From Photobacterium leiognathi (lineage in GTDB: Bacteria; Pseudomonadota; Gammaproteobacteria; Enterobacterales; Vibrionaceae): 64,000 bases of DNA. Below, piece after piece: positions 1 to 64,000 of the stretch. The stretch is taken from the NCBI RefSeq assembly GCF_030685535.1, contig NZ_CP131599.1:930001-994000 (forward strand), written 5' to 3'. Each line of letters opens with the position of its first letter. Position 1 is the stretch's first letter. The notes under the pieces are model-generated. The model was given only the letters and a program-made list of their open reading frames with translations, was not told the DNA's origin and searched no databases. Position numbers and translations under genes: made by a program.

Positions 1-21
1 TGTTAGATCAATTTTCATCAT
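1..21 (-). CDS. 5' end of a gene cut by the window edge, possibly murQ-like
   Basis: Reading leftward from 21, an ATG-ATG start gives MMKIDLT before the window ends, with a GAGAG-type ribosome site just upstream. MurQ-type N-acetylmuramic acid 6-phosphate etherases can begin with a similar short stretch, and a divergent RpiR/MurR regulator next door is the usual arrangement for murQ. Seven codons cannot prove this; the identity is inference from context. Confidence 0.25.
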
Positions 22-270
22 CAGCTCTCATCACTTGAAGGTTTCGTTGAGAGGCATCATAACGAATAAAAAATTCATTTAAGTGATAGTTATCACAACT
101 AAAATTATTCATTTTGTGCCAAAATTAAAGAATAAACACGAGTCATAACTCTTTAAATCATTCTAAAAAATAGAAAAGTAACTTATTTATTCAAACAGTT
201 AGCAACAATTAAGTCGAATGAATAATGTTTAAGTCTCATTGAATAATTAATTCATTAAAATTGGGTAAAA

Positions 271-1122
271 ATGAGTATTTTAGAGCGAATGCAAAACCAA
301 AGAAGTAGCTTATCGAGTAATGGAGTGAAAATATTAGACTTTATTCTTGAAGATCCCGCTTCTCTAAGTAGCTACGTAAGCCAAGATGTCGCGTTAAAGG
401 TAGGTGTTTCACAATCAGGGGTGATCAAATTTGCACAGCGACTTGGTTTTAAAGGGTTTACAGCACTAAAACTTGCCATTATTGAAGATCTTGCTCAACA
501 AAATGCGATTCTTGAGCCAAAAAGACCTATTCATAACAAAATTCATAGTGGTGACTCTTCACTAACTATTGCACAAAAATTACTTCAAGAAAAAACACAT
601 GCAATGGTCGCAACAACTAATGCACTTAATTATGCGGAATTTGAAACAGTCGTAAAACTCATTAATCAAGCGCAACGTATTCAAATTGTTGGTATTGGTG
701 GCTCAGCATTAACAGCTAAAGATCTTACTTTTAAGTTGTTAAAAATAGGTATTACAGCACTCACAGAGCAAGATCCACATGTCCAAATAGCAACAGCTAA
801 TACATTAACAAAGAATGACATTCTCATCGCGATCTCCTTTTCAGGGAAACGAAAGGAAGTGCTGATGGCTGCACAATATGCTTATGAAAAAGGCGCAACA
901 GTCATTGCTTTGACCAACGTAAAGAACAATCCATTGCGAAAATTAGCTCACTACACTATTGATACGATTGCAGATGAAATACAATTTCGCAGTTCTTCTA
1001 TCTCTTCTCGTACAGCCCAGAACGTTATTACTGATCTTCTTTTCATGGCTTTACTACAAATACGAAGTGATGATGCAAAACTACTGCTCAATGATATCTC
1101 TTCCGCAATTGAGAAGATTTAA
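271..1122 (+). CDS. RpiR/MurR-family transcriptional regulator with SIS domain
   Basis: A 283-residue protein with the RpiR-family layout. An N-terminal helix-turn-helix domain covers about residues 1-77 (SQSGVIKFAQRLGFKGF is the recognition region). A SIS sugar-phosphate-binding domain covers about 125-260, with the motif VGIGGSALTAKDL and the loop AISFSGKRKEV. Family members bind phosphosugars and repress or activate nearby sugar-catabolism genes. The gene is monocistronic, stands back to back with a gene at the left edge that may be murQ, and is closed by a strong hairpin at 1131-1154. A role as MurR (N-acetylmuramic acid 6-phosphate sensor) is plausible but rests only on that neighbour. 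The roughly 250-base AT-rich region upstream should hold the divergent promoters. Confidence 0.88.
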   Translation: MSILERMQNQRSSLSSNGVKILDFILEDPASLSSYVSQDVALKVGVSQSGVIKFAQRLGFKGFTALKLAIIEDLAQQNAILEPKRPIHNKIHSGDSSLTIAQKLLQEKTHAMVATTNALNYAEFETVVKLINQAQRIQIVGIGGSALTAKDLTFKLLKIGITALTEQDPHVQIATANTLTKNDILIAISFSGKRKEVLMAAQYAYEKGATVIALTNVKNNPLRKLAHYTIDTIADEIQFRSSSISSRTAQNVITDLLFMALLQIRSDDAKLLLNDISSAIEKI

Positions 1123-1130
1123 TATAAGTA

Positions 1131-1154
1131 AAAGCGGAGCCTGAGCTCCGCTTT
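1131..1154. terminator. Bidirectional hairpin terminator between convergent genes
   Basis: A perfect 10-bp stem (AAAGCGGAGC / GCTCCGCTTT) with a CTGA loop lies between the stop codons of the RpiR regulator and the symporter. It carries A-rich and T-rich flanks and can serve both strands. Confidence 0.85.
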
Positions 1155-1174
1155 GTCATTGAATGAATTTACTT

Positions 1175-2437
1175 TTAAGCAGGGTTTACTTCTGCATTGA
1201 CTGGCTCTTCAATAGCACCTTCGGTTTTAGCAACAATGGTGTTTACTGCTGTATCACCTACCACGTTTGATGAAGTACAGAACATATCGTTAATACGATC
1301 GACTGCCGCAACAATGGCTAAGCCTTCTGCTGGTAATCCTAATTGGTTCAGCAATACGCCTACCATCACGATACCACCGCCCGGTACACCACCAGCACCT
1401 ACAGACAATAGCAAGATAGTTAACCCTAATGTCACGATATCTGACGAGTTAATTGGCTGACCAAATGCGTTCGCAACAAAGATGGTTGCCAATGCAATGT
1501 AAATAGAAACACCTGACATGTTCATGGTTGCACCCAGTGGTACACCAAAACCTGCGACTGATTTTGATACGTTCAATTTTTCCGTAAGGGTACGCATAGT
1601 TACAGGGATAGTTGCGTTTGAACTTGCTGTTGATAGAGAGAATAAGATCTGCTCACGAGTCGCACGTAAGAAGATTTTCGGAGATGTTCCTGTCGCAATA
1701 CTTACAGCCATTGGATAGAAGAAGAAGATCCAGAACACCAGCATACTAACAACTAACGCGACGTAACCTGCAACAGATAACAGCGTATTTGAATCCAGTG
1801 TTGCCCCTAATTGGATCATTAGAGCGAATACGCCGTATGGTGCTAGGCTCATCACTAAACCAACCAGCTTCATCATGATCTCATTGGCTACCTTAAAGGT
1901 ACGAATAGCAGGACCACCACGAGAATCAAGTGCTTGAATTGCAAGACAAGTTAAAATCGCCATAAAAATGATTTGTAACATGTCGCCATTAGCAAAAGCT
2001 TGTACTGGGTTGCTTGGTACAATGTTCACCACTAAATCAAAGATATTAGGCGTTTCTGTTGTTGTCAGTTTAACGGTTTCAGATACGCTACCTGCTAAGT
2101 TAGCCCCTTTACCCGGCTGGAAAATCATACCTACCGCTAACGCAGCGCTGATCGCGATGATGGTATTGATAATGTAAAGCGCAAAAGTTTTACCACCAAG
2201 ACGACCAAACGCTTTGACGTCTTTTAATTCTACGATACCGCAAACAATAGATACAAAGACAAGTGGCACAACGAGCAGTTTGATCAGTGATACAAACATA
2301 CCACCTGCCCCTTCTGCTGCACCTAATAGATAGGTATCAAAGAGTGCTATATCGTTAAAAACATATTGGATTGCTGTTCCTATTATTAGACCTGCAAAAA
2401 GACCGACAAAGATCTTGGTTGAGAGCGATTTATCCAT
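1175..2437 (-). CDS. Dicarboxylate/amino acid:cation symporter (DAACS family)
   Basis: A 420-residue polytopic inner-membrane protein of the GltP/DctA/SstT superfamily, which couples uptake of acidic or neutral amino acids or C4-dicarboxylates to Na+ or H+. Visible hallmarks are the serine-rich re-entrant loop (STASSNATIPVTMRTL, about residues 269-284), the following GVPLGATMNMSG segment, and the late VPGGGIVMVGVLL loop with DRINDMFCTSSNVVGD, matching the conserved DRxxDMxRTxxNVxGD. An oddity is that the family's NMDGT sodium-site motif reads NMSGV here, so the usual aspartate is missing. The start is supported by GGAG 7 bases before ATG. The substrate cannot be told from sequence. It converges with the regulator to its left and appears to be transcribed alone. 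Confidence 0.9.
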   Translation of the reverse strand: MDKSLSTKIFVGLFAGLIIGTAIQYVFNDIALFDTYLLGAAEGAGGMFVSLIKLLVVPLVFVSIVCGIVELKDVKAFGRLGGKTFALYIINTIIAISAALAVGMIFQPGKGANLAGSVSETVKLTTTETPNIFDLVVNIVPSNPVQAFANGDMLQIIFMAILTCLAIQALDSRGGPAIRTFKVANEIMMKLVGLVMSLAPYGVFALMIQLGATLDSNTLLSVAGYVALVVSMLVFWIFFFYPMAVSIATGTSPKIFLRATREQILFSLSTASSNATIPVTMRTLTEKLNVSKSVAGFGVPLGATMNMSGVSIYIALATIFVANAFGQPINSSDIVTLGLTILLLSVGAGGVPGGGIVMVGVLLNQLGLPAEGLAIVAAVDRINDMFCTSSNVVGDTAVNTIVAKTEGAIEEPVNAEVNPA

Positions 2438-2850
2438 TGCTCATCTCCGACTGTTATGTTGAATTTTTATAATTTAATAGTGGCTAATAACACTATTTTG
2501 CTGCTGAGCCAGTGCATAGTACACAACAACGCAACAATTCAAAGATTTTATTTACAAAAATGCAACATTGATCATTTGGAGTATTTCACCAAAAACATAT
2601 CCATTTTTCACATAACATATTGAGTGACAATGCATTAAGGGTCATTTTCGATTGCAGGATAAAATTTTATTTTGCAATCGGAAAATACATAAAATTGACT
2701 AATTTTTATTCAGAAACAGCTATTGCTAGACGATAAAAGAGATAGGTCAGTAGAGAGATTCTACATGGCAGGATTTAGCTTAGAAGTATTACTATGAGTT
2801 GGGAAAAGACGACATTACATTTCCCAACATAAAAAGCAAATTTACCAACA
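2438..2850. other. 413-base intergenic region with two dyads
   Basis: This AT-rich stretch lies upstream of the symporter and downstream of a lipoprotein gene. It contains an inverted repeat at 2649-2656/2673-2680 (CGATTGCA / TGCAATCG, extended by T and A runs), which could be an operator or an RNA hairpin. A second stem at 2798-2806/2820-2828 (GTTGGGAAA / TTTCCCAAC) may end the lipoprotein transcript, though it lacks a good U-run. No convincing gene is seen. Confidence 0.5.
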
Positions 2851-3681
2851 TTAGAACAGAGATCTGATATGCTCTTGCTCACGCTTTAAGTGTATCAACA
2901 TCGCTTCATTAGTGTAGTTAACTGGCGTTATTGCATTGTCACTAGTGAAAGTCGTTATATTGATATCACAGGTTTTATATTGTGTTTTTAACTCCGTCAA
3001 TGACGAGCCAAATAACTCTTTTATTGTTAATGGTGCAGTATATGGTGAGGTGAGGTTTTCTTGATAAGTCACCACCGTTGTTGAGACTAAATCACTCATA
3101 TTGTTATTGTCAGTGCACGTAAGATAGCGAATATCACCAGCATTGCTTGGGTTACTTGGTATATTTTGCCAGCTAAACGTCAATGTATCCGTTTGCTGGT
3201 TAGCTTCAACCTCAAACAATGCGACTCCGCTAGGCAAATCATCAATATAAGCATGAGAAATGATGTCATCGTTACGATACCAGTAGATCTCGTAGGTTTT
3301 ATCCATTGGTAAGTTATTAAAATCAAGGCGTTTTCCACCAACAGCAACGGTATCTGCTTGATATCTTTTACCATCAGACACCACTTCAATTCTGTCCGGC
3401 TCAACAATAGATACGGCTTCTGGGGTGGAATTAACCATGACTGCAGCACCATACAGTTCATAAGGAGCCTCTGCATCTTCTACTGCATCTTTTACGCTTA
3501 ACCAATAGTTAAAAGTCAGATCATTTAAGTTATAGGTGCAAGACATTTCAGGCATATTGCCACAATGCGGAGAATCTGGAGATATCTCTTCATTATTTTT
3601 ATCAACACTATTATCACCGCCTCCCCCTCCCCCACAACCAGCTAATAAGGCAAGTGATAACAATCCAATGTGCTTTTTCAT
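2851..3681 (-). CDS. Hypothetical lipoprotein with poly-glycine linker
   Basis: A 276-residue predicted lipoprotein. The N-terminus MKKHIGLLSLALLAGC ends in a lipobox (LAGC), so the mature protein starts at a lipidated cysteine and continues into a glycine run and an Asp/Glu/Asn-rich spacer. The rest is beta-rich with several cysteines and no recognised domain. The start was placed at 3681, not at a further-upstream in-frame ATG, because AAGGAA lies the right distance before it and the signal sequence then begins normally. It is probably exported and membrane-anchored; the function is unknown. It stands alone, with the divergent 97-residue gene on the other side. Confidence 0.7.
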   Translation of the reverse strand: MKKHIGLLSLALLAGCGGGGGGDNSVDKNNEEISPDSPHCGNMPEMSCTYNLNDLTFNYWLSVKDAVEDAEAPYELYGAAVMVNSTPEAVSIVEPDRIEVVSDGKRYQADTVAVGGKRLDFNNLPMDKTYEIYWYRNDDIISHAYIDDLPSGVALFEVEANQQTDTLTFSWQNIPSNPSNAGDIRYLTCTDNNNMSDLVSTTVVTYQENLTSPYTAPLTIKELFGSSLTELKTQYKTCDINITTFTSDNAITPVNYTNEAMLIHLKREQEHIRSLF

Positions 3682-4003
3682 AACCATTCCTTTTGTTTTA
3701 TAAAATACGCTAATTATGTTTATAGGCCTGGAAAGCAAAAAACAACTTATACATTTTAGTTAGTGACAACACCCACAATAACATTTGAGTAACAAATAGC
3801 TTTTCACTCAATAATTGATTTGCGCTATGTTTCACACACTATTGAGCCTTCATTGATGCACTGTTTTAGTTCAATAGCTCACCGCTTTTGGGCATTTTTT
3901 GGAAACAATCTCACGCATTACTATTAATCATATGATTTTGTTACTTATATTTTTGGTACGAGTCTTGAATATATTATGGTGCAACTCAAACCAAGGAGTG
4001 ATT

Positions 4004-4297
4004 ATGTATATTGAACATAAGCATTTTAAACTTCCCAACAACAGTTCTGAAGTAGATGTCTATATTAGCCCTACAGGCTCGATTCAATTTATGATCGAAG
4101 GGAAAAAGAAAGTATTAGAAGGCGATTTCCACAAGCTAGCTTTTAAGAAAATCGAATCAGGTGTTGATCTGGTATACAAAACTCGTTCAGTGAAAAGTTC
4201 ATGGGACATTATTCTATCAAACAAGGACGCTGAGCTCTTATCACGCATGATTGACGAAGCCGATGAAAACTTTGAAATTATTATGCGAGATCTGTAA
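4004..4297 (+). CDS. Small conserved hypothetical protein, paralogue of the 35.9-kb gene
   Basis: A 97-residue soluble protein with no recognised domain. It shares length and a clear pattern with the gene at 35937-36230: ME/QxxxF near the start, an I-S/I-P-T-G motif near residue 23, a tryptophan followed by I-x-LSNKDA near 67-75, and an identical end MRDL after an E-(F/Y)-EI segment. The start at 4004 has an AAGGAG ribosome site; an upstream in-frame ATG at 3899 would add a hydrophobic extension absent from the paralogue and was rejected. Its stop is only 3 bases from the stop of the convergent 50-residue gene. The function is unknown, possibly a small cytosolic regulator; that is a guess. 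Confidence 0.75.
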   Translation: MYIEHKHFKLPNNSSEVDVYISPTGSIQFMIEGKKKVLEGDFHKLAFKKIESGVDLVYKTRSVKSSWDIILSNKDAELLSRMIDEADENFEIIMRDL

Positions 4298-4300
4298 GCA

Positions 4301-4453
4301 TTACTCGACATCTAACCAGCGTTCTCGCTTTGCTTGTTCTAAAGCAAGCTTTTCTTGCTGGTGGTAATATTTTCCAACCCCAAAACCACCAGCAAAACAA
4401 ATGAGTATGCCAACTAAAATGAAGATCAATCTTCCCTGAGTAGTTTTATTCAT
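4301..4453 (-). CDS. Small single-pass membrane protein
   Basis: A 50-residue protein with one membrane helix (about residues 9-28, FILVGILICFAGGFGVGKYY), followed by a charged, Gln/Lys/Arg-rich tail (HQQEKLALEQAKRERW). The start at 4453 has AGAAGGA immediately upstream; the frame remains open to 4567, but the extra residues look non-coding. It is convergent with the 97-residue gene and divergent from hemB. No family is recognised; the short tail after a glycine-rich helix resembles many uncharacterised gamma-proteobacterial small inner-membrane proteins. Confidence 0.55.
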   Translation of the reverse strand: MNKTTQGRLIFILVGILICFAGGFGVGKYYHQQEKLALEQAKRERWLDVE

Positions 4454-4636
4454 CGTCCTTCTTATATCGCTGCAAATAAGCCCTTTAATAAATGATAGCT
4501 GTTTGTTTTGCGTAGCACGATTTCTCGTTAAAAACCATCTATTGATGTAATAGGTTTTTTGTTTCATTAAAATTTGATATGAATGTTATTTTTTGTATGA
4601 TGTATGCGTATTTATTATTAAAAATGACAATATCCA

Positions 4637-5629
4637 ATGACTAACTCTACTTCTACCCCCCTTAAACGCATCCGTCGTATGCGTCGCAGCGCAAATATGC
4701 GTGATCTTGTTCGTGAAAATGAATTCAAACTTGCTGATTTAATCCACCCTATTTTCATCGAAGAAACCCTAACGGAAGAAGTGCCAATCAGCACCATGCC
4801 GGGCATTTCACGCATTCCTGAAACCATGTTAGCAGATGAAGTAAAAGCGCTTTATCAGCTAGGTGTTCGCTATGTTATGCCGTTCGGTATTTCACACACT
4901 AAAGATGAAATCGGCAGTGATACATGGAATGATGATGGTTTATTGGCACGTATGGTGAAAACCATTAAAGCAGCATGTCCTGATATGATGGTGATTCCTG
5001 ATATTTGTTTCTGTGAATACACTACCCACGGTCACTGTGGCGTTTACCACGATGAGCATGTACTAAACGATGAAACACTTGAGCTATTAGTTAAGCAAAG
5101 TGTTACAGCGGCTCGTGCCAATGCCGATATGTTAGCACCATCGGCTATGATGGATGGTCAAGTGAAAGCGATCCGTGAAGGTTTGGATGCCGCAGGTTTT
5201 GAGCATGTGGCTATTCTTGCTCATGCGGTGAAGTTTGCTTCTTCTTTCTATGGTCCGTTCCGTACTGCAGTTGATTGTGAATTAACAGGCGATCGCAAAG
5301 AGTACCAAATGGATTGTGCCAATGGCCGTCAAGCACTACAAGAAGCGCTACTTGATGAAGAAGAAGGCGCAGATATTCTGATGGTGAAACCGGGTACACC
5401 ATATCTTGATGTGGTAGCAAATCTTCGCCGTGAAACCCACTTACCTTTAGCGGTTTACCAAGTGGGCGGTGAATACGCTGGAATTAAATTTGCAGCACTT
5501 GCTGGTGCATTAGATGAAAAACGTGTGGTTTACGAAACATTGACTGGCTTTAAACGTGCTGGTGCGGATTTGATTGTAAGTTACTACACTAAGCAAGTTG
5601 CACAGTGGATGGCTGAAGATAAGGCTTAA
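4637..5629 (+). CDS. hemB: Delta-aminolevulinic acid dehydratase (porphobilinogen synthase)
   Basis: A 330-residue cytosolic enzyme that condenses two 5-aminolevulinate molecules into porphobilinogen, the first shared step toward haem, sirohaem and corrins. It has the zinc-site cysteines (CFCEYTTHGHC, about residues 122-132) and the two catalytic lysines: one in AHAVKFASSFYGPFR (about 198, the allosteric-site region beside it) and the Schiff-base lysine in MVKPGTPYLD (about 249). Length and motifs match the zinc-dependent bacterial type, not the plant-type magnesium enzyme. It is transcribed alone and closed by a 14-bp hairpin. Haem made here would serve KatG elsewhere in the window. Confidence 0.97.
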   Translation: MTNSTSTPLKRIRRMRRSANMRDLVRENEFKLADLIHPIFIEETLTEEVPISTMPGISRIPETMLADEVKALYQLGVRYVMPFGISHTKDEIGSDTWNDDGLLARMVKTIKAACPDMMVIPDICFCEYTTHGHCGVYHDEHVLNDETLELLVKQSVTAARANADMLAPSAMMDGQVKAIREGLDAAGFEHVAILAHAVKFASSFYGPFRTAVDCELTGDRKEYQMDCANGRQALQEALLDEEEGADILMVKPGTPYLDVVANLRRETHLPLAVYQVGGEYAGIKFAALAGALDEKRVVYETLTGFKRAGADLIVSYYTKQVAQWMAEDKA

Positions 5630-5652
5630 ACCATAGCTGCTATCTAATCATT

Positions 5653-5696
5653 AACGTCTTAAGTCTATTCAATACACAAATAAGACTTAAGACGTT
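5653..5696. terminator. Hairpin terminator between hemB and the convergent HAD gene
   Basis: A perfect 14-bp stem (AACGTCTTAAGTCT / AGACTTAAGACGTT) with a 16-base loop, followed by TATTTTTAA on the + strand. It sits between two convergent stop codons. Confidence 0.8.
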
Positions 5697-5741
5697 TATT
5701 TTTAATATGTTAAACGAAGTTACTTTACTTAATTACGCAAG

Positions 5742-6359
5742 CTAAAACGCTACACCCATTGCGTGTAACTCTCGCTCACATTGCTCTGCATGTTGAAATT
5801 GAATAGCAGATAACCCTACTGATTTTGCTCCGCTCACGTTATGTGGCATATCGTCTAAAAATACCGACTCTTGGGCTTCTAAATCATATTTCGATAGCAA
5901 AGACTGATAAATCTCAGGCTGTGGCTTTAATAAACACACGTCCGCCGAAACAATCTCACCATCAAACTGCTGCCAAAAATCGTATTTATTCTGCAGAAAT
6001 GAAACAATTTCATTCACATTATCAGTAAGCGCAAACACTTTGTACCCTGCCGCTTTTATACGTTGTAATAGTTTCACTGAATCATAAATAAGGATTTGAG
6101 TTTGCTTGATGTAGTAAAAGAGACGTTCACATTCTGGCTTAGTTAAACCGTGAAAATCTTGATACTGAAGTTTTGTTTCTTCTTCCGTTAATAGGCCTTT
6201 GTTTAAATCTCGCCATGTTTTGCTATTAAATACAGCTTGTGCAAGTGGCTCAGGCTTTACGTCATCACCAAATGTCAGTTTTACTATTTCGGTAGGAGAC
6301 CAACGAACCAGTACGTTACCCACATCGAAAACGACATTATTAATGTTACTGTGTTCCAT
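5742..6359 (-). CDS. HAD-superfamily hydrolase (YihX-like)
   Basis: A 205-residue cytosolic phosphatase of the haloacid dehalogenase superfamily. Motif I reads FDVGNVLVRW (about residues 10-19), with Asp-to-Val/Gly substitution of the usual DxDGT form as in the YihX and epoxide-hydrolase-like subgroup. Motif II is the ALTDN segment (about 110-114). Motif III/IV are LKPQPEIY and VFLDDMPHNV. YihX-type enzymes dephosphorylate sugar phosphates such as alpha-glucose-1-phosphate; the substrate here is unproven. AGGAGAG precedes the ATG. It is convergent with hemB and divergent from yibL. Confidence 0.88.
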   Translation of the reverse strand: MEHSNINNVVFDVGNVLVRWSPTEIVKLTFGDDVKPEPLAQAVFNSKTWRDLNKGLLTEEETKLQYQDFHGLTKPECERLFYYIKQTQILIYDSVKLLQRIKAAGYKVFALTDNVNEIVSFLQNKYDFWQQFDGEIVSADVCLLKPQPEIYQSLLSKYDLEAQESVFLDDMPHNVSGAKSVGLSAIQFQHAEQCERELHAMGVAF

Positions 6360-6727
6360 ATTCTCTCCTCTCGCAGTAAAGCTAAGTATTGGTAATAATA
6401 AAGAATTTTACTTGTATAGAAATAACCTACGCCCTTTAATTAGAACTGAAACTGAACAGGTTGTTCAAAAAGGTAACATTATTGGTTTGTTGTGATTCTT
6501 AACAATGTAAGCATAGTTCTCATCACACTGATTGGATGTTTAGCTTTATAGATGCTTTGATAATATGGATACTCGTTACAAGCTTGGAGTAGGTGCTAAT
6601 AAAAAATACTTTCATGATATTGCTCACGATTTGGCAGATATAAGGTATAATATTGGTCAACTCAATACCCTACTCGCCACAATGCTGCGATTTGGTGTAT
6701 TGCGAGCGTAAACACGAAGGTAATGAA

Positions 6728-7084
6728 ATGAATTTAAACCAAGAGCTTCAAAATCTTAATAACCGCATGGACAAGTGCCAGCGTAAACTTGCTGCTGCTA
6801 TTCAACGTGATGACAAAGTGATCATGAAGCAGTTTAAAGATGAGCTTCAAAAACTGAAGAAGAAAGTTCAAAACGTTAAACACCGTCAATCAGCGGAAGT
6901 TAGCAGCAAAAGTAAAGATGTTAAGTCTCTTGCTTTCAACCGTGTACTGACTAAAGCAGAACAAGCTGACATGGGCAAACTGAAGAAATCAGTGAAAGGT
7001 CTTGTTGTTGTTCACCCTATGACGGCTGTTGGTCGTGGTATGGGCTTAAAAGAAGTAACAGGTTTTGCTCCTAAACCATTCTAA
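6728..7084 (+). CDS. yibL: YibL family ribosome-associated protein
   Basis: A 118-residue basic protein matching the YibL family. The N-terminal half is a charged coiled coil (LNNRMDKCQRKLAAAIQRDD, about residues 9-28, continuing to about 62). The C-terminal half has VVVHPMTAVGRGMGLKEV and ends in the FAPKPF segment. In E. coli YibL co-purifies with ribosomes; its exact role is not known. The start at 6728 has a GAAGG site and gives the family N-terminus; an earlier in-frame start at 6653 was rejected as unrelated sequence. It is a monocistronic gene with a strong terminator. Confidence 0.9.
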   Translation: MNLNQELQNLNNRMDKCQRKLAAAIQRDDKVIMKQFKDELQKLKKKVQNVKHRQSAEVSSKSKDVKSLAFNRVLTKAEQADMGKLKKSVKGLVVVHPMTAVGRGMGLKEVTGFAPKPF

Positions 7085-7104
7085 TTGGTTGTTAGTTGCA
7101 AATG

Positions 7105-7134
7105 AAAAAGGCGAACTCTCTAGTTCGCCTTTTT
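7105..7134. terminator. Terminator after yibL
   Basis: A 13-bp stem (AAAAAGGCGAACT / AGTTCGCCTTTTT) with a CTCT loop lies between yibL and the convergent YdcF-like gene. A and T runs at the two ends make it usable from either strand. Confidence 0.88.
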
Positions 7135-7159
7135 GCTTTTTAAGCTTCATAACATATAG

Positions 7160-7825
7160 TTATGACACTTTTTCTGAAAGCTGTATCGATAAATGCTGAT
7201 CAAAACCATGATTGACTAAACACTCAAACGCATCCCACACATCTTCTGGAATTGGTTGTTTAGTTGAGAAGCCAAGCTCAGGATAAAAACGAATACGTTG
7301 TAGATCCCCCACCATGACATTGATCAAATCACCAAAACTAATAATATCATTGGCATAATCATCAAAACTCAGCTGAGGTGAGGTGACAATCGCAGGCATA
7401 TTCGGCCACTGTTGTTCGAAAGTTGCGAGTGCTCGACGTTCCATAAAAGGCTTTTGTACCAGAATAAAACTACTTGGATGTAAGCCTTCTTGCTCCAGTA
7501 AACGACGGGTAAAAACCACGTTTTCGCCAGTATTAGTAGATTCAGGCTCAATCACGATATCTTGTTGTGGTACACCCATATCCATAGCCATTTTGGCAAA
7601 ATGCTCGGCTTCAGATGTGCTATATAAGCCTTCGGTTAATTCACCGACACCGCCCGAAAATACAATGTACGGGGCTAATCCTTTTTTGTAGAGTTCAACT
7701 GCACGCTCGGCAACACGATCATCGTTGCTTCCCAGTACGAAAATACAATCACTCTTCACCATGGTGTGATTCAGTTGGTGATAGTCCCAAATTCGCTTTG
7801 CTAGATCATAAATTCGTTTTGGCAT
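7160..7825 (-). CDS. YdcF/DUF218-family protein (ElyC/SanA/YdcF fold)
   Basis: A 221-residue protein of the YdcF/SanA/ElyC superfamily (DUF218). The Rossmann-like core shows CIFVLGSNDDRVAERA (about residues 27-42), IVFSGGVGELTEG with the conserved SGG, and EPESTNTGENVVFTRRLL (about 97-114), the family's ExxSxNTxEN signature. No signal peptide or membrane helix is seen, so it resembles cytosolic YdcF more than the membrane-bound SanA/ElyC. E. coli YdcF can bind S-adenosylmethionine, but its reaction is undefined. The gene is monocistronic. Confidence 0.88.
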   Translation of the reverse strand: MPKRIYDLAKRIWDYHQLNHTMVKSDCIFVLGSNDDRVAERAVELYKKGLAPYIVFSGGVGELTEGLYSTSEAEHFAKMAMDMGVPQQDIVIEPESTNTGENVVFTRRLLEQEGLHPSSFILVQKPFMERRALATFEQQWPNMPAIVTSPQLSFDDYANDIISFGDLINVMVGDLQRIRFYPELGFSTKQPIPEDVWDAFECLVNHGFDQHLSIQLSEKVS

Positions 7826-8246
7826 ATATCGTCCTTATACGCAGCATTAAGAATGTAATAACTGATGATTAGCTTGGTAAAAAATAGCATTATGCGTCTT
7901 AGTTATGATTGCATAATGACAAAGATAAGAAATTCACTTAAAGCCAAGAATGCTGTTTCAATATTGATAATTGTATCGTGAATAGCAATAACTTATCTGA
8001 TCTAATCAACGGTGGCATGCTACTTCTGCATCAATATTATATTCAAGCCTATATAACAAATACTGAATCACATCATAAAATCAGCAAAAAAAAGACGGTG
8101 TAGATCAAATCTACCCCGTCCAGTTTGTTTGGTCTTAATGTTGTAACTTCGGTAATACAATCACTATTGCCACTAACTCACTTCGGCGTTATATCGCAAA
8201 AATGGGTTATATCACCAACACTAAGCGAAACATTATTAATAGAAAA
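7826..8246. other. 420-base intergenic region between YdcF-like gene and yaeQ
   Basis: The region holds the promoter of the YdcF-like gene at its left end and the yaeQ terminator at 8087-8120. Two direct copies of GTTATATC at about 8190-8217 lie just downstream of yaeQ on the minus strand. No open frame with a ribosome site is seen. The 125 bases between the yaeQ stop and its terminator are longer than usual and could carry a 3'-UTR-derived small RNA, but nothing specific supports that. Confidence 0.4.
8087..8120 (-). terminator. Rho-independent terminator of yaeQ
   Basis: On the minus strand the stem GACGG-(G/T)-GTAGAT / ATCTAC-A-CCGTC with a TTG loop is followed by a run of eight T residues. 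It lies about 127 bases past the yaeQ stop codon. Confidence 0.85.
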
Positions 8247-8816
8247 TTAGCGCTTCCACCATTCAGGCAGGATTGTTACGTTCGCATTTGACGCACTCAA
8301 CCAAGCCTGTTCTCCTTCGATAGTTAGTTGAAGTTGCATACTGCGTTCAACTACCTTCTCTAGCTCTTGTAGTTCTTCATCACGAATGAAAACCACTGAA
8401 ACATTATCTAATGCATTGATTTTATTTTTGTTTGCTTGCCACCAAATTGGCGCAGCATTGTCGCCGTAAGCATAGATAATGACTTTATCTGCTTTGTGTG
8501 ATGCTTTACGGATACGTTTTTCATCCGGTAGACCCAACTCAACCCATAATTCAATATCATCAATGATACTTTTCGTCCAAAGATCAGGCTCTTCCGTCGT
8601 GCTTACACCTTTGGTGAATTGTAAGTTTGGATCGGCGTTTAAGCCCCAAGCTAATACACGTAACATGAAACGTTGTAGGGTTTCAGATGGATGACAAGCA
8701 ATGGTATGTTGCTGATCTAAATAGACATGGCGATCCATGTCGGCAACGTTCATGTTTACTTTGTAGATTGTGGCGTTAGTAGCTATGTAATTAACCTTAC
8801 TTATTTGCTGTTGCAT
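8247..8816 (-). CDS. yaeQ: YaeQ family protein
   Basis: A 189-residue YaeQ-family protein. Family features seen are the N-terminal ATIYKVNMNVADMDRH segment, HPSETLQRFMLRVLAW (about 41-56), the TEEPDLWTK nuclease-like strand (about 71-79), ELWVELGLPDEKRIRKAS and YAYGDNAAPIWW. The fold resembles PD-(D/E)xK nucleases, and residues E72/D74 and E92 sit where that superfamily keeps its catalytic acids, but no reaction is established. A strong GGAGG site precedes the ATG. It is monocistronic. Confidence 0.92.
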   Translation of the reverse strand: MQQQISKVNYIATNATIYKVNMNVADMDRHVYLDQQHTIACHPSETLQRFMLRVLAWGLNADPNLQFTKGVSTTEEPDLWTKSIIDDIELWVELGLPDEKRIRKASHKADKVIIYAYGDNAAPIWWQANKNKINALDNVSVVFIRDEELQELEKVVERSMQLQLTIEGEQAWLSASNANVTILPEWWKR

Positions 8817-8975
8817 GTTATACGCCCTCCGTTGAGGATACGTCTTACACTTTTAGTGCCAGATCTGAGGCATATAACTTGAAATCTTTCTCATACCTGC
8901 ACTAGTTGTTAAAAAACAGAGAATTACAGTGGGATATGAGAAATATGAATTTTAATCGAGATAATGCGCTTTACT

Positions 8976-9290
8976 TTACTCAGGATCTTGTTGGAATAGC
9001 TGATAAAGGCAGGTATTTTTTGTAATCAATTGTTCTTTTCGCTGCTTAGTCAGGGTTTTCTTGATCTTGTATTCAAACACCATCGCATCACGCTTATTAC
9101 GTACTTGCTGTGACCACGCTAACGTCAACGGTCCTTTCCCTTTAAGGTACTTAGCCCCTTTTTTACTGTGTTGATGTTCATCAAAGCGACGTTCAACATC
9201 CGTTGTGACACCACAGTACAAGCTATTTGATGATGTTCGGATCAAATAAACATACCAAGGTGTTATCGTTTTTGTCTCTTCACTGCCCAT
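8976..9290 (-). CDS. GIY-YIG nuclease superfamily protein (YhbQ-like)
   Basis: A 104-residue stand-alone GIY-YIG domain. The signature reads WYVYLIRTSSNSLYCGVTTD (about residues 12-31), where YCG replaces YIG as is common in the YhbQ/UPF0213 group, followed by VERRFDEHQ with the conserved Arg and a C-terminal Glu in VFEYKIKKTL. E. coli YhbQ has reported DNA endonuclease activity; the cell role is unclear. ATG at 9290 is chosen over the TTG at 9293. It lies downstream of yceH but is separated by a terminator, so it probably has its own promoter. Confidence 0.88.
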   Translation of the reverse strand: MGSEETKTITPWYVYLIRTSSNSLYCGVTTDVERRFDEHQHSKKGAKYLKGKGPLTLAWSQQVRNKRDAMVFEYKIKKTLTKQRKEQLITKNTCLYQLFQQDPE

Positions 9291-9310
9291 CAAATACTCA
9301 TCTCGCTTAA

Positions 9311-9343
9311 AACAAAAACAGGCCCAGCAATGCTGAACCTGTT
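9311..9343 (-). terminator. Terminator after yceH
   Basis: On the minus strand the hairpin AACAGG-TT-CAGCA / TGCTG-GG-CCTGTT is followed by TTTGTTTT, shortly before the GIY-YIG gene. Confidence 0.82.
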
Positions 9344-9416
9344 CGTGTTGAGTATTTTAATCGTGTATGGCGACTAGGTGCAATAAATCATTGCTTAAAT
9401 CACCTCAAAGCCAGAT

Positions 9417-10076
9417 TTACTCCGTCAATGATGTTAGTACCGCTTGTAACTCAGCCACTTGCTGTTTTAATTCTGCGACATCATTTTCTAATTGAGCGAT
9501 ACGTTCGTTATTACCGCCAGCAGATGTAACCGCTTGTGCTGCGCTCTCATAGGCTGATAAATCAACTTCGCCACTAAATAGGTGCATGTAGCGACAATCA
9601 CGCTTACCTGGCTCTCGTGGCAACTTAACAACGTATGGACCTTTCTCTTCACTTGCAAGTTTTGCTAGTACTGATTCCGCTTCACGTACGTCTGTAAACT
9701 CACAAAGACGATTTGTTCGAGTACGAATTTCACCTGCAGTTTGTGGACCACGAAGCAATAATACAATCAATGCGCCTAATTCTTGTTTTGTGAACTGTAG
9801 GCTACCAAACTCGGTATTACAAAAACGATGCTGAAACTTTGCTACACGGCTACCAAAGCTACTTACATCCGCCATCATGCGCTTGGCTTTTAACTCTTCT
9901 ACGGTATCAAGCACAGTGGCTTCATCAAGTGACATTACAGGCTCACGGCTACTTTTTTGGTTACATGCCGTTGTTAATGCATTTAATGTCAACGGGTATT
10001 GATCTGGAGTCGTGATTTCTTTTTCAAGCATACAGCCAATCACGCGCGCTTGATTTTGTGTCAAATTAATTTCCAT
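9417..10076 (-). CDS. yceH: YceH family protein (DUF480)
   Basis: A 219-residue DUF480/YceH protein. It consists of two winged-helix domains: the first begins RVIGCMLEKEITTPDQYPLT (about residues 11-30) and includes NALTTACNQKSSREPV; the second contains LLLRGPQTAGEIRTR and the segment TDVREAESVLAKLA. A short C-terminal coiled coil follows (ERIAQLENDVAELKQQVAEL, about 191-210). Double winged helices suggest DNA or protein binding; the function remains uncharacterised in the family. AAGGA lies 6 bases before the ATG. Confidence 0.93.
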   Translation of the reverse strand: MEINLTQNQARVIGCMLEKEITTPDQYPLTLNALTTACNQKSSREPVMSLDEATVLDTVEELKAKRMMADVSSFGSRVAKFQHRFCNTEFGSLQFTKQELGALIVLLLRGPQTAGEIRTRTNRLCEFTDVREAESVLAKLASEEKGPYVVKLPREPGKRDCRYMHLFSGEVDLSAYESAAQAVTSAGGNNERIAQLENDVAELKQQVAELQAVLTSLTE

Positions 10077-10253
10077 GACCGTCCTTCACCCTTTCTAACT
10101 CACCAAATAAAATAATAAATAGCGTACGCACGCTATGTATCAATGTTAGTCATTGTTCTTGCTAAGAAGATAGCACGTTCCAGTTACACGGCAAGCGCTT
10201 AAAATGCAGTTTGATTGCTTTTTAAACAACAACTTACTCTCTGGTGATCAAAG

Positions 10254-11228
10254 TTAGTTTTCACTTTGATCTGCGGGAATATTCATGTAATCAGCAGTAA
10301 TATATTGGTCTCTACCATTAGCTTTGGCTTGATACAGCAATTTATCTACTTCTTGATATAAGTTTTCGATACTTTCTAATCCCGTTGGTATCCATGTAAT
10401 TGCGCCTTGGCTAACAGTGACACTTGATGATGTTTGAGAAAAACCATGTTCGATGTTCAATGCCGCGATCGCTTGCTTTAAACGTTCACACTCTTTCTTT
10501 GCTTGTATGCTATTGCAGCAACTTAGCAAAATAACAAACTCCTCACCACCATAACGTGCACAGATCTCACCAGCACGACTGAATTTATGCTTCAGCGTAT
10601 CAGCGAGTAACTTTAAGCAGTTATCCCCTTCTATATGCCCATAGTGATCGTTAAAGAGCTTAAAGTGATCAACATCAAGCATAATCATCGTCAAAGGCTG
10701 TCCATTTCTTCCATGTAATGAAACAAACTCAGTCAGCTTCTGATCTAAATAGCGTCGATTTGCCAGCGCTGTTAAGCCATCTTCATTAACTTGCTGATAA
10801 AGTAATTCATTAGCTTTTTGTAACTGTAACGAGGTTTGTTGCAGCTTACGTCTCATTGCAGATATACGCTGCATCGCTTTCAATTTTGCTGAAAGCACCA
10901 TGCCATTCACAGGTTTCGTTAAATAATCATCTCCACCTTTGTCGATAGCTTCTGCAATCAACTCTGGCTCAGAATGACCACTTAAAAAGATAATCGGTAC
11001 CCACTCGGTAAAACGCTCTCGAATACTTTGCGCAAGTTCTGTACCTTGCATATCAGGCATACAGATATCTAACAAGACAAGATCCGGATCAAATGTCGCA
11101 TAACAATTGAGTGCATCCTGACCAGATGACACAGCTTTAACCACATACTAAAGTTTTTTTAATCTTAGTTCCAAATGTAGTCTTTCAGAGAAAACATCAT
11201 CCACTAACAAAATGTGCATCGGGTCCAT
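10254..11228 (-). pseudogene. Response regulator-GGDEF diguanylate cyclase interrupted by an amber codon
   Basis: Reading from ATG at 11228 (AAAAAGG upstream), the frame gives MDPMHILLVDDVFSERL, the start of a receiver domain, then meets TAG at 11148-11150, and continues in the same frame to 10254. The unbroken product would be about 324 residues. The receiver domain has both N-terminal aspartates, the phospho-acceptor in LLDICMPD, and LTKP. The cyclase has an active-site GGEEF in RYGGEEFVILL. The inhibitory RxxD site 5 residues before it reads RAGE, so product inhibition may be weak. The stop replaces the usual residue before YVVKAV. A GTG at 11144 could restart translation, giving 296 residues lacking the acidic pocket. 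Options are a recent nonsense mutation, a base error, or readthrough. Confidence 0.8.
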
Positions 11229-11464
11229 TCAGATACCTTTTTGGTATTTCTAAGTAAGTTATATTAAGCATTTTACATGCCTAATATATTTTTGACTTTA
11301 AGTTGGTCAATCTTTTATATAAAAGCTAGCTTAATAAGCATGATGCGACAATCATCACATTGAAATTAAACACACATTTATTACTGATTTCTACATGATA
11401 TATTGACATTTGATGTTAGAAATATAGGATTCCTCTCCTTAAACTTATGCTGTAGGAAAAAACC

Positions 11465-11917
11465 ATGTCTGAGATGAACAATAAAGACGAGCAAATCGTT
11501 GAAGAAGTAACCTTTACACTAGAAGACTGTTCTCCAGAACTTCGCCAAGTTGTTAAATTCGAGCAAGTACCAGCTGAACTCATCGATATGCTGGTTAACG
11601 TGTACAAGGTTTCTGAGCCAAGTACTCGCGAAGCATGGAATTCACTACCTGCGAGTGCACAAAATGTACTTGATAACTTCGAGCAATTTCATGCTTTAGT
11701 TGCACTAAGCCAAAGCTACTCTGGTGTTGATTTCTTAAGTGAAATGCAAGGCACAACTTTCCCTGAAGATATGGACGCTGAAGCACAAGCTGAATACAAA
11801 GCAGCGGCATTAGACAAAGTACTTCACAACTGTGTGAAAGATATGTGTAAGCAACTTAAAAAAGCGCGTCAGAACCCACCAATGAAACGTGAGTTCACAA
11901 CTATCTTTCAAAAATAA
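11465..11917 (+). CDS. Hypothetical protein, 150 residues
   Basis: A soluble acidic protein that I do not recognise. It is predicted mostly helical, with an acidic N-terminus (EEVTFTLEDCSPELRQVVKF), a central Gln/Ser-rich helical part and a basic C-terminal end (KQLKKARQNPPMKREFTTIF). Cysteines occur in DCSPEL, HNCVKDMCKQ. AGGA lies 7-8 bases before the ATG and a clean terminator follows, so it is a real monocistronic gene. Its closest relatives are probably confined to vibrios and relatives; no function is suggested by its neighbours (the broken GGDEF gene and the ToxR-like regulator, both facing away or separate). Confidence 0.72.
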   Translation: MSEMNNKDEQIVEEVTFTLEDCSPELRQVVKFEQVPAELIDMLVNVYKVSEPSTREAWNSLPASAQNVLDNFEQFHALVALSQSYSGVDFLSEMQGTTFPEDMDAEAQAEYKAAALDKVLHNCVKDMCKQLKKARQNPPMKREFTTIFQK

Positions 11918-11941
11918 TTGTTAAGATATTTATATATTATG

Positions 11942-11971
11942 AAGGAGCAGCATTAACTGCTCCTTTTTTAT
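11942..11971 (+). terminator. Terminator after the 150-residue protein gene
   Basis: The stem AAGGAGCAG / CTGCTCCTT with a CATTAA loop is followed by TTTTTA. Confidence 0.88.
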
Positions 11972-12254
11972 TTGTTAACCAAATGAAAGCAAAAAACGAC
12001 CTAGCCGTAACAGTAATAAACAGATTTGAAATCAAGATCCGACCTATTCAGGGCGTCAATTTTACGGACGCTTAAAACTGTATAACTTTTAATCCACTCA
12101 TTAGATATGGTTAATGAAAAAACAATTTAAATTAACAAGTTAGAACAAATTAAAACTATTACAGTAAAGATACGTCTATTTATTTTCATAACTTTTTATA
12201 GATTTTCGTGATATTATACAAAGTCTAACGATTTCAATAGCTAGAGGTGTATGG

Positions 12255-13559
12255 ATGCCAAATACTGAGCAGATAAGATTCCAAACGGATGTGTGTTACA
12301 TAGAAAGCCAAGGCATTCTTAAAACACCTGAATCTACGCTCAAGTTGAATTTATCTGAGCAATATATTTTATCGTATCTCATAGATAATTATGGTAACCC
12401 TGTAACTAAAGATGAACTCTTAAAAGTAGGCTGGCCTGATCGTATTGTTACAGAAGCCTCTCTTTTCCAAGTTATTCGTGCACTTCGTGTAAAGCTCAAC
12501 GAAAAGAAAAAAGGTGATGTTATTGAAACATTGCCACGCGTTGGCTATCAAATTCGTGAATTCACACGCGAGACTATCAATTTCCAAGAAGAAGCGAATC
12601 TATCCCCTTTTAAAAAAATAGGAAAGAAGACAGCTATCGTCAGTGCTATAGGTTTGGCTGCTGTCGGTGCTGGCATCGGTTGGATGAAATATGTACCTTC
12701 ACATACGCCGACCAATTACATTATTGAAAAAGATCGCATTGGTAGTAATGACATCACAATTGTTACTGCTAATGCAGATGATTTAGCTGATTTACGAAGT
12801 AAAGTAAAAGAGCTAATCAAAGGCCAAACCAAAAAATATGGCAAACTAGTCACACAAAATGAAAGGGTTTACCTTTTAAAAACGGATGAGTTTTATTCTG
12901 CTGCATGGTGTGCAGTAGACGCAAATGATCAATGTATTAAAAACACTGATTTTAGCTATAAAATTGCGACTGATGAGTGGGATAAATTTGCAAAGCTCGT
13001 GATAGATAACCAAAAAGTTTATCACGAAACACCTGTGATTCAGACAGAATACGCACGCGAGCCAACGGCTGTTATATACGCTTCTTATATCGATAAATCG
13101 GGTATTCAATCCAAAGTCATGCACTACTTCATGACACCCACAGATAATAAAGGCATTTTTGATTTTTCTATGATGTCATTTATTAAAGATCCTGATTCTG
13201 GAAAATTTCGTTCATTGGCTATCAGTGCGTCGAAAGCCTATATTGAAAATCGCGAAAGCCAATTTTTACAAACAATAAAAATCGAACCTGAGATGTATCA
13301 CTGGGCATATCAGCCTAGTCCAGATTACGATGAAAAAGAATCACTGGCGCTAAAGCATAGCTGCCATTTTGAATGCCAGTCATCGGACAAACGTCCTTAT
13401 TACAACTATGTCGTCTATAAACAGCCGAACTTACTGTTAATGCTAAATGAGTTCACAGGTTTCTTTTGGAATAATACGAGTCAGGGCGACCCTTCCATTT
13501 CTTATTCTGACCATTTTTCAGATTTATCTCCTGATAACAATAAGAAAACTGACAAGTAA
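12255..13559 (+). CDS. ToxR/CadC-like membrane-anchored transcriptional regulator
   Basis: A 434-residue protein with a cytoplasmic OmpR-type winged helix (about residues 18-108: LNLSEQYILSYLIDNYGNPV, LLKVGWPDRIVTEASLFQVI, ETLPRVGYQI), one membrane helix (about 126-147, TAIVSAIGLAAVGAGIGWM) and a periplasmic domain of about 285 residues. This is the ToxR/CadC arrangement, in which the periplasmic part senses a signal and the DNA-binding domain acts from the membrane. The periplasmic domain has no recognised fold and does not look like ToxR itself; it has paired cysteines (CAVDANDQC; CHFECQ) that could form disulphides. AGAGGT precedes the ATG. It is transcribed alone, with a strong terminator. 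Target genes are unknown. Confidence 0.85.
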   Translation: MPNTEQIRFQTDVCYIESQGILKTPESTLKLNLSEQYILSYLIDNYGNPVTKDELLKVGWPDRIVTEASLFQVIRALRVKLNEKKKGDVIETLPRVGYQIREFTRETINFQEEANLSPFKKIGKKTAIVSAIGLAAVGAGIGWMKYVPSHTPTNYIIEKDRIGSNDITIVTANADDLADLRSKVKELIKGQTKKYGKLVTQNERVYLLKTDEFYSAAWCAVDANDQCIKNTDFSYKIATDEWDKFAKLVIDNQKVYHETPVIQTEYAREPTAVIYASYIDKSGIQSKVMHYFMTPTDNKGIFDFSMMSFIKDPDSGKFRSLAISASKAYIENRESQFLQTIKIEPEMYHWAYQPSPDYDEKESLALKHSCHFECQSSDKRPYYNYVVYKQPNLLLMLNEFTGFFWNNTSQGDPSISYSDHFSDLSPDNNKKTDK

Positions 13560-13562
13560 CTA

Positions 13563-13588
13563 AAAAGCGCAGTATTAACTGCGCTTTT
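13563..13588. terminator. Bidirectional terminator
   Basis: An 11-bp stem (AAAAGCGCAGT / ACTGCGCTTTT) with an ATTA loop, followed by CTTTTTT, sits between the ToxR-like gene and the convergent NfeD gene. Confidence 0.9.
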
Positions 13589-13593
13589 CTTTT

Positions 13594-14043
13594 TTAACAA
13601 GGCTTTATTACTAAGGTTATCCCTTCTACTGCTACTACTTCCACTTTTTGACCCGCTTCTAGATCAACTTCAGTGACTACGCTCCAAGTCGTATCGCCAA
13701 ATTGTAATCGCCCTGCACCTGCAACAATCGCCTTAGTAACAACACTACGTTGTCCTATCATTTGTGCGCCACGTTGATTAAGTTTCGTAACAGATGCATC
13801 GGATTTATCTTTCTTATGCTGGTATCGCCACCACAACCAAGTTGTGAATAAAGCAAAAACAGCAAAAGAGATCCATTGCAAAGGCCAAGAGATCGGTAGC
13901 ATCAATACTAAAATACTCACTAGAACAGCAGAAATACCTAGCCATAGCAGATACCCTGCCGTTCCAAGTAACTCAAGCAGCAATAACACTAAACCTATTG
14001 CTAACCAATGCCAGAAGTTCATTTGTTCTAGTAGGTAGATCAT
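13594..14043 (-). CDS. NfeD family membrane protein
   Basis: A 149-residue NfeD-like protein. Membrane segments lie at about residues 12-30, 33-51 and 54-73; a C-terminal OB-fold-like soluble domain (about 90-149) includes [16 protein letters not shown] and [15 protein letters not shown], the family's typical strands. Its start overlaps the end of the upstream qmcA by 4 bases, so the two are translationally coupled. NfeD proteins occur almost always beside an SPFH/stomatin partner and help place or stabilise it in the inner membrane; short NfeD forms like this lack the serine protease domain. Confidence 0.9.
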
Positions 14044-14969
14044 GCATTATTACCTTTGTCTGATTTATTACCCCATAACTCTGCGATACCTGCAACAGAG
14101 CCCATTAAGCCCGTTGTTTCTAATGGCATCATGATCACTTTACCATTTTCAGACTGACCAATCGATTTTAATGCTTCGGTATAGCCCTGAGCAACAAAGT
14201 AATTTACCGCTTTAATATCACCTTGAGCAATAGCATCTGACACCATCTTGGTCGCTTTGGCTTCTGCTTCTGCTGCACGTTCACGGGCTTCAGCTTGCAA
14301 AATTGCCGCTTGTTTCTCACCTTCCGCTTTTAAAATTTCAGATTGTTTTTGACCTTCCGCTCGTAAGATTTCCGCTTGGCGTACACCCTCTGCTTCTAGA
14401 ATTTCAGCACGCTTATTACGCTCCGCTTTCATTTGTGCGTTCATCGCAGCAGTCAAATCTTGTGGTGGCTGAACATCTCGAATTTCAATACGGGTAATTT
14501 TAATGCCCCAAGGGTTCGTTGCTTGATCCACAATAGATAGCAGTCGGCTATTAATTGTGTCACGCTGAGAGAGCATCTCATCAAGTTCCATTGAACCTAA
14601 TACAGTACGCATATTTGTTAGCGTTAAGTTACGGATAGCATGTTCTAAATCAGACACTTCATAAGCTGCTTTTGCTGCATCAAACACTTGAATAAAACAC
14701 ACAGCATCGATCGTTACTGAGGCGTTATCGCGAGAAATCACTTCCTGAGCTGGAATGTCTAATACACGTTCCATCATATTGACTTTATTACCAATCTTGT
14801 CGATAAAAGGAATAATGAGATTTAACCCAGGACGCAATGTTTTTGTGTAGCGACCAAAGCGCTCAACAGTCCACTCAGAACCCTGACTAACGGTTTTAAC
14901 GCACGATGCAATAATAACAATTGCGACTGCGATAAATATAACAATGGTGATCAATGAATCGTACGGCAT
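14040..14969 (-). CDS. qmcA: SPFH/stomatin-like membrane protein (QmcA)
   Basis: A 309-residue band-7 protein. It has an N-terminal membrane anchor (about residues 7-25, [18 protein letters not shown]), an SPFH domain (about 30-190, with [19 protein letters not shown] and [16 protein letters not shown]), then a long coiled coil made of EAEG-RQAEIL-type repeats (about 195-250). QmcA proteins form large membrane assemblies linked to protease quality control (HflKC/FtsH-like) and lipid microdomains. The start at 14969 has GGAGAG and gives the family N-terminus; an earlier in-frame ATG at 15014 was rejected. It is operonic with the NfeD gene. Confidence 0.93.
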
Positions 14970-15110
14970 GACTTCTCTCCAACTAATAGGCTTAGAAAGT
15001 ATTGTACCGTTCAAACTGTTTAAATATGCATCAAGACACTAGAAATGAGATCAAGTTAAAACCGAAAATTTTATAACAAGATGATTTATGTGGGGAATTG
15101 GATTTAGACA

Positions 15111-15144
15111 ATAAAAAACGCCAAATGCGTTAACATTTGGCGTT
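15111..15144 (-). terminator. Terminator of the 91-residue membrane protein gene
   Basis: The stem AACGCCAAATG / CATTTGGCGTT with a 6-base loop is followed on the minus strand by TTTTTTAT. Confidence 0.85.
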
Positions 15145-15168
15145 ACTCTTATTACAGCTAATCAATGA

Positions 15169-15444
15169 TTAGCATTTACGCATGGTAATGTCTTCAAACT
15201 CACCATCAATAGTATTATGAGATGATTGTTCGCGGTAATTAGTGTTTACTTTGCGATCTCGACCCGCAAATCCTTCACTAAATGTGCGTTGTTCGAACTC
15301 TACACCTTCAGATGCAAGTTTACGCTTAATGAATGGTTTAGCGATTAATGCCGCGATACCCATGAACAAAGCCATAATCGCAGCAAATGAAACAGTAAAT
15401 AATCCAATAACTACAGCAACAAAACCAGTAAGTAAATTTTTCAT
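15169..15444 (-). CDS. Small membrane protein, unknown
   Basis: A 91-residue protein with a hydrophobic N-terminal half (two closely spaced membrane helices or one long one, about residues 4-38, FVAVVIGLFTVSFAAIMALF) and a polar C-terminal tail rich in Arg, Asn, Glu and Ser ending in MRKC. AGAGG lies 8 bases before the ATG. It is not recognised. It has its own terminator and follows the qmcA-nfeD unit on the same strand, but in the opposite order (upstream of qmcA), separated by about 140 bases and a terminator, so it is not clearly co-transcribed. Confidence 0.65.
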   Translation of the reverse strand: MKNLLTGFVAVVIGLFTVSFAAIMALFMGIAALIAKPFIKRKLASEGVEFEQRTFSEGFAGRDRKVNTNYREQSSHNTIDGEFEDITMRKC

Positions 15445-15670
15445 GGCTAAGCCTCTCTCTATAATTCTTAGTAAGAACTACAGTGCTAATACACTGTTTT
15501 CTTATCTAACTGTTCTGCACTTCACGTAGCAGTTATTTTTAGCTTACAACCAAACTAACTGAACTAAGATGAACCGATGATGAACACATAACTAATTGTT
15601 ATCAAGCAACATCTTATCTAACGGAAAACTGATAAATTAAAAGGCCGTTAGCATACACAACATTATAAAG

Positions 15671-15885
15671 CACTTAGAGCATGATTAAGTGGGAGGTAGG
15701 ATTTTGGAATACCTACAACGATGAGTCAGCTCCACAATCTCATCGAACCTCAACCCCGCCATGTCGGCGATTTCCTAACTTAACGTCACCGCAAGCTAGG
15801 TTGGCACAACCCGTGACGAGTCAGATTATAGTCGCTGATTACTATTATTCTCTGCACTCCCCGCTTTAAGCCGTCGCCTAAAGCC
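15671..15885. other. Hairpin-rich G+C island, candidate structured RNA or mobile-element remnant
   Basis: About 200 bases of clearly higher G+C than their flanks and dense in short inverted repeats: CACTTA/TAAGTG (15671-15691), GTAGG/CCTAC (15696-15716), CGATGAG/CTCATCG (15719-15745), CGCC/GGCG (15757-15769), CGTCAC/GTGACG (15784-15818) enclosing GGTT/AACC, and GCTTTA/TAAAGC (15863-15884). The 62-codon frame across it has no ribosome site and no protein character. The arrangement suits a folded RNA or an IS200/IS605-type hairpin element remnant. No match to 6S, tmRNA, RNase P or 4.5S RNA was seen. Confidence 0.45.
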
Positions 15886-15947
15886 CAGAAACTATAACAC
15901 TTAAAAATTCGATAACGCAATAATAAACATTATGCATTTATCTATTT

Positions 15948-16556
15948 TCAAACAGTTTCTACTGTTGTTACTTCACATTGGATGCGACTAATTTTATCGT
16001 CTGCTAACAAAAAGTAAGCATTTTGCGGTAAATCTTGTTCAAAGGTTTCACTATAACTCATTGCAGCATAGACCCCTCTGAATACAGCACCGGTTAGCCC
16101 GTGAGAAATAACGATCACATTATCAGGTACCGCATTATCAGCAAGAAAATCTTTAACTCGATTCACTACCGACTCATACGACTCGCAATGTGGTGCTGAG
16201 AGATACCAATCACGGTGATTAAGTAATTTGGGATTCTGTTTAACTAAATCAGGAATAAAACATGTTTCCCAATCGCCTAAATTAAATTCTTTTAAGCGCT
16301 CGTCAGTGACGATGTTATCGCTATCAATACCAAGCTGCTCACAAACAATCTGCGCTGTTTCTAACGCTCGACCAAGTGGACTGCTATAGACCGCCCATTG
16401 ATTTATATTGCCTATCTTTTTACTTAATGATGCACCAATAGTTGAAGCTTGGTTTTGTCCTAATGCAGTCAATTCAGAGTTACAATGTCCTTGTAAACGT
16501 TGTTGTGCGTTAAACGTTGTTTGACCATGACGTAATAAAAAAATGCTTTTTGACAT
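15948..16556 (-). CDS. Histidine phosphatase family protein (GpmB/CobC-like)
   Basis: A 202-residue member of the branch-1 histidine phosphatase family. The catalytic motif LLRHGQTTFNAQ (about residues 7-18) includes the phospho-accepting histidine, SPLGRALETA (about 60-69) the second arginine, and VISHGLTGAVFRG (about 148-160) the second histidine. Such enzymes act as phosphoglycerate mutases or phosphatases on small molecules. cobQ lies 1.5 kb upstream, so an alpha-ribazole-phosphatase (CobC) role is possible but not supported by an operon. GGGGAAC precedes the ATG. Confidence 0.9.
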   Translation of the reverse strand: MSKSIFLLRHGQTTFNAQQRLQGHCNSELTALGQNQASTIGASLSKKIGNINQWAVYSSPLGRALETAQIVCEQLGIDSDNIVTDERLKEFNLGDWETCFIPDLVKQNPKLLNHRDWYLSAPHCESYESVVNRVKDFLADNAVPDNVIVISHGLTGAVFRGVYAAMSYSETFEQDLPQNAYFLLADDKISRIQCEVTTVETV

Positions 16557-16788
16557 TGTGTTCCCCTTGCGAAGTGAGGAAATTACAACACTTATAGGCT
16601 TGCGACAAGTTGAACAGATCTAATTCGCGTTTCATTAAGCGAATAATAAGATTACGTTAGGAAATACGTTATAAAAATGACGACAAATCGAGCGATTTAA
16701 AAGAAATATATTGCATAGAAAATTAGATATAACGTTTAATTAGGTAATGGGAGCAAAGTCTATCGACTTCTCCCTCTACCTATTAAAT

Positions 16789-17268
16789 TTAAAGACGCAT
16801 CCAAACATCACTGAAGCGTTGAGTAGAGATATGAAAGAAAAGATCATCTCTCTGCTTGTATACATTTACAAAAGTTTTTTCGATATCGACAAATTCTGTA
16901 TTTTTAAACTGTGAAACAACAAATGTTAAATCAGTATTTGATTTAGGCGTATATGCCCAATAATTCAAATTATCTTCGTTTCTCTTACAATACTTTTCCA
17001 TTTCAATCTTTTTGCCATTAACAACCATTGAAACTGTACTATGGAGACCTTGAATATTGCACTGACTTAAAAAACGTTCGAAACCGTTATTATTATACTT
17101 AGCTTTATAAAGTTTAAAGAAAAGCTTTTTACCACCAGAATCAGGCGAGTTGATCAAAGCTGATAAGACATAATGACCGTCAATACTTGATGAGTTCCAA
17201 TCCTCTGCCTTCACATTTAATGAACACATCATCATTAAAAGAGATGCAATACATAACAGCTTACTCAT
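16789..17268 (-). CDS. Secreted hypothetical protein
   Basis: A 159-residue protein with a clear signal peptide (MSKLLCIASLLMMMCSLNVKA, cleavage after about residue 21). The mature part of about 137 residues is polar and Lys/Asn/Phe-rich with two cysteines (QCNIQG, KYCKRN) that could form a disulphide. There is no lipobox; the cysteines in the signal region are not positioned for lipidation. AAAGGAATA precedes the ATG. No family is recognised. Codon use looks more AT-rich than its neighbours and it borders a long gene-free stretch, which may point to acquired DNA. Confidence 0.65.
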   Translation of the reverse strand: MSKLLCIASLLMMMCSLNVKAEDWNSSSIDGHYVLSALINSPDSGGKKLFFKLYKAKYNNNGFERFLSQCNIQGLHSTVSMVVNGKKIEMEKYCKRNEDNLNYWAYTPKSNTDLTFVVSQFKNTEFVDIEKTFVNVYKQRDDLFFHISTQRFSDVWMRL

Positions 17269-18102
17269 ATTATTCCTTTAACATCAATAACAGCTACAAT
17301 ACAAAGGGGAAACGTCCTTTTGTTTTAGTTTAACAGCAATGTTTTGCGTCATCAAAAGATTAAGATAGCGTGACACCGCTGTATTTGTAACTTTTATACA
17401 TAGTTTGAGTATTTTTTTACCAGCCTCTTTAATAAATAATGTTAGAAATAAGGTGGAATTGGTAAGTATCTGCGACAGACATCACTTTAATTAATTCATT
17501 GCTCGTTAATTACATTTTCAACCTTGCTTTTTATCGCAAAACAACCAAAATAAATTTCATTTTATATATGAGATATTAACCGCACAATTACGCGTATAGA
17601 TCATCAATTTGCTCATTAAATGTGAATACTTCTCAAGGTTTTCAATAATATAGATGAAGTAAAACTGGCTAAATTATTGCTATGAAAAATCTTTAATTCT
17701 TTGTTTAATGAGATAAAAACACCAGATTCATCGCCAATCTGATACAGCTATCTTTCGATTAATTGTTTCGTAAGTTAACAACAACCACTATTTGAGATAG
17801 AAATGACTTGATATTCTCTCTTTTTTTATCAAGGTAGTTAATCAACTAAATTCAACATTAGAAATAGATATTATTCTTTTATTAATTAAAGCCCTCTCTA
17901 CTTATTCATAAATAAAGTAGATATTACATACAATATCGCAATAGCGAATTTTATCAGTATTAATCTTTCCTAATACTAAGTCAATCATCAGTAAATATTC
18001 TACATTTGCGATAAGTCATGTTAATTGAAATAAAAAAGACCGACTAATACGCAATACTGGTAACGTCGATCTCTTCTTGTTATTACTTATCAGATTCTGA
18101 CT
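17269..18102. other. 834-base AT-rich region without a detectable gene
   Basis: This is the longest gene-free stretch in the window. No frame with a ribosome site, tRNA-like fold or strong hairpin was found. At the right end an imperfect stem (GACCGAC / GTCGATC, 18039-18077) may end the cobQ transcript. The left end holds the promoter of the secreted protein gene. The length and AT-richness suggest decayed sequence. Confidence 0.45.
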
Positions 18103-19596
18103 TTATTCAGTAATAAGTCCTAAGCTTTTCAAATCCAAATATTGTTCAACAGCATCAGCAACACGATTAATCCCTTCTTCACGTATTGCGGCAAAATCAG
18201 GTGTTTCTATATCTGATAATCCAGCCCAAGCTAAGATTGCATCACAAGCTTGTTGTTGTTCAAAAATGCCATGCAAATAAGTACCAAAAACATGATTATC
18301 AATGCCTATTTTACCATCCATCTCTTTGTTACCATCAACCGCACTGGTTAATTCAATAGGTGCATCGTTCTTATTTATACCTGATGTAATACCCGCATGG
18401 ATCTCATAACCACTTACAGGAACAGTTAATTGTTGTGGTAAGCTCATCCAGCCAGATACTTGTTTTAAATGTTTATGCTTGGTGATCTCAGTGCTAATTG
18501 GTAGATAGCCTAAACCTTCTGACTCTCCTACCTCACCTTCAATCCCATATGGATCAGACACAACTTCACCTAACATCTGATATCCACCACAAATACCCAT
18601 AACTTTGCCACCGAAACGAAGGTGACGCTGTATTTGTTTATCCCAACCTTGTGATCGAAGATAAGCTAAATCACTACGGACACTTTTAGAGCCCGGAATA
18701 ATGATCAAATCAGCAGGGGGAATTGCTTGTCCTTTACCAACAAACTGCAAATTCACTTGTGGGTGCATACGCAGTGGATCAAAATCCGTATGGTTGCTAA
18801 TGCGGGTTAATACCGGAACAACAACGGTAATAGTGTTCTCTACTTTTTCAACTTGCTGAATATCAATGGCATCTTCTGCCTCTAGCATTAAACCGTGCAA
18901 GTATGGCAATACTCCAATCACAGGTTTACCTGTTTTCTGCTCTAACCAATCAAGCCCTGATTCCAGCAGTTTGATATCACCACGAAAACGGTTGATCACA
19001 AAGCCTTTTACCCTTGCTTGCTCTGATTCAGAAAGCAACGCTAAAGTGCCATACAAATGAGCAAATACGCCACCGCGATCAATATCAGCCACAATGATCA
19101 CAGGAATATCAGCTTCTTCAGCAAACCCCATATTCGCAACATCGTTTTCACGTAAGTTTATTTCAGCAGGGCTGCCAGCACCTTCAACGATCACTGTCTC
19201 GTATTCACGGGTCAGTAAATCGAACGATTCCATAATGGGTGCCATTACCACTTTTTTATAGCTGTTGTAGCCAATCGCATCCATGTCTTCGAGCGCTTTA
19301 CCCTGCACAATCACCTGTGCACCAACATCGGTATTTGGTTTTAATAACACTGGATTCATGTGCACAGTTGGTTCGATACCACAGGCATAGGCTTGTACTG
19401 CCTGAGCACGACCAATTTCGCCACCGTCTTTGGTTACAGCACTATTTAATGCCATGTTTTGTGATTTAAAAGGTGCAACACGGATCCCTTTTCTGGCTAG
19501 AACGCGGCAAATACCAGCAACAAGTACACTTTTCCCTGCATCTGAGGTAGTTCCTTGTACCATTAATGCACGTAAATTTGTTTTATATTTATCCAT
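18103..19596 (-). CDS. cobQ: Cobyric acid synthase (adenosylcobyrate synthase)
   Basis: A 497-residue enzyme that amidates adenosylcobyrinate a,c-diamide at four positions with glutamine and ATP, a middle step of adenosylcobalamin synthesis. The N-terminal dethiobiotin-synthetase-like domain has the nucleotide loop [16 protein letters not shown] (about residues 13-28). The C-terminal class I glutamine amidotransferase domain has the nucleophile in [13 protein letters not shown] (Cys at about 335) and the His in [10 protein letters not shown] (about 440). No other corrin gene is adjacent, so it may belong to a dispersed or partial pathway. No cobalamin riboswitch is visible upstream, and the ribosome site is weak. 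Confidence 0.95.
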
Positions 19597-19924
19597 TATT
19601 TTTGTGTCTCGTTTACTGGTAAAAATTAATCACTATAAGGCGGCCACTGCAATTGTGGTCAATCTTGGTTTCCATCATGATAAACCGTAATACGTACCCT
19701 TGCGGCGCATGACCAATTAATACAATGACATTTATACAGTATTTTGTGGGATTTCAAACACCATGCACAATAATTAACGCATTAGCTTGAATACGTACTA
19801 GCAAGCAATTTTTCTTTTATACTTTTTAAACCATGCTTTGGAAAGTTAGTAGTCAAAATGTTCTAATTTCTCACCTTCACGACAACTGTATTATGTTGAT
19901 ATAGCGAATTAACCTACAATCGAC
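19597..19924. other. Intergenic region between divergent cobQ and rhlE
   Basis: The stretch holds the divergent promoters. One short hairpin, GGCCAC / GTGGTC with one G-U pair, lies at 19641-19659. I looked for cobalamin-riboswitch features on the cobQ strand and found none. Confidence 0.4.
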
Positions 19925-20022
19925 TATAATATGCGACCATTTTTAACGGCAAGGTGATTACATTCATAAGCAACGACGTTTATGAATGTAATCGGCTTTA
20001 GCCGACAGTTTAGGAACAAAGC
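19925..20022 (+). promoter_or_regulatory. Promoter and hairpin leader of the RNA helicase gene
   Basis: A TATAAT at 19925-19930 is a likely -10 box, giving a leader of about 85 bases. The leader contains a 14-bp perfect inverted repeat (GATTACATTCATAA at 19956-19969, matching 19980-19993; loop of about 10 bases) followed directly by CGGC-TTTA-GCCG (19993-20004), then TTTAGGAACAAAGC and the ATG. Such stacked hairpins just ahead of a ribosome site suggest temperature- or autoregulatory control of the helicase. Confidence 0.6.
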
Positions 20023-21321
20023 ATGTCATTCTTATCACAGGGTTTTTCTCAAGATTTAGTTAAAGCATTAACTGAAATCGGTTACGAAAAACTGACTCCA
20101 GTGCAAGCAAAAGCAATCCCTCAAGCACGTCGTGGTGCAGATATCCTTGCACTTGCACAAACAGGTACAGGCAAAACTGCCGCTTTTTCACTACCTATTA
20201 TTCAAAAACTAATTGATACTCCAAAATCAAAAAGCCGTTTCAATGTGCGCGCATTAATTCTTGCGCCAACACGTGAACTGGCAGAGCAAATTGCAAACAA
20301 CATCAGCGATTACACTAAATACACTAGCATCACTTGTACTGCTGTTTTTGGTGGTAAAAAAATGTCGTCTCAAGAAAAACGCCTAGAGCAAGGCGTTGAT
20401 ATTCTGGTTGCTACACCAGGTCGTCTGATCGAGCACATGGAACTAAACAATGTTTCACTAGCAAACCTTGAGTTCCTTGTATTTGATGAAGCAGACCGTA
20501 TGTTAGATATGGGCTTTATCGGTGCTATTCGCGTGATCCTTGACGATATCCGCACTAAACCACAGACCATGCTGTTCTCTGCAACGTCTTCTGCGCAAAT
20601 GAACGCACTAGCTGCTGATATTCTTCACAAACCACAACGTATTACGGTAACCCCTGAAAACAGTACAGCTGATACCGTATCTCACGTGGTTTACCCTGTT
20701 GATGAAGAACGTAAAACGGAATTACTGTCTGAATTAATCGGTAAGAAGAACTGGAGACAAGTTCTTGTTTTCGTTAACTACAAAGAAACAGCTAACCAAC
20801 TGGTTAAAGAGCTTAAACTAGACGGTATCAAAGCGGTACTTTGTCACGGTGATAAAGCACAGAGTGCGCGTCGTCGTGCTCTAGAAGAGTTCAAAGAAGG
20901 TAAAGCACGTGTAATGGTAGCAACAGAAGTCGCTGCTCGTGGTCTTGATATCCAAAACCTGCCGTATGTTGTTAACTACGACATGCCTTTCCTTGCTGAA
21001 GACTACGTTCACCGTATTGGTCGTACAGGTCGTGCGGGACAAAAAGGTAATGCGATTTCTTTTGTTAGCCGTGAAGAAGAGTTAACACTAGTGCAAATTG
21101 AACGCTTGATCGGTCAACGTATCCACCGTGTTCAATTAATCGGTTATGAGCCAAAGAGCCGTGATGCATTACTAGAGCGTATGCATTCAAAGCCAGCATT
21201 TAGTCAACGTGAAGGCCGTAAGAATAACCCGACACAAGACCAATCTGCTGCTGAGCGTCGTGCACGTCTTCGTCGAGCTATCAATAACAAAGCAACTAAG
21301 ATCACTTCTCTAAAGAAATAA
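20023..21321 (+). CDS. rhlE: DEAD-box ATP-dependent RNA helicase, RhlE type
   Basis: A 432-residue DEAD-box helicase. Motifs in order: Q motif (F at about 4, GYEKLTPVQAKAIP), motif I AQTGTGKT (about 46-53), Ia PTRELAEQI, Ib TPGRL, II DEAD (about 153-156), III SATSS, IV VFVNYK, V ARGLDI, VI HRIGRTGRAG (about 329-338). The C-terminal tail (about 385-432) is basic (RAGRKNNP..., RRARLRRAI) and probably binds RNA. RhlE proteins remodel RNA in ribosome assembly and mRNA decay, often in the cold. Its leader has two stacked hairpins. Confidence 0.92.
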   Translation: MSFLSQGFSQDLVKALTEIGYEKLTPVQAKAIPQARRGADILALAQTGTGKTAAFSLPIIQKLIDTPKSKSRFNVRALILAPTRELAEQIANNISDYTKYTSITCTAVFGGKKMSSQEKRLEQGVDILVATPGRLIEHMELNNVSLANLEFLVFDEADRMLDMGFIGAIRVILDDIRTKPQTMLFSATSSAQMNALAADILHKPQRITVTPENSTADTVSHVVYPVDEERKTELLSELIGKKNWRQVLVFVNYKETANQLVKELKLDGIKAVLCHGDKAQSARRRALEEFKEGKARVMVATEVAARGLDIQNLPYVVNYDMPFLAEDYVHRIGRTGRAGQKGNAISFVSREEELTLVQIERLIGQRIHRVQLIGYEPKSRDALLERMHSKPAFSQREGRKNNPTQDQSAAERRARLRRAINNKATKITSLKK

Positions 21322-21345
21322 TCTTTAAAGCTAATCCAATAAATC

Positions 21346-21370
21346 AAAGCCGAGCAATTTGCTCGGCTTT
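21346..21370. terminator. Terminator after the helicase gene
   Basis: A 10-bp stem (AAAGCCGAGC / GCTCGGCTTT) with a 5-base loop is followed by GTTGTTTT. It lies between convergent genes. Confidence 0.9.
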
Positions 21371-21400
21371 GTTGTTTTAGTCAAATAAAATCACCAATAA

Positions 21401-22423
21401 CTATGGCAATGTGCGTCGTTGCGCTGGTGTTGGGTAAATCTGACACCAATCATTCTTCATATCAACAACCTGCCATTTATTCGCTTTGGCAGCATCCATT
21501 AACGCAGGCGTAAACTTACCTTCAAATGAGTTCGCATCGTATGCCCATTCACGTTTGGCATCTGTATGGTGAATTAACATCCCAAGACTTGCTCCTTTCT
21601 GCGATGTCGTCCATTTCAACATGGCTTTATCACCTGTTGAATTACCAATAGCAAGGATCGGACGTTTACCGATAATAGTTTCAATATTAATGGCTTTTTG
21701 TGGCCCATCATTGATGTAAACCAGCTTGCTATTCTTCTCTAGTTCACCATCTTTATAAGTATAACCAAACGTTGTACCAATCACGTTTTGTGCTGGAATA
21801 TGATAAATCGCTTCACTCCAAGGCTTTACAAACGCACTACCAGCACCAGTAACAATAAACACATCAAATTGATGAGCATGTAGGTAATCAATCAATTCAA
21901 TCATCGGCTGGAACACCAACGCAGTATATGGACGTTTAAAGCGTGGTGACTGATGTTCTTTCAGCCAATTGATCACATCTTGATTATACTGCTCAGGCGT
22001 CATATTAGATTGTGATGTTTCTAAAATTGGCAGTAATGCTGCCCACCCTTTTTTAAAGATCGCATTAGTATTATTGTCTAATACCCAACTATAAGGTGTT
22101 TGTGTTTTCCACTCTGGATGTTTGACACTTTTCTTTTTGATCTGATCAAAAGCAAATAAGAACTGGGTATAAGTCGGCTTTTCAGACCATAACGTGCCAT
22201 CATTATCGATAACAGCAATACGATCACTTGGCTTCACATAATCTTTGCTGCCTTTGTTTGTCACATTATCGACAAAATTTAATAATGCTGTTCTAGGCTG
22301 ACTCTTCGCCCATAATGGTAGAGCTTGTGTGTCACTATTACATTCCATACTCACGGCTGAAAATGAAAATAGCGATAAACACACGCCCATTAAACCCGCG
22401 ATAATTACTTTGTTACTTTTCAC
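21401..22423 (-). CDS. Periplasmic HAD-family phosphatase-like protein
   Basis: A 340-residue HAD hydrolase with an N-terminal signal sequence (KSNKVIIAGLMGVCLSLFSF, then SAVSMEC). Motif I is IAVIDNDGTLWS (DNDGT, about residues 69-80), motif II VFIVTGAGSAF, motif III/IV IGKRPILAIGNSTGDKAML (GNSTGD). It is most like phosphoserine-phosphatase-type HAD proteins predicted to act in the periplasm; the substrate is unknown. GTG at 22423 is preferred to TTG at 22435 because GGA lies 8 bases ahead. It is downstream of fabY but separated by a terminator hairpin. Confidence 0.82.
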   Translation of the reverse strand: MKSNKVIIAGLMGVCLSLFSFSAVSMECNSDTQALPLWAKSQPRTALLNFVDNVTNKGSKDYVKPSDRIAVIDNDGTLWSEKPTYTQFLFAFDQIKKKSVKHPEWKTQTPYSWVLDNNTNAIFKKGWAALLPILETSQSNMTPEQYNQDVINWLKEHQSPRFKRPYTALVFQPMIELIDYLHAHQFDVFIVTGAGSAFVKPWSEAIYHIPAQNVIGTTFGYTYKDGELEKNSKLVYINDGPQKAINIETIIGKRPILAIGNSTGDKAMLKWTTSQKGASLGMLIHHTDAKREWAYDANSFEGKFTPALMDAAKANKWQVVDMKNDWCQIYPTPAQRRTLP

Positions 22424-22441
22424 GTTAAAATCCAAAATACA

Positions 22442-22473
22442 AAAAGGGGTAAGTCAAATAATAACTTACCCCT
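22442..22473 (-). terminator. Terminator after fabY
   Basis: On the minus strand the stem AGGGGTAAGT / ACTTACCCCT is followed by TTTTTGTATTTTGG. Confidence 0.87.
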
Positions 22474-22498
22474 CTATAATTGCTATAAAATATACCTA

Positions 22499-24349
22499 TT
22501 AACGATACTCTGAGTATGGATTTTCTGCACTAAGTTCAATTGCTTGCTCAAACTCAGATAACTGAAGAGACTCTTGAGTCATAGTTACAGAGTTTTCATC
22601 CATTACCGCTTCACCAAAGTAATAACGAATTTTCTCATCACCATGACACGCTGCTTTATCATTAGCAGCTGTAATCTCTGATATAGCTTGGTTACGTTGA
22701 TGGTAACTTGCCATCACATCATCACCGTATTTCGCACCAAGCATCTCAATCGTTTGAGCAGGTGACAACACTAAGCCTGTGGCGTTATTTCCGCCAAAAC
22801 CTTTAGCATTTAAGATCACAGCTCTGTAATCTAGCCCTTTATCACCAGCAAATTGGTGATCCATCAAGATATTTAAGTTTGAACGATGAACATCATCAGC
22901 AATGTGATCGATGGTTTTAATGCCCGGGATCCAGCCATGCTGCCATACACCTAACGATGCCACTAACTGATCACCTGCAGCAGCACTCATTGAGTGACCG
23001 ACATACGATTTAATTGCCGTAACAGGCCAGTTATCAATCTTAAAGGTTTTTGCTACTTCATTAAGAATGTGGCTTTCAGTAACACGGTTTTGTGGCGTAC
23101 CAGTACCATGTGCTTGAACGAATGTTTGCTTAACGCCCTCTTCACCCAAAATCGCTTTCGCCAGTGCTGTCGCTTTTGCCACAGTGACATAGTTGCCTAC
23201 ACCCGGTGCTGAGATCGATTTCTTGTTTGCATCTGCATTTACAAATACATCTGCAACCGATCCATAAATGTTTGCGCCAAGTTTTAACGCTAATTCATCA
23301 TCCATTAGCACAACAAACTGTGCTGACTCAGCCATGGTAAAACCAGCATTTGCGGAGAATGGACGGCAAGCACGGCGATTATCAACTACATCGCTATTAT
23401 CAAGTGCTTTAAGCTGAGCATCTTCTGCTAGTGCACCCATAACACGGAAACCTTCCATGATCTCAGGGATCACTGGTGCTTCCGCATTGCCCACAATCAC
23501 CACTTTTGATTTGCCGTGTTGAATGTCGTACATACCTTGACGAAGGTTATATAAGAATGTGGCACATGCGCCCATGTTGGTACCGGTTGTACCGACACTG
23601 TTAATGACATAGCCATTGATAAAATCAGCAGGCATTTCAGCAAGCGATAACGCCATCATTTTAGAGCTAACTCGTCCACCAGTAAGGTGCGCAGCTAACA
23701 TGCCACCTAGCGAGTTATCATCAATCTGGGCTAAACCACTACCAGCATAAACAGAGACTTCATCAGGCTTGATATGGCGTAAGATTTCATCCCACTCAAC
23801 ACCTAAAGAGTTAAGCGCGTCAGATGCACCGTAAATCGTTAAACTTAAACCACGAGGATGGAAACGAGAGTTATATAAAGAAGCAGGATTAAAGCCAGCA
23901 GGAATATTACCACCACTGGTCACAGGAAAAGCGACACGATCTTCAATCAGAGCATCAAGATTACCATTAACGGTGATGTGAACCTTGCTGCCCTCTTCTA
24001 CAACTTCCCAGTTATCTGGAATTTTTGTTGGCAGTTTAGACTTACGTAAAGTAAAACAAATCTTATCGTTGTCAGTATTTAAATTAGCTTTGTATTGGTA
24101 CAGCAGGTTATCAGGATCAAATGAATCAATGCGGCGCACAAAAGTGCTTGCTTTAATTGCTTCAATGATCTCTTCGGTGATCGACTCTTGCGTATTTAGT
24201 CCCATACGAGCAGCAAGATCTTGCCATGTTGATTGCATAACTTGCTCTGAAAGCACATCAGCAACCATTAGTTTATAACTATGAAAACCTGAGCTACGGC
24301 CCGCGGCATTAATGCCACCTAAACCAACAATCAGCGGTAACTTTGCCAT
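22499..24349 (-). CDS. fabY: Beta-ketoacyl-ACP synthase, FabY type
   Basis: A 616-residue condensing enzyme. The opening (LPLIVGLGGINAAGRSSGFH) and length match the FabY class described in Pseudomonas aeruginosa, which can replace FabH in starting fatty-acid chains from acetyl-CoA. The Cys-His-His triad of the thiolase fold is visible: nucleophile in GACATFL (about residue 260), histidines in QAHGTGTPQNR (about 414) and YVGHSMSAAAGDQ (about 450). It is much longer than FabB/FabF (about 410 residues) because of extra N-terminal and C-terminal parts. It is divergent from the GlxA-type regulator, with which a regulatory link is possible but unproven. Confidence 0.9.
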   Translation of the reverse strand: MAKLPLIVGLGGINAAGRSSGFHSYKLMVADVLSEQVMQSTWQDLAARMGLNTQESITEEIIEAIKASTFVRRIDSFDPDNLLYQYKANLNTDNDKICFTLRKSKLPTKIPDNWEVVEEGSKVHITVNGNLDALIEDRVAFPVTSGGNIPAGFNPASLYNSRFHPRGLSLTIYGASDALNSLGVEWDEILRHIKPDEVSVYAGSGLAQIDDNSLGGMLAAHLTGGRVSSKMMALSLAEMPADFINGYVINSVGTTGTNMGACATFLYNLRQGMYDIQHGKSKVVIVGNAEAPVIPEIMEGFRVMGALAEDAQLKALDNSDVVDNRRACRPFSANAGFTMAESAQFVVLMDDELALKLGANIYGSVADVFVNADANKKSISAPGVGNYVTVAKATALAKAILGEEGVKQTFVQAHGTGTPQNRVTESHILNEVAKTFKIDNWPVTAIKSYVGHSMSAAAGDQLVASLGVWQHGWIPGIKTIDHIADDVHRSNLNILMDHQFAGDKGLDYRAVILNAKGFGGNNATGLVLSPAQTIEMLGAKYGDDVMASYHQRNQAISEITAANDKAACHGDEKIRYYFGEAVMDENSVTMTQESLQLSEFEQAIELSAENPYSEYR

Positions 24350-24505
24350 TTAAAATCCCTGACTCTTATTTAAACACTGTTTTAAAACAGAATAACAGCA
24401 TTACAGTGTTTATCACCTTTAATTTATGCCAAAATAACTGCCATATATGCCAATTTGATAATCAACTATCTGCATTACTAATATATTGCTCACAAAGAGA
24501 AAGGT

Positions 24506-25483
24506 ATGAAAATAGGATTCGTGCTCTATCATCGTGCTTTGATCACAGGAATTTCGCTTAGTGCGGAAATGCTGACCAGTGCCGCCAGTTTACGTGATCG
24601 AAAAAGTCAAAAAGCAGACCCTTTTGAGATAAAAGTCGTTGCTCCTAGCCTTACTTCCCCCAAACTAACAGCAGGTATTCGTATTCAGCCTGATATTACT
24701 TTTGCTAATGCTGATACCTTTGATGTCATCATCTTACCGCCTATGTGGGGCAACCCTTTAGCCTCATTAACCAAACATCCTGAGATACCAAAATGGCTAA
24801 TTAATCAATACCACAATGGCGCAAAGATCATTGCAACAGGAACTGGGGTTCTATGGCTGGCAGAAACAGGGCTGCTTGATGATCAAACCGCAACAACCCA
24901 TTGGTATTTCTATGAAAAATTCTCGCAGCTATACCCCAAAGTCAGGCTTAATAAACAAGCTTCGATAACCTCTGCAAACGGGCTTTATTGCACTGAGAGT
25001 ATCAACTCACAAACGGAAATGGTGCTGTATTTTATTACCAATAATTTTGGTCAGAAAATCGCTAAGATCATTGAAACCCATTACGGACATGAGATCAGTA
25101 AATCCGATCATCAGCCTTTTTATGAGATTGGTGGACAAGTACAGTTCGATGAATCCATTGCCGTTGCGCAAGACTGGATCAGATTAAATATCAGTAATCC
25201 TATTACGGCAAAAAGTATGGCTGAACATTGCCAATTACCACTGAGAACATTCAATCGTAAATTTAAAGATCAAGTCGGCCTTGCACCGCATCAATACCTG
25301 CAAAAAATACGTATGAAAACAGCCAAAGAGCTATTACGTGATTTTGGTATGTCTATAAACGAGGTATCCGAACAAGTAGGCTATAAAGATGCATATCACT
25401 TCTCTACTCGCTTTAAAAATGAGTTTGACGTTACACCCAGTGAATATCGAAAAATGGTAAAAGCTAAAACATATAATGCTTAA
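24506..25483 (+). CDS. GlxA-family transcriptional regulator (DJ-1/PfpI + AraC HTH)
   Basis: A 325-residue regulator with an N-terminal DJ-1/PfpI-like domain (about residues 1-185, IILPPMWGNP, IATGTGVLWLAETGLLD, where the usual nucleophilic Cys is a glycine/threonine so it is probably a binding domain) and a C-terminal AraC DNA-binding domain (about 225-318, with MAEHCQLPLRTFNRKFKDQ and VSEQVGYKDAYHFSTRFK, the two helix-turn-helices). GlxA-type regulators respond to amino-acid-like or osmolyte compounds. It is divergent from fabY across 157 bases. GAAAGGT lies directly before the ATG. Confidence 0.9.
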   Translation: MKIGFVLYHRALITGISLSAEMLTSAASLRDRKSQKADPFEIKVVAPSLTSPKLTAGIRIQPDITFANADTFDVIILPPMWGNPLASLTKHPEIPKWLINQYHNGAKIIATGTGVLWLAETGLLDDQTATTHWYFYEKFSQLYPKVRLNKQASITSANGLYCTESINSQTEMVLYFITNNFGQKIAKIIETHYGHEISKSDHQPFYEIGGQVQFDESIAVAQDWIRLNISNPITAKSMAEHCQLPLRTFNRKFKDQVGLAPHQYLQKIRMKTAKELLRDFGMSINEVSEQVGYKDAYHFSTRFKNEFDVTPSEYRKMVKAKTYNA

Positions 25484-25494
25484 TGAAATAAAAC

Positions 25495-25525
25495 AAAGGC
25501 CAAGTGCATAACACTTAGCCTTTTC
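25495..25525. terminator. Terminator between the GlxA regulator and the L,D-transpeptidase
   Basis: The imperfect stem AAAGGC-C-AAGTG / CACTT-A-GCCTTT, loop CATAA, is followed by TTCG. It lies between convergent genes. Confidence 0.78.
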
Positions 25526-25569
25526 GTGTGCTTAATTCGCTGTTTGTCTTGTTAAACTAAACGTACCAC

Positions 25570-27279
25570 TTAGCTACTTTGACCGTTCAGAGCCAACTTA
25601 ATACGCTCATGAGTACGGTAGTTTGGAATCGAAATAAACTGATTATTAATTGGTTTAGTTCGAGGGTTATCGTAACCGTAAATATCAGGACGCATCGCTA
25701 GCTGACCATCCGGTGTTACCCAAGACGTTAAGTAAGCCACATCCAGATCCACATGCTTCTTCAAACCAATCTCACGGTGCTTATTGGAATTAATCATATC
25801 GTCGACAGAAGGCAAATTCGGCATATTTTGATAAGACAAAATAAGTTTTGCCATCTCACGAGGCTTTTGTACACGCATACAGCCAGAGCTTAAATCACGC
25901 TGACGACGTTTAAACAACGGATACTCTGATTGCTCTTCATCGTGCATATACACAGAGAACGAATCAGGCATCAAGAACGCCACACGACCGAGTGCGTTTT
26001 CAGGGCCGGGATCTTGACGGAACTCATGCGGGAATGTCTTCGGATTCACCGTTGCCCAATTAATCGAACTTGGTGGCACAACAGAGCGATCACTCCAACT
26101 GTTAATCACATCCATATGGTTACGCTGTAAGAAATTAGGATTCGCCTTAGCCGATGGAATTGTGTTCTGCACTTTAATAGTTTCAGGCACATACCAGTAA
26201 GGGTTAATCACAACCGTATTAATGTATGACTGGAACAAGTTCGTTGGGCGTTTTGGCATCCCGTCAATAATGTCCGACTCGAACACAGGTTTTTGATTCT
26301 CGTATAGCGTCATTGTGTAATCAGGAATGTTCACAATAATTTGTGGATCATCCCCTTCCAACTGAGCAAAACGCTCACGCTGTAAGTTCAATGCCGCAAT
26401 ACGTGCCAAGCTCGAATATGGGCGAGTTAATTGCCCCACCACTTCATGCCCGATAATACCATCAGCCTTTAAGCCATAATTCGTTTCAAAGGCTTTGATC
26501 GCTTGGTTCATAACACCAGTATTGATGATTTTCTTCTGTGCAATCACTTGTTGATACTGCGGCTGAGTTAAATACCCCAAATTCCACAGCACTGTTGCCA
26601 CATCACTACCATAAGGAATGGTTTCACCCGGTAAAACCGCCTTAGCGAAGTGAACGTTATCGGCATCAAGCGGGTTAGCTGGCAAGCTTAACAGGTGGTT
26701 AATTACCCCCATTGTTGGAACAAATTGCGAAGAAGGCAGAAGAGAATTGATCTTTTGTACCGTTAATGGGAAATAACTCTGTGCCATTTGCAGCGTTAAC
26801 GGCGCTAATGTCACGCGTTTTGAATTGTACAATGGACGCGGATCTTGCATTAACTGATGCACATAATCGATATAAACCAAGTAAGTATCGGTTAATAACA
26901 GATCAAAGCCACGTTCATCACGCTGTGTTTTTAAATTCTTTAATTCATCTAAACGCTGCTGCATTCCCGGCAGTGTTTTAGAATCAGCCACCGCTTGTAA
27001 TTGCGGCATAATCGCATTCACTAACGCAGGATCTAACCAATATGGCATAAAGTTATTATCAGCATACAGCGCATCTAAAATCTTGTCGTTGCACACTTTA
27101 GTCATCGCATTCGGAGACAAAGACGCCGTGCTCTTAACCGTAACACCATCTAATACATGCCAATCCAGATCCGTCTTTGCCCCACTCTCAGCAGCCAAAG
27201 CCGAACCACAGGTCAATAATGCCGAAATGGTCATTACCGAGCGAATTACTGTATTTATCTTTTTACGACTAAATTTCAT
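25570..27279 (-). CDS. L,D-transpeptidase, YcbB/LdtD type
   Basis: A 569-residue periplasmic enzyme that makes 3-3 (diaminopimelate-diaminopimelate) cross-links in peptidoglycan. It has an N-terminal signal sequence (VIRSVMTISALLTCGSALAAE, cleaved after about residue 30). A scaffold and peptidoglycan-binding-like region (MNQAIKAFETNYGLKADGII, about 254-273) comes before the YkuD catalytic domain (about 315-510). The active site is SSGCMRVQKP, with the nucleophile cysteine at about residue 465, preceded by a histidine in YMHDEE. The overall layout matches E. coli LdtD/YcbB. A palindrome lies 43-72 bases upstream of its start. Confidence 0.9.
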   Translation of the reverse strand: MKFSRKKINTVIRSVMTISALLTCGSALAAESGAKTDLDWHVLDGVTVKSTASLSPNAMTKVCNDKILDALYADNNFMPYWLDPALVNAIMPQLQAVADSKTLPGMQQRLDELKNLKTQRDERGFDLLLTDTYLVYIDYVHQLMQDPRPLYNSKRVTLAPLTLQMAQSYFPLTVQKINSLLPSSQFVPTMGVINHLLSLPANPLDADNVHFAKAVLPGETIPYGSDVATVLWNLGYLTQPQYQQVIAQKKIINTGVMNQAIKAFETNYGLKADGIIGHEVVGQLTRPYSSLARIAALNLQRERFAQLEGDDPQIIVNIPDYTMTLYENQKPVFESDIIDGMPKRPTNLFQSYINTVVINPYWYVPETIKVQNTIPSAKANPNFLQRNHMDVINSWSDRSVVPPSSINWATVNPKTFPHEFRQDPGPENALGRVAFLMPDSFSVYMHDEEQSEYPLFKRRQRDLSSGCMRVQKPREMAKLILSYQNMPNLPSVDDMINSNKHREIGLKKHVDLDVAYLTSWVTPDGQLAMRPDIYGYDNPRTKPINNQFISIPNYRTHERIKLALNGQSS

Positions 27280-27800
27280 CTAACGTTCCTTATCTAAAAA
27301 AGCATGCTTTTCTAGAATCAAGATCATCCACTATTAATAGTGATAATGATCTCAAAAATAACTAATGGACGTAATCTATGCTAAAAAACGATACGTGAAA
27401 ATATCAGTTTCGGAATATTAAATTTTATATGAACTTTGTTCGATTGAGATTTGTAAATGAATTGCTGCAATAATACTGATGAGTTGTTTATTTTATTTAA
27501 AATAATGTTTTATTTGAATAAGCATGGGGTAGAGGATAAAAAATTAAAATCCGTATTTAAGGATATTGCTATATAACGAGCCACGGTGAGTTTATCGTTT
27601 TAACTCATTTCTGATTAAAGATCATTTCTTACTTTCTACATTTCAAATAAACACTTTGAAACAAAATAATACAATCAAGCTTATGATATTTATGAATTAA
27701 ATTGATTATCATTATCTAGTTTTATGGGCATTCTTTTATGTAAGAGTAAGAATGTTTGTTAATAAGCTATTAGTATTATTTTTAAGCTAAGAGGTAAATA
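27280..27800. promoter_or_regulatory. 521-base divergent intergenic region with operator-like palindrome and Fur-like site
   Basis: Near the L,D-transpeptidase start lies CACTATTAATAGTG (27329-27342), a perfect 14-bp palindrome, inside GATCAT (27322-27327) and ATGATC (27346-27351). Near the kinase start, at 27698-27716, a site with 15 of 19 matches to the Fur consensus (xAAATT-GATTAT-C-ATTATC pattern) lies 85 bases before the TTG. In such AT-rich DNA the Fur match is weak evidence. No gene is seen in the middle. Confidence 0.5.
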
Positions 27801-29006
27801 TTGGACGAGTATTCAATTCATCTAAAACGACAAGGTTTTGAGCTTCTTGAGGATATTGGAAGTGGACTTTCTGGTAAAACCAAAAAAGCTAAGCAAAACT
27901 CCTTAGAAAGATTTGTTGCCGTAAAGTTTTTCGATAGCGTATTTAATCGAAATAACAAAGAACTAAAGAAAAAGTTTAAGAGAGAAGCATTCATACTCGC
28001 AGAGGTACAGCATCCAGCGATTCCGTATGTGATTACTCACGGTGAAGTTAAATGTGAATACGATTCTGTTCCATATATTGTTATGGAGTATATCGATGGT
28101 ACAAACTTAGAAGATTATGTGCAAAAGAATGGTGTCATCGATCAACGACAGGTCATCACAATTGCAACTCAAATCCTCGATGCATTATCACTTGTGCATG
28201 CAAAAGGAATTATTCATCGAGACATAAAGCCCTCAAATATTATGCTGTCTTCATCTGGTCACGCTTACCTGATTGATTTCTCAATTGGATGTGCCCCTTC
28301 AGGGAACCCTAAATTTACTAGAGCAACAAGAACTGGGGACCACTTAGGTTCTGTGGAATACATGTCTCCAGAACAAAGCGTCGATATGAAAAACATCGAT
28401 AACCGTACAGACATCTACTCTTTGGGACTGACGTTATGTAAATTGTTAACAGGCACACCAACGCCCAAGGCTCTGGACAAGCCTGAACTCTCAGTTCCTT
28501 ATGCTTTAAGAAATGTAATAAATAAGGCTTTAGAGTATGAAGTAAGTAATCGGTATCAAAATGTCAATGACATTTTGAGAGAGTTAAAAAGCATTTCTGG
28601 TGCCGGGCATTTTGCAATTAACACACCAAGTAAAGCACTTTGCTCTAATTTAAAATGTCCAGATGCACAATGGTCACCAAATGGTTTCTATAAAGGGGCT
28701 AACTTTATCGATAACTGCATTGATATTCACTGTACTTCCTGTGGGGACAAATTAATTTATCAATGTAAATGTGGGTACCCAATAGCCGAAACCCGTTTTT
28801 GTGGTGGTTGTGGTAGTGAGCTATTCAAAGTTCCTGAATGCAGTAGTTGTGGATCCTATCTAAATAAACAATATATGGGTAAAGATACGTCAAAAGGTTG
28901 TAGCAAATGTTTGTCAAAACGAGTCCAACCTCAGCCTCAACAGGCTAATTGGGGACAGCTACAACAACAACCTGCGCCAATGGACTTTGATGATATTCCA
29001 TTCTAG
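27801..29006 (+). CDS. Ser/Thr protein kinase with zinc ribbons and an SSB-like C-terminal tail
   Basis: A 401-residue protein. Residues about 13-265 form a Hanks-type kinase: glycine loop GSGLSG (20-25), ATP lysine K42 in VAVK, helix-C Glu62, HRDIKPSN (139-146) and SVEYMSPEQ (184-192); the metal motif is DFS (159-161) in place of DFG, but the Asp is kept, so it should be active. Residues 281-370 hold twelve cysteines in pairs (281/286, 311/314, 322/324, 334/337, 347/350, 367/370), enough for about three zinc ribbons. Residues 374-401 are Q/P-rich with NWGQ and end PAPMDFDDIPF; E. coli SSB ends PMDFDDDIPF after a similar Q/G/P/W linker. There is no membrane segment. The start is TTG with AGAGGT before it. 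The next gene follows after 24 bases. Recruitment to SSB-binding repair proteins is inferred. Confidence 0.88.
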   Translation: MDEYSIHLKRQGFELLEDIGSGLSGKTKKAKQNSLERFVAVKFFDSVFNRNNKELKKKFKREAFILAEVQHPAIPYVITHGEVKCEYDSVPYIVMEYIDGTNLEDYVQKNGVIDQRQVITIATQILDALSLVHAKGIIHRDIKPSNIMLSSSGHAYLIDFSIGCAPSGNPKFTRATRTGDHLGSVEYMSPEQSVDMKNIDNRTDIYSLGLTLCKLLTGTPTPKALDKPELSVPYALRNVINKALEYEVSNRYQNVNDILRELKSISGAGHFAINTPSKALCSNLKCPDAQWSPNGFYKGANFIDNCIDIHCTSCGDKLIYQCKCGYPIAETRFCGGCGSELFKVPECSSCGSYLNKQYMGKDTSKGCSKCLSKRVQPQPQQANWGQLQQQPAPMDFDDIPF

Positions 29007-29060
29007 AAAACAGAATACTAATTTAGCGTTATGTTAATTTGTCAATTTCGGAGAAATAGG

Positions 29061-29606
29061 TTGTTAAAGCTTAGTGAAGAAGTCCAGAAGTTAAAAACTC
29101 AAACATTAACCCTTTCTGGTATTGCATTGTTCATTTCCATTACAGCGGCATTACCAGAAAAAATTGCAATTATTGGTTTAGATCTTTCCGGAAGCAAAGA
29201 AACTGCAGGCTGGTTTCTATTAATCATTCTTGGCTATTTCCTTCTCAAGTTCACTGTATTTTCCACTTTTGAAGTGGTTAAAAAAGAGCTACCTAGTTGG
29301 ATCAACTATAAAAGTAAAGCTCTTCGTGGAGATGTCATCGGACTTTCTGAACAAGAAATCTTCGATGAATATGAAAGACAGGACCAACATCATGTGAATG
29401 AAGACCTCGGTACACTTTCAGGTGAAGCAGCGGATATTAAGCGTAAAAGAAGCAAATTGGAGTATGATTGTAAATCAAAGTTTGTTTTAGCGTACAATTT
29501 ATGGCTATATTTCAGTGACATAATTTTCCCAATTGTTTTTGCTTGTTACTGCTTTTGGGCTCTCTATTGTTTCTTAAAGCATGGTGTAGTATTCAAATTT
29601 ACGTGA
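29061..29606 (+). CDS. Membrane protein paired with the kinase, unknown
   Basis: Not recognised. From the TTG at 29061, which has GGAGA 7 bases ahead, the product is 181 residues; an in-frame ATG at 29031 without a ribosome site would add 10. Parts in order: a short coiled coil (SEEVQKLKTQTL), two membrane helices (about residues 13-31 and 47-68 of the shorter form), a charged cytoplasmic stretch of about 80 residues with Glu/Lys-rich coiled coil (LSGEAADIKRKRSKLEYD), and one or two C-terminal helices (about 142-172, FSDIIFPIVFACYCFWALY). Both genes of the pair use TTG with a good ribosome site. A membrane partner beside a soluble kinase resembles effector-sensor pairs in phage-defence loci; the role is inferred. 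Confidence 0.65.
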   Translation: MLKLSEEVQKLKTQTLTLSGIALFISITAALPEKIAIIGLDLSGSKETAGWFLLIILGYFLLKFTVFSTFEVVKKELPSWINYKSKALRGDVIGLSEQEIFDEYERQDQHHVNEDLGTLSGEAADIKRKRSKLEYDCKSKFVLAYNLWLYFSDIIFPIVFACYCFWALYCFLKHGVVFKFT

Positions 29607-29690
29607 CAAGGTAAGCAAGGTTATAACGTTACACTTTTACCTTTTCCTAATACTTCCCCCAATAAAAAACTGCCTAACAAGCTTTGCCCT

Positions 29691-29722
29691 CAAATGAGTT
29701 AGCCATTCAGCTAACTCATTTG
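29691..29722. terminator. Hairpin between the kinase cassette and mesD
   Basis: A perfect 13-bp stem (CAAATGAGTTAGC / GCTAACTCATTTG) with a CATTCA loop lies between convergent genes. No long T-run follows on either strand, so termination strength is uncertain. Confidence 0.6.
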
Positions 29723-29750
29723 TGATCACCAAGCAGAGCTTCTAACTACC

Positions 29751-30779
29751 CTACCCCAACAACTCTTTCCTGATAATCTCAGCGCCTGCACTTAAGGCTT
29801 CTAATTTACCTTGTGCGATATCTTGTGCCAGTGGTGCCATGCCGCAGTTGGTACATGGGTAGAGTTTATCTGCATCAACGAATTTCAATGCTTTACGTAA
29901 AGTGTTAGCCACTTCTTCGGGTGTTTCAATCTTATTACTGGCAACATCAATCGCCCCTACCATAACTTTTTTACCACGGATCAGTTCGAGTAAATCCATC
30001 GGTACATGGGAGTTATGACATTCAAGCGAGATAATATCGATGTTCGATTGTTGTAGTTTCGGGAACGCTTCTTCGTATTGTCGCCATTCAGAGCCAAGGG
30101 TTTTCTTCCAATCGGTATTGGCTTTAATGCCATAGCCATAACAAATGTGAACAGCGGTTTCGCATTTCAGCCCTTCAATGGCTCTTTCTAAACAAGCGAT
30201 ACCCCATGCATTCACTTCATCAAAGAACACATTAAAGGCTGGCTCATCAAATTGAATAATGTCGACACCTGCCGCTTCTAGCTCTTTAGCTTCTTCATTA
30301 AGGATTTTGGCAAATTCCCATGCTAGTTTTTCACGACTTTGGTAATGCGCATCATAAAGGGTATCAACCATGGTCATCGGCCCCGGCAATGCCCATTTGA
30401 TAGGTTGTTTGGTTTGCTGGCGTAGGTATTTTGCATCTTCAACAAACACCGATTTTTGACGAGAAACAGGACCAACAACAGTAGGTACACTGGCATCGTA
30501 ACGATCACGGATTTTAACGGTTTTTCGGGTTTCAAAATCGACGCCATTAAGGTGTTCAATAAAGGTGGTTACAAAATGTTGGCGAGTTTGTTCTCCGTCA
30601 CTGACAATATCAATCCCTGCTTGTTGTTGATTTTGCAGTGATAAACGTAGCGCATCTTGTTTACCTGCCGCTAGTGCATCCCCTTCTAGTTTCCACTCTG
30701 ACCAAAGTTTTTCAGGCTCGGCAAGCCAATCTGGTTTCGGTAAACTTCCTGCTGTTGATGTCGGTAATAATGTTTTCAT
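29751..30779 (-). CDS. mesD: Core methionine synthase MesD (MetE C-terminal domain type)
   Basis: A 342-residue TIM-barrel protein equal to the catalytic half of cobalamin-independent methionine synthase, lacking the folate-binding N-terminal half of MetE (about 750 residues). Zinc ligands are visible: His in VHICYGYG, the Glu region in SLECHNS, and the Cys in LYPCTNCGM. FDEPAF and SDGEQTRQHF are homocysteine-site segments. The immediately upstream gene is the DUF1852 family; that pairing marks the MesD class of folate-independent methionine synthases, which needs the DUF1852 partner MesX and oxygen in Acinetobacter. Here mesX is transcribed first. The methyl donor is not established by sequence. 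Confidence 0.87.
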   Translation of the reverse strand: MKTLLPTSTAGSLPKPDWLAEPEKLWSEWKLEGDALAAGKQDALRLSLQNQQQAGIDIVSDGEQTRQHFVTTFIEHLNGVDFETRKTVKIRDRYDASVPTVVGPVSRQKSVFVEDAKYLRQQTKQPIKWALPGPMTMVDTLYDAHYQSREKLAWEFAKILNEEAKELEAAGVDIIQFDEPAFNVFFDEVNAWGIACLERAIEGLKCETAVHICYGYGIKANTDWKKTLGSEWRQYEEAFPKLQQSNIDIISLECHNSHVPMDLLELIRGKKVMVGAIDVASNKIETPEEVANTLRKALKFVDADKLYPCTNCGMAPLAQDIAQGKLEALSAGAEIIRKELLG

Positions 30780-30827
30780 GATAGTTAACGTCCTATGTTG
30801 ATATAAATGATGAAAGCAATGTTGATG

Positions 30828-31808
30828 TTAGCTAGTCACGAAATTCGCTGACCATTGCTCAAGCACGGTTTGGTATGGTTTGATGAAGTGCTGCTCGGCA
30901 AATTTGCCTTGTTCACCCGCCAACCTGCTGCGCTCTTCTCGGTCATACACGATTTTGGTCAGTGAATGATCCGGGCTCTTTAAGTTGGGTTTATAGGACT
31001 TTCCAGCCACTGCGTTTGCATTATAGATTTCTGGTCGATAGATCTTTTGGAATGTTTCCATGGTGCTGATGGTACTGATCAGCTCAAGATTGGTGTAATC
31101 ATTGAGTAAGTCACCAAAGAAGTAGAACGCCAAAGGAGCAACGCTGTTTGCAAGCATGAAGTAACGCACCTGCAAGCCCATTTTTTGGAAATACTGCTCG
31201 GTTAATGACGACTCATTGGGTTTATATTCCACGCCCAATACTGGGTGCTGATTTTCGGTGCGGAAATAGGTTTTGTTGTCTGACACGCTTAAACAAATCA
31301 AGGGTGTCTTTTTAAAATTCTCTTTATAAACAGCTGAATTAACAAAGCTCTGGAAGATTTTGCCATGCAGCTCACCAAAGTTATCTGGAATACTAAACTG
31401 TGGCTTACCTTTATTATGGTTTTGCAGTAGTACGCTGAAATCGTAATCACGCACATAAGAAGAAAAGTTGTTACCGACAATCCCTTCAATACGCTGGTTG
31501 GTTTGATTATCAACAATGTGGGTTTTTAATACTTCGATGGATGGGAATGTTTGCCCCTGCCCTTCAATGTCGATATCTACCGAGACAATTTCAAGCTCAA
31601 CGGAATAGCGATCACCTTTAGGGTTATCCCAGTTCGCCAAGGCATTAAAGCTGTTATTGATCATGTTTAATGCGTTACGTAGATTCTGTTGGCGGCTTTC
31701 CCCTCGCGCTAAGTTAGCGAAATTGGTAGTAATACGTGTGTTGCTGGCGGGATGATAATTTTCATCAAGGCCCGTCTTATTAATAGTAAATGTGAAATCC
31801 TTTGTCAT
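30828..31808 (-). CDS. mesX: DUF1852 family protein MesX, partner of MesD
   Basis: A 326-residue DUF1852 protein. It is encoded 48 bases upstream of mesD on the same strand, almost certainly in one operon. In Acinetobacter the DUF1852 protein MesX is required with the core methionine synthase MesD for methionine synthesis without methyl-folate, in an oxygen-dependent manner; its biochemical role (making or passing a methyl donor) is unresolved. No signal peptide is seen; GAGG precedes the ATG. I looked for MetJ boxes upstream and found no convincing tandem site. Confidence 0.88.
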   Translation of the reverse strand: MTKDFTFTINKTGLDENYHPASNTRITTNFANLARGESRQQNLRNALNMINNSFNALANWDNPKGDRYSVELEIVSVDIDIEGQGQTFPSIEVLKTHIVDNQTNQRIEGIVGNNFSSYVRDYDFSVLLQNHNKGKPQFSIPDNFGELHGKIFQSFVNSAVYKENFKKTPLICLSVSDNKTYFRTENQHPVLGVEYKPNESSLTEQYFQKMGLQVRYFMLANSVAPLAFYFFGDLLNDYTNLELISTISTMETFQKIYRPEIYNANAVAGKSYKPNLKSPDHSLTKIVYDREERSRLAGEQGKFAEQHFIKPYQTVLEQWSANFVTS

Positions 31809-32043
31809 AGCGGCCTCTACCTTTTAGCTGAAATGAGTTGAATGCTGATGTACTGTCTGTATTCAGTTATACGTAGGGTGCTTGATCAATAAAAGCGTAT
31901 TTCCTTCACACTCAACATGAGAAAAATTCAAGTTAATAGGTTTGAGTTGTTATAAATTTGTAAGCTATAGTGCTCAACCAATTTTGAATGGATGTATTTT
32001 TATTCAATACCTTAACTAACATTACGATGAAGAAGTGAATGGA

Positions 32044-32853
32044 ATGACTGAATTATTGTTAATAATATATTGCGCATTACTTGGTAGTGGCGTGGGTTTT
32101 TTAGCGGGATTATTAGGCATTGGTGGCGGCTTAGTCATTGTGCCTATCTTGAGTATTATTTTACTCCACTTTGCGATTTTACCGCCTGATCAGGTGGTGA
32201 TTGTTGCCATTGCCACTTCGTTAGCGTCTATCCTGTTTACTTCGACTTCTTCAGCGATTGCTCACCATAAGAACGGCAATGTGCCTTGGGATTTAGCACC
32301 TTGGATCATGACGGGCGTTGCCCTTGGCGCTCTGATCAGTGGCTTTCTTGCCGCCTTATTACCAGCCAATGTGGTACGCATAGTATTTGCTGTAAGTGTG
32401 GCATTGATTGCACTAAAGATGTTCTACAGCAGCACCCAAAAGGACAACGCCAAAACACGTAATATGCCAAACAATGTGGTGCTTACCTTTTTAACTACGA
32501 TAACGGGCGGTTTGTCTGCGATGATTGGTATTGGTGGCGGTGCACTGTTAGTGCCTTTATTGACATTCTTCTCGCTTGATATGAAAAAGGCCATTGGCTG
32601 TGCGTCGGCGTGTGGCATTGTGATCGCGCTGTTTGGCTCTATTGGTTATATCACCTCTGGTAGCAGCTATTTATCTATCAGTGATGGTTTCGCTGGCTTT
32701 GTGTATTTACCAGCGTTATTCGGTATTGTGTGTACCTCTTGGTTCACTGCTCCATTAGGTGCAAAAGCCACTCACCACTTACCTGTGCCAACGATCAAAA
32801 AAATCTTCTCAGTGTTATTGCTAGCAATGGCAACCAATATGGCGATGAGTTAA
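32044..32853 (+). CDS. TauE/SafE family sulfite/sulfonate exporter
   Basis: A roughly 270-residue polytopic membrane protein with the TauE/SafE internal repeat: GLLGIGGGLVIVPIL near the N-terminus and GGLSAMIGIGGGALLVPLL in the second half, each with conserved GIGGG. About eight membrane helices are predicted. Family members move sulfite, sulfoacetate or related anions. ATG 32044 is chosen over GTG 32035. It is divergent from mesX-mesD across 225 bases, so a link to sulfur-compound or methionine physiology is likely. Confidence 0.88.
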   Translation: MTELLLIIYCALLGSGVGFLAGLLGIGGGLVIVPILSIILLHFAILPPDQVVIVAIATSLASILFTSTSSAIAHHKNGNVPWDLAPWIMTGVALGALISGFLAALLPANVVRIVFAVSVALIALKMFYSSTQKDNAKTRNMPNNVVLTFLTTITGGLSAMIGIGGGALLVPLLTFFSLDMKKAIGCASACGIVIALFGSIGYITSGSSYLSISDGFAGFVYLPALFGIVCTSWFTAPLGAKATHHLPVPTIKKIFSVLLLAMATNMAMS

Positions 32854-32887
32854 CCAAGCACCAAGGCGGGATCGCACTTTATAAACA

Positions 32888-32916
32888 ACAAAGAGAGCTA
32901 AAATAGCTCTCTTTGT
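32888..32916. terminator. Bidirectional terminator between TauE/SafE and ppiC
   Basis: A perfect 13-bp stem (ACAAAGAGAGCTA / TAGCTCTCTTTGT) with an AAA loop, followed by ATTTTT on the + strand. Confidence 0.9.
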
Positions 32917-32935
32917 ATTTTTAATTTTTCAATAA

Positions 32936-33262
32936 TTACAATACATATAGCACTTTAATCACATGCCAACCAAACTTGGTTTTTACCAGCTCTGGGATCA
33001 AACCACGTAGGTTGTTGTTCTTCATTTTTAACGCTTGGCTAGTGCTGATTGCTTTGCCAGAAAATACCGCTTTATCAAATTGCGGTACCATAGCACCTTT
33101 ACGAAATTCGCCTAAATCACCGCCTTTCTTTCCTGATGGACACGTTGAGTGTTTCTTAGCGAGATCTTGAAATTTTGCACCTTTTTTTAGCTGCTCTAGA
33201 ATGTCGTCAGCCAATTCTTTGTGTTTAACCAAAATATGAAGTGCGTGTGCGCTAGAAGCCAT
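32936..33262 (-). CDS. ppiC: Peptidyl-prolyl cis-trans isomerase, parvulin (PpiC) with insertion
   Basis: A 108-residue single-domain parvulin, a cytosolic proline isomerase. Family signatures are [19 protein letters not shown] (about residues 7-25), [38 protein letters not shown] and the end [12 protein letters not shown]. coli PpiC has 93 residues; here about 15 extra residues ([20 protein letters not shown] region, about 69-88) lie between the VFS strand and the final GWH strand, which replaces the short proline loop. Whether the extra loop is common in relatives is not visible here. Confidence 0.9.
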
Positions 33263-33510
33263 GGTGCGTTACCTGTTTCGATTACTCTTTATGGCGCGAG
33301 ATTTTGCGACAAATACGCCCAACTAGCAAGCCATTCACTGAAATTGAATAAAACATCAACACTTCTAGTGCTGGATAATTAGACAGCTATAACTGGATCA
33401 TAGTTTTACAATAAAAGCTTAAATATTTAACGACTTACACCTATTTACAAGGCTATCATAGTAACCTCCATTCACTTTCCATTCATGCTTGCTACGTTAC
33501 AGTTATAGAT

Positions 33511-33861
33511 ATGAAAATACGTCATAGATATTTATATATAATCGGACTTCTCGGTTCGTTAACCTTTGCAGCTATTGCTGCACCTAGTGTTAGCGACGAT
33601 GAACACCACGATGATGTAATGACAGCCGTAGAAAAAGGGCTTATAAAGCCTTATTCAGCGCTTCAACATAAAGTTTCACAACAGTTATCTGCACGCATAA
33701 TTAAAGTAGAGCTCAACGAAGATAATGGTGAGTGGATCTATGAACTAAAACTGATTGATAATGAAAACAATATAATAAAAGTTGAATATCAAGCTCAATC
33801 CTTGCAAATGTTACAGATAAAAGGACGACATTTAGAAAATGTCATCAAGGCTCCAAAATGA
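33511..33861 (+). CDS. Periplasmic PepSY-domain protein
   Basis: A 116-residue protein with a signal peptide (IIGLLGSLTFAAIAAPS, cleavage after about residue 23), a His/Asp-rich stretch (DDEHHDD) and a PepSY-like domain (about 50-105, ending IIKVEYQAQSLQML). Its stop overlaps the start of the response regulator by 4 bases, so it heads a three-gene operon. PepSY proteins with two-component systems often modulate the sensor from the periplasm. The His/Asp cluster could bind metal; this is inference. Confidence 0.8.
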   Translation: MKIRHRYLYIIGLLGSLTFAAIAAPSVSDDEHHDDVMTAVEKGLIKPYSALQHKVSQQLSARIIKVELNEDNGEWIYELKLIDNENNIIKVEYQAQSLQMLQIKGRHLENVIKAPK

Positions 33862-34517
33862 AAATTCTTGTTATAGAAGATGAAGTAACCCTTGGCGAAC
33901 AAATTATTGCTGGGTTAGAACAAAGTGGTTGGGTAGCTGAGCTATCTAGTGATGGTATTGATGCGCTATACCGCGCGACTTCTGAACCTTGGGATGCGAT
34001 TGTTCTCGATTTAGGTTTACCAAAATTAGACGGTATTACAGTTTTAAAAGGCATCAGGGAAGAAAACGTTAACTGCCCTGTGGTTATTTTAAGTGCCCGT
34101 AATGAGTTAACTCAGCGTGTTGATGGCTTAAACGCTGGTGCTGATGATTACCTTACCAAACCTTTTCAAATGGTTGAATTAGTTGCACGTGTACGTGCCC
34201 AACTTCGTCGTTCTACTGGTAACGCTTCCCCTGTTATTCAAGCTGGCGATTTAAGCCTTGATACCCGTACCTCTAAGGTGACGTGGCAAGGACAGTTAGT
34301 CGATCTTACTGCGCTTGAATTTAAAGTATTGTCTTATTTAATGCACAACACTGACAAAGTGATTTCTCGTACTGAGTTGGTTGAGCATATCTATAAACAA
34401 GATTTTGATCGCGACTCAAATACCATTGAAGTCTTTATTGGCCGTATTCGTCGTAAGATCGGTAACGATGTCATTAAGACTGTTCGTGGTCTTGGATACC
34501 GGATTAATGCTAGCTAA
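33858..34517 (+). CDS. OmpR-family response regulator (PhoP/CarR-like)
   Basis: A 219-residue regulator. The receiver domain (about residues 1-120) has EDE at 7-9, the phospho-acceptor Asp51 in IVLDLGLP, Thr/Ser in ILSARN and the lysine in LTKPF. The winged-helix output domain (about 125-217) has LTALEFKVLSYLM, VIEVFIGRIRRKIG-type recognition helix and the TVRGLGYRI wing. In layout it resembles PhoP and the vibrio CarR/VprA that controls lipid A modification; the targets here are unknown. AAGG lies before the ATG. It overlaps both neighbours. Confidence 0.92.
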   Translation: MKILVIEDEVTLGEQIIAGLEQSGWVAELSSDGIDALYRATSEPWDAIVLDLGLPKLDGITVLKGIREENVNCPVVILSARNELTQRVDGLNAGADDYLTKPFQMVELVARVRAQLRRSTGNASPVIQAGDLSLDTRTSKVTWQGQLVDLTALEFKVLSYLMHNTDKVISRTELVEHIYKQDFDRDSNTIEVFIGRIRRKIGNDVIKTVRGLGYRINAS

Positions 34518-35847
34518 TAAACGAAAGAAAGGTCAGCCGAGTATTCGTAATCGCCTGCTAAGTGCTGCTGCAATTTGGTTGATGGCGATTATTTTAACGG
34601 CTGGCTATCTTGTTCCGAGCTTTATAAAAAACTACCTCATCGAACAAGAAAAAACGCAGCTATACATCTATTTGGATCAAATCACAGCGTTAGTGGATAT
34701 TGACTCACACGGGCGAGTTTATCTTGATGGTCGACTCTCTAATCCACGCTTTAACTCCCCTTATAGCGGTTTATATTGGTCGTTAAAGCTGAATAACCAA
34801 CACCTTCGTTCTCGCTCTCTTTGGGATACGACGATTTCAGGTAACACTGAAGATGGTTATCAAGGTCCAAATAAACAGTCGTTGATTGTTGTTAAGCGTA
34901 AGTTTTTATTACCTGACAGTGATTATCCGGTTGAGCTTTCTGTTGCCGTTAACCAAGATCGTTTACTAAAAACACTGCAACAGTTAACCCGTGGCTTATG
35001 GTTGATCTTAACCATTATGGCGATAGGTATTTTAGCGTTAACGACACTGCAAGTAAGTTGGTCGCTATGGCCGCTGCGTAAACTACGTCGTAACTTAAAG
35101 CTAGTGCGAGAAGGTAAATCCACTGAATTAACTGGGCTGTATCCTGTTGAAATCCAACCTGTAATTGATGATTTGAATGCACTACTGTTTCACTATCAGG
35201 AGCTGTTGTTAAGAGCACGTAACCACTCAGGTAATCTATCACACGCACTTAAAACACCGATTGCAATTTTAAACAATGAAGTAGCACTACTTGATACGCC
35301 AACTCAAACAAAATTAGTACCTGCACTTGAGCAGTTGCAGCAACATATTGATTACCATTTAGGTCGTGCTCGCATGGCTGGTGCGGTCAATATTTTGGCA
35401 ACTAAAACCGCCGTATCCAACCGTGTAGATGCTATTTCATTGGCAATGGATAAAGTGTATGCCGATCGTGACATCATTTTAGTAAATGAGCTTGAGAGCG
35501 ATATAATGGTTGCGGTTGAAAGTAGCGATCTTGATGAGATGATCGGTAACTTAATTGAGAACAGCTACAAATGGGCGAATTCTTTAATTCGTGTTTACCA
35601 AGAACCGAATAACAACAAACAAGAAGTAACTCTTGTCATTGAAGATGATGGTATAGGCATTGCCGAAGAGAAATGCAAACAAGTACTAAAACGTGGAGTG
35701 CGTTTAGATGAAAGCATTCCTGGTACAGGGCTTGGACTTAACATTGTTAATGAATTGGCTCACAGTTACCGTGGTGATTTAATCTTAAGCCGAAGCCAGC
35801 GTGGTGGTTTAAAGGCAAGTCTAATTTTACCTTCGCCTCGCAATTAA
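34507..35847 (+). CDS. Sensor histidine kinase (PhoQ/CarS-like)
   Basis: A 446-residue inner-membrane kinase starting at the ATG that overlaps the response regulator by 11 bases. Parts in order: first membrane helix (about 15-35), periplasmic sensor of about 120 residues, second helix (about 160-180), short HAMP-like linker, dimerisation helix with the phospho-histidine in SHALKTP (about 249), N box NLIENSYKW, and G boxes DDGIGI and GTGLGL. Partner of the preceding regulator. The sensor resembles acidic PhoQ-type sensors only loosely; the ligand is unknown. Confidence 0.92.
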   Translation: MLANKRKKGQPSIRNRLLSAAAIWLMAIILTAGYLVPSFIKNYLIEQEKTQLYIYLDQITALVDIDSHGRVYLDGRLSNPRFNSPYSGLYWSLKLNNQHLRSRSLWDTTISGNTEDGYQGPNKQSLIVVKRKFLLPDSDYPVELSVAVNQDRLLKTLQQLTRGLWLILTIMAIGILALTTLQVSWSLWPLRKLRRNLKLVREGKSTELTGLYPVEIQPVIDDLNALLFHYQELLLRARNHSGNLSHALKTPIAILNNEVALLDTPTQTKLVPALEQLQQHIDYHLGRARMAGAVNILATKTAVSNRVDAISLAMDKVYADRDIILVNELESDIMVAVESSDLDEMIGNLIENSYKWANSLIRVYQEPNNNKQEVTLVIEDDGIGIAEEKCKQVLKRGVRLDESIPGTGLGLNIVNELAHSYRGDLILSRSQRGGLKASLILPSPRN

Positions 35848-35875
35848 AAAAACCCTGCTAGTTACTGGCAGGGTT
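35845..35875 (-). terminator. Terminator of the 97-residue minus-strand gene
   Basis: The stem AACCCTGC / GCAGGGTT is followed by TTTTTTAATTG on the minus strand. It also overlaps the histidine kinase stop and may help end that transcript. Confidence 0.82.
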
Positions 35876-35936
35876 AACACACTCATTTCGCAAAATCAAA
35901 TTTATCCACCAAACTATTCATCAAGATTTGAGATAG

Positions 35937-36230
35937 TTATAAATCACGCATTAAAATTTCATAATCTTCCTGCGCAGATTCAATAAGGTGTTCAAGCTCT
36001 TTCGCGTCTTTGTTGCTAAGATCTATCTGCCAATTGACTTTTGATTCATCTCTGCAGACTAATAATGTTTTAGTTCCGGTTTTACTAAACCATAATTGTG
36101 AGAACTCAGCTTCTTGCTCTGCGTTATCCTCCAGAATGTTAACGCGTAACTTTCCCGTTGGGATCACACTAATATGAGCATGCCGCTTCTTTTTACCTAA
36201 CAAGGTAAAATCTCGTTGTTCCACTAACAT
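35937..36230 (-). CDS. Small conserved hypothetical protein, paralogue of the 4.0-kb gene
   Basis: A 97-residue protein, exactly the length of the one at 4004-4297 and clearly homologous to it: I-x-PTG near residue 24, W followed by I-x-LSNKDA near 67-75, and the end EI-(I/L)-MRDL. ATG at 36230 has an ideal AGGAGG site 8 bases ahead; an in-frame GTG just before it is less likely. It is soluble with no domain recognised. It converges on the histidine kinase gene and has its own terminator, so it is an independent gene. It belongs to an unassigned small family with at least two copies in this genome. Confidence 0.75.
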   Translation of the reverse strand: MLVEQRDFTLLGKKKRHAHISVIPTGKLRVNILEDNAEQEAEFSQLWFSKTGTKTLLVCRDESKVNWQIDLSNKDAKELEHLIESAQEDYEILMRDL

Positions 36231-36474
36231 CACATCGTCCTCCTAGTGTGGCCTACTCTGAGTCACTTCAACAACAGTACAATCAAAAACCGACCTTTTA
36301 AGTGTAGATGGTTTACACAATATGTTTGATGAGAATTTAATATTAATAAAATAGTAATGAAAAGCGTTTTAAACATAATGCTATCAAGTGCTTAATAACA
36401 GGATATAACCACTATAGAACTCAAATACTACACGGTGATATATTAGAGAAAACGCAACTGGAAGCTAATAATAA

Positions 36475-37482
36475 ATGATAGATTTTCGCTCAGATACTGT
36501 AACCCAACCTTCTACCATTATGCGTCAAGCAATGGCAAATGCTCCCGTCGGTGACGATGTTTATGGTGACGATCCAACTGTTAACGATTTAGAACAATAT
36601 GCTGCAAAGCGCCATGGCTTTGAAGCGGCTCTGTTTTGTAGTTCAGGCACTCAAGCTAACCTGCTTGCATTAATGGCTCACTGCGAACGTGGTGATGAAT
36701 ATTTATGCGGACAACAAGCACACAACTATAAGTTTGAAGGCGGTGGCGCTGCCGTTTTAGGCTCTATACAACCCCAGCCGATTGAAAATGAACCAGATGG
36801 TACCTTACCGTTTGCCAAACTTAGCGCAGCAATTAAACCTATCGATCCTCACTTTGCCCGTACCAAACTACTTAGCCTTGAAAACACCATTAACGGCAAA
36901 GTCCTACCACTAGAATACATTCAGCAAGCACGTGAATTTGTTGACCAACACGGCTTAAAACTTCATCTTGATGGCGCTCGTATTTATAACGCAGCAACGG
37001 CACTGAATATAGATATTTGTGAAATCGTTAAATACTTCGATTCATTTACTATCTGTTTATCAAAAGGACTGGGTGCGCCAGTGGGATCTTTACTACTTGG
37101 TGATAAAGCACTAATCGCCCGTGCACGTCGCTGGCGTAAAGTGTTAGGTGGTGGCATGCGTCAGGCAGGCATTTTAGCTGCCGCTGGTAAAATCGCCCTA
37201 ACTGAAAATACAACACGTTTAATTGCTGATCATACTAATGCGAAATACCTTGCAGAGCAGTTCAATAATGTTGAAGGTTTTTCGGTAAACCTTGCTCATG
37301 TACAAACCAATATTTTGTTTGCAAAAGTTGATGAATCTATCGATCAAACAGCATTGGTTGAACAATTAAAACAGCAAGACATTTTGATCTCAGCTGGCAA
37401 CCCAATGCGTTTTGTCACCCACTTAAATATCACTAAAGAAGACATTGATCGCTTTATTACGGTATTGAAAGCGACACTGTAA
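36475..37482 (+). CDS. ltaE: Low-specificity L-threonine aldolase
   Basis: A 335-residue PLP enzyme of fold type I that cleaves L-threonine and L-allo-threonine to glycine and acetaldehyde. The start MIDFRSDTVTQPS is a family hallmark, followed by VGDDVYGDDPTVN; substrate-site ALFCSSGTQANLLAL; LDGARIYNAA with the PLP-binding Asp; and the PLP lysine in CLSKGLGAPVGSLL (about 197). It is cytosolic and probably tetrameric. The ribosome site GGAAG is somewhat far from the ATG. It is monocistronic. Confidence 0.95.
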   Translation: MIDFRSDTVTQPSTIMRQAMANAPVGDDVYGDDPTVNDLEQYAAKRHGFEAALFCSSGTQANLLALMAHCERGDEYLCGQQAHNYKFEGGGAAVLGSIQPQPIENEPDGTLPFAKLSAAIKPIDPHFARTKLLSLENTINGKVLPLEYIQQAREFVDQHGLKLHLDGARIYNAATALNIDICEIVKYFDSFTICLSKGLGAPVGSLLLGDKALIARARRWRKVLGGGMRQAGILAAAGKIALTENTTRLIADHTNAKYLAEQFNNVEGFSVNLAHVQTNILFAKVDESIDQTALVEQLKQQDILISAGNPMRFVTHLNITKEDIDRFITVLKATL

Positions 37483-37490
37483 CTAAATAC

Positions 37491-37528
37491 CGTCGGCTTT
37501 TCTTATAATAGACAGAGACAAGCCGACG
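37491..37528 (+). terminator. Possible terminator after ltaE
   Basis: A 9-bp stem (CGTCGGCTT / AAGCCGACG) spans a 20-base loop. It starts 9 bases after the ltaE stop and ends in TTATC, so the U-run is poor. Confidence 0.5.
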
Positions 37529-37735
37529 TTATCTTCCACAATGACGCAGAATGATAACGTTCCTCTTCCCCTAACGTCACACAGGCATTCCCCCAACAGA
37601 TTGAAATCAGTTTAAAACGTATAAGTTAGTAACCTATTTACGTGATTACATGTTTTTTTGATACCTAACTCACCTTCTTCGATCTGATCCTTTGCAAGCT
37701 AACCTGCACTCATTTAGCTTACACTAAATATTAAT

Positions 37736-37754
37736 GATAATTAATTTCATTATC
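37736..37754. promoter_or_regulatory. Predicted Fur box ahead of the ABC ATPase operon
   Basis: The site has exact outer hexamers GATAAT and ATTATC with the central C and a degenerate middle hexamer TAATTT, 15 of 19 positions of the Fur consensus. It lies 33 bases upstream of the operon's first ATG, in the promoter zone. Iron-dependent repression is inferred. Confidence 0.6.
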
Positions 37755-37786
37755 ATGTAGATTTATTATCTTGCAGGGAGAGCACC

Positions 37787-38629
37787 ATGGAACAAGCGTT
37801 TCATTCCGATCCAATACTCAAAGTCCGTGATCTTGAGGTCACTTATATTACCGATAATGGTGATTTCAAAGCCGTGAAATCAGTGAGTTTTGATATTGGT
37901 AAAAGTGAAATTTTCGGACTGGCAGGCGAATCAGGTTGTGGTAAAAGCACCATCGCTTTCGCCATTAACCGTTTACATAAGCCGCCCGCATTAATCACTA
38001 ACGGCAGCATAAAATACAATGGCAAAGAGCTTGTCTCATTAACTGAACAGCAAATGGGTGTGATCCGCTGGAAAGACATTGCCATGGTATTCCAAAGTGC
38101 CATGAACTCACTCAACCCTGTTCTTCCTATTCAAGAGCAGTTTGCTGATGTTATGCGTCATCACCTTGGCTACACTAATGAACAAGCCAAAGAACGTGCA
38201 GAAAAATTGCTTGATTTAGTCAACATTCCCCGCGAACGTTTATCAGAGTACCCACACCAGTTTAGTGGTGGCATGCGACAACGTTTAGTGATTGCCATTG
38301 CCTTATGTTTAAATCCAAAACTTATCATCATGGATGAACCGACCACGGCATTAGATGTGGTTGTTCAACGTGAAATCCTGCAGCAAATCTATCAGTTACG
38401 TAAAGAGTTTGATTTCTCTGTACTGTTTATTACCCACGATCTTGCGCTAATGAGCCAACTTTGTGATCGCATTGCGGTCATGCGTCACGGCAAGATTGTA
38501 GAAGTAAACCAAGCCCGTGAAATTCGTAACAATCCACAGCACCCATACACTCAAAAGCTATGGGCATCATTCCCGAATATTCATGAAGAAGCACCACAGG
38601 TACACATCACAGCAGAGGAATTATCATAA
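37787..38629 (+). CDS. Peptide-type ABC transporter ATPase (DppD/OppD-like)
   Basis: A 280-residue ATPase of the oligopeptide/dipeptide/nickel class. Walker A GESGCGKST (about residues 45-53), Q-loop near FQSAMNSLNPV, ABC signature FSGGMRQRL (about 162-170), Walker B IIMDEPTTALD, switch His in ITHDLALM. The end contains NNPQHPYTQKLW, the OppD-family C-terminal motif. It is first of a tightly packed operon of three genes, overlapping the next by one base. No permease or binding protein is nearby. A Fur-like site precedes it, suggesting iron or siderophore-linked use. Confidence 0.92.
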   Translation: MEQAFHSDPILKVRDLEVTYITDNGDFKAVKSVSFDIGKSEIFGLAGESGCGKSTIAFAINRLHKPPALITNGSIKYNGKELVSLTEQQMGVIRWKDIAMVFQSAMNSLNPVLPIQEQFADVMRHHLGYTNEQAKERAEKLLDLVNIPRERLSEYPHQFSGGMRQRLVIAIALCLNPKLIIMDEPTTALDVVVQREILQQIYQLRKEFDFSVLFITHDLALMSQLCDRIAVMRHGKIVEVNQAREIRNNPQHPYTQKLWASFPNIHEEAPQVHITAEELS

Positions 38630-39591
38630 TGGAACAACCAGTTATTGAATTAAATAATGTGGTGAAAGAGTTCACTGCCAGTGGTGGTTTTGGTTCAACC
38701 GAGATATTCCGCGCCCTTGATAGCATCAGTTTTAAACTTTACAAAGGACGTACCCTTGCCCTTGTCGGTGAATCAGGCTGTGGTAAAAGTACCTGTGCTA
38801 AACTGATCACTAAAGTCCATGGCGTCACTGAAGGTGAAATTTTATTTAAAGGCGAGAACGTTGATACCATCAATAAGCGTCGTGATATTTTAAATTATCG
38901 TGGTAAGGTACAAATGGTATTCCAAGACCCATTTGGATCGTTAAACCCTACTCATACTATTCGCCATCACCTCACTCGCCCACTATTAATTCATAAGCAA
39001 GTAAAGGGTAAAGACGCAATAGAAAAGCGTTTGAATGAGCTAATGGAATTGGTTGAGTTACCCATTGAAGATCTTGATAAATACCCCCACCAACTCAGTG
39101 GTGGTCAGCGCCAACGTGTGAATCTCGCTCGTGCCATTGGTGTTGGCGCTGAAATAATACTAGCCGATGAGCCAACCTCAATGCTAGATGTCTCGATTCG
39201 TTTAGGTGTGCTTAATCTAATGAAAGAGATGAAAGAGAAAATCGGCATTGGTTTTCTCTATATCACCCACGACTTAGCTACCGCACATTATATCGCTGAA
39301 GAAACTGCAGTCATGTACCGTGGTCGTATTGTGGAATGGGGAGACACTCGCTCTATTTTGCGTAACCCACAACACCCTTATACCAAGTTATTGATTTCCG
39401 CTGTGCCCGATCCTGATCTACCCTTTAATAAATTAGTTGATTCAGAGCCTGACTATTCACAAAGTGCCGATAAGATCCGCGCCATCAGTCTTAAATCGGT
39501 CGCAGGACATCGCCAAGTGGCTGACAATCACTTTGTTGCAAACTGGGATGAAGCTGAAATAGCCGCACTGCAAAAGGATAAAATCGCATGA
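38629..39591 (+). CDS. Peptide-type ABC transporter ATPase (DppF/OppF-like)
   Basis: A 320-residue ATPase, the natural heterodimer partner of the one before. Walker A GESGCGKST (about residues 45-53), FQDPFGSLNPTHTI, signature LSGGQRQRV (about 155-163), Walker B IILADEPTSMLD, ITHDLATA, and the OppF C-terminal motif RNPQHPYTKLLI. The extra C-terminal 50 residues (about 270-320) have no known role. Overlaps of one base with the upstream gene and four with the next imply translational coupling. The transmembrane partners must be encoded elsewhere. Confidence 0.92.
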   Translation: MEQPVIELNNVVKEFTASGGFGSTEIFRALDSISFKLYKGRTLALVGESGCGKSTCAKLITKVHGVTEGEILFKGENVDTINKRRDILNYRGKVQMVFQDPFGSLNPTHTIRHHLTRPLLIHKQVKGKDAIEKRLNELMELVELPIEDLDKYPHQLSGGQRQRVNLARAIGVGAEIILADEPTSMLDVSIRLGVLNLMKEMKEKIGIGFLYITHDLATAHYIAEETAVMYRGRIVEWGDTRSILRNPQHPYTKLLISAVPDPDLPFNKLVDSEPDYSQSADKIRAISLKSVAGHRQVADNHFVANWDEAEIAALQKDKIA

Positions 39592-40049
39592 CAGAACTTC
39601 ACTGCTGGTTAGAATCCATAAAAAGCTGGTACCAACCCAATCACAGCCATGACTTTTCAGATTTAATCTCGGTAATCCAACAAACACCGCAAAGCATGAT
39701 GGATGAACTTGATACAGAAACTGGCAGTGAAGCCCTTGCCTATTGGCTTGATGCTTGTTTTCGTTTAACCAAATACTATCAACATCAAGGCTATAACGAA
39801 CAAGCCTTTGGCTATATTCAACTATCATATGCCAAGCTACAAGCCATTGTTTGTGAGCAAAGTTACAGCGCAGAGCTAAAACGTTGGAGCTTAAAGAAGC
39901 TCGATCGCATCATTGTCGCTATGGTGGAATTTTGCCAACATCAGTCCGATCCACAATGGCAGCAAGAAAGCATACAGCTGATAAACTTGCATGTGGCATT
40001 TATGGAGTCACAGCAGCATTTGAACTTAAGTTATGCTGCAAGTAACTAA
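39588..40049 (+). CDS. Hypothetical protein coupled to the ABC ATPases
   Basis: A 153-residue helical, Trp/Tyr/Gln-rich soluble protein not recognised as any family. Its ATGA start overlaps the stop of the second ATPase. It has no signal peptide or membrane helix, so it is not the missing permease. Its constant coupling to the ATPases suggests a regulatory or assembly subunit; that is inference from the operon alone. Confidence 0.65.
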   Translation: MTELHCWLESIKSWYQPNHSHDFSDLISVIQQTPQSMMDELDTETGSEALAYWLDACFRLTKYYQHQGYNEQAFGYIQLSYAKLQAIVCEQSYSAELKRWSLKKLDRIIVAMVEFCQHQSDPQWQQESIQLINLHVAFMESQQHLNLSYAASN

Positions 40050-40169
40050 AATATCTCTCATATCTTCAGCGAGTAGATCAAGCATTGGCTGCATTTGCTC
40101 GCTGTTCCTTTTATTTATCAATACCTTAGTATAACTAGTCCAATCCCTGCGTTATACCAACGCAATCAA

Positions 40170-40206
40170 CAATAAAAAATTATCGAAAAACAATAATTTT
40201 TTATTG
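40170..40206. promoter_or_regulatory. Perfect AT-rich inverted repeat upstream of the DUF2975 pair
   Basis: A 14-bp perfect dyad (CAATAAAAAATTAT / ATAATTTTTTATTG) with a 9-base spacer lies 50 bases before the first ATG of the pair. It could be an operator, for example for the HTH protein encoded two genes on, or an RNA hairpin. Confidence 0.45.
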
Positions 40207-40256
40207 CTCAAATTTAAGTTTAAACATATTATCTCATCATCAACAAAGGAGGTAAT

Positions 40257-40805
40257 ATGTCTAACATTGAAAAACACAGCCGCAAAGTACGAAAACTCTT
40301 CCAAACTTTCTTAGTACTTACACCGTTAATGGTTATTTATTTCTGGTTAACCACCAACACGCCATACAATTTTATTAGCCATACGGGAATCTTTAATCTT
40401 TCATTCGACATTAATGAATTAACAGAAGTCCCTTTAACCTTAACCACACGATTACTCGCAATGGTTGCATCATTACTTTATTGCACAATAATCATGTATG
40501 CATTAGCTGTACTTATTAAACTGTTTAAAAACTACGAGCAGAATAATATTTTTACACTAGAGAATGCACAAAGTTACCAGAAGTTAGGTTATTGCATTTT
40601 TTACTGGGTAGGTGGTGGTCTTTTGTACGAACCAATCATGTCATTGATTTTGACATTTAATAATCCACCGGGACATCGTATGATAACGCTCACCTTTGTG
40701 GGCTTAGATTTCCTCACTATCGTATTAGGATTCATTGTTTTAATTATCTCTTGGGTAATGAAAGAAGGTTATCAATTAGCTGATGAGCAAAACTACACAA
40801 TTTAA
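40257..40805 (+). CDS. DUF2975 membrane protein
   Basis: A 182-residue protein with four membrane helices (about residues 15-34, 60-90, 105-130 and 150-172), matching the DUF2975 family. It has a strong AAAGGAGG site. The gene for a small Cro/CI-type HTH protein follows 9 bases after, the usual DUF2975 arrangement. The function of the family is unknown; the pairing suggests a membrane partner of the small regulator. Confidence 0.85.
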   Translation: MSNIEKHSRKVRKLFQTFLVLTPLMVIYFWLTTNTPYNFISHTGIFNLSFDINELTEVPLTLTTRLLAMVASLLYCTIIMYALAVLIKLFKNYEQNNIFTLENAQSYQKLGYCIFYWVGGGLLYEPIMSLILTFNNPPGHRMITLTFVGLDFLTIVLGFIVLIISWVMKEGYQLADEQNYTI

Positions 40806-40814
40806 GAGCCAACT

Positions 40815-41033
40815 ATGACAATACGCATTAACTTAGATGTCATGATGGCAAAGCGGAAAATGCGACTCAAAGCATTAGCTCAAGCTATGGAAATGACAGA
40901 AGCTAACTTATCAATTCTGAAAAATGGCAAAGCAAAAGCAGTACGCTTTTCAACGTTAGATAAACTCTGTGAGTTATTAGATTGCCAACCGGGTGATATT
41001 CTTGAATTTGAAGAAAATCCCAAAGATGAATAA
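40815..41033 (+). CDS. Small Cro/CI (XRE) family HTH regulator (YozG-like)
   Basis: A 72-residue single-domain DNA-binding protein. The helix-turn-helix occupies about residues 17-52 (LKALAQAMEMTEANLSILKN) and a conserved LCELLDCQPGDILEF end matches the YozG-type group that occurs with DUF2975 proteins. It is co-transcribed with the preceding gene and closed by a strong terminator. It probably regulates its own operon. Confidence 0.9.
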   Translation: MTIRINLDVMMAKRKMRLKALAQAMEMTEANLSILKNGKAKAVRFSTLDKLCELLDCQPGDILEFEENPKDE

Positions 41034-41035
41034 CA

Positions 41036-41071
41036 AAAAAGGAAGTAAAGTAAATACTATACTTCCTTTTT
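41036..41071. terminator. Bidirectional terminator between the HTH gene and sgrR
   Basis: A 12-bp stem (AAAAAGGAAGTA / TACTTCCTTTTT) with a 12-base loop is followed by GTTTTTT on the + strand. Confidence 0.85.
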
Positions 41072-41080
41072 GTTTTTTAA

Positions 41081-42781
41081 TTAGTGCGTTCTTGGTTTTA
41101 CCCATACCGATTTGAAATCAAACCACCCTAATTTATTCGACTCCATCCCTTCCAGCTGACCACTATCATCAACCCCTAACCAAGCATGAAACAAGGGTAA
41201 TACCTGGCCTGAATTCACCAATAAATGTTGAATACTTTCTAATGGAAATGTCTGGGTAATATTCATCCGCCAATTATCAACCTGCACATCTAACTGTGCA
41301 AACTCAGCTTCAGGCATAGCACGTTCTATATGCTCAAAATTATATAACCAAGGTAAGATGGCATCGCTTCGATTGCTGCCTAAACTCATACCATTGAGCC
41401 ACATATCAATCTTGTCTGCTTGCTTACCCATCATGATCTCGCAAGATGCCATTTCTATTACTTTTAGCTTGATCCCATCTTTAGCCAAAATACCTTCAAT
41501 TAATTCTGCCAAGTAAGGATAAATAGGATGCTCTTGCTGATAAGCCAGCGTCACTACACGTTTGGTTGTTGGTATTTGTACATCATCAGTGTAATGACAA
41601 TCACAGATCCAGCCAGGCAACAATCCATAGGCATTAATAAGTTTGAAATCGACGACCTTATTAAGATCTAACGCTCGCATCAGGTTTAAGCTATTTAAAC
41701 GAGATTTAAAATAATCGAGCCAAACTTGTTGCTGAGCTAAACCTTTATTACGGTTTAATAACAAATAATTACAACCTTGATCTAAGCTCAACCGTTCAGA
41801 GACAGAAACACTTTGCTTTTGTTCTAACTCTAATGCTGGCTTTAAATAAAAAGCTGAGAACCCCGATAAAATCCAAATTTCAACCACATCAGTCAAAGCA
41901 CGAAAACCAAAGTACATATCAAAGGCTTCAAGTTTTAAGCGTTGCTTATCATTAACGGTCACTTTATAAGGACCAGTGCCTATCGGAAAAACATCAGCAT
42001 CAGGGCGCTTTTGATCATCAGCTGGTTGGATCACCGCATTAATATTAGTGAGTAATTCAGGAAGATGGTGATCATCACGTTTCAAGTAAAAATCAATCGT
42101 GTTAGCAAACGGAGAAATGACCGAATCAATATGTTTAAACAAGGATTGTTGTTTTACTTGCTGAAAAGTTTTAATGATATCTTCACTTTCTAACATTCGA
42201 CCATCGTGAAAACGAATAGCAGGACGAATATGAAAACGCCAATGACGACTAGAGATCATCTCCCACGCATGAGCAATATCAGCTTCTACTTCCCCTTTTT
42301 CCTCATTAAATTGGGTTAATCCACTGAATATTTGGCGGATCAAATGCTGTTCAGAGCGACGTAGTGGTTTAAGTGGGTTCAAATTCCCAAAGCTACGGTA
42401 ATAAGGTAAACGCACAATTTGGCGACCATGAACATGGCTAATCCCCATTTGTTCTTGGATCAACTGTACTAATTTTTCAGCGTTATGATTGAGTACAGAT
42501 AAGGCATTTTCTAGCTTACCATCAGCTACCAGTTTGCGCGCTTGCATAAACTGTAACTCACTGTCAGTGCTATTAAATACTAAGCGAGATTGCTTACCAC
42601 GCCCTACTGATGGTTGCCAATCTATCCACCCTTTCTCAACCATTTTATTGATCACCATACGCACATTACGTCGGGTACAAAATAAAACTTCAGAGATATC
42701 TTGCAGGTTCGTTTCTGTCGTCTTGCCTGAGAAATGGTTATAAAGCCGCTGGAACTGTAATTTTAAACGCTGACCACTCAT
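41081..42781 (-). CDS. sgrR: SgrR-family transcriptional regulator
   Basis: A 566-residue protein with an N-terminal winged helix (about residues 1-80: LQDISEVLFCTRRNVRMVI, KGWIDWQPSVGRGKQS) and a long C-terminal solute-binding-protein-like domain (about 120-540, with GTGPYKV and FHDGRMLES typical of peptide-binding proteins). This is the SgrR design: in E. coli SgrR senses glucose-phosphate stress and activates the divergent small RNA gene sgrS. The 370-base region upstream carries a candidate for such an RNA. The ribosome site is weak. Confidence 0.9.
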   Translation of the reverse strand: MSGQRLKLQFQRLYNHFSGKTTETNLQDISEVLFCTRRNVRMVINKMVEKGWIDWQPSVGRGKQSRLVFNSTDSELQFMQARKLVADGKLENALSVLNHNAEKLVQLIQEQMGISHVHGRQIVRLPYYRSFGNLNPLKPLRRSEQHLIRQIFSGLTQFNEEKGEVEADIAHAWEMISSRHWRFHIRPAIRFHDGRMLESEDIIKTFQQVKQQSLFKHIDSVISPFANTIDFYLKRDDHHLPELLTNINAVIQPADDQKRPDADVFPIGTGPYKVTVNDKQRLKLEAFDMYFGFRALTDVVEIWILSGFSAFYLKPALELEQKQSVSVSERLSLDQGCNYLLLNRNKGLAQQQVWLDYFKSRLNSLNLMRALDLNKVVDFKLINAYGLLPGWICDCHYTDDVQIPTTKRVVTLAYQQEHPIYPYLAELIEGILAKDGIKLKVIEMASCEIMMGKQADKIDMWLNGMSLGSNRSDAILPWLYNFEHIERAMPEAEFAQLDVQVDNWRMNITQTFPLESIQHLLVNSGQVLPLFHAWLGVDDSGQLEGMESNKLGWFDFKSVWVKPRTH

Positions 42782-42849
42782 AAAGAGGAAACCTTATTTC
42801 TTATACTGTTCTCTTTTAATTTCCTCATTTTAGCGTAAAAATAATTCTG

Positions 42850-43045
42850 TCGATATGAATACAGCGCATGCGCTATTAAGAGTGTGAGTTGTGCTAAACA
42901 TTCGACAAAGTCTACAAATCTCTTTGTAGCATTAATGAACATTGATTGGCTGTTTCCCCCAAATCATGCCTGTCTCCTGAGTGCTCATTAATTTCAGTCC
43001 GGCCTAGGCAGCTTTGTTTAGGCTGGACGATTTCCTTTCAGCGCT
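42850..43045 (+). ncRNA. sgrS: Candidate SgrS-like small RNA, divergent from sgrR
   Basis: In E. coli sgrS is transcribed divergently from sgrR and blocks the ptsG ribosome site. Here, on the divergent strand, lies CTCCTGAGT (42974-42982), a perfect 9-base complement of the ACTCAGGAG in E. coli ptsG's ribosome-binding region. It is followed by a 10-bp hairpin with one G-U pair (GTCCGGCCTA / TAGGCTGGAC, 42997-43028), and preceded by a hairpin CTACAAA/TTTGTAG (42912-42929). The 3' U-run after the last hairpin is poor (ATTTCCTTTC), and boundaries are guesses. No SgrT-like peptide was found. Confidence 0.42.
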
Positions 43046-43151
43046 TCTATTCTTACAACTATTTATTTAATTTTAGTTATCACAATGACTGTCATTAGAT
43101 TGATAAATACCATGTTTATCCTGACCTTAACTTCCCCAATCAAAGCGCATT

Positions 43152-44018
43152 ATGAAAAAGCTAAAGCGTTATCAATACGAGCAATATGCGATTTTGTGCC
43201 ACCTTGCCTATCCTGACGACTTTGATCATACCCAATACGGTTTTTTACCCGAAGGCAGAGAAGAAATCATCGATCGCTGGGGACGACCTATTATTCGTAT
43301 CTTATGGGGAGAAAGTAATGAAGTGGTTTTGGTATTTAAAGGCTCACAAAATATCTGGGACTGGTTGCTAAACCTTGCCTGTTTTCCCAAAAAAGTCATC
43401 ACTGCAAACAAACCGTATTATGTTCATTGGGGTTATCATTATTTGATCAATCAAAAGAGCATCCATCGAAATTACGCTTTTCACCAATACCACCCTGATC
43501 TTAGCGACAGTCAAAAAGCTGATATATTTCAAGCCACTCAGCTACCTCACTATCGCCAACATGCCGCCAATAGCAATATTATTAAGCAAATCCAGCACAT
43601 TGTTGCGCCTTTAATCGCATCCGGCAAACATATTAGTTTAACCGGACACTCCTCTGGTGGTGCTATGGCAGTGCTCAGTGCAAATTATCTTTATCAACAC
43701 TTCCCCCAAGCCATAAAACGTGTGGTTACTTTTGGACAACCTGCCACTGGCTTTTGGAGCTTTAAAAAACACTACCCGCTTAACCACCAGACCTACCGAA
43801 TTTGCTGTGATTTAGATATCGTGACCTTTTTGCCTGCCATTCCATTTATGCACTGGCATGTTGGTCAAATGCTCTGGTTACACAACGGTAAAATTTATCA
43901 AAACATCCCTACAATTATCAGGCTATCACGCTCAATTATTAGCTGGATAATGCGCCCTTTCAGCTATCACTTCATGCAAAAATACATACGTAACAAAGAC
44001 TTTTTTGATAAGCACTGA
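43152..44018 (+). CDS. Lipase class 3-type alpha/beta hydrolase
   Basis: A 288-residue hydrolase. The nucleophile elbow is LTGHSSGGAMAVL (GxSxG, Ser at about residue 167) and FGQPATGFWSF follows, as in fungal-type class 3 lipases; the acid and His come from DLDIVTFLP (about 223) and MHWHVGQMLW. No signal peptide is seen, so it may be cytosolic or peripheral. The substrate is unknown. It lies downstream of the candidate sRNA, with a weak ribosome site; convergent with the flavodoxin gene. Confidence 0.85.
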   Translation: MKKLKRYQYEQYAILCHLAYPDDFDHTQYGFLPEGREEIIDRWGRPIIRILWGESNEVVLVFKGSQNIWDWLLNLACFPKKVITANKPYYVHWGYHYLINQKSIHRNYAFHQYHPDLSDSQKADIFQATQLPHYRQHAANSNIIKQIQHIVAPLIASGKHISLTGHSSGGAMAVLSANYLYQHFPQAIKRVVTFGQPATGFWSFKKHYPLNHQTYRICCDLDIVTFLPAIPFMHWHVGQMLWLHNGKIYQNIPTIIRLSRSIISWIMRPFSYHFMQKYIRNKDFFDKH

Positions 44019-44029
44019 GATAAACCAAC

Positions 44030-44578
44030 TTACTTAATGAACTGATAAATACGGCGAGCTAAATATTTCGCTGTATTAATATCTTCATCAAAAGGCTTCC
44101 CCTCTTTTGAGGTAGCAATCACACCCGCCTGACAACCTAATCGATTTACCTTTAGCTCATTATAATTCGATGGCATGTCCAACCCCATCCATATCATGCC
44201 ATGCTGTGATGCCAATATTTGGAAGTACCTTAGAGTTTCAGATTGATCGCCATTTTCAGAACCGCCAGACGTCATTCCTGCTGCAATTTTTCCCGCTAGT
44301 TTCTGTTCAGACCATATATCACTAGTAGCATCAGCAAAGGCTTTGAACTGTGCCGCGACAGATCCCATATAAGTTGGAGAGGCAAAAATAATCGCTTGGC
44401 AGTCCTGTAGTTTTTTCATCAAATCATTATTAACAAATCGCCCTCCGATAATTTCTGTTCCCATTATCTTATGCGTAATCATCTCTACAGGCTCTGATGC
44501 TAACTCATTACAAAAAGCATCGACTAAAACTTCCGTGATACCTGTGTTCGAGAAATAAACAATACCTATCGCTTTCAT
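44030..44578 (-). CDS. Flavodoxin-family NAD(P)H-dependent oxidoreductase
   Basis: A 182-residue FMN-binding protein. The phosphate-binding loop is GIVYFSNTGITEV (about residues 4-16). The second FMN loop is ASPTYMGSVAAQFKAFAD (about 66-83), and GMTSGGSENGDQSETL (about 101-116) matches WrbA-type and related NADPH reductases. It probably reduces quinones or other acceptors in the cytosol. It is divergent from the dual-specificity phosphatase gene; AAGGATC precedes the ATG. Confidence 0.85.
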   Translation of the reverse strand: MKAIGIVYFSNTGITEVLVDAFCNELASEPVEMITHKIMGTEIIGGRFVNNDLMKKLQDCQAIIFASPTYMGSVAAQFKAFADATSDIWSEQKLAGKIAAGMTSGGSENGDQSETLRYFQILASQHGMIWMGLDMPSNYNELKVNRLGCQAGVIATSKEGKPFDEDINTAKYLARRIYQFIK

Positions 44579-44747
44579 TAAAAGATCCTTATTAAGTGTG
44601 TAAATCTCAACACAAGATAAAACCTCAAGTTAACCTGAGGTCAAACATTAATGACAATTTTTAAATCAATACATATGAATAATCATATATGTAATAATTG
44701 CAGTGTATAACTGTTTAGAAATAGAAAAGACAATAAGGAAATACCGC

Positions 44748-45245
44748 ATGACACATCCAACATGGGAATTACCAATAAGCAATAATTCAGCAGGATTGGT
44801 ACTCACTCCTTGTCCAGGAACAAAGGGCACGCCATTAATTGAAAGCATTGATCAACTGAAAGCACAAGGTGTCACAATTGTTGTCACTGCATTAAGCATG
44901 AAGGAAATGGAAGCAAAGAACGTTGGTCTTTTACCACTAGTTGTTCAGCAAGTCGGACTTAAATGGTTCAATACCCCAATTGAAGATGATTGCGCACCAG
45001 ATGAAAGTTTTCAGCCACATTGGGATGCAATCTCCCCTGCACTTCACCAAGCATTGGATAATGGTGAAAAGGTCGCACTACATTGTATGGGCGGCTCAGG
45101 TCGAACAGGATTACTTGCCGCTCACCTGTTATTAGAGAAACAGTGGCAACTTGACGATGTCATTACTCAAGTTCAAGCACTTAGACCAAACGCTTTTACT
45201 AAAGAAGTACAGGCAGAATATATTCGTAACCTTACTCACCAATAA
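44748..45245 (+). CDS. Dual-specificity/CDKN3-like protein phosphatase
   Basis: A 165-residue phosphatase. The catalytic P-loop is HCMGGSGRTG (about residues 108-117), the C-x5-R signature of cysteine-based protein phosphatases, with the general acid Asp in IEDDCAPDE (about 79-87). The group resembles CDKN3/KAP-type phosphatases of bacteria, which remove phosphate from Tyr/Ser/Thr. ATG at 44748 has AAGGAA ahead; an in-frame GTG at 44703 is less likely. It could act on a bacterial Ser/Thr kinase such as the one at 27.8 kb, but no link is shown. Confidence 0.85.
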   Translation: MTHPTWELPISNNSAGLVLTPCPGTKGTPLIESIDQLKAQGVTIVVTALSMKEMEAKNVGLLPLVVQQVGLKWFNTPIEDDCAPDESFQPHWDAISPALHQALDNGEKVALHCMGGSGRTGLLAAHLLLEKQWQLDDVITQVQALRPNAFTKEVQAEYIRNLTHQ

Positions 45246-45404
45246 GTGACAACTTCCTTTATTCTTTATATGTTCTGTGAAATAGACATTGTTAGTTAAT
45301 TATGAGAGTCAGTATCTAATGCTGGCTCGACTTCGAAACAATATTTGTCTGAATATCTAACACATTGAGTATTACTTTATTCAATATAGACAGAAGAAAT
45401 AACC

Positions 45405-45420
45405 AGTGATCCAGATCATA
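45405..45420. promoter_or_regulatory. CRP/FNR-like site upstream of the DASS carrier
   Basis: AGTGA-N6-TCATA matches the CRP consensus TGTGA-N6-TCACA in 8 of 10 half-site positions, and the core TGAT-CCAG-ATCA matches FNR half-sites without their outer bases. It lies 60 bases before the ATG. Catabolite or anaerobic control of the carrier is plausible. Confidence 0.4.
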
Positions 45421-45479
45421 GGCATACAATTGTTTTTAAAATACTATTTAAGCATAATACAATTACTGTTGAGCTTAGT

Positions 45480-46952
45480 ATGGAACACGCGAAACAATCT
45501 TCAGCTATAGCCAGTCCTAAAGAACCGCTATTAGCGATAAAACTAATACCCTCTCTTGCTATCATTCTTTTAAGTATTATCGCTTGGCAATTTGCTCCAC
45601 CCTCGGGACTATCACTCGCTGCTTACCACACCGCAATCATCTTCATTGCTACCATTGCTGCCATTGTCGCAAACGTACTCCCTACTGGTGCTGTTGCCGT
45701 TATTTCAGTTTCTGTTTATGCCGTGCTACATGCAGGCGGTGAAACCTCTGCTAAAGCTGCGATTATGGCAGCCACCAGCAACTTTAATAATGTCCTGATT
45801 TGGTTAATCGTCATTGCCTTTATGATCGCCCGAGCCTTTGCTAAAACTGGCTTAGGTCGTCGTATTGCATTGGTGTTGTTAAGCTTATTTGGTCAATCAT
45901 CACTGCGTATTGCTTACTGTTTAGGGGTTGCCGATTTCTTAATTGCCCCTGCGACACCAAGTAATACTGCACGCTCTGCCATTGTTTCTCCGATTGCCGA
46001 CTCATTAGCAAAAACCATCAACAAAGACGATACCAAATTAGGTAAATACTTAATCTCGTCTGTTAGTGCTATGAACGATGCGTCAGCTGTGGGTTTTCAA
46101 ACCGGCTTTGCAGGTAACTTAGCATTGGTTGGTATTGCCAGCTCAGTTGCTGGGATCACAATGACATTCACCCACTGGGCAATGTACTTATTAATTCCTG
46201 CACTTACGCTACTGCTAACCATCCCATTCATTCTGTACAAATTTATTAACCCAGAAACAAAACAAACCCCAGAAGCACCAAAATTTGCCCGTGCTGAATT
46301 AAAGAAAATGGGCAAAGTGACTCAAGCTGAGTGGAAACTAATTGCGGTATTCATTGCTTTGATTGTGATGTGGGTTGGCGGTAAAGCTTTAAGTCTTCAC
46401 TCAACCACGGCTGCGTTTATTGGTTTATCTGCCCTACTCGTACTTGGCGTTTTAAATTGGAACGACGTTAAAGCAGAGAAAGGCGCTTGGGATACCTTAA
46501 TTTGGTTCGCTGTATTAATGGGCATGGCAAGCCAGCTAAAAACCTTAGGCTTTACTGGCTGGGTCGGTCATGGCGTATCAGATATGATCAGTAGCGGCAT
46601 GGGTAATGCAGGCCCTACATTAATTCTGATCGTGATGATGAGTTTCTACCTGTTAACCGCTTACTTCTTTGCCTCAGGTACAGCAAAAGTCGTGGCATTA
46701 GGTCCTGTTATCATCGGTTCATTAATGGCATTAGGTGTGAACCCATTAATTGCGATTCTCGCCGTTGCGGGTATTACCAATATCGGTTGTAACCTAACCA
46801 CTTACAGCCATGCACGTAACCCGTTGTTAATGGGCTATCAATACCACAACGATAAAGAATGGATGAAGATCGGTTTGGTGATTTCCATCGGTGGCGCAAT
46901 CATCTTTATGACTTCAGGTCTAGTTTGGTGGTCGATACTGGGTTTAATGTAA
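45480..46952 (+). CDS. DASS-family anion:sodium symporter/antiporter (dicarboxylate type)
   Basis: A 490-residue inner-membrane carrier of the divalent anion:Na+ symporter family (CitT/TtdT/SdcS group). About 12 membrane segments are visible. Family motifs are present: APATPSNTARSAIVSPIADS (about residues 158-177, the SNT substrate signature) and, in the second half, ITNIGCNLTTYSHARNPLL. It carries C4-dicarboxylates, 2-oxoglutarate, citrate or tartrate; the substrate is unproven. A CRP/FNR-like site lies 60 bases upstream. The ribosome site is weak (GAG). Confidence 0.88.
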   Translation: MEHAKQSSAIASPKEPLLAIKLIPSLAIILLSIIAWQFAPPSGLSLAAYHTAIIFIATIAAIVANVLPTGAVAVISVSVYAVLHAGGETSAKAAIMAATSNFNNVLIWLIVIAFMIARAFAKTGLGRRIALVLLSLFGQSSLRIAYCLGVADFLIAPATPSNTARSAIVSPIADSLAKTINKDDTKLGKYLISSVSAMNDASAVGFQTGFAGNLALVGIASSVAGITMTFTHWAMYLLIPALTLLLTIPFILYKFINPETKQTPEAPKFARAELKKMGKVTQAEWKLIAVFIALIVMWVGGKALSLHSTTAAFIGLSALLVLGVLNWNDVKAEKGAWDTLIWFAVLMGMASQLKTLGFTGWVGHGVSDMISSGMGNAGPTLILIVMMSFYLLTAYFFASGTAKVVALGPVIIGSLMALGVNPLIAILAVAGITNIGCNLTTYSHARNPLLMGYQYHNDKEWMKIGLVISIGGAIIFMTSGLVWWSILGLM

Positions 46953-46992
46953 TTGAACTATTACCGCTCACTGAGCACTAATAAATAACAAT

Positions 46993-47017
46993 AATGGCTA
47001 CCTAGATGGTAGCCATT
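46993..47017. terminator. Hairpin terminator after the DASS carrier
   Basis: A 10-bp stem (AATGGCTACC / GGTAGCCATT) with a TAGAT loop is followed by TTG. The same stem recurs at 47432-47464. Confidence 0.8.
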
Positions 47018-47104
47018 TTGCCATTATAATTTGAACAATTGTCTGAGGCTATCAAACGCAACAGCACGTCACAGCGTTCAAATCAGCAGAAAAAGGAATG
47101 GATT

Positions 47105-47404
47105 GTGAGAACTCTACTATTATCGGTATTACTGCTATTCTCTGCCTCCTCATGGAGTGCCAGCTACTGCCTAAAAACAACCTTAGGTGACTATGTTTGC
47201 CCACCGCCTTTTGACCATATTTATGCAGATAAACTTAGCAATCCACTGTGTGGTAAAGGGCAATGCATCGAAGATCAACAAGGTAACTACCAATGTTCTA
47301 AGCAAGATGGTGGCTTTGCGATCAAAAACCAAATGGGTGATATTTTATGTACTGGTGGTTGTGAGCCTGCCAGCGAGAAGAATTGTCAAATCCCTAAACC
47401 TTAA
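47105..47404 (+). CDS. Small secreted Cys-rich hypothetical protein
   Basis: A 99-residue protein with a signal peptide (RTLLLSVLLLFSASSWS, cleaved near residue 19) and about eight cysteines in the mature part (CLKTTL, YVCPPP, LCGKGQC, YQCSKQ, ILCTGGC, KNCQIP), which suggests four disulphides in a small secreted or periplasmic domain. GTG at 47105 has AAGGAA in place. No family is recognised; a Kazal-like or EGF-like pattern is not evident. It stands between two copies of the same terminator stem. Confidence 0.7.
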   Translation: MRTLLLSVLLLFSASSWSASYCLKTTLGDYVCPPPFDHIYADKLSNPLCGKGQCIEDQQGNYQCSKQDGGFAIKNQMGDILCTGGCEPASEKNCQIPKP

Positions 47405-47431
47405 TCCCATAGATTATAGATTAGATACAAA

Positions 47432-47464
47432 AATGGCTACCGCTCTTTCAAGTCGGTAGCCATT
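47432..47464 (+). terminator. Hairpin terminator after the Cys-rich gene, copy of the 46993 stem
   Basis: An 11-bp stem (AATGGCTACCG / CGGTAGCCATT) with an 11-base loop. The first 10 bases repeat the stem of the terminator before the gene, so the gene lies between two near-identical dyads. Confidence 0.75.
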
Positions 47465-47509
47465 ATATAACGTTGTATTTAGCTAATTACGCTTTCTCAC
47501 TAAAACAAG

Positions 47510-48532
47510 TTAAACCGATGCTTGTTTATTTGCGCGAGCTTTACGTTTTAACACACGGAATTCATGTTTTGCTAAGTGACTATCCATTGATGAACGTAGC
47601 AACTTGTACAGCAGAATCGAACCATCAATTTCTTCTTTACGGTTAGTTAAGCTTTCAATGTTCAAGCCCAGCGGTAAGTCATACTCCACAACTGCATCTA
47701 AGATCTGATTTAAGCTGTTACAACACATCTTAATCGACTCATGCAGTGGGTTTTCTGCATTTAGAATACGTAAACTGGTTGCTTCAGGAACGCTCACCCC
47801 TAGCCACTCAATAAACTCCAGTGTTTTCGCACTGCCACAAGGTGAGAAAGTTAAGATAATACGCTGTGGTTTTAAGCCTTGCTCTTTACACTCGATCGCA
47901 TAGCGAGTCAGGATATCAATGGTCGCTTGGGTGTCGTAAATCGCTTGAGAAATAAAGAAATTACAACCTTGCTTATACTTTTCAATTAAACGCTCATGCT
48001 CATTACCTTTCTTAGCATGACGTTCAGCAATCATAATGCCGCCAGTAAAGAAGTTATTACGGTTATCCGCCAAGGTTTGGTAAGCCGCTGATAATGGTAA
48101 CGACACCTCATTTTTCGCTGACGGGCTACCCACTAGCACCATGTCACGAACACGGTATTCATCCCACGCTTCATTTAGCCACGCATCAAACTCTTCAGTT
48201 TCCGACTGCACCACACTCTTATAAGTGATCACAGGCTTATCTGTTTTCTTATTTAACAGCGATGAGTAATGACGCGGATCATGGGTAGACTTAAATGGGA
48301 ACGGGCGTGGCTTATTAGTACGTGAAGCTTCATCTTGAATATCGTAAACAATCAAACCATCAATGGCTAAATCACAAATACGATCCACAAGGCGATCAGC
48401 AATGCCTTCCACATCTTCAAGTGGTGTGCTGGTTTTAGGTGGCGTTGTGCCAATGAAATAAACGCCGCGTGTAATGTCGTTATAACGTACACGTAGTTCA
48501 GATTCTTGTGATGATAGGTATTGATCCGACAT
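47510..48532 (-). CDS. Methylenetetrahydrofolate reductase-like protein
   Basis: A 340-residue member of the FAD-linked MTHFR superfamily (TIM barrel). Recognisable stretches are VYFIGTTPPKTST near the start (the family's EffPP-like opening is changed), GLIVYDIQDE, MVLVGSPSAKN (about 130), FFTGGIMIAERHAKKGNEHERLIEK and CNFFISQAIYD. It differs from E. coli MetF (about 296 residues) and is longer at the C-terminus. True MTHFR makes methyl-THF for methionine synthases; divergence here means a related but different reaction is possible. GGGAAG precedes the ATG. It is transcribed alone. Confidence 0.8.
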   Translation of the reverse strand: MSDQYLSSQESELRVRYNDITRGVYFIGTTPPKTSTPLEDVEGIADRLVDRICDLAIDGLIVYDIQDEASRTNKPRPFPFKSTHDPRHYSSLLNKKTDKPVITYKSVVQSETEEFDAWLNEAWDEYRVRDMVLVGSPSAKNEVSLPLSAAYQTLADNRNNFFTGGIMIAERHAKKGNEHERLIEKYKQGCNFFISQAIYDTQATIDILTRYAIECKEQGLKPQRIILTFSPCGSAKTLEFIEWLGVSVPEATSLRILNAENPLHESIKMCCNSLNQILDAVVEYDLPLGLNIESLTNRKEEIDGSILLYKLLRSSMDSHLAKHEFRVLKRKARANKQASV

Positions 48533-48796
48533 AAATTACCACTTCCCTGTTATCGCAGTAAGCTAATCTGGCTCTACTGCTTAATTTGTCTCAAACCTCA
48601 GCCAATCTCTGCTGAGGTTTATCTCATCCTTGTGCGTTGCAGCTTACCTTTATGATTTATCTCGCCAATTTTTCGAGCTACATAAAGCCTAAGCCATTAG
48701 TTTTTATCAAATCTGCAACACAATATATGCTTTAGTTTTACCTAAACCCTTTAGATAAATCAAAGAAAAGTCACTGATTTTATATAAGTGATTAAA

Positions 48797-49114
48797 TTAA
48801 CGACATTCTTTATCGATCCAAGCAAGGTAGTCACCTAATCCATTGGTGATCGGTAATTGGATAATTTCAGGGGTTTCGTAATCGTGAAATTGTAAAATTG
48901 TCGCTTTTACTTGCTCAAATAATGCCGCTTTGGTTTTGATCATCACTTGATGTTCTTGATCGCAATTGACCTCACCTTGCCAGTGATAATAAGACTGGAT
49001 CGGCATAACCTGCACACAAGCCGCTAAACGCTGGTTGATCAACTCATCGATAATGGTTTTACCCACAGACGGATTGGCAAATGTGGTCATCACCACACAA
49101 TATTGTTCAGTCAT
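48797..49114 (-). CDS. cutA: Divalent-cation tolerance protein CutA
   Basis: A 105-residue trimeric cytosolic protein of the CutA1 family. The signatures VVMTTFANPSVGKTIIDELI (about residues 6-25), RLAACVQVMPIQSYYHWQGE (about 29-48), MIKTKAALFEQVKATILQFH and the YETPEIIQLPI segment are all present. CutA affects copper and other metal tolerance by an unclear mechanism. The ribosome site is weak. It is divergent from the 5'-nucleotidase gene. Confidence 0.95.
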   Translation of the reverse strand: MTEQYCVVMTTFANPSVGKTIIDELINQRLAACVQVMPIQSYYHWQGEVNCDQEHQVMIKTKAALFEQVKATILQFHDYETPEIIQLPITNGLGDYLAWIDKECR

Positions 49115-49310
49115 TCTTTTTACTCTTCTAAATATTTATTTTTTGCTGTCAAATCATTCACCCCAAAAATATTGAAGCAAGATTAAATTATCAGCACGAA
49201 TGACACAGCCATTATATTGCTCTGACATTGCGCTTACATTCGCTCTCTATTATCGCGCGGTTTCTTCCCTACAAAGAAACTATCTTTTTATTCGCTAAGG
49301 AACTCGAATA

Positions 49311-51434
49311 GTGAGCAAATTTAAAATTCTATCATTAAGCCTCGCGGTATCTATTGCTCTGTTTGGCTGTAATGACGACGAACACCACCACCATGACGAC
49401 AACAAAGTTATCGATGGACAAACGCTAACTAACACGCCAGAAGTCGTGACCAAAAGCGATAAGAAAGTTAGCAAGCAAACCATTACTTTAGCCGCAACTT
49501 CCGACCTACACGGACGCCTACGTGGTTATGACTATGCCATTGATGCAGAAGACAAACATGCTGGTTTAACTCGTATTGCCACTATCTTAGAGCAACAACG
49601 CACTTTAGATCCTAATCTTATTCTTTTTGATATTGGTGATACGGTTCAAGGTAACTCAGCACAGCTTTTCAATGATATGGAAACGCACCCAATGATTGAA
49701 GCTCTGCAATACCTTGATTACGACCTATGGGTACCGGGTAACCACGAATTTAACTTCGATCGTTCATTCGTTGATCGTAACTTAGAAAACTTTGATGGCG
49801 CAGTAATTTCTAGCAACATCAAATGGGAATCTAACAACGAAAACTACCTACGTGGTTTCCAAATCTTCAACGTGAACGGCTGTAAAGTTGCTGTAATTGG
49901 CCTCACACCGTCATACGTACCTAACTGGGAAGCCTCTGCACCGGAACACTTCAAAGGCTTAAAATTTGAAGATGAGCTAGTCGCAACAAGTGCTGTGGTT
50001 GATGATGTGATTGCACGCCATCAACCTGACATTATTGTAGGCGCTCTTCACCTAGGTCGTACTGATCAAGGTGTAGGTGTTTACAATATTGCTGCAGAGC
50101 TTGCAGATAAATTCGATGTCATCATGGCAGGTCATGAGCACGCAACCTACATTGAAACCGTGAAAAAAGGCGATCCTAACGGTACAGATATCAGTGTGAA
50201 AAGTGGTTTAGTTGAAGACAAAGCTAAATCAGGCACTTACAACGAAAGTAACCGTCATGAATCAGTGAAAATCATTGAACCGGGTAAATGGGGTTCAGAT
50301 TTAGCGATGGCGAAAATTAACGTTGAAAAAGATGCGTCTGGTAAATGGAAAATTATTGATACCACCCTATCTAATCTTGATACCAAAGAGATCGCAGAAG
50401 ATCAGAACATGGTTGATGAATACCAAGATATTCATGACCGTTCTGTAGATGATGCGCGCGAAACGTTAGGTAAAGTAGACGGTGACTTCGTAAATGGCGG
50501 TGGCGCTGATGAAGCAACAAATGATGACTACTTTGTTGATGACTTAGGTACACGTCTATACAGCACCATTCATAAAGCAAAAGTACAAGACAGCGCACTG
50601 ATAGACCTAATTCAATTTATTGAGCGTGAAAAATCAGGTGCGACAATTTCTGCAGCAGCGTTATTTAGCGACACTTCTAACCTACGCGATGGTCAAGACT
50701 ATCAACGCAAAGACTCAGCAAACCTATACAAATACGACAACGCATTAATTGGTGTAAACATCACGGGTGCAAACCTGAAAAAGTACATGGAGTGGTCATA
50801 CAACTACTTCAATACTTACAAAGAAGGTGATTTAACTGTTTCATTTAATCCAGACGTTCAAGCGTATAACTACGACTTATTCGATGGTGCTATTGAATAC
50901 ACAGTCGATCTTACAAAACCTACTGGTGAACGCGTTGATATTACCCTTGTTGACGGTAAAGCGTTTGATCCAAATGCGAAGTACAAACTGGCACTGAACT
51001 CATACCGTTTTGGTACTCAAGGTGTTCCAAACGGTTGGTTTACTAAAGATGATGTGTTCTACGATTCAAGCGACGCAACGGTTCCAGCAATCCGCGATAT
51101 GATCACTGCTTATGTAACAGAACATAACGGTATTAGTATCAACGATGAGCACCTAAACACCACTCATAACTGGCAAATTAAGCAGTTAGCACCAAATGGT
51201 GAAATCACACAGAACCGTGCTAATAGCGATATCTGGAAGCAGTTTACTAATCAACAACTGTGTATTCACATCAATCCAGATAACGTGAAATACCCAAGTA
51301 TTAGCCATGCGTTAAACATGAACGATCCAACCAGTTATTTCGAGAACAAAGCCTATAAAGCAGATGGAAGTGCGACAAAAGAAGCGCTCAACCTCGGCTG
51401 TAGCTGGACAAACGATCCAAATAACAAAAGCTAG
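49311..51434 (+). CDS. 5'-nucleotidase/metallophosphatase lipoprotein
   Basis: A 707-residue predicted lipoprotein (signal ending in LFGCN), with a His/Asp patch just after the cysteine (DDEHHHHDD) that could bind metals. The N-terminal metallophosphatase domain (about residues 55-330) has ATSDLHGRLRG, FDIGDTVQGN, VPGNHEFNFD, GALHLGR and MAGHEHA, the five calcineurin-like motifs. The C-terminal 5'-nucleotidase domain (about 370-610) follows. It is most like UshA/CpdB-type 2',3'-cyclic-nucleotide phosphodiesterase/5'-nucleotidases, used to salvage extracellular nucleotides and phosphate. Start GTG, with AAGGA 9 bases ahead. Confidence 0.9.
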   Translation: MSKFKILSLSLAVSIALFGCNDDEHHHHDDNKVIDGQTLTNTPEVVTKSDKKVSKQTITLAATSDLHGRLRGYDYAIDAEDKHAGLTRIATILEQQRTLDPNLILFDIGDTVQGNSAQLFNDMETHPMIEALQYLDYDLWVPGNHEFNFDRSFVDRNLENFDGAVISSNIKWESNNENYLRGFQIFNVNGCKVAVIGLTPSYVPNWEASAPEHFKGLKFEDELVATSAVVDDVIARHQPDIIVGALHLGRTDQGVGVYNIAAELADKFDVIMAGHEHATYIETVKKGDPNGTDISVKSGLVEDKAKSGTYNESNRHESVKIIEPGKWGSDLAMAKINVEKDASGKWKIIDTTLSNLDTKEIAEDQNMVDEYQDIHDRSVDDARETLGKVDGDFVNGGGADEATNDDYFVDDLGTRLYSTIHKAKVQDSALIDLIQFIEREKSGATISAAALFSDTSNLRDGQDYQRKDSANLYKYDNALIGVNITGANLKKYMEWSYNYFNTYKEGDLTVSFNPDVQAYNYDLFDGAIEYTVDLTKPTGERVDITLVDGKAFDPNAKYKLALNSYRFGTQGVPNGWFTKDDVFYDSSDATVPAIRDMITAYVTEHNGISINDEHLNTTHNWQIKQLAPNGEITQNRANSDIWKQFTNQQLCIHINPDNVKYPSISHALNMNDPTSYFENKAYKADGSATKEALNLGCSWTNDPNNKS

Positions 51435-51456
51435 TCATACATAGCTTTAGCACCCT

Positions 51457-51486
51457 AAGCGGTAGATATTCTCTACCGCTTTTTTC
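51457..51486 (+). terminator. Terminator after the 5'-nucleotidase
   Basis: A 10-bp stem (AAGCGGTAGA / TCTACCGCTT) with a 5-base loop is followed by TTTTTC. It lies only about 25 bases before the start of the YibE/F gene. Confidence 0.88.
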
Positions 51487-51510
51487 TCTCTGATTATCTC
51501 TGTGAGCCAC

Positions 51511-52662
51511 ATGTTCCAAAAATACATTTTCCCGCTGATCATATTAGCGCTATCAACAGCGATTTTTGTTTTCTCACCCGTGTTAAGTCAGTCTTTTCAC
51601 CCTAAGAAGACTCAATCACAACACTTTGTTTCTGCTAAAGTCGAAAACATCTTAGATGAAAATGTATTTGAAGATGATTTAGCGCCAGGTATCTATCGCG
51701 GTACACAACACCTAAAAATCAAAGTGCTTGAAGGTGAACATGAAAATGAAACCGTTGAAATCAATAACCCGCTAAGTCGTCAGCATAATGTGTTATTAAA
51801 TGAAGGCTCTGAATTTATATTGATGATCCGTGAAACCATTCACGGCAGTCATTTTTGGGCATTTAACCACCAGCGAGCCACTGCCATTTACACCATGGCA
51901 GCAGTGTTGATTGGGCTGATTTTAATATTCGGTGGACGTTCAGGTTTTAACGCTGTTATATCTTTATATTTTACCGCCGCCCTCATTATTGGCGTGTTAA
52001 TTCCAGCTATTTTTAAAGGCATCAATCCAGCACTTGTAACCATTGTATTAATGGCGATCAAAATCATCGTAAACTTCATTCTTGTATCAGGCTTTAACAA
52101 AAAGAGCCTGTGCGCAATATTAGGTACTTTAATAGGCGTTATTACGGCGGGTATTTTTGCTCAAACCTTTGGCGAATGGGCGCACTTATCCGGTATTTAC
52201 CTCGATAAAGGTGAAGATGTGATTTACCTTGCCGCCAATCATCCAATCCAAGTCCGCTGGCTGATGTTTGTCACCATCATGATTGCAGCACTTGGCGCTG
52301 TAATGGACGTGGCTATTTCCATTGCCTCTTCATATCAAGAGTTACAACAAGCCAATCCCACACTAACACCAAGGCAGCTTATGTTATCTAGCATGAACAT
52401 AGGCAAAGACATTATGGGAACCATGACGAATACGTTGATTTTAGCGTTCGCAGGTAGTTCCCTCACCACCATAATGATGGTTTGGGGGCTCTCAATGCCT
52501 GTAGAACAGTTCATCAATACCCCAGTGATCGCTTTAAGCATTATTCACGGTTTAGCAGGCAGCATCGGAATTGTGCTTACCATTCCCTTTACTGCCTTTA
52601 TTGCTAGTAAAATCTTTGACCACCAGAGCAATGAAAAGCTAACAACAAATGCTATGCGTTAA
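51511..52662 (+). CDS. YibE/F family membrane protein
   Basis: A roughly 383-residue protein of the YibE/F family. It has an N-terminal membrane helix (about residues 3-20), an extracytoplasmic domain of about 100 residues and then seven or so membrane helices (GLILIFGGRSGFNAVISLYF, LITIMIAALGAVMDVAISIA, AGSIGIVLTIPFTAFIA). The segment GAVMDVAISIASSYQEL is a family hallmark. The family's job is unknown; some members are linked to metal or peptide export. ATG 51511 is preferred over GTG 51502. Its 3' end overlaps the convergent GNAT gene by 11 bases. Confidence 0.88.
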   Translation: MFQKYIFPLIILALSTAIFVFSPVLSQSFHPKKTQSQHFVSAKVENILDENVFEDDLAPGIYRGTQHLKIKVLEGEHENETVEINNPLSRQHNVLLNEGSEFILMIRETIHGSHFWAFNHQRATAIYTMAAVLIGLILIFGGRSGFNAVISLYFTAALIIGVLIPAIFKGINPALVTIVLMAIKIIVNFILVSGFNKKSLCAILGTLIGVITAGIFAQTFGEWAHLSGIYLDKGEDVIYLAANHPIQVRWLMFVTIMIAALGAVMDVAISIASSYQELQQANPTLTPRQLMLSSMNIGKDIMGTMTNTLILAFAGSSLTTIMMVWGLSMPVEQFINTPVIALSIIHGLAGSIGIVLTIPFTAFIASKIFDHQSNEKLTTNAMR

Positions 52663-53104
52663 CATGCTTTAGATAAGTAAAAAACTCAGTGTCTTTCTCG
52701 TAGTGATTTCTTTCATATAAGTTCTGCGCTTTTAAGTTATCGACAGCAGTACTTAGCATAATGAAAGAGGCCTGAGTTTCTTTCGCTAGCTGATCAGCAC
52801 GATCAAGCAGCAATTGCGCAACCCCATGTTGTCGAGCAAATTCCGCCACAAACAGATCGTAAAGCAACCAAGTGCGATTCATTTCAAGTGAGCAAAACAG
52901 CGGATATAACTGAGTAAAACCAACATATTGCCCTTGCTCATCAACCACGAAGTAAATAACCGACTCTTTATTTCCTAAGCGTTGTTGCAGATATTGAAGT
53001 GGGTTTTTCTCACTATAATCAACTTCATAAAACGTCAGATATGCCTCATACAAGGGCGCAACATGCGCTAAATCATCCAAGGTTGCTTCTTTAACCGTAA
53101 ACAT
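52652..53104 (-). CDS. GNAT-family N-acetyltransferase
   Basis: A 150-residue acetyl-CoA-dependent acetyltransferase. The GNAT fold is indicated by VDEQGQYVGFTQLYPLFCSL (strands 3-4, about residues 54-73), the acetyl-CoA loop FVAEFARQHGVAQLLLDRAD (about 86-105, R/Q-x-x-G-x-A type) and the C-terminal strand-helix LSTAVDNLKAQNLYERNHYEK. The substrate is unknown (amine, peptide N-terminus or toxin-like). AAAGGTG precedes the ATG. Confidence 0.9.
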   Translation of the reverse strand: MFTVKEATLDDLAHVAPLYEAYLTFYEVDYSEKNPLQYLQQRLGNKESVIYFVVDEQGQYVGFTQLYPLFCSLEMNRTWLLYDLFVAEFARQHGVAQLLLDRADQLAKETQASFIMLSTAVDNLKAQNLYERNHYEKDTEFFTYLKHVNA

Positions 53105-53271
53105 ACATACACCTTTCTTTGCTTAGATTCTTCTCCCCCATTAATACCAATCATAGCCACCCACTGACAAACAAACTGAGATTGAATTTTTAATGCTAGT
53201 CGCTCACGGAAATGCCCAAGTCACAACACTGCTTGTGGTGTGCCAACGTCATGTTTCGTCAATCCTCTAAT

Positions 53272-53574
53272 TCAAAGCATCGGCTTAAAAAAGCTACGTT
53301 CATAGCTGATAATGCAATCTGTCTGCTCTGCAAATTTATACGCCTCTATACATTCAGGATCGAAGATAGAGTCTGTTCGATACTGTTCATAAGCAGCTAA
53401 ACTATCAAAACTAAATAAAGCTAAGGCTATGTTATTAGCACCTTCAGATGGAAGGAAATAACCATGATGTTGACCACCGAACTTCTCCACTAATGGCAAC
53501 CACATACGCCCATATTGCTCAAATTCAATGAGCTTTTTCGGATCAATAACGTATCTGACATAACAAGTAATCAT
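53272..53574 (-). CDS. NIPSNAP-family protein
   Basis: A 100-residue alpha/beta-barrel (ferredoxin-like) protein of the NIPSNAP family. Marker segments are YVRYVIDPKKLIEFEQYGR (about residues 5-23), HHGYFLPSEGANNIALALF (about 36-54) and the SFDSLAAYEQYR helix. Family members form dimers that bind small substrates; the role here is unknown. It follows the GST gene on the same strand 24 bases downstream of its stop, likely co-transcribed with it. Confidence 0.88.
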   Translation of the reverse strand: MITCYVRYVIDPKKLIEFEQYGRMWLPLVEKFGGQHHGYFLPSEGANNIALALFSFDSLAAYEQYRTDSIFDPECIEAYKFAEQTDCIISYERSFFKPML

Positions 53575-53597
53575 GCCTTTATCCTTGTAATTACATA

Positions 53598-54203
53598 TTA
53601 AACAGCTTTTTGCATATCGACATTGGCATGTAACAGCCCCACCGCTTTCAACCAGCGCTTAATGTGTGGGTAGCCAAGTAAATCATAACCACCCTCATCT
53701 GCAACATGGGTGTAAGCATACAAAGCAATATCTGCTATTGTGACAGCGTCACCAACAAAATACGGTGTTTGTGCTAATTGCTGCTCCATCACATCCAAGG
53801 CTTTATACCCTTTTGCATGTAATGCTTCATACTGTTCGACTCTGTCAGCTGGCATCCCCAAATAGACTTGAATGTAGCGCGCTACCGCAATATAAGGTTC
53901 ATGAGAATACTGCTCGAAGAACAACCATTGAAAGACTTTGGCTTTTAGAAAATTGTCTTGCGGTAAGTACGGTGTATCTTCTGCGAAATAACTTAAAATC
54001 GCATTCGACTCATACAACACCCGATCATCATCCAACACCACAACTGGAATTTTGCTATTAGGATTTAGCGCTAAAAATTCAGGTGTATGGGTTTCGTTCT
54101 CCAAAATATTAATGTGTTGCCACTGATGCTCAATACCCAGCAGTGACAAAAGCAATTTCACTTTCAAACAGTTTCCCGACTGTAAATCCCCAAAGATAAC
54201 CAT
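53598..54203 (-). CDS. Glutathione S-transferase family protein
   Basis: A 201-residue GST. N-terminal thioredoxin-like domain (about residues 1-78) with SGNCLKVKLLLSLLG and the PVVVLDDDRVLYESNAI motif (cis-Pro, and E-S for glutathione); C-terminal all-helix domain with VGDAVTIADIALYAYTH, the family Asp/Ile-containing N-capping box. AAGGA stands 6 bases before the ATG at 54203, which is the chosen start; an earlier frame extension runs into the repeat element and is spurious. The NIPSNAP gene follows at once. The LysR regulator lies divergent, across the repeat. Confidence 0.9.
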   Translation of the reverse strand: MVIFGDLQSGNCLKVKLLLSLLGIEHQWQHINILENETHTPEFLALNPNSKIPVVVLDDDRVLYESNAILSYFAEDTPYLPQDNFLKAKVFQWLFFEQYSHEPYIAVARYIQVYLGMPADRVEQYEALHAKGYKALDVMEQQLAQTPYFVGDAVTIADIALYAYTHVADEGGYDLLGYPHIKRWLKAVGLLHANVDMQKAV

Positions 54204-54230
54204 ATTCAATCCTTGATTTATATTTAGTTC

Positions 54231-54498
54231 TATACCCAAGCGACTTCAAGATGCCTGATTCAGAGCGAAGTCACTGAGTTGAATTCAAGGAAGACAACGA
54301 AGCGGAATAGCGAGCTCTTTCCAAGTTGTCTGACGCAAGAAGTCGGCTCAGTGACACGCTCCCAAAGGGCGAGCGTCCTTAGCTCTCAGACTTTGTTAAC
54401 GATTCTCAATGTAGAACCACTATATCTACGAATCGTTGCCGCGCCTGAGAACTAAGGTCGTCTCGCTGAACACTGCATCTTGAGGTTGCTTGGGTATA
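54231..54498. repeat. Palindromic MITE-like element, long form (268 bases)
   Basis: The element starts TATACCCAAG and ends CTTGGGTATA, a terminal inverted repeat of 10 bp. Inside are nested inverted repeats (AACGATTC/GAATCGTT, GTAGA/TCTAC, CCTTAG/CTAAGG, CGCTC/GAGCG) that would fold the whole element into a long hairpin. Relative to the copy at 62689 it is inverted and carries 81 extra bases at 54267-54347, which themselves have inverted ends (GTCACTGAG/CTCAGTGAC) and an inner AGACAAC/GTTGTCT stem. It has no coding capacity. It lies 27 bases upstream of the GST start codon. Confidence 0.92.
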
Positions 54499-54658
54499 AT
54501 CAATTTATTGCTCGAACACTGAATTTACTCTAAACAGCAAATGGCAATTCGACTATCGCAAAATATAAATACCAACTATCAATATTATTGAAGTATTTAT
54601 TACTTGTTATAAAAACACTTTAAGGCTATGTTTTTATTGCTAATTAAAAGGACTTAAT

Positions 54659-55522
54659 ATGGATATTGAAGCATTAAGAAGCTTTTTAGCTTTTGTCGAA
54701 ACAGGCAGTTTCACCCGCGTTGCTAAACAAAGTTTTCGCTCTCAATCTGCAATCAGTATGCAGATGAAAAAGCTCGAAGATGAACTCAATACTCAGCTAT
54801 TTACTAAAGATGGGCGAATGTTGGTCTTAACCGAAGACGGACAACGTTTAGCCACGCACGCCACTCAAATTATTGCTACTCACGATGAAGCCTTATTAGA
54901 GCTGAAAAATAAACTCCCACAACAAACTATTCACCTCGGCTGCCCTGATGATTATGCCGAATCAGTCTTGCCTCATATCGTCGCATTACTACGTCAAGAA
55001 TATCCGCATATCAGCTTACAAATCACTTGTGCGCCCAGTGTACGATTAAAAAATTTACTCGATAGTAATCGACTCGATTTAGCCATTGTTACTCGTTCGC
55101 CTACCTCGCAAGAAGGCTACTTCTTGCAAACAGATGAAGGCATTTGGGTAGGTTCACCTTCTCATGACATCGTTAACACCCAACCTTTACCTATTGTATT
55201 ATTCCAACGGGATTGCAAATTCCACGATGCCGCGATTGAAGGCTTCATCAAACGTAATCATCATTACCAACTAATAAGCTGTTGCAGCAGTGCCACCGCC
55301 AATAAAGGGCTTGTAAGAAAAGGCTTAGCGATTTCAGCCATGGCAAGATGTAGCATGCCGAGTGATTTAATCGAGCTCTCTGCCCCACATTTACCTAGCT
55401 TACCCGTGGTAGATATCGTGTTATCACTACCCAGTAAACCGCATTTATTACTCACACCAGAAAGTATCAACCGCATCATAGATCGTTACCAAAGCGAGCA
55501 ATTTACGACACAAAAGTGCTAA
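54659..55522 (+). CDS. LysR-family transcriptional regulator
   Basis: A 287-residue regulator. The winged helix-turn-helix occupies about residues 1-62 (SFLAFVETGSFTRVAKQSFR, SQSAISMQMKKLEDELNTQL) and a periplasmic-binding-protein-like effector domain follows (about 88-285, LGCPDDYAESVLPHIVALL, RLDLAIVTR). AAAAGGA precedes the ATG. It is divergent from the GST gene, from which it is separated by the repeat element; it probably regulates that gene and/or itself. Confidence 0.92.
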   Translation: MDIEALRSFLAFVETGSFTRVAKQSFRSQSAISMQMKKLEDELNTQLFTKDGRMLVLTEDGQRLATHATQIIATHDEALLELKNKLPQQTIHLGCPDDYAESVLPHIVALLRQEYPHISLQITCAPSVRLKNLLDSNRLDLAIVTRSPTSQEGYFLQTDEGIWVGSPSHDIVNTQPLPIVLFQRDCKFHDAAIEGFIKRNHHYQLISCCSSATANKGLVRKGLAISAMARCSMPSDLIELSAPHLPSLPVVDIVLSLPSKPHLLLTPESINRIIDRYQSEQFTTQKC

Positions 55523-55674
55523 ATACTCGCAATGTTGTGACGTGCAAAAATCTTAATAAAAGTATTACTTTCAAAACAATCAACACATCCAGCCTTAGCT
55601 AATCTCAAAAATATAACTTTCGAGATCTGAACAATCTTGTTGCGATCTTTTACGTATAACAACAGGAAAATGCT

Positions 55675-56364
55675 ATGAAAAAATGGAGTGTTTTAGCGTT
55701 CTTATCCGCATTATTGATGGGGTGTGGTTCAAACGATGCTGAAGATGTGGTGGTAGACACCATTGGATTAAACATAGATGGTCTATCTAACCAAGAGAAA
55801 CAACGTTACGCACAAGTATCCACCGATATTAATACCGTGATTATTTACATTGCAGGCCAATGTTTTGATGCCGAATCTGAACGTAACCCCGATATGGAGC
55901 TCATAGACTTTAATTGTAATATCGCCAACTACAAAGACAGTGCAAGCCAAGCGCAATACACCAACCTCTCTTTGAACAGTGGTGAACTGGTAGTAACACG
56001 TACCGCAAAAAGCGCCTTTAAAATCCAAACCAAAGACAATGTGAAATTCCACGCTGCAAGCATCAGTGATGGCACATTAAACTATCGCTTGGAAGACGAT
56101 AACGCTATTCACTTTACCGAAAATGAAGCAACCGACACCCACACTGTAACTTTTAGAGGCTTCTTCCGTGATGATAAAACCTTAAATGTTGCCTATTGGA
56201 CGGTAGAATCTATTTCCTCTAGCCCATTTAGCTATGAAGAAGATACTAACAACCAACATAGCTGGCTTGCTGGCGGTAGCGCGAAACTATCAGGCAAAGA
56301 CAGTAAAACCTTTGATTGGACGACCAGTACCACAGGGCAAGTAGTACTACCGTTAACGGAATAA
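55675..56364 (+). CDS. Hypothetical lipoprotein
   Basis: A 229-residue predicted lipoprotein: signal MKKWSVLAFLSALLMGC with lipobox LMGC at residues 14-17, then an Asp-rich spacer. The mature part is polar and predicted beta-rich, with a pair of cysteines (GQCFDAE, FNCNIAN). No family is recognised. AGGAAAA lies ahead of the ATG. It has its own terminator, about 56 bases after the stop. Confidence 0.7.
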   Translation: MKKWSVLAFLSALLMGCGSNDAEDVVVDTIGLNIDGLSNQEKQRYAQVSTDINTVIIYIAGQCFDAESERNPDMELIDFNCNIANYKDSASQAQYTNLSLNSGELVVTRTAKSAFKIQTKDNVKFHAASISDGTLNYRLEDDNAIHFTENEATDTHTVTFRGFFRDDKTLNVAYWTVESISSSPFSYEEDTNNQHSWLAGGSAKLSGKDSKTFDWTTSTTGQVVLPLTE

Positions 56365-56419
56365 AATTAAGCAACTGAGCCTGAACGCCCTCTTTCATCC
56401 AAACGCAATTATATAAATC

Positions 56420-56462
56420 AAAGCGTTGCTATCACTTACTAATATAGCAACGCTTTTTCTTT
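56420..56462 (+). terminator. Terminator after the 55.7-kb lipoprotein
   Basis: A 13-bp stem (AAAGCGTTGCTAT / ATAGCAACGCTTT) with an 11-base loop is followed by TTCTTTG. Confidence 0.87.
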
Positions 56463-56529
56463 GCCGAAATCCCCTAAGGCGGACTAATAACAAACAGATA
56501 ATCAACCAAACTAATGACTACGCCATTAT

Positions 56530-56548
56530 AATAATGCAAACTATTATC
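56530..56548. promoter_or_regulatory. Predicted Fur box
   Basis: Outer hexamers AATAAT and ATTATC around a degenerate centre match the Fur consensus at 14 of 19 positions. It lies about 33 bases before the start of the NAD(P)-binding gene. Confidence 0.5.
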
Positions 56549-56580
56549 ATTACCGTTTTTTTGAGATGGATTTTTACATA

Positions 56581-57213
56581 ATGAATATTGCAATTTGGGG
56601 TGCTTCAAGTGGATTAGGCGCAGCAATGGTAGACTACTATCATGCACAAGGTATGAATGTTATCGCCATTGCACGTAACCCTAATAAAAATACCAAGCTT
56701 GCCGAGTACAACATCACGTCCATTTGTTGTGACGCAACAGATAAAGAACAAGTTGAAGCGGCTGTTTCTGCTCTGCCCAACAACACTTTTAATATCTCAA
56801 CAATGGGCAGTTTTCGCTCTGATACTCCCGTTGATTACATTGGACACCGCTATTTAACAAATGCACTTGAACAAAGCACTTCACAACGCTTATTGCTAAT
56901 TACTTCACTGGGTTGTGGTGATACTTGGAAATACCTATCAGAGCGTGCCAAGGTAGGTTTTGGCAGCGCGGTACGTGAAAAAACACTCGCAGAAGCTTGG
57001 CTACAAAGCAGCAGTTTGAATTACACGATTCTTCGACCTGGCGGACTTAAAGATGGCGAGCCAACTCACCAAGGCGAGCTATCACAACACACAGAAGTGC
57101 ATGGCGCGATTACTCGAGGAGAAGTCGCACGATTAAGCCATGAATTGCTGTTAAGCAGTGATGCTAAAGGTCAGATTTTCCAGTGTGTTGATCCCAATAT
57201 CGCCCCTTATTAA
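56581..57213 (+). CDS. NAD(P)-binding oxidoreductase, atypical SDR type
   Basis: A 210-residue Rossmann protein. It opens NIAIWGASSGLGAAMVDYY, the dinucleotide loop GxxxGxG, and has LLLITSLGCGDTWKYLS with the SDR-type serine region and ILRPGGLKDGEPTHQG as in biliverdin reductase B/NmrA-like proteins. The classical YxxxK is not clear. ATG 56581 puts the nucleotide loop at the N-terminus; ATG 56566 is also possible. A Fur-like site just upstream suggests iron-repressed expression; haem or ferric reduction roles are possible but unproven. Confidence 0.82.
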   Translation: MNIAIWGASSGLGAAMVDYYHAQGMNVIAIARNPNKNTKLAEYNITSICCDATDKEQVEAAVSALPNNTFNISTMGSFRSDTPVDYIGHRYLTNALEQSTSQRLLLITSLGCGDTWKYLSERAKVGFGSAVREKTLAEAWLQSSSLNYTILRPGGLKDGEPTHQGELSQHTEVHGAITRGEVARLSHELLLSSDAKGQIFQCVDPNIAPY

Positions 57214-57614
57214 CGATTACGTGATTAACAGAGTAAGAACCAAAACTGGTTGATAAAAGTTAATAAAAAAGTCCAATTTTAAAATTTAATACCTATAGTT
57301 TATAGTTACTTGAACGATCCTAAGATTGCGTAATAATCCCTACCAGCTTCGTTGGTAAGGATTTTTATATGTTAGTTGATGAGTTATTATTCATAAAAGT
57401 AAGAAAAGTTTTTAACACGCCTGATTAAAAACTGCGGAGAGATTAAAATTGGTTTATTTTCATGCTATTGGAATTTAAATTCCGTTTTTAACAAGAATAT
57501 TTTCTTATTAAAAACGAAACTATAACGCTGGAATCAACATATCCATTTATAACTGGATATATACACTCTCATATCAAGAGTGTGGTCATGAAAGAAGCAG
57601 AAGTAACACTATTC
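57214..57614. other. 400-base intergenic region with several dyads
   Basis: The region lies between convergent genes. It contains a terminator at 57335-57366, a perfect palindrome GGAATTTAAATTCC (57470-57483), a 14-bp imperfect stem (GTTTTTAACAAGAA / TTCTTATTAAAAAC, 57484-57515), TATCCA/TGGATA near 57539-57558, and ACACTCT/AGAGTGT near 57569-57585. The last may end the RecX transcript. No reading frame is credible. Confidence 0.5.
57335..57366 (+). terminator. Terminator downstream of the NAD(P)-binding gene
   Basis: The stem AATCC-C-TACCA / TGGTA-A-GGATT with loop GCTTCGT is followed by TTTATAT, 120 bases past the stop. Confidence 0.8.
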
Positions 57615-58418
57615 CTACTCTTCTAACTCGCTGTTGATGACTTCTTTGATTTCATCGTCTGAAAAGCCTTTACTTGATAGGTAACCATAAGCTTTGCTCT
57701 TTTCTTTAAAATCGGTGAGATCGTAGCGTTTCTTGGCGAGGGCTAATTGGCAGTTGTAGTAGAAATCTATTTCGCCTGATTCAATGAGTTCATCAAGTAC
57801 GGTATCGAGCTCTGAGATATCAACATGCTTCATTTTTAGCTCTTGAGCAATTAATGATCGCCCTTTTAGCTTCTTGGCAAGTTTGATCACTTCTGCTTCA
57901 AGATTGGCGTTCTTGCCTTTGATTTGCGCTTTGGTCAGTAAGGTATCTGACGCGCTATGCTCTGCAACCCCACGAGAAATGTCATCCATACTAAAACCAC
58001 GTTTTAATAAGTCATTGACGACTTTCTCAGCCGATGTGGTTGAGAAGTCTTTGAAACGTGCCAAGCGAGTGTTGATCATCGATTGTTCGCAGACGTTCAT
58101 GCGCTGCATGGTTTCTGTGATGGCTTGCTCTATGGTGAGTTCGTCGATGCCTTTGGTTTTAAGCTTTTGCTGGATGTATTTACGCCCATATTGGCTATTA
58201 AATGCTAACTCGCAGAAATGTAATGAAAATGCATGATCGCTTTTTAGGTAACCATAGCCTTTCATTTGCTCAATAACGGTGTCTACCCACGCTTTATTCT
58301 CGGTTTTGGCTTCGAGTTTTTGCCTAAGTTCATACTCGGAATGATCACGCAGGTTTAAGTGGTAAATCGCGCTATTAATGACGTTTTGAATGGTGGAGGC
58401 AGGATAAGGCTTTTTCAT
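57615..58418 (-). CDS. recX: Long RecX-family protein
   Basis: A 267-residue protein of the RecX family, which modulates RecA filaments. The N-terminus has NLRDHSEYELRQKLEAKT and FSLHFCELAFNSQYGRKYIQ, the first two three-helix repeats (about residues 18-105); the C-terminus has the last repeat (DFKEKSKAYGYLSSKGFSDD, about 237-256). Typical RecX is about 150-160 residues; the additional 110 residues in the middle contain further RecX-like helical units (VNDLLKRGFSMDDI; LIAQELKMKHVD), so it may hold five repeats, not three. It is not next to recA, unlike ordinary recX. The ribosome site is weak. Confidence 0.82.
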   Translation of the reverse strand: MKKPYPASTIQNVINSAIYHLNLRDHSEYELRQKLEAKTENKAWVDTVIEQMKGYGYLKSDHAFSLHFCELAFNSQYGRKYIQQKLKTKGIDELTIEQAITETMQRMNVCEQSMINTRLARFKDFSTTSAEKVVNDLLKRGFSMDDISRGVAEHSASDTLLTKAQIKGKNANLEAEVIKLAKKLKGRSLIAQELKMKHVDISELDTVLDELIESGEIDFYYNCQLALAKKRYDLTDFKEKSKAYGYLSSKGFSDDEIKEVINSELEE

Positions 58419-58476
58419 ACAACATCGGAGAATTTATAAAAGTTATTGCTATGATAACAGTTTACGGCACTGAAAC

Positions 58477-58510
58477 GAAAAAGAGGCACTCATTGAGCGC
58501 CTCTTTGTTT
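58477..58510 (-). terminator. Terminator of katG
   Basis: The stem AAAGAGGC-A-CTC / GAG-C-GCCTCTTT (58480-58506) with a 3-base loop; on the minus strand a T-run TTTTCGTTTC follows. It lies between katG and recX. Confidence 0.8.
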
Positions 58511-58567
58511 TTTATTGCTAAATTTCTATTTCATACTATTGGCTAGTATTGAGACTTTGCGTTTTGA

Positions 58568-61190
<2,623 letters not shown>

Positions 61191-61235
61191 AAAATAAAAA
61201 AAGCAGACGGCTTTTCGATGAAAGCGTGTCTGCTT
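61191..61235 (-). terminator. Terminator of the CpxA-like kinase gene
   Basis: A stem AAGCAGAC / GTCTGCTT with an inner CTTT/AAAG pairing; on the minus strand it is followed by TTTTTTTATTTTTTC. Confidence 0.88.
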
Positions 61236-61275
61236 AACTTTGTTTTTTACCAACGTTTTGGATAGTTTTTTGCTA

Positions 61276-62667
61276 TTAGCCGCTAATAGGGAAATACAAA
61301 ATTATCTGTAATCCCCCCTTTTCAACATTACTGGCTTCAACTTTACCTTTCATCCCATGCATGGCTTCTTTCACAATTGCTAGTCCCAAACCATAACCAC
61401 CTGATGATTTATCTCGCGCGCCTTTAATCCGCGTAAAGGGATCAAAAATGTGTTTTAAGTGCAGCTCTGGGATCCCGTCACCGTTATCTTTAACCGTGAT
61501 CGTAACGTAGGATTGCTCATCCACTTGTACTTTAGCCGTTTTAATATAGATGATTGCATTCTCACCCGCATATTTGATCGCATTACCTATTAGGTTTTTG
61601 ATCGCACGGACTAATAAACGGGTATCAGCAGAAATCAAGGGAAGTTCACGATCTAAGTCTGTCACAATTGTCTGGTTGTTAGCTTTTAAGATTTGGCATT
61701 GCTCTGCGGTTGAACTACAAAAACTTTGTACATCAACAGGTACTAAGTTGATTTTCGCAGTCGCATTTTCAAACTGGCTAAATTCTAAAATCTCTGAAAC
61801 CAATCCATTCATTTCTTCTGATTCTTGCTCTAACCGATCCACTAAATGTAGATATTCTGGTGCGGTGCGTTTTCGCAATAAATGCAGTGACAGGTTATGC
61901 CTTGCCAACGGCGTACGTAACTCATGAGACACATCACGGATCAATCGACGCTGCTTTTCGGTTAATAGTTGGATTTGATTCGCCATATTATCGAAATCGG
62001 TTGCCAGCTCATTAAACTCTTTCACGCTGTCCCCTAATGCATGAGTGACACGTACAGAGAAATTACCATTCGCCAAATCACGGCTGGCATGACGTAGCGT
62101 ATCTAACGGCTGTTTTAGGTAACGAGCAATAATGTAGGAAAACATCAAGGTGATCATTAGCGCAATCACTACTTGAATTAAACCAAAATACAGTTTGAAG
62201 TGCTTTGCTGGGTGTAATTGATGCGGCAATTGCACCACCAATTTATTGCCATTCTGAAGTGGGATCATAAAAACAGGCTGATTAACACGAGAATCTAAAA
62301 TCGTATTTAATGTTCTGGCATATTTGAGCTTAAATTCAAAGTGTGGGTGCATTTCTCTAGTGCTGAGTTCATCATTATTTTGATCAAGTACAAAAGCATA
62401 ATACTTCTGTTTCTCTTCCCACTGTTTTAACGATGCTGGGCTGTTTAGCGCAATCACAGGTTCAACGTCAACCGCCATATTCATGATGTCATGCTGTACC
62501 CGGTATGGCACATGCAGCATGGTTTTAACTAGGGCAATTTCAGCAAGATTCTGTAAACCTAAGATCAACAAAAGCCCAATCGTAAAGTAGGAAAAAAGAC
62601 GGAATACTAAACTTTTGTTGTGTGGAAGCGCGGCGCGTTTCCCTTTGATGGTATTACTAATACTCAC
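61276..62667 (-). CDS. Sensor histidine kinase, CpxA-like
   Basis: A 463-residue inner-membrane kinase: first membrane helix (about residues 24-46), periplasmic region of about 110 residues, second helix (about 162-184), HAMP (YLKQPLDTLRHASRDLANGN), the phospho-histidine in RDVSHELRTPLAR (about 246), N box NLIGNAIKYAGE, G boxes VKDNGDGIPE and GGYGLGLAIV. It resembles CpxA and RstB in length and layout, and a CpxR-type output domain is encoded about 1.1 kb upstream on the same strand. Start GTG with GAGAG ahead. A repeat element lies 22 bases upstream of the start, so the kinase may have been cut off from the regulator's transcript. Confidence 0.9.
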   Translation of the reverse strand: MSISNTIKGKRAALPHNKSLVFRLFSYFTIGLLLILGLQNLAEIALVKTMLHVPYRVQHDIMNMAVDVEPVIALNSPASLKQWEEKQKYYAFVLDQNNDELSTREMHPHFEFKLKYARTLNTILDSRVNQPVFMIPLQNGNKLVVQLPHQLHPAKHFKLYFGLIQVVIALMITLMFSYIIARYLKQPLDTLRHASRDLANGNFSVRVTHALGDSVKEFNELATDFDNMANQIQLLTEKQRRLIRDVSHELRTPLARHNLSLHLLRKRTAPEYLHLVDRLEQESEEMNGLVSEILEFSQFENATAKINLVPVDVQSFCSSTAEQCQILKANNQTIVTDLDRELPLISADTRLLVRAIKNLIGNAIKYAGENAIIYIKTAKVQVDEQSYVTITVKDNGDGIPELHLKHIFDPFTRIKGARDKSSGGYGLGLAIVKEAMHGMKGKVEASNVEKGGLQIILYFPISG

Positions 62668-62688
62668 TGATTTTTCTCTCTCTACTTA

Positions 62689-62875
62689 TATACCCAAGTA
62701 ACTTCAAGATGCTATGTTCAGCGAGACGACCTTAGTTCTCAGGCGCGGCAACGATTCGTAGATATAGTAGTTCTACATTGAGAATCGTTAACAAAGTCTG
62801 AGAGCTAAGGACGCTCGCCCTTTGGGAGCGTGTCACTGAGCTCTGAATCAGGCATATTGAAGTCACTTGGGTATA
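62689..62875. repeat. Palindromic MITE-like element, short form (187 bases)
   Basis: Same element as at 54231, in the opposite orientation: TATACCCAAG at the start, CTTGGGTATA at the end, with the conserved inner dyads (AACGATTC/GAATCGTT and GTAGA/TCTAC). It lacks the 81-base module. The sequence is otherwise nearly identical across most of its length. It abuts, at 22 bases, the start codon of the CpxA-like kinase. Confidence 0.93.
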
Positions 62876-63051
62876 ACTACTTTTCTTCAATCTAAGATTC
62901 AGTGCTTATAGTACTCACTCTGCTCACAAAAACCCGCCTTTAAATAGACGGTTGGTGATTTTTGCATAACAATAGAGTTAGGTTATTACTTTGTATTCTT
63001 AACAAAAGTACATAACATTTTTCTGCCATTCATCAAAGTAAAAGGAAGTCT

Positions 63052-63690
63052 ATGATGAAGACGTTACTTGTATTCTTCACCCTGTTGCTAACTGGCTGTT
63101 CTTCGGGATTACAGGTCTCCGTTCCTAATAGCTATTTTGAACAAAACAAAGCCACGGGCTATTTGGTTGGATCGTTAGGCGCAAATACAGAATGGCCAAA
63201 AACAGGTAAAAACCTTATTAGCACGATCAATATTCGCCCGATCGGCACTGCTCACAATATTACTAACACACTAGATGGCGTTATCACCATTACCAGTAAC
63301 AATGAAGACGGGCATTTTGAAAATCCCAATGTTAGCGGCCACCTGTTTAGTATTGAGCTACCCGTTGGAGAATATGAAATTTTCAGTATCAAGCTCGAAG
63401 GCTCGGATGGTAACAAAACACTGACGACCCAAAATCAGAAAGACATGCATGTGCGCTTTGATATTGAGCCAAATAAAGCAAGCTATATCGGGCAATTTTT
63501 AGCGGTTAGCCGTATTGCGAAAAGTGAACTGTGGAACCTGCAATACCCAAGTGGTTATGGCTACCTACAACACAGTTATGATCAATCACGTGATGAATCC
63601 TTGTTTACTGAGCATTACCCTGAAAACAAAACAATGCCGTTTAATCTTGAGTTACTGACGTTCTCAAATAACCGTGTACTCAAAAACTAA
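63052..63690 (+). CDS. Hypothetical lipoprotein between the split two-component genes
   Basis: A 212-residue predicted lipoprotein: MMKTLLVFFTLLLTGCSSG with lipobox LTGC. The mature domain is beta-rich, with repeats of an immunoglobulin-like flavour (HLFSIELPVGEYEIFSIKLE, about residues 103-122), and FDIEPNKASYIGQFLAV, a small pattern common to surface or adhesin lipoproteins. No named family. AAAGGAAG precedes the tandem ATG. It is on the strand opposite to both two-component genes and separates them. Confidence 0.7.
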   Translation: MMKTLLVFFTLLLTGCSSGLQVSVPNSYFEQNKATGYLVGSLGANTEWPKTGKNLISTINIRPIGTAHNITNTLDGVITITSNNEDGHFENPNVSGHLFSIELPVGEYEIFSIKLEGSDGNKTLTTQNQKDMHVRFDIEPNKASYIGQFLAVSRIAKSELWNLQYPSGYGYLQHSYDQSRDESLFTEHYPENKTMPFNLELLTFSNNRVLKN

Positions 63691-63710
63691 TCTTAACCGA
63701 TGTATTTATT

Positions 63711-63742
63711 AAAATAAGGCGATCAAATGATCGCCTTATTTT
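63711..63742. terminator. Bidirectional terminator
   Basis: A perfect 15-bp stem (AAAATAAGGCGATCA / TGATCGCCTTATTTT) with an AA loop, between the lipoprotein gene and the convergent response regulator. Confidence 0.93.
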
Positions 63743-63778
63743 ATTCTGCTTTTCTTTATCAATGGCTCTTAACAGCTT

Positions 63779-64000
63779 TTATTCCGACACACAGGCAGAG
63801 TAGCTATATCCTCGACCACGTACGGTTTTGATGTGCTGTTTCGACATACCCGCTAACACCATCTTTCGACGTATATTACTGATATGCATGTCTAGATTAC
63901 GATCAAACGGGCTTAGCTCTTTCTTTAATACGACTTTTTGTAATTCGGCTTTCGAGATCACAATTTCGTTATGCTTAATAAGATACTTCAGCAAATCCAA
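63779..64000 (-). CDS. Response regulator DNA-binding domain, CpxR-like, cut by window edge
   Basis: C-terminal 73 residues of an OmpR-type regulator whose start lies beyond 64000. The winged helix is clear: LLKYLIKHNEIVISKAEL, LSPFDRNLDMHISNIRRK as the recognition helix, and VRGRGYSYSA as the wing. PFDR-x-x-DMHISN is typical of CpxR. It ends at the convergent terminator and is partnered with the CpxA-like kinase at 61.3 kb, although another gene and a repeat lie between them. Confidence 0.88.
   Translation of the reverse strand: MDLLKYLIKHNEIVISKAELQKVVLKKELSPFDRNLDMHISNIRRKMVLAGMSKQHIKTVRGRGYSYSACVSE

Follow-up and report, generated by a model that had tools for sequence, protein, structure and literature searches.

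Why does a stand-alone Ser/Thr kinase of Photobacterium leiognathi end in almost the same residues as the single-stranded-DNA-binding protein (SSB) of its host? The gene raising this question lies in a stretch of 64,000 nucleotides that was analysed as a whole, hereafter the window, and its product is divided as follows.

27801..29006, + strand: Ser/Thr kinase gene, 401 aa, TTG start, C-terminus MDFDDIPF
27837..28592, + strand: Hanks kinase domain, residues 13-264 (Pfam, alignment, fold match to PknB)
28641..28910, + strand: zinc-ribbon region, residues 281-370 (12 conserved Cys, DZR matches, AlphaFold)
28911..28985, + strand: variable Q/P linker with NWGQ, residues 371-395 (alignment, pLDDT)
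28986..29003, + strand: SSB-type tip FDDIPF, residues 396-401 (translation, host SSB comparison, homologue tips, column entropy)

The open reading frame 27801-29006 (+) is unbroken and encodes 401 aa with the C-terminus QPAPMDFDDIPF, which closes with PMDFDDIPF. Close relatives such as L096-L098 have an ATG start one codon earlier (MLDEYS); this codon reads ATA in the window copy, hence the annotated start TTG. The Pkinase family (PF00069) was matched at residues 13-229 (E 2.7e-42, 145 bits for a cut-off of 31.7), and the AlphaFold model (mean pLDDT 86) has PknB of Mycobacterium tuberculosis (PDB 5u94) as its best fold match. The best NCBIfam profile is PknB_PASTA, at 210 bits under its cut-off of 450 and with no PASTA part seen, and the MADS6 profile reached 135 bits, under its cut-off of 460. 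The OB fold (PF00436) was not matched in the Pfam search of the kinase, and the protein is no SSB. The motifs read in the original prediction are all present in the translation and the alignment, namely VAVK (K42), E62, HRDIKPSN (HRD D141, N146) and a DFS at D159 that belongs to a family-specific DFSxG. In a family alignment of 38 rows, sharing 37-89% identity with the window protein, K42, D141, N146 and D159 are invariant and E62 is kept in at least 90% of the rows, so that the kinase appears competent for phosphotransfer, its catalytic residues being invariant or nearly so. The DFS had been regarded as an oddity; it is there, but it is not peculiar to this protein. Indeed, DFG is replaced by D(F/L)SxG in 38/38 rows, with D159, S161 and G163 invariant and F160 changed to L in one row (P0015). 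As DFSxG is the signature of the family, the assignment to the Hanks fold stands, and a kinase killed by DFS was ruled out, the motif being a family-wide trait and not a lesion. Compared with the Hanks kinases of the PknB/Stk1 fold, with which it has the kinase fold and the catalytic residues in common, the window kinase thus differs by DFSxG instead of DFG, by the lack of a visible PASTA part and by its C-terminal zinc ribbons and SSB tip.

The region behind the kinase domain had been described as a twelve-cysteine zinc ribbon. The window protein has 13 Cys in this region, and 12 of them are kept across the family alignment (C281, 286, 311, 314, 322, 324, 334, 337, 347, 350, 367 and 370); C314 and C370 are found in at least 90% of the 38 rows and the other ten are invariant. 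The double zinc ribbon family DZR (PF12773) was matched by 19/38 family members at E 0.01, and AlphaFold block means are 84-92 across residues 281-370. The last Cys is separated from the six-residue tip by 2-32 residues, depending on the row, and the last 24 residues (378-401) are modelled as disordered (pLDDT below 50), as would be expected of an exposed short motif.

The C-terminus of the host SSB is NEPPMDFDDDIPF, ending in PPMDFDDDIPF. Comparison of both C-termini shows that the kinase tail is the host SSB tip minus one Asp, and the WGQPQQ of the SSB linker resembles the NWGQ of the window kinase. With respect to the SSB C-terminus (DDDIPF), the window kinase therefore has in common an acidic-Ile-Pro-Phe end behind a disordered Q/G/P linker, and differs in that it has no OB fold, that the tip is borne by an enzyme and that two Asp stand in place of three. 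The window tip FDDIPF has one Asp fewer than most relatives as well, a form found in 6/120 homologues listed. An SSB-like linker (WGQ/WGR) was found in 12/174 DFSxG kinases among the matches listed, all 12 being at least 66% identical to the window protein. WGQ is present in the main SSB of all eight kinase-bearing genomes of the family and absent from a second SSB of G859.

The tip is a trait of the kinase family. In a first homologue search, 120 proteins were listed of 6078 that passed; 113/120 of them end with an acidic residue, at most one further residue and then [IVL]PF, and 58 end with exactly DDDIPF, so the SSB-type tip that had been predicted on the kinase is real. The seven others are P0102, P0105, P0113, P0114, P0116, P0117 and P0121, of which P0102, P0105 and P0116 appear truncated. 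In the alignment, the final P and F are invariant in 38/38 rows (column entropy 0), and mean column entropy is 1.63 bits for the kinase domain, 1.59 for the ribbons, 3.05 for the linker and 0.73 for the last six positions; the linker before the tip is the most variable stretch of the protein. Conservation of the tail in close homologues, on which the earlier proposal was meant to stand or fall, was thus observed, and a misplaced stop codon, another weakness foreseen, was ruled out because relatives terminate at the same place as the window protein.

A second search, with distant family members as queries, added 79 new proteins among the matches listed. Over both searches, D(F/L)SxG is present in 174/199 proteins listed and the tip, in a looser pattern, in 165 of these 174. 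Among the remaining 25 listed proteins, two have the tip (P0101, a fragment, and P0145) and 23 have none, and 22 of these 23 have DFG. Counts of 165/174 versus 2/25 indicate that the DFSxG motif and the tip together mark one family. The D(F/L)SxG proteins without the tip are P0102, P0105, P0113, P0116, P0132, P0149, P0172, P0173 and P0180, several of them short. Four apparently full-length DFSxG kinases have an altered tip (P0113, NIRF; P0132, DLTF; P0149, DPPF) or none (P0172), and these would count against a docking role of the tip. P0182 is a DFSxG kinase without the Cys-rich ribbon region whose C-terminus is still DDDIPF, so the tip behaves as a separate module. Codons of the tip vary synonymously in nine kinases (by eye; I as ATT/ATC/ATA, P as CCG/CCA, F as TTC/TTT); since they change between genomes while the peptide is kept, they point to purifying selection on the tip peptide. 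Named family members belong to Vibrio, Shewanella, Enterovibrio, Aliivibrio, Photobacterium, Microbulbifer and Thiodiazotropha, and further to Parabeggiatoa, Undibacterium, Herbaspirillum, Ramlibacter, Archangium, Melittangium and Sorangium. As a side observation, P0113, P0114, P0115, P0117, P0154 and P0172 carry roughly 100-300 extra N-terminal residues, in which no Pfam family was matched (E 0.01; for P0172, E 1), and in some of the N-terminally extended members FPF or LPF closes the protein right at the last ribbon.

The tip is also specific. Control kinases were taken from 80 generic loci of an unrelated genome scan, of which 78 were readable to the stop codon and two ran off the locus. 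The tip is present in 0/78 of these controls, none of which has even PF at the C-terminus; 77/78 have an HRD-type motif and none has DFSxG. In a set of 2744 ORFs of at least 150 codons, from loci that partly overlap, 19 have the tip and all are this kinase or SSB. The nine kinase-bearing genomes were further scanned at DNA level for Asp-Asp-Ile-Pro-Phe-stop, which gave 23 matches, and none for the reversed pattern; the 23 comprise 9 kinases, 10 SSBs, 2 TIR-type proteins, one of them weakly assigned, and 2 non-genes (one 13-codon frame, and one match followed by TGG and no stop). Lastly, 32 of 4043 distinct ORFs of at least 120 codons in the fetched loci end with two acidic residues and (I/V)PF, being 12 TIR, 11 SSB and 9 kinases by short-motif assignment and none else; this count speaks of specificity and not of frequency, as most of these loci had been retrieved with these very proteins. 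A chance tail was ruled out by the contrast of 113/120 with 0/78, by column entropy and by the nine-genome scan. Within a genome, the kinase tail and the SSB tail agree in codons no further than the common protein requires (by eye), and recent capture of SSB tail DNA was rejected, there being no sign of recent recombination. Betaproteobacterial-type SSBs end in FDDFEDDIPF in 117/120 of those listed, the named ones being Usitatibacter; a lineage match between kinase and SSB tips found no support, since the putative beta-like kinases end in DMDDDIPF and other forms.

The kinase gene moves horizontally, and in two loci (L097 and L101) it is flanked by cassette-type repeats on both sides. It is sporadic: it was found, window genome included, in 8/329 genomes of the host family (Vibrionaceae), in 1/52 genomes of the host genus (ribbon query) and in 2/369 genomes of a class sample, and G975 and Vibrio sp. 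HI00D65 carry kinases that are 99.7% identical. A C-terminal query of the phylum and order samples gave three and one weak matches, respectively, besides the window genome, with L084, which is no kinase, among them. The plasmid search with the kinase returned generic kinases only, none covering 80% of the query; E. coli genomes and phages gave no match with the kinase, and viral contigs scanned with the ribbon region gave no relative. Kinase contexts were read at seven other loci of the family (one of only 3 kb) and at one outside it. Repeats resembling attC sites flank the kinase in L097 (7 + 12 further copies) and L101 (19 + 19), and stand on the downstream side only in L096 and L102. When single strands were folded, L101 and L097 gave the outer R'/R'' pairing, with moderate z values of -1.2 to -2.1. 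The kinase flanks in L098, L099 and L100 do not match the attC-like repeats found elsewhere, so the cassette state is seen for only some copies. An integron integrase over the curated cut-off was identified in 4/8 kinase-bearing genomes of the family, namely G860 (about 186 kb from the kinase), G788 (about 87 kb), G836 and G975, and was not found in the window genome (G000) or in the three other kinase-bearing genomes. The BLAST search for the attC-like repeat in the window gave 0 copies. Two short sequences beside the window kinase may be remnants of cassette edges.

27766..27777, + strand: possible eroded 5' cassette edge GCTATTAGTATT (weak, by eye)
29013..29033, + strand: possible eroded 3' cassette edge GAATACTAATTTAGCGTTATG (weak, by eye)

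At the corresponding positions, L096, L097 and L102 carry GTTAGTATTC at the 5' edge and GAATACTAACAA at the 3' edge, the latter followed by the attC-like repeat. The G+C content is 38.6% for the kinase gene, 35.1% for the next gene and 42-43% for three flanking genes.

The SSB tip binds a pocket that is common to many replication and repair proteins. Docking by the SSB tip with local phosphorylation by the kinase is the reading that we favour, with a probability of roughly 0.55. In this mechanism, the last residues of a stand-alone mobile Ser/Thr kinase would work as the C-terminal tip of SSB does; borne on a flexible linker, they would dock the kinase in the common SSB-binding pocket, and the docked, active kinase would sit at forks or on ssDNA and phosphorylate SSB clients or their neighbours. 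The zinc ribbons would probably bind nucleic acid or protein and control kinase activity, and the most likely purpose would be an anti-phage (abortive) response or a response to replication trouble. Because the exact residues are kept on a flexible arm of an active-looking kinase, the tip would most simply be a docking label. A regulatory role of the SSB tail has been reviewed (PMC9917605), and docking by imitation has a parallel in TLK2, a kinase that reaches its substrate ASF1 by a short motif copying the normal histone client of ASF1 (PMC8826447). TLK2 differs in being eukaryotic and in that its motif is N-terminal and a histone mimic. We know of no special kinship between TLK2 and the window kinase.

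The original prediction treated the tip as a feature of the kinase. As a family trait this holds, although it proved too narrow, because the tip recurs on a family of TIR-domain proteins. In G788, a genome that also carries the kinase, L165 (= L181, G788:C2:1023310-1024158) encodes a protein of 283 aa with a TIR domain of the CAP12/PycTIR type (PF10137, E 1.2e-30), which matches PADLOC TIR effectors and PycTIR and has the C-terminus AEPPMNFDDDIPF. The TIR gene lies about 22 kb from the kinase and about 64 kb from the integron integrase of that genome, with 22 copies of the attC-like repeat in the 20 kb around it and 19 further copies around the kinase. TIR relatives were found in 16/329 genomes of the host family. 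Six of the 16 have an SSB-like tip (L181-L184, L187 and L188, the last as DRDVPF), L185 ends in DDDKPF, seven have no tip (L186, L189, L191-L194 and L196) and the C-termini of L190 and L195 are not readable. On plasmids, L197 (Vibrio plasmid) ends in KNDVPF, and L198 and L199 are without the tip; among 16 relatives on viral contigs, six have the tip (L200, L204-L208), two end in DKPPF (L202, L203) and eight have none. The variants DDDKPF and DKPPF would not be expected, from their residues, to fit the known SSB-client pocket. As in the kinase, the linker before the tip varies among TIR relatives. Beside the TIR gene are attC-like repeats within the locus in L181, L182 and L184, and cassette-type edges in L183 (by eye). 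The tip-bearing subfamily of CAP12/PycTIR-type proteins thus occurs in several genomes as integron cassettes, while its fold and enzyme are unrelated to the kinase and many members lack the tip. The window genome itself has, outside the window, a 209-aa frame ending in KVIDFDDDIPF (L157; L179:8803-9432 (-), G000:C1:843803 onwards), whose N-terminal part is apparently incomplete and whose TIR assignment is weak (PADLOC TIR effector, 9e-9; no TIR Pfam). This frame adjoins integrase-like genes (by eye) and a HipBA-like pair.

Such a tip on two unrelated enzymes fits a common sensing module better than common substrates, for a TIR enzyme, assumed from its family to be an NADase, has no need of a protein to act on at the fork. 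The tip could then keep the protein silent in the SSB-client pocket, and changed occupancy, caused by massive ssDNA or by an SSB or SSB-client of the phage, would free the kinase or TIR enzyme to act on targets elsewhere in the cell. Several systems are known to be triggered by phage SSB (PMC10732053, PMC12887533); phage SSB is the trigger of AbpAB, Retron-Eco8, Hna and Nhi, which recognise infection through SSB biology, and none of which is said, in the available text of these sources, to carry an SSB tip (PMC10732053, PMC12887533, PMC13381803). On the other hand, the modelled kinase tail is disordered, with pLDDT below 50 and no sign of a held state, and we regard silencing in the pocket as possible, if unlikely. 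It shares with docking and local phosphorylation the need for the tip to bind SSB clients. More broadly, and tentatively, at somewhat short of even odds, the two families may belong to an unrecognised class of mobile immune proteins, in which unrelated enzymes with one appended SSB tip would be plugged into the replication and repair hub and set off by phages that disturb it. DFSxG kinases, CAP12/PycTIR-type TIR proteins and perhaps others would be members of this class. If this is true, immune effectors would be addressed, and possibly alerted, through the SSB interaction network of the cell.

Returning to the docked kinase, several observations bear on its purpose. Ten chosen proteins, eight from kinase contexts and two from the slot upstream of the YkuD gene described below, were scanned with PADLOC. 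A known defence system was found among the tested genes in 2/7 family contexts, namely (i) an Avs2 homologue at L098:3413-7888 (-), 1.6 kb upstream of the kinase and on the opposite strand, and (ii) a type I-B retron at L100:5114-9325 (-), downstream of the kinase, consisting of a reverse transcriptase and an ATPase-TOPRIM protein and lying near a phage-type integrase, with a 193-aa protein between kinase and retron. Furthermore, P0168 (510 aa) has an AbiJ_NTD3 domain (182 bits for a cut-off of 32.5) in front of kinase, ribbons and a DDVPF tip. These neighbours and the AbiJ fusion are hints of a putative defence role, and mobility together with the defence neighbours would lend partial support to a link with phages. 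The best PADLOC match of the window kinase is PD-T4-6 (PDLC04042, E 5.4e-63), covering kinase residues 9-264 only, and PD-T4-6 profiles were also matched by the kinase domains of the 5 other family members tested. PD-T4-6 and other stand-alone defence kinases are single-gene Ser/Thr kinases, as here; the PD-T4-6 profile leaves the ribbon and tip of the window kinase uncovered. Stk2 is likewise a stand-alone defence kinase.

The kinase could also serve its host as a DNA-damage kinase, carried by integrons for stress survival and not for phage defence. The gene of G1371 sits among metabolic-looking genes, with no visible defence context (by eye), and integrons carry all sorts of cargo besides defence genes. 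YabT of Bacillus subtilis, a Hanks kinase tied to DNA and recombination, offers a precedent for such a purpose: it is a putative transmembrane kinase with a DNA-binding motif, is activated by DNA and phosphorylates RecA, and an SSB tip is not mentioned in the abstract of that work (PMC3708118). Sporadic presence, the cassette mobility of some copies, the AbiJ fusion and the tip-bearing TIR proteins point instead to immunity, and make a purely host-serving role rather doubtful.

Another reading would make the enzyme domain secondary, the tips acting as decoys that flood SSB-binding pockets and block the recruitment of repair and replication proteins. The near-identity of the kinase tip to the host SSB tip agrees with this; however, the catalytic residues are conserved as much as the tip, which argues that enzyme activity is under selection, and a protein of low copy number would be a weak competitor for tetrameric, abundant SSB, so that a decoy function seems improbable. 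It is very improbable that the tip serves integron recombination itself, and neither cell nor defence: attC sites do act as folded ssDNA, which SSB binds, and both tip-bearing families include integron cassettes, but kinases of Thiodiazotropha, Parabeggiatoa, Undibacterium, Sorangium and Archangium keep the tip equally, as do TIR genes of viral contigs and of a Vibrio plasmid, all of them settings that may lie outside integrons.

Defence kinases, TIR effectors, SSB-triggered defences and the SSB tip itself are already known. A description of a kinase with an SSB tip was not found in the open-access literature (titles and abstract openings among the matches listed; subscription papers are mostly missing from it), and to our knowledge the SSB tip, a classic docking motif in the DNA metabolism of bacteria, is usually discussed as something that SSB alone offers its clients. 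If docking of the tip-bearing kinase is correct, the kinase and TIR families would demonstrate that a label of six residues can direct an enzyme to the replication hub, and they would be candidates for tying phosphorylation and NAD-type immune enzymes to phage replication. The SSB-binding pocket is regarded as a drug target, and tip-bearing proteins would be natural competitors for it. Further systems could be sought by way of proteins other than SSB that end in DDIPF, and removal of the last Phe is a simple prediction, testable in days.

The immediate surroundings of the window kinase differ from those of its relatives, and the gene that follows it is the one below.

29031..29606, + strand: 191-aa protein, about three predicted membrane segments

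This protein matches no Pfam or NCBIfam family, was not found next to the kinase at the seven other family loci, and has as its only plasmid match a hypothetical protein of Desulforapulum (37% identity). A 193-194 aa protein, 77% identical between the two loci, follows the kinase in L098 and L100 and is absent after the window kinase. A conserved operon partner was rejected, as no neighbour is common to all seven other family contexts. The slot upstream of the YkuD L,D-transpeptidase gene, in which the kinase lies (window 27280-29750), is an apparent insertion hotspot. In the YkuD region of relatives, no other window gene was found near the YkuD gene; the gene content of the slot differs among the relatives read, five in number (L151-L155), with no empty site seen, and in L154 it is occupied by an FRG-domain candidate defence gene.
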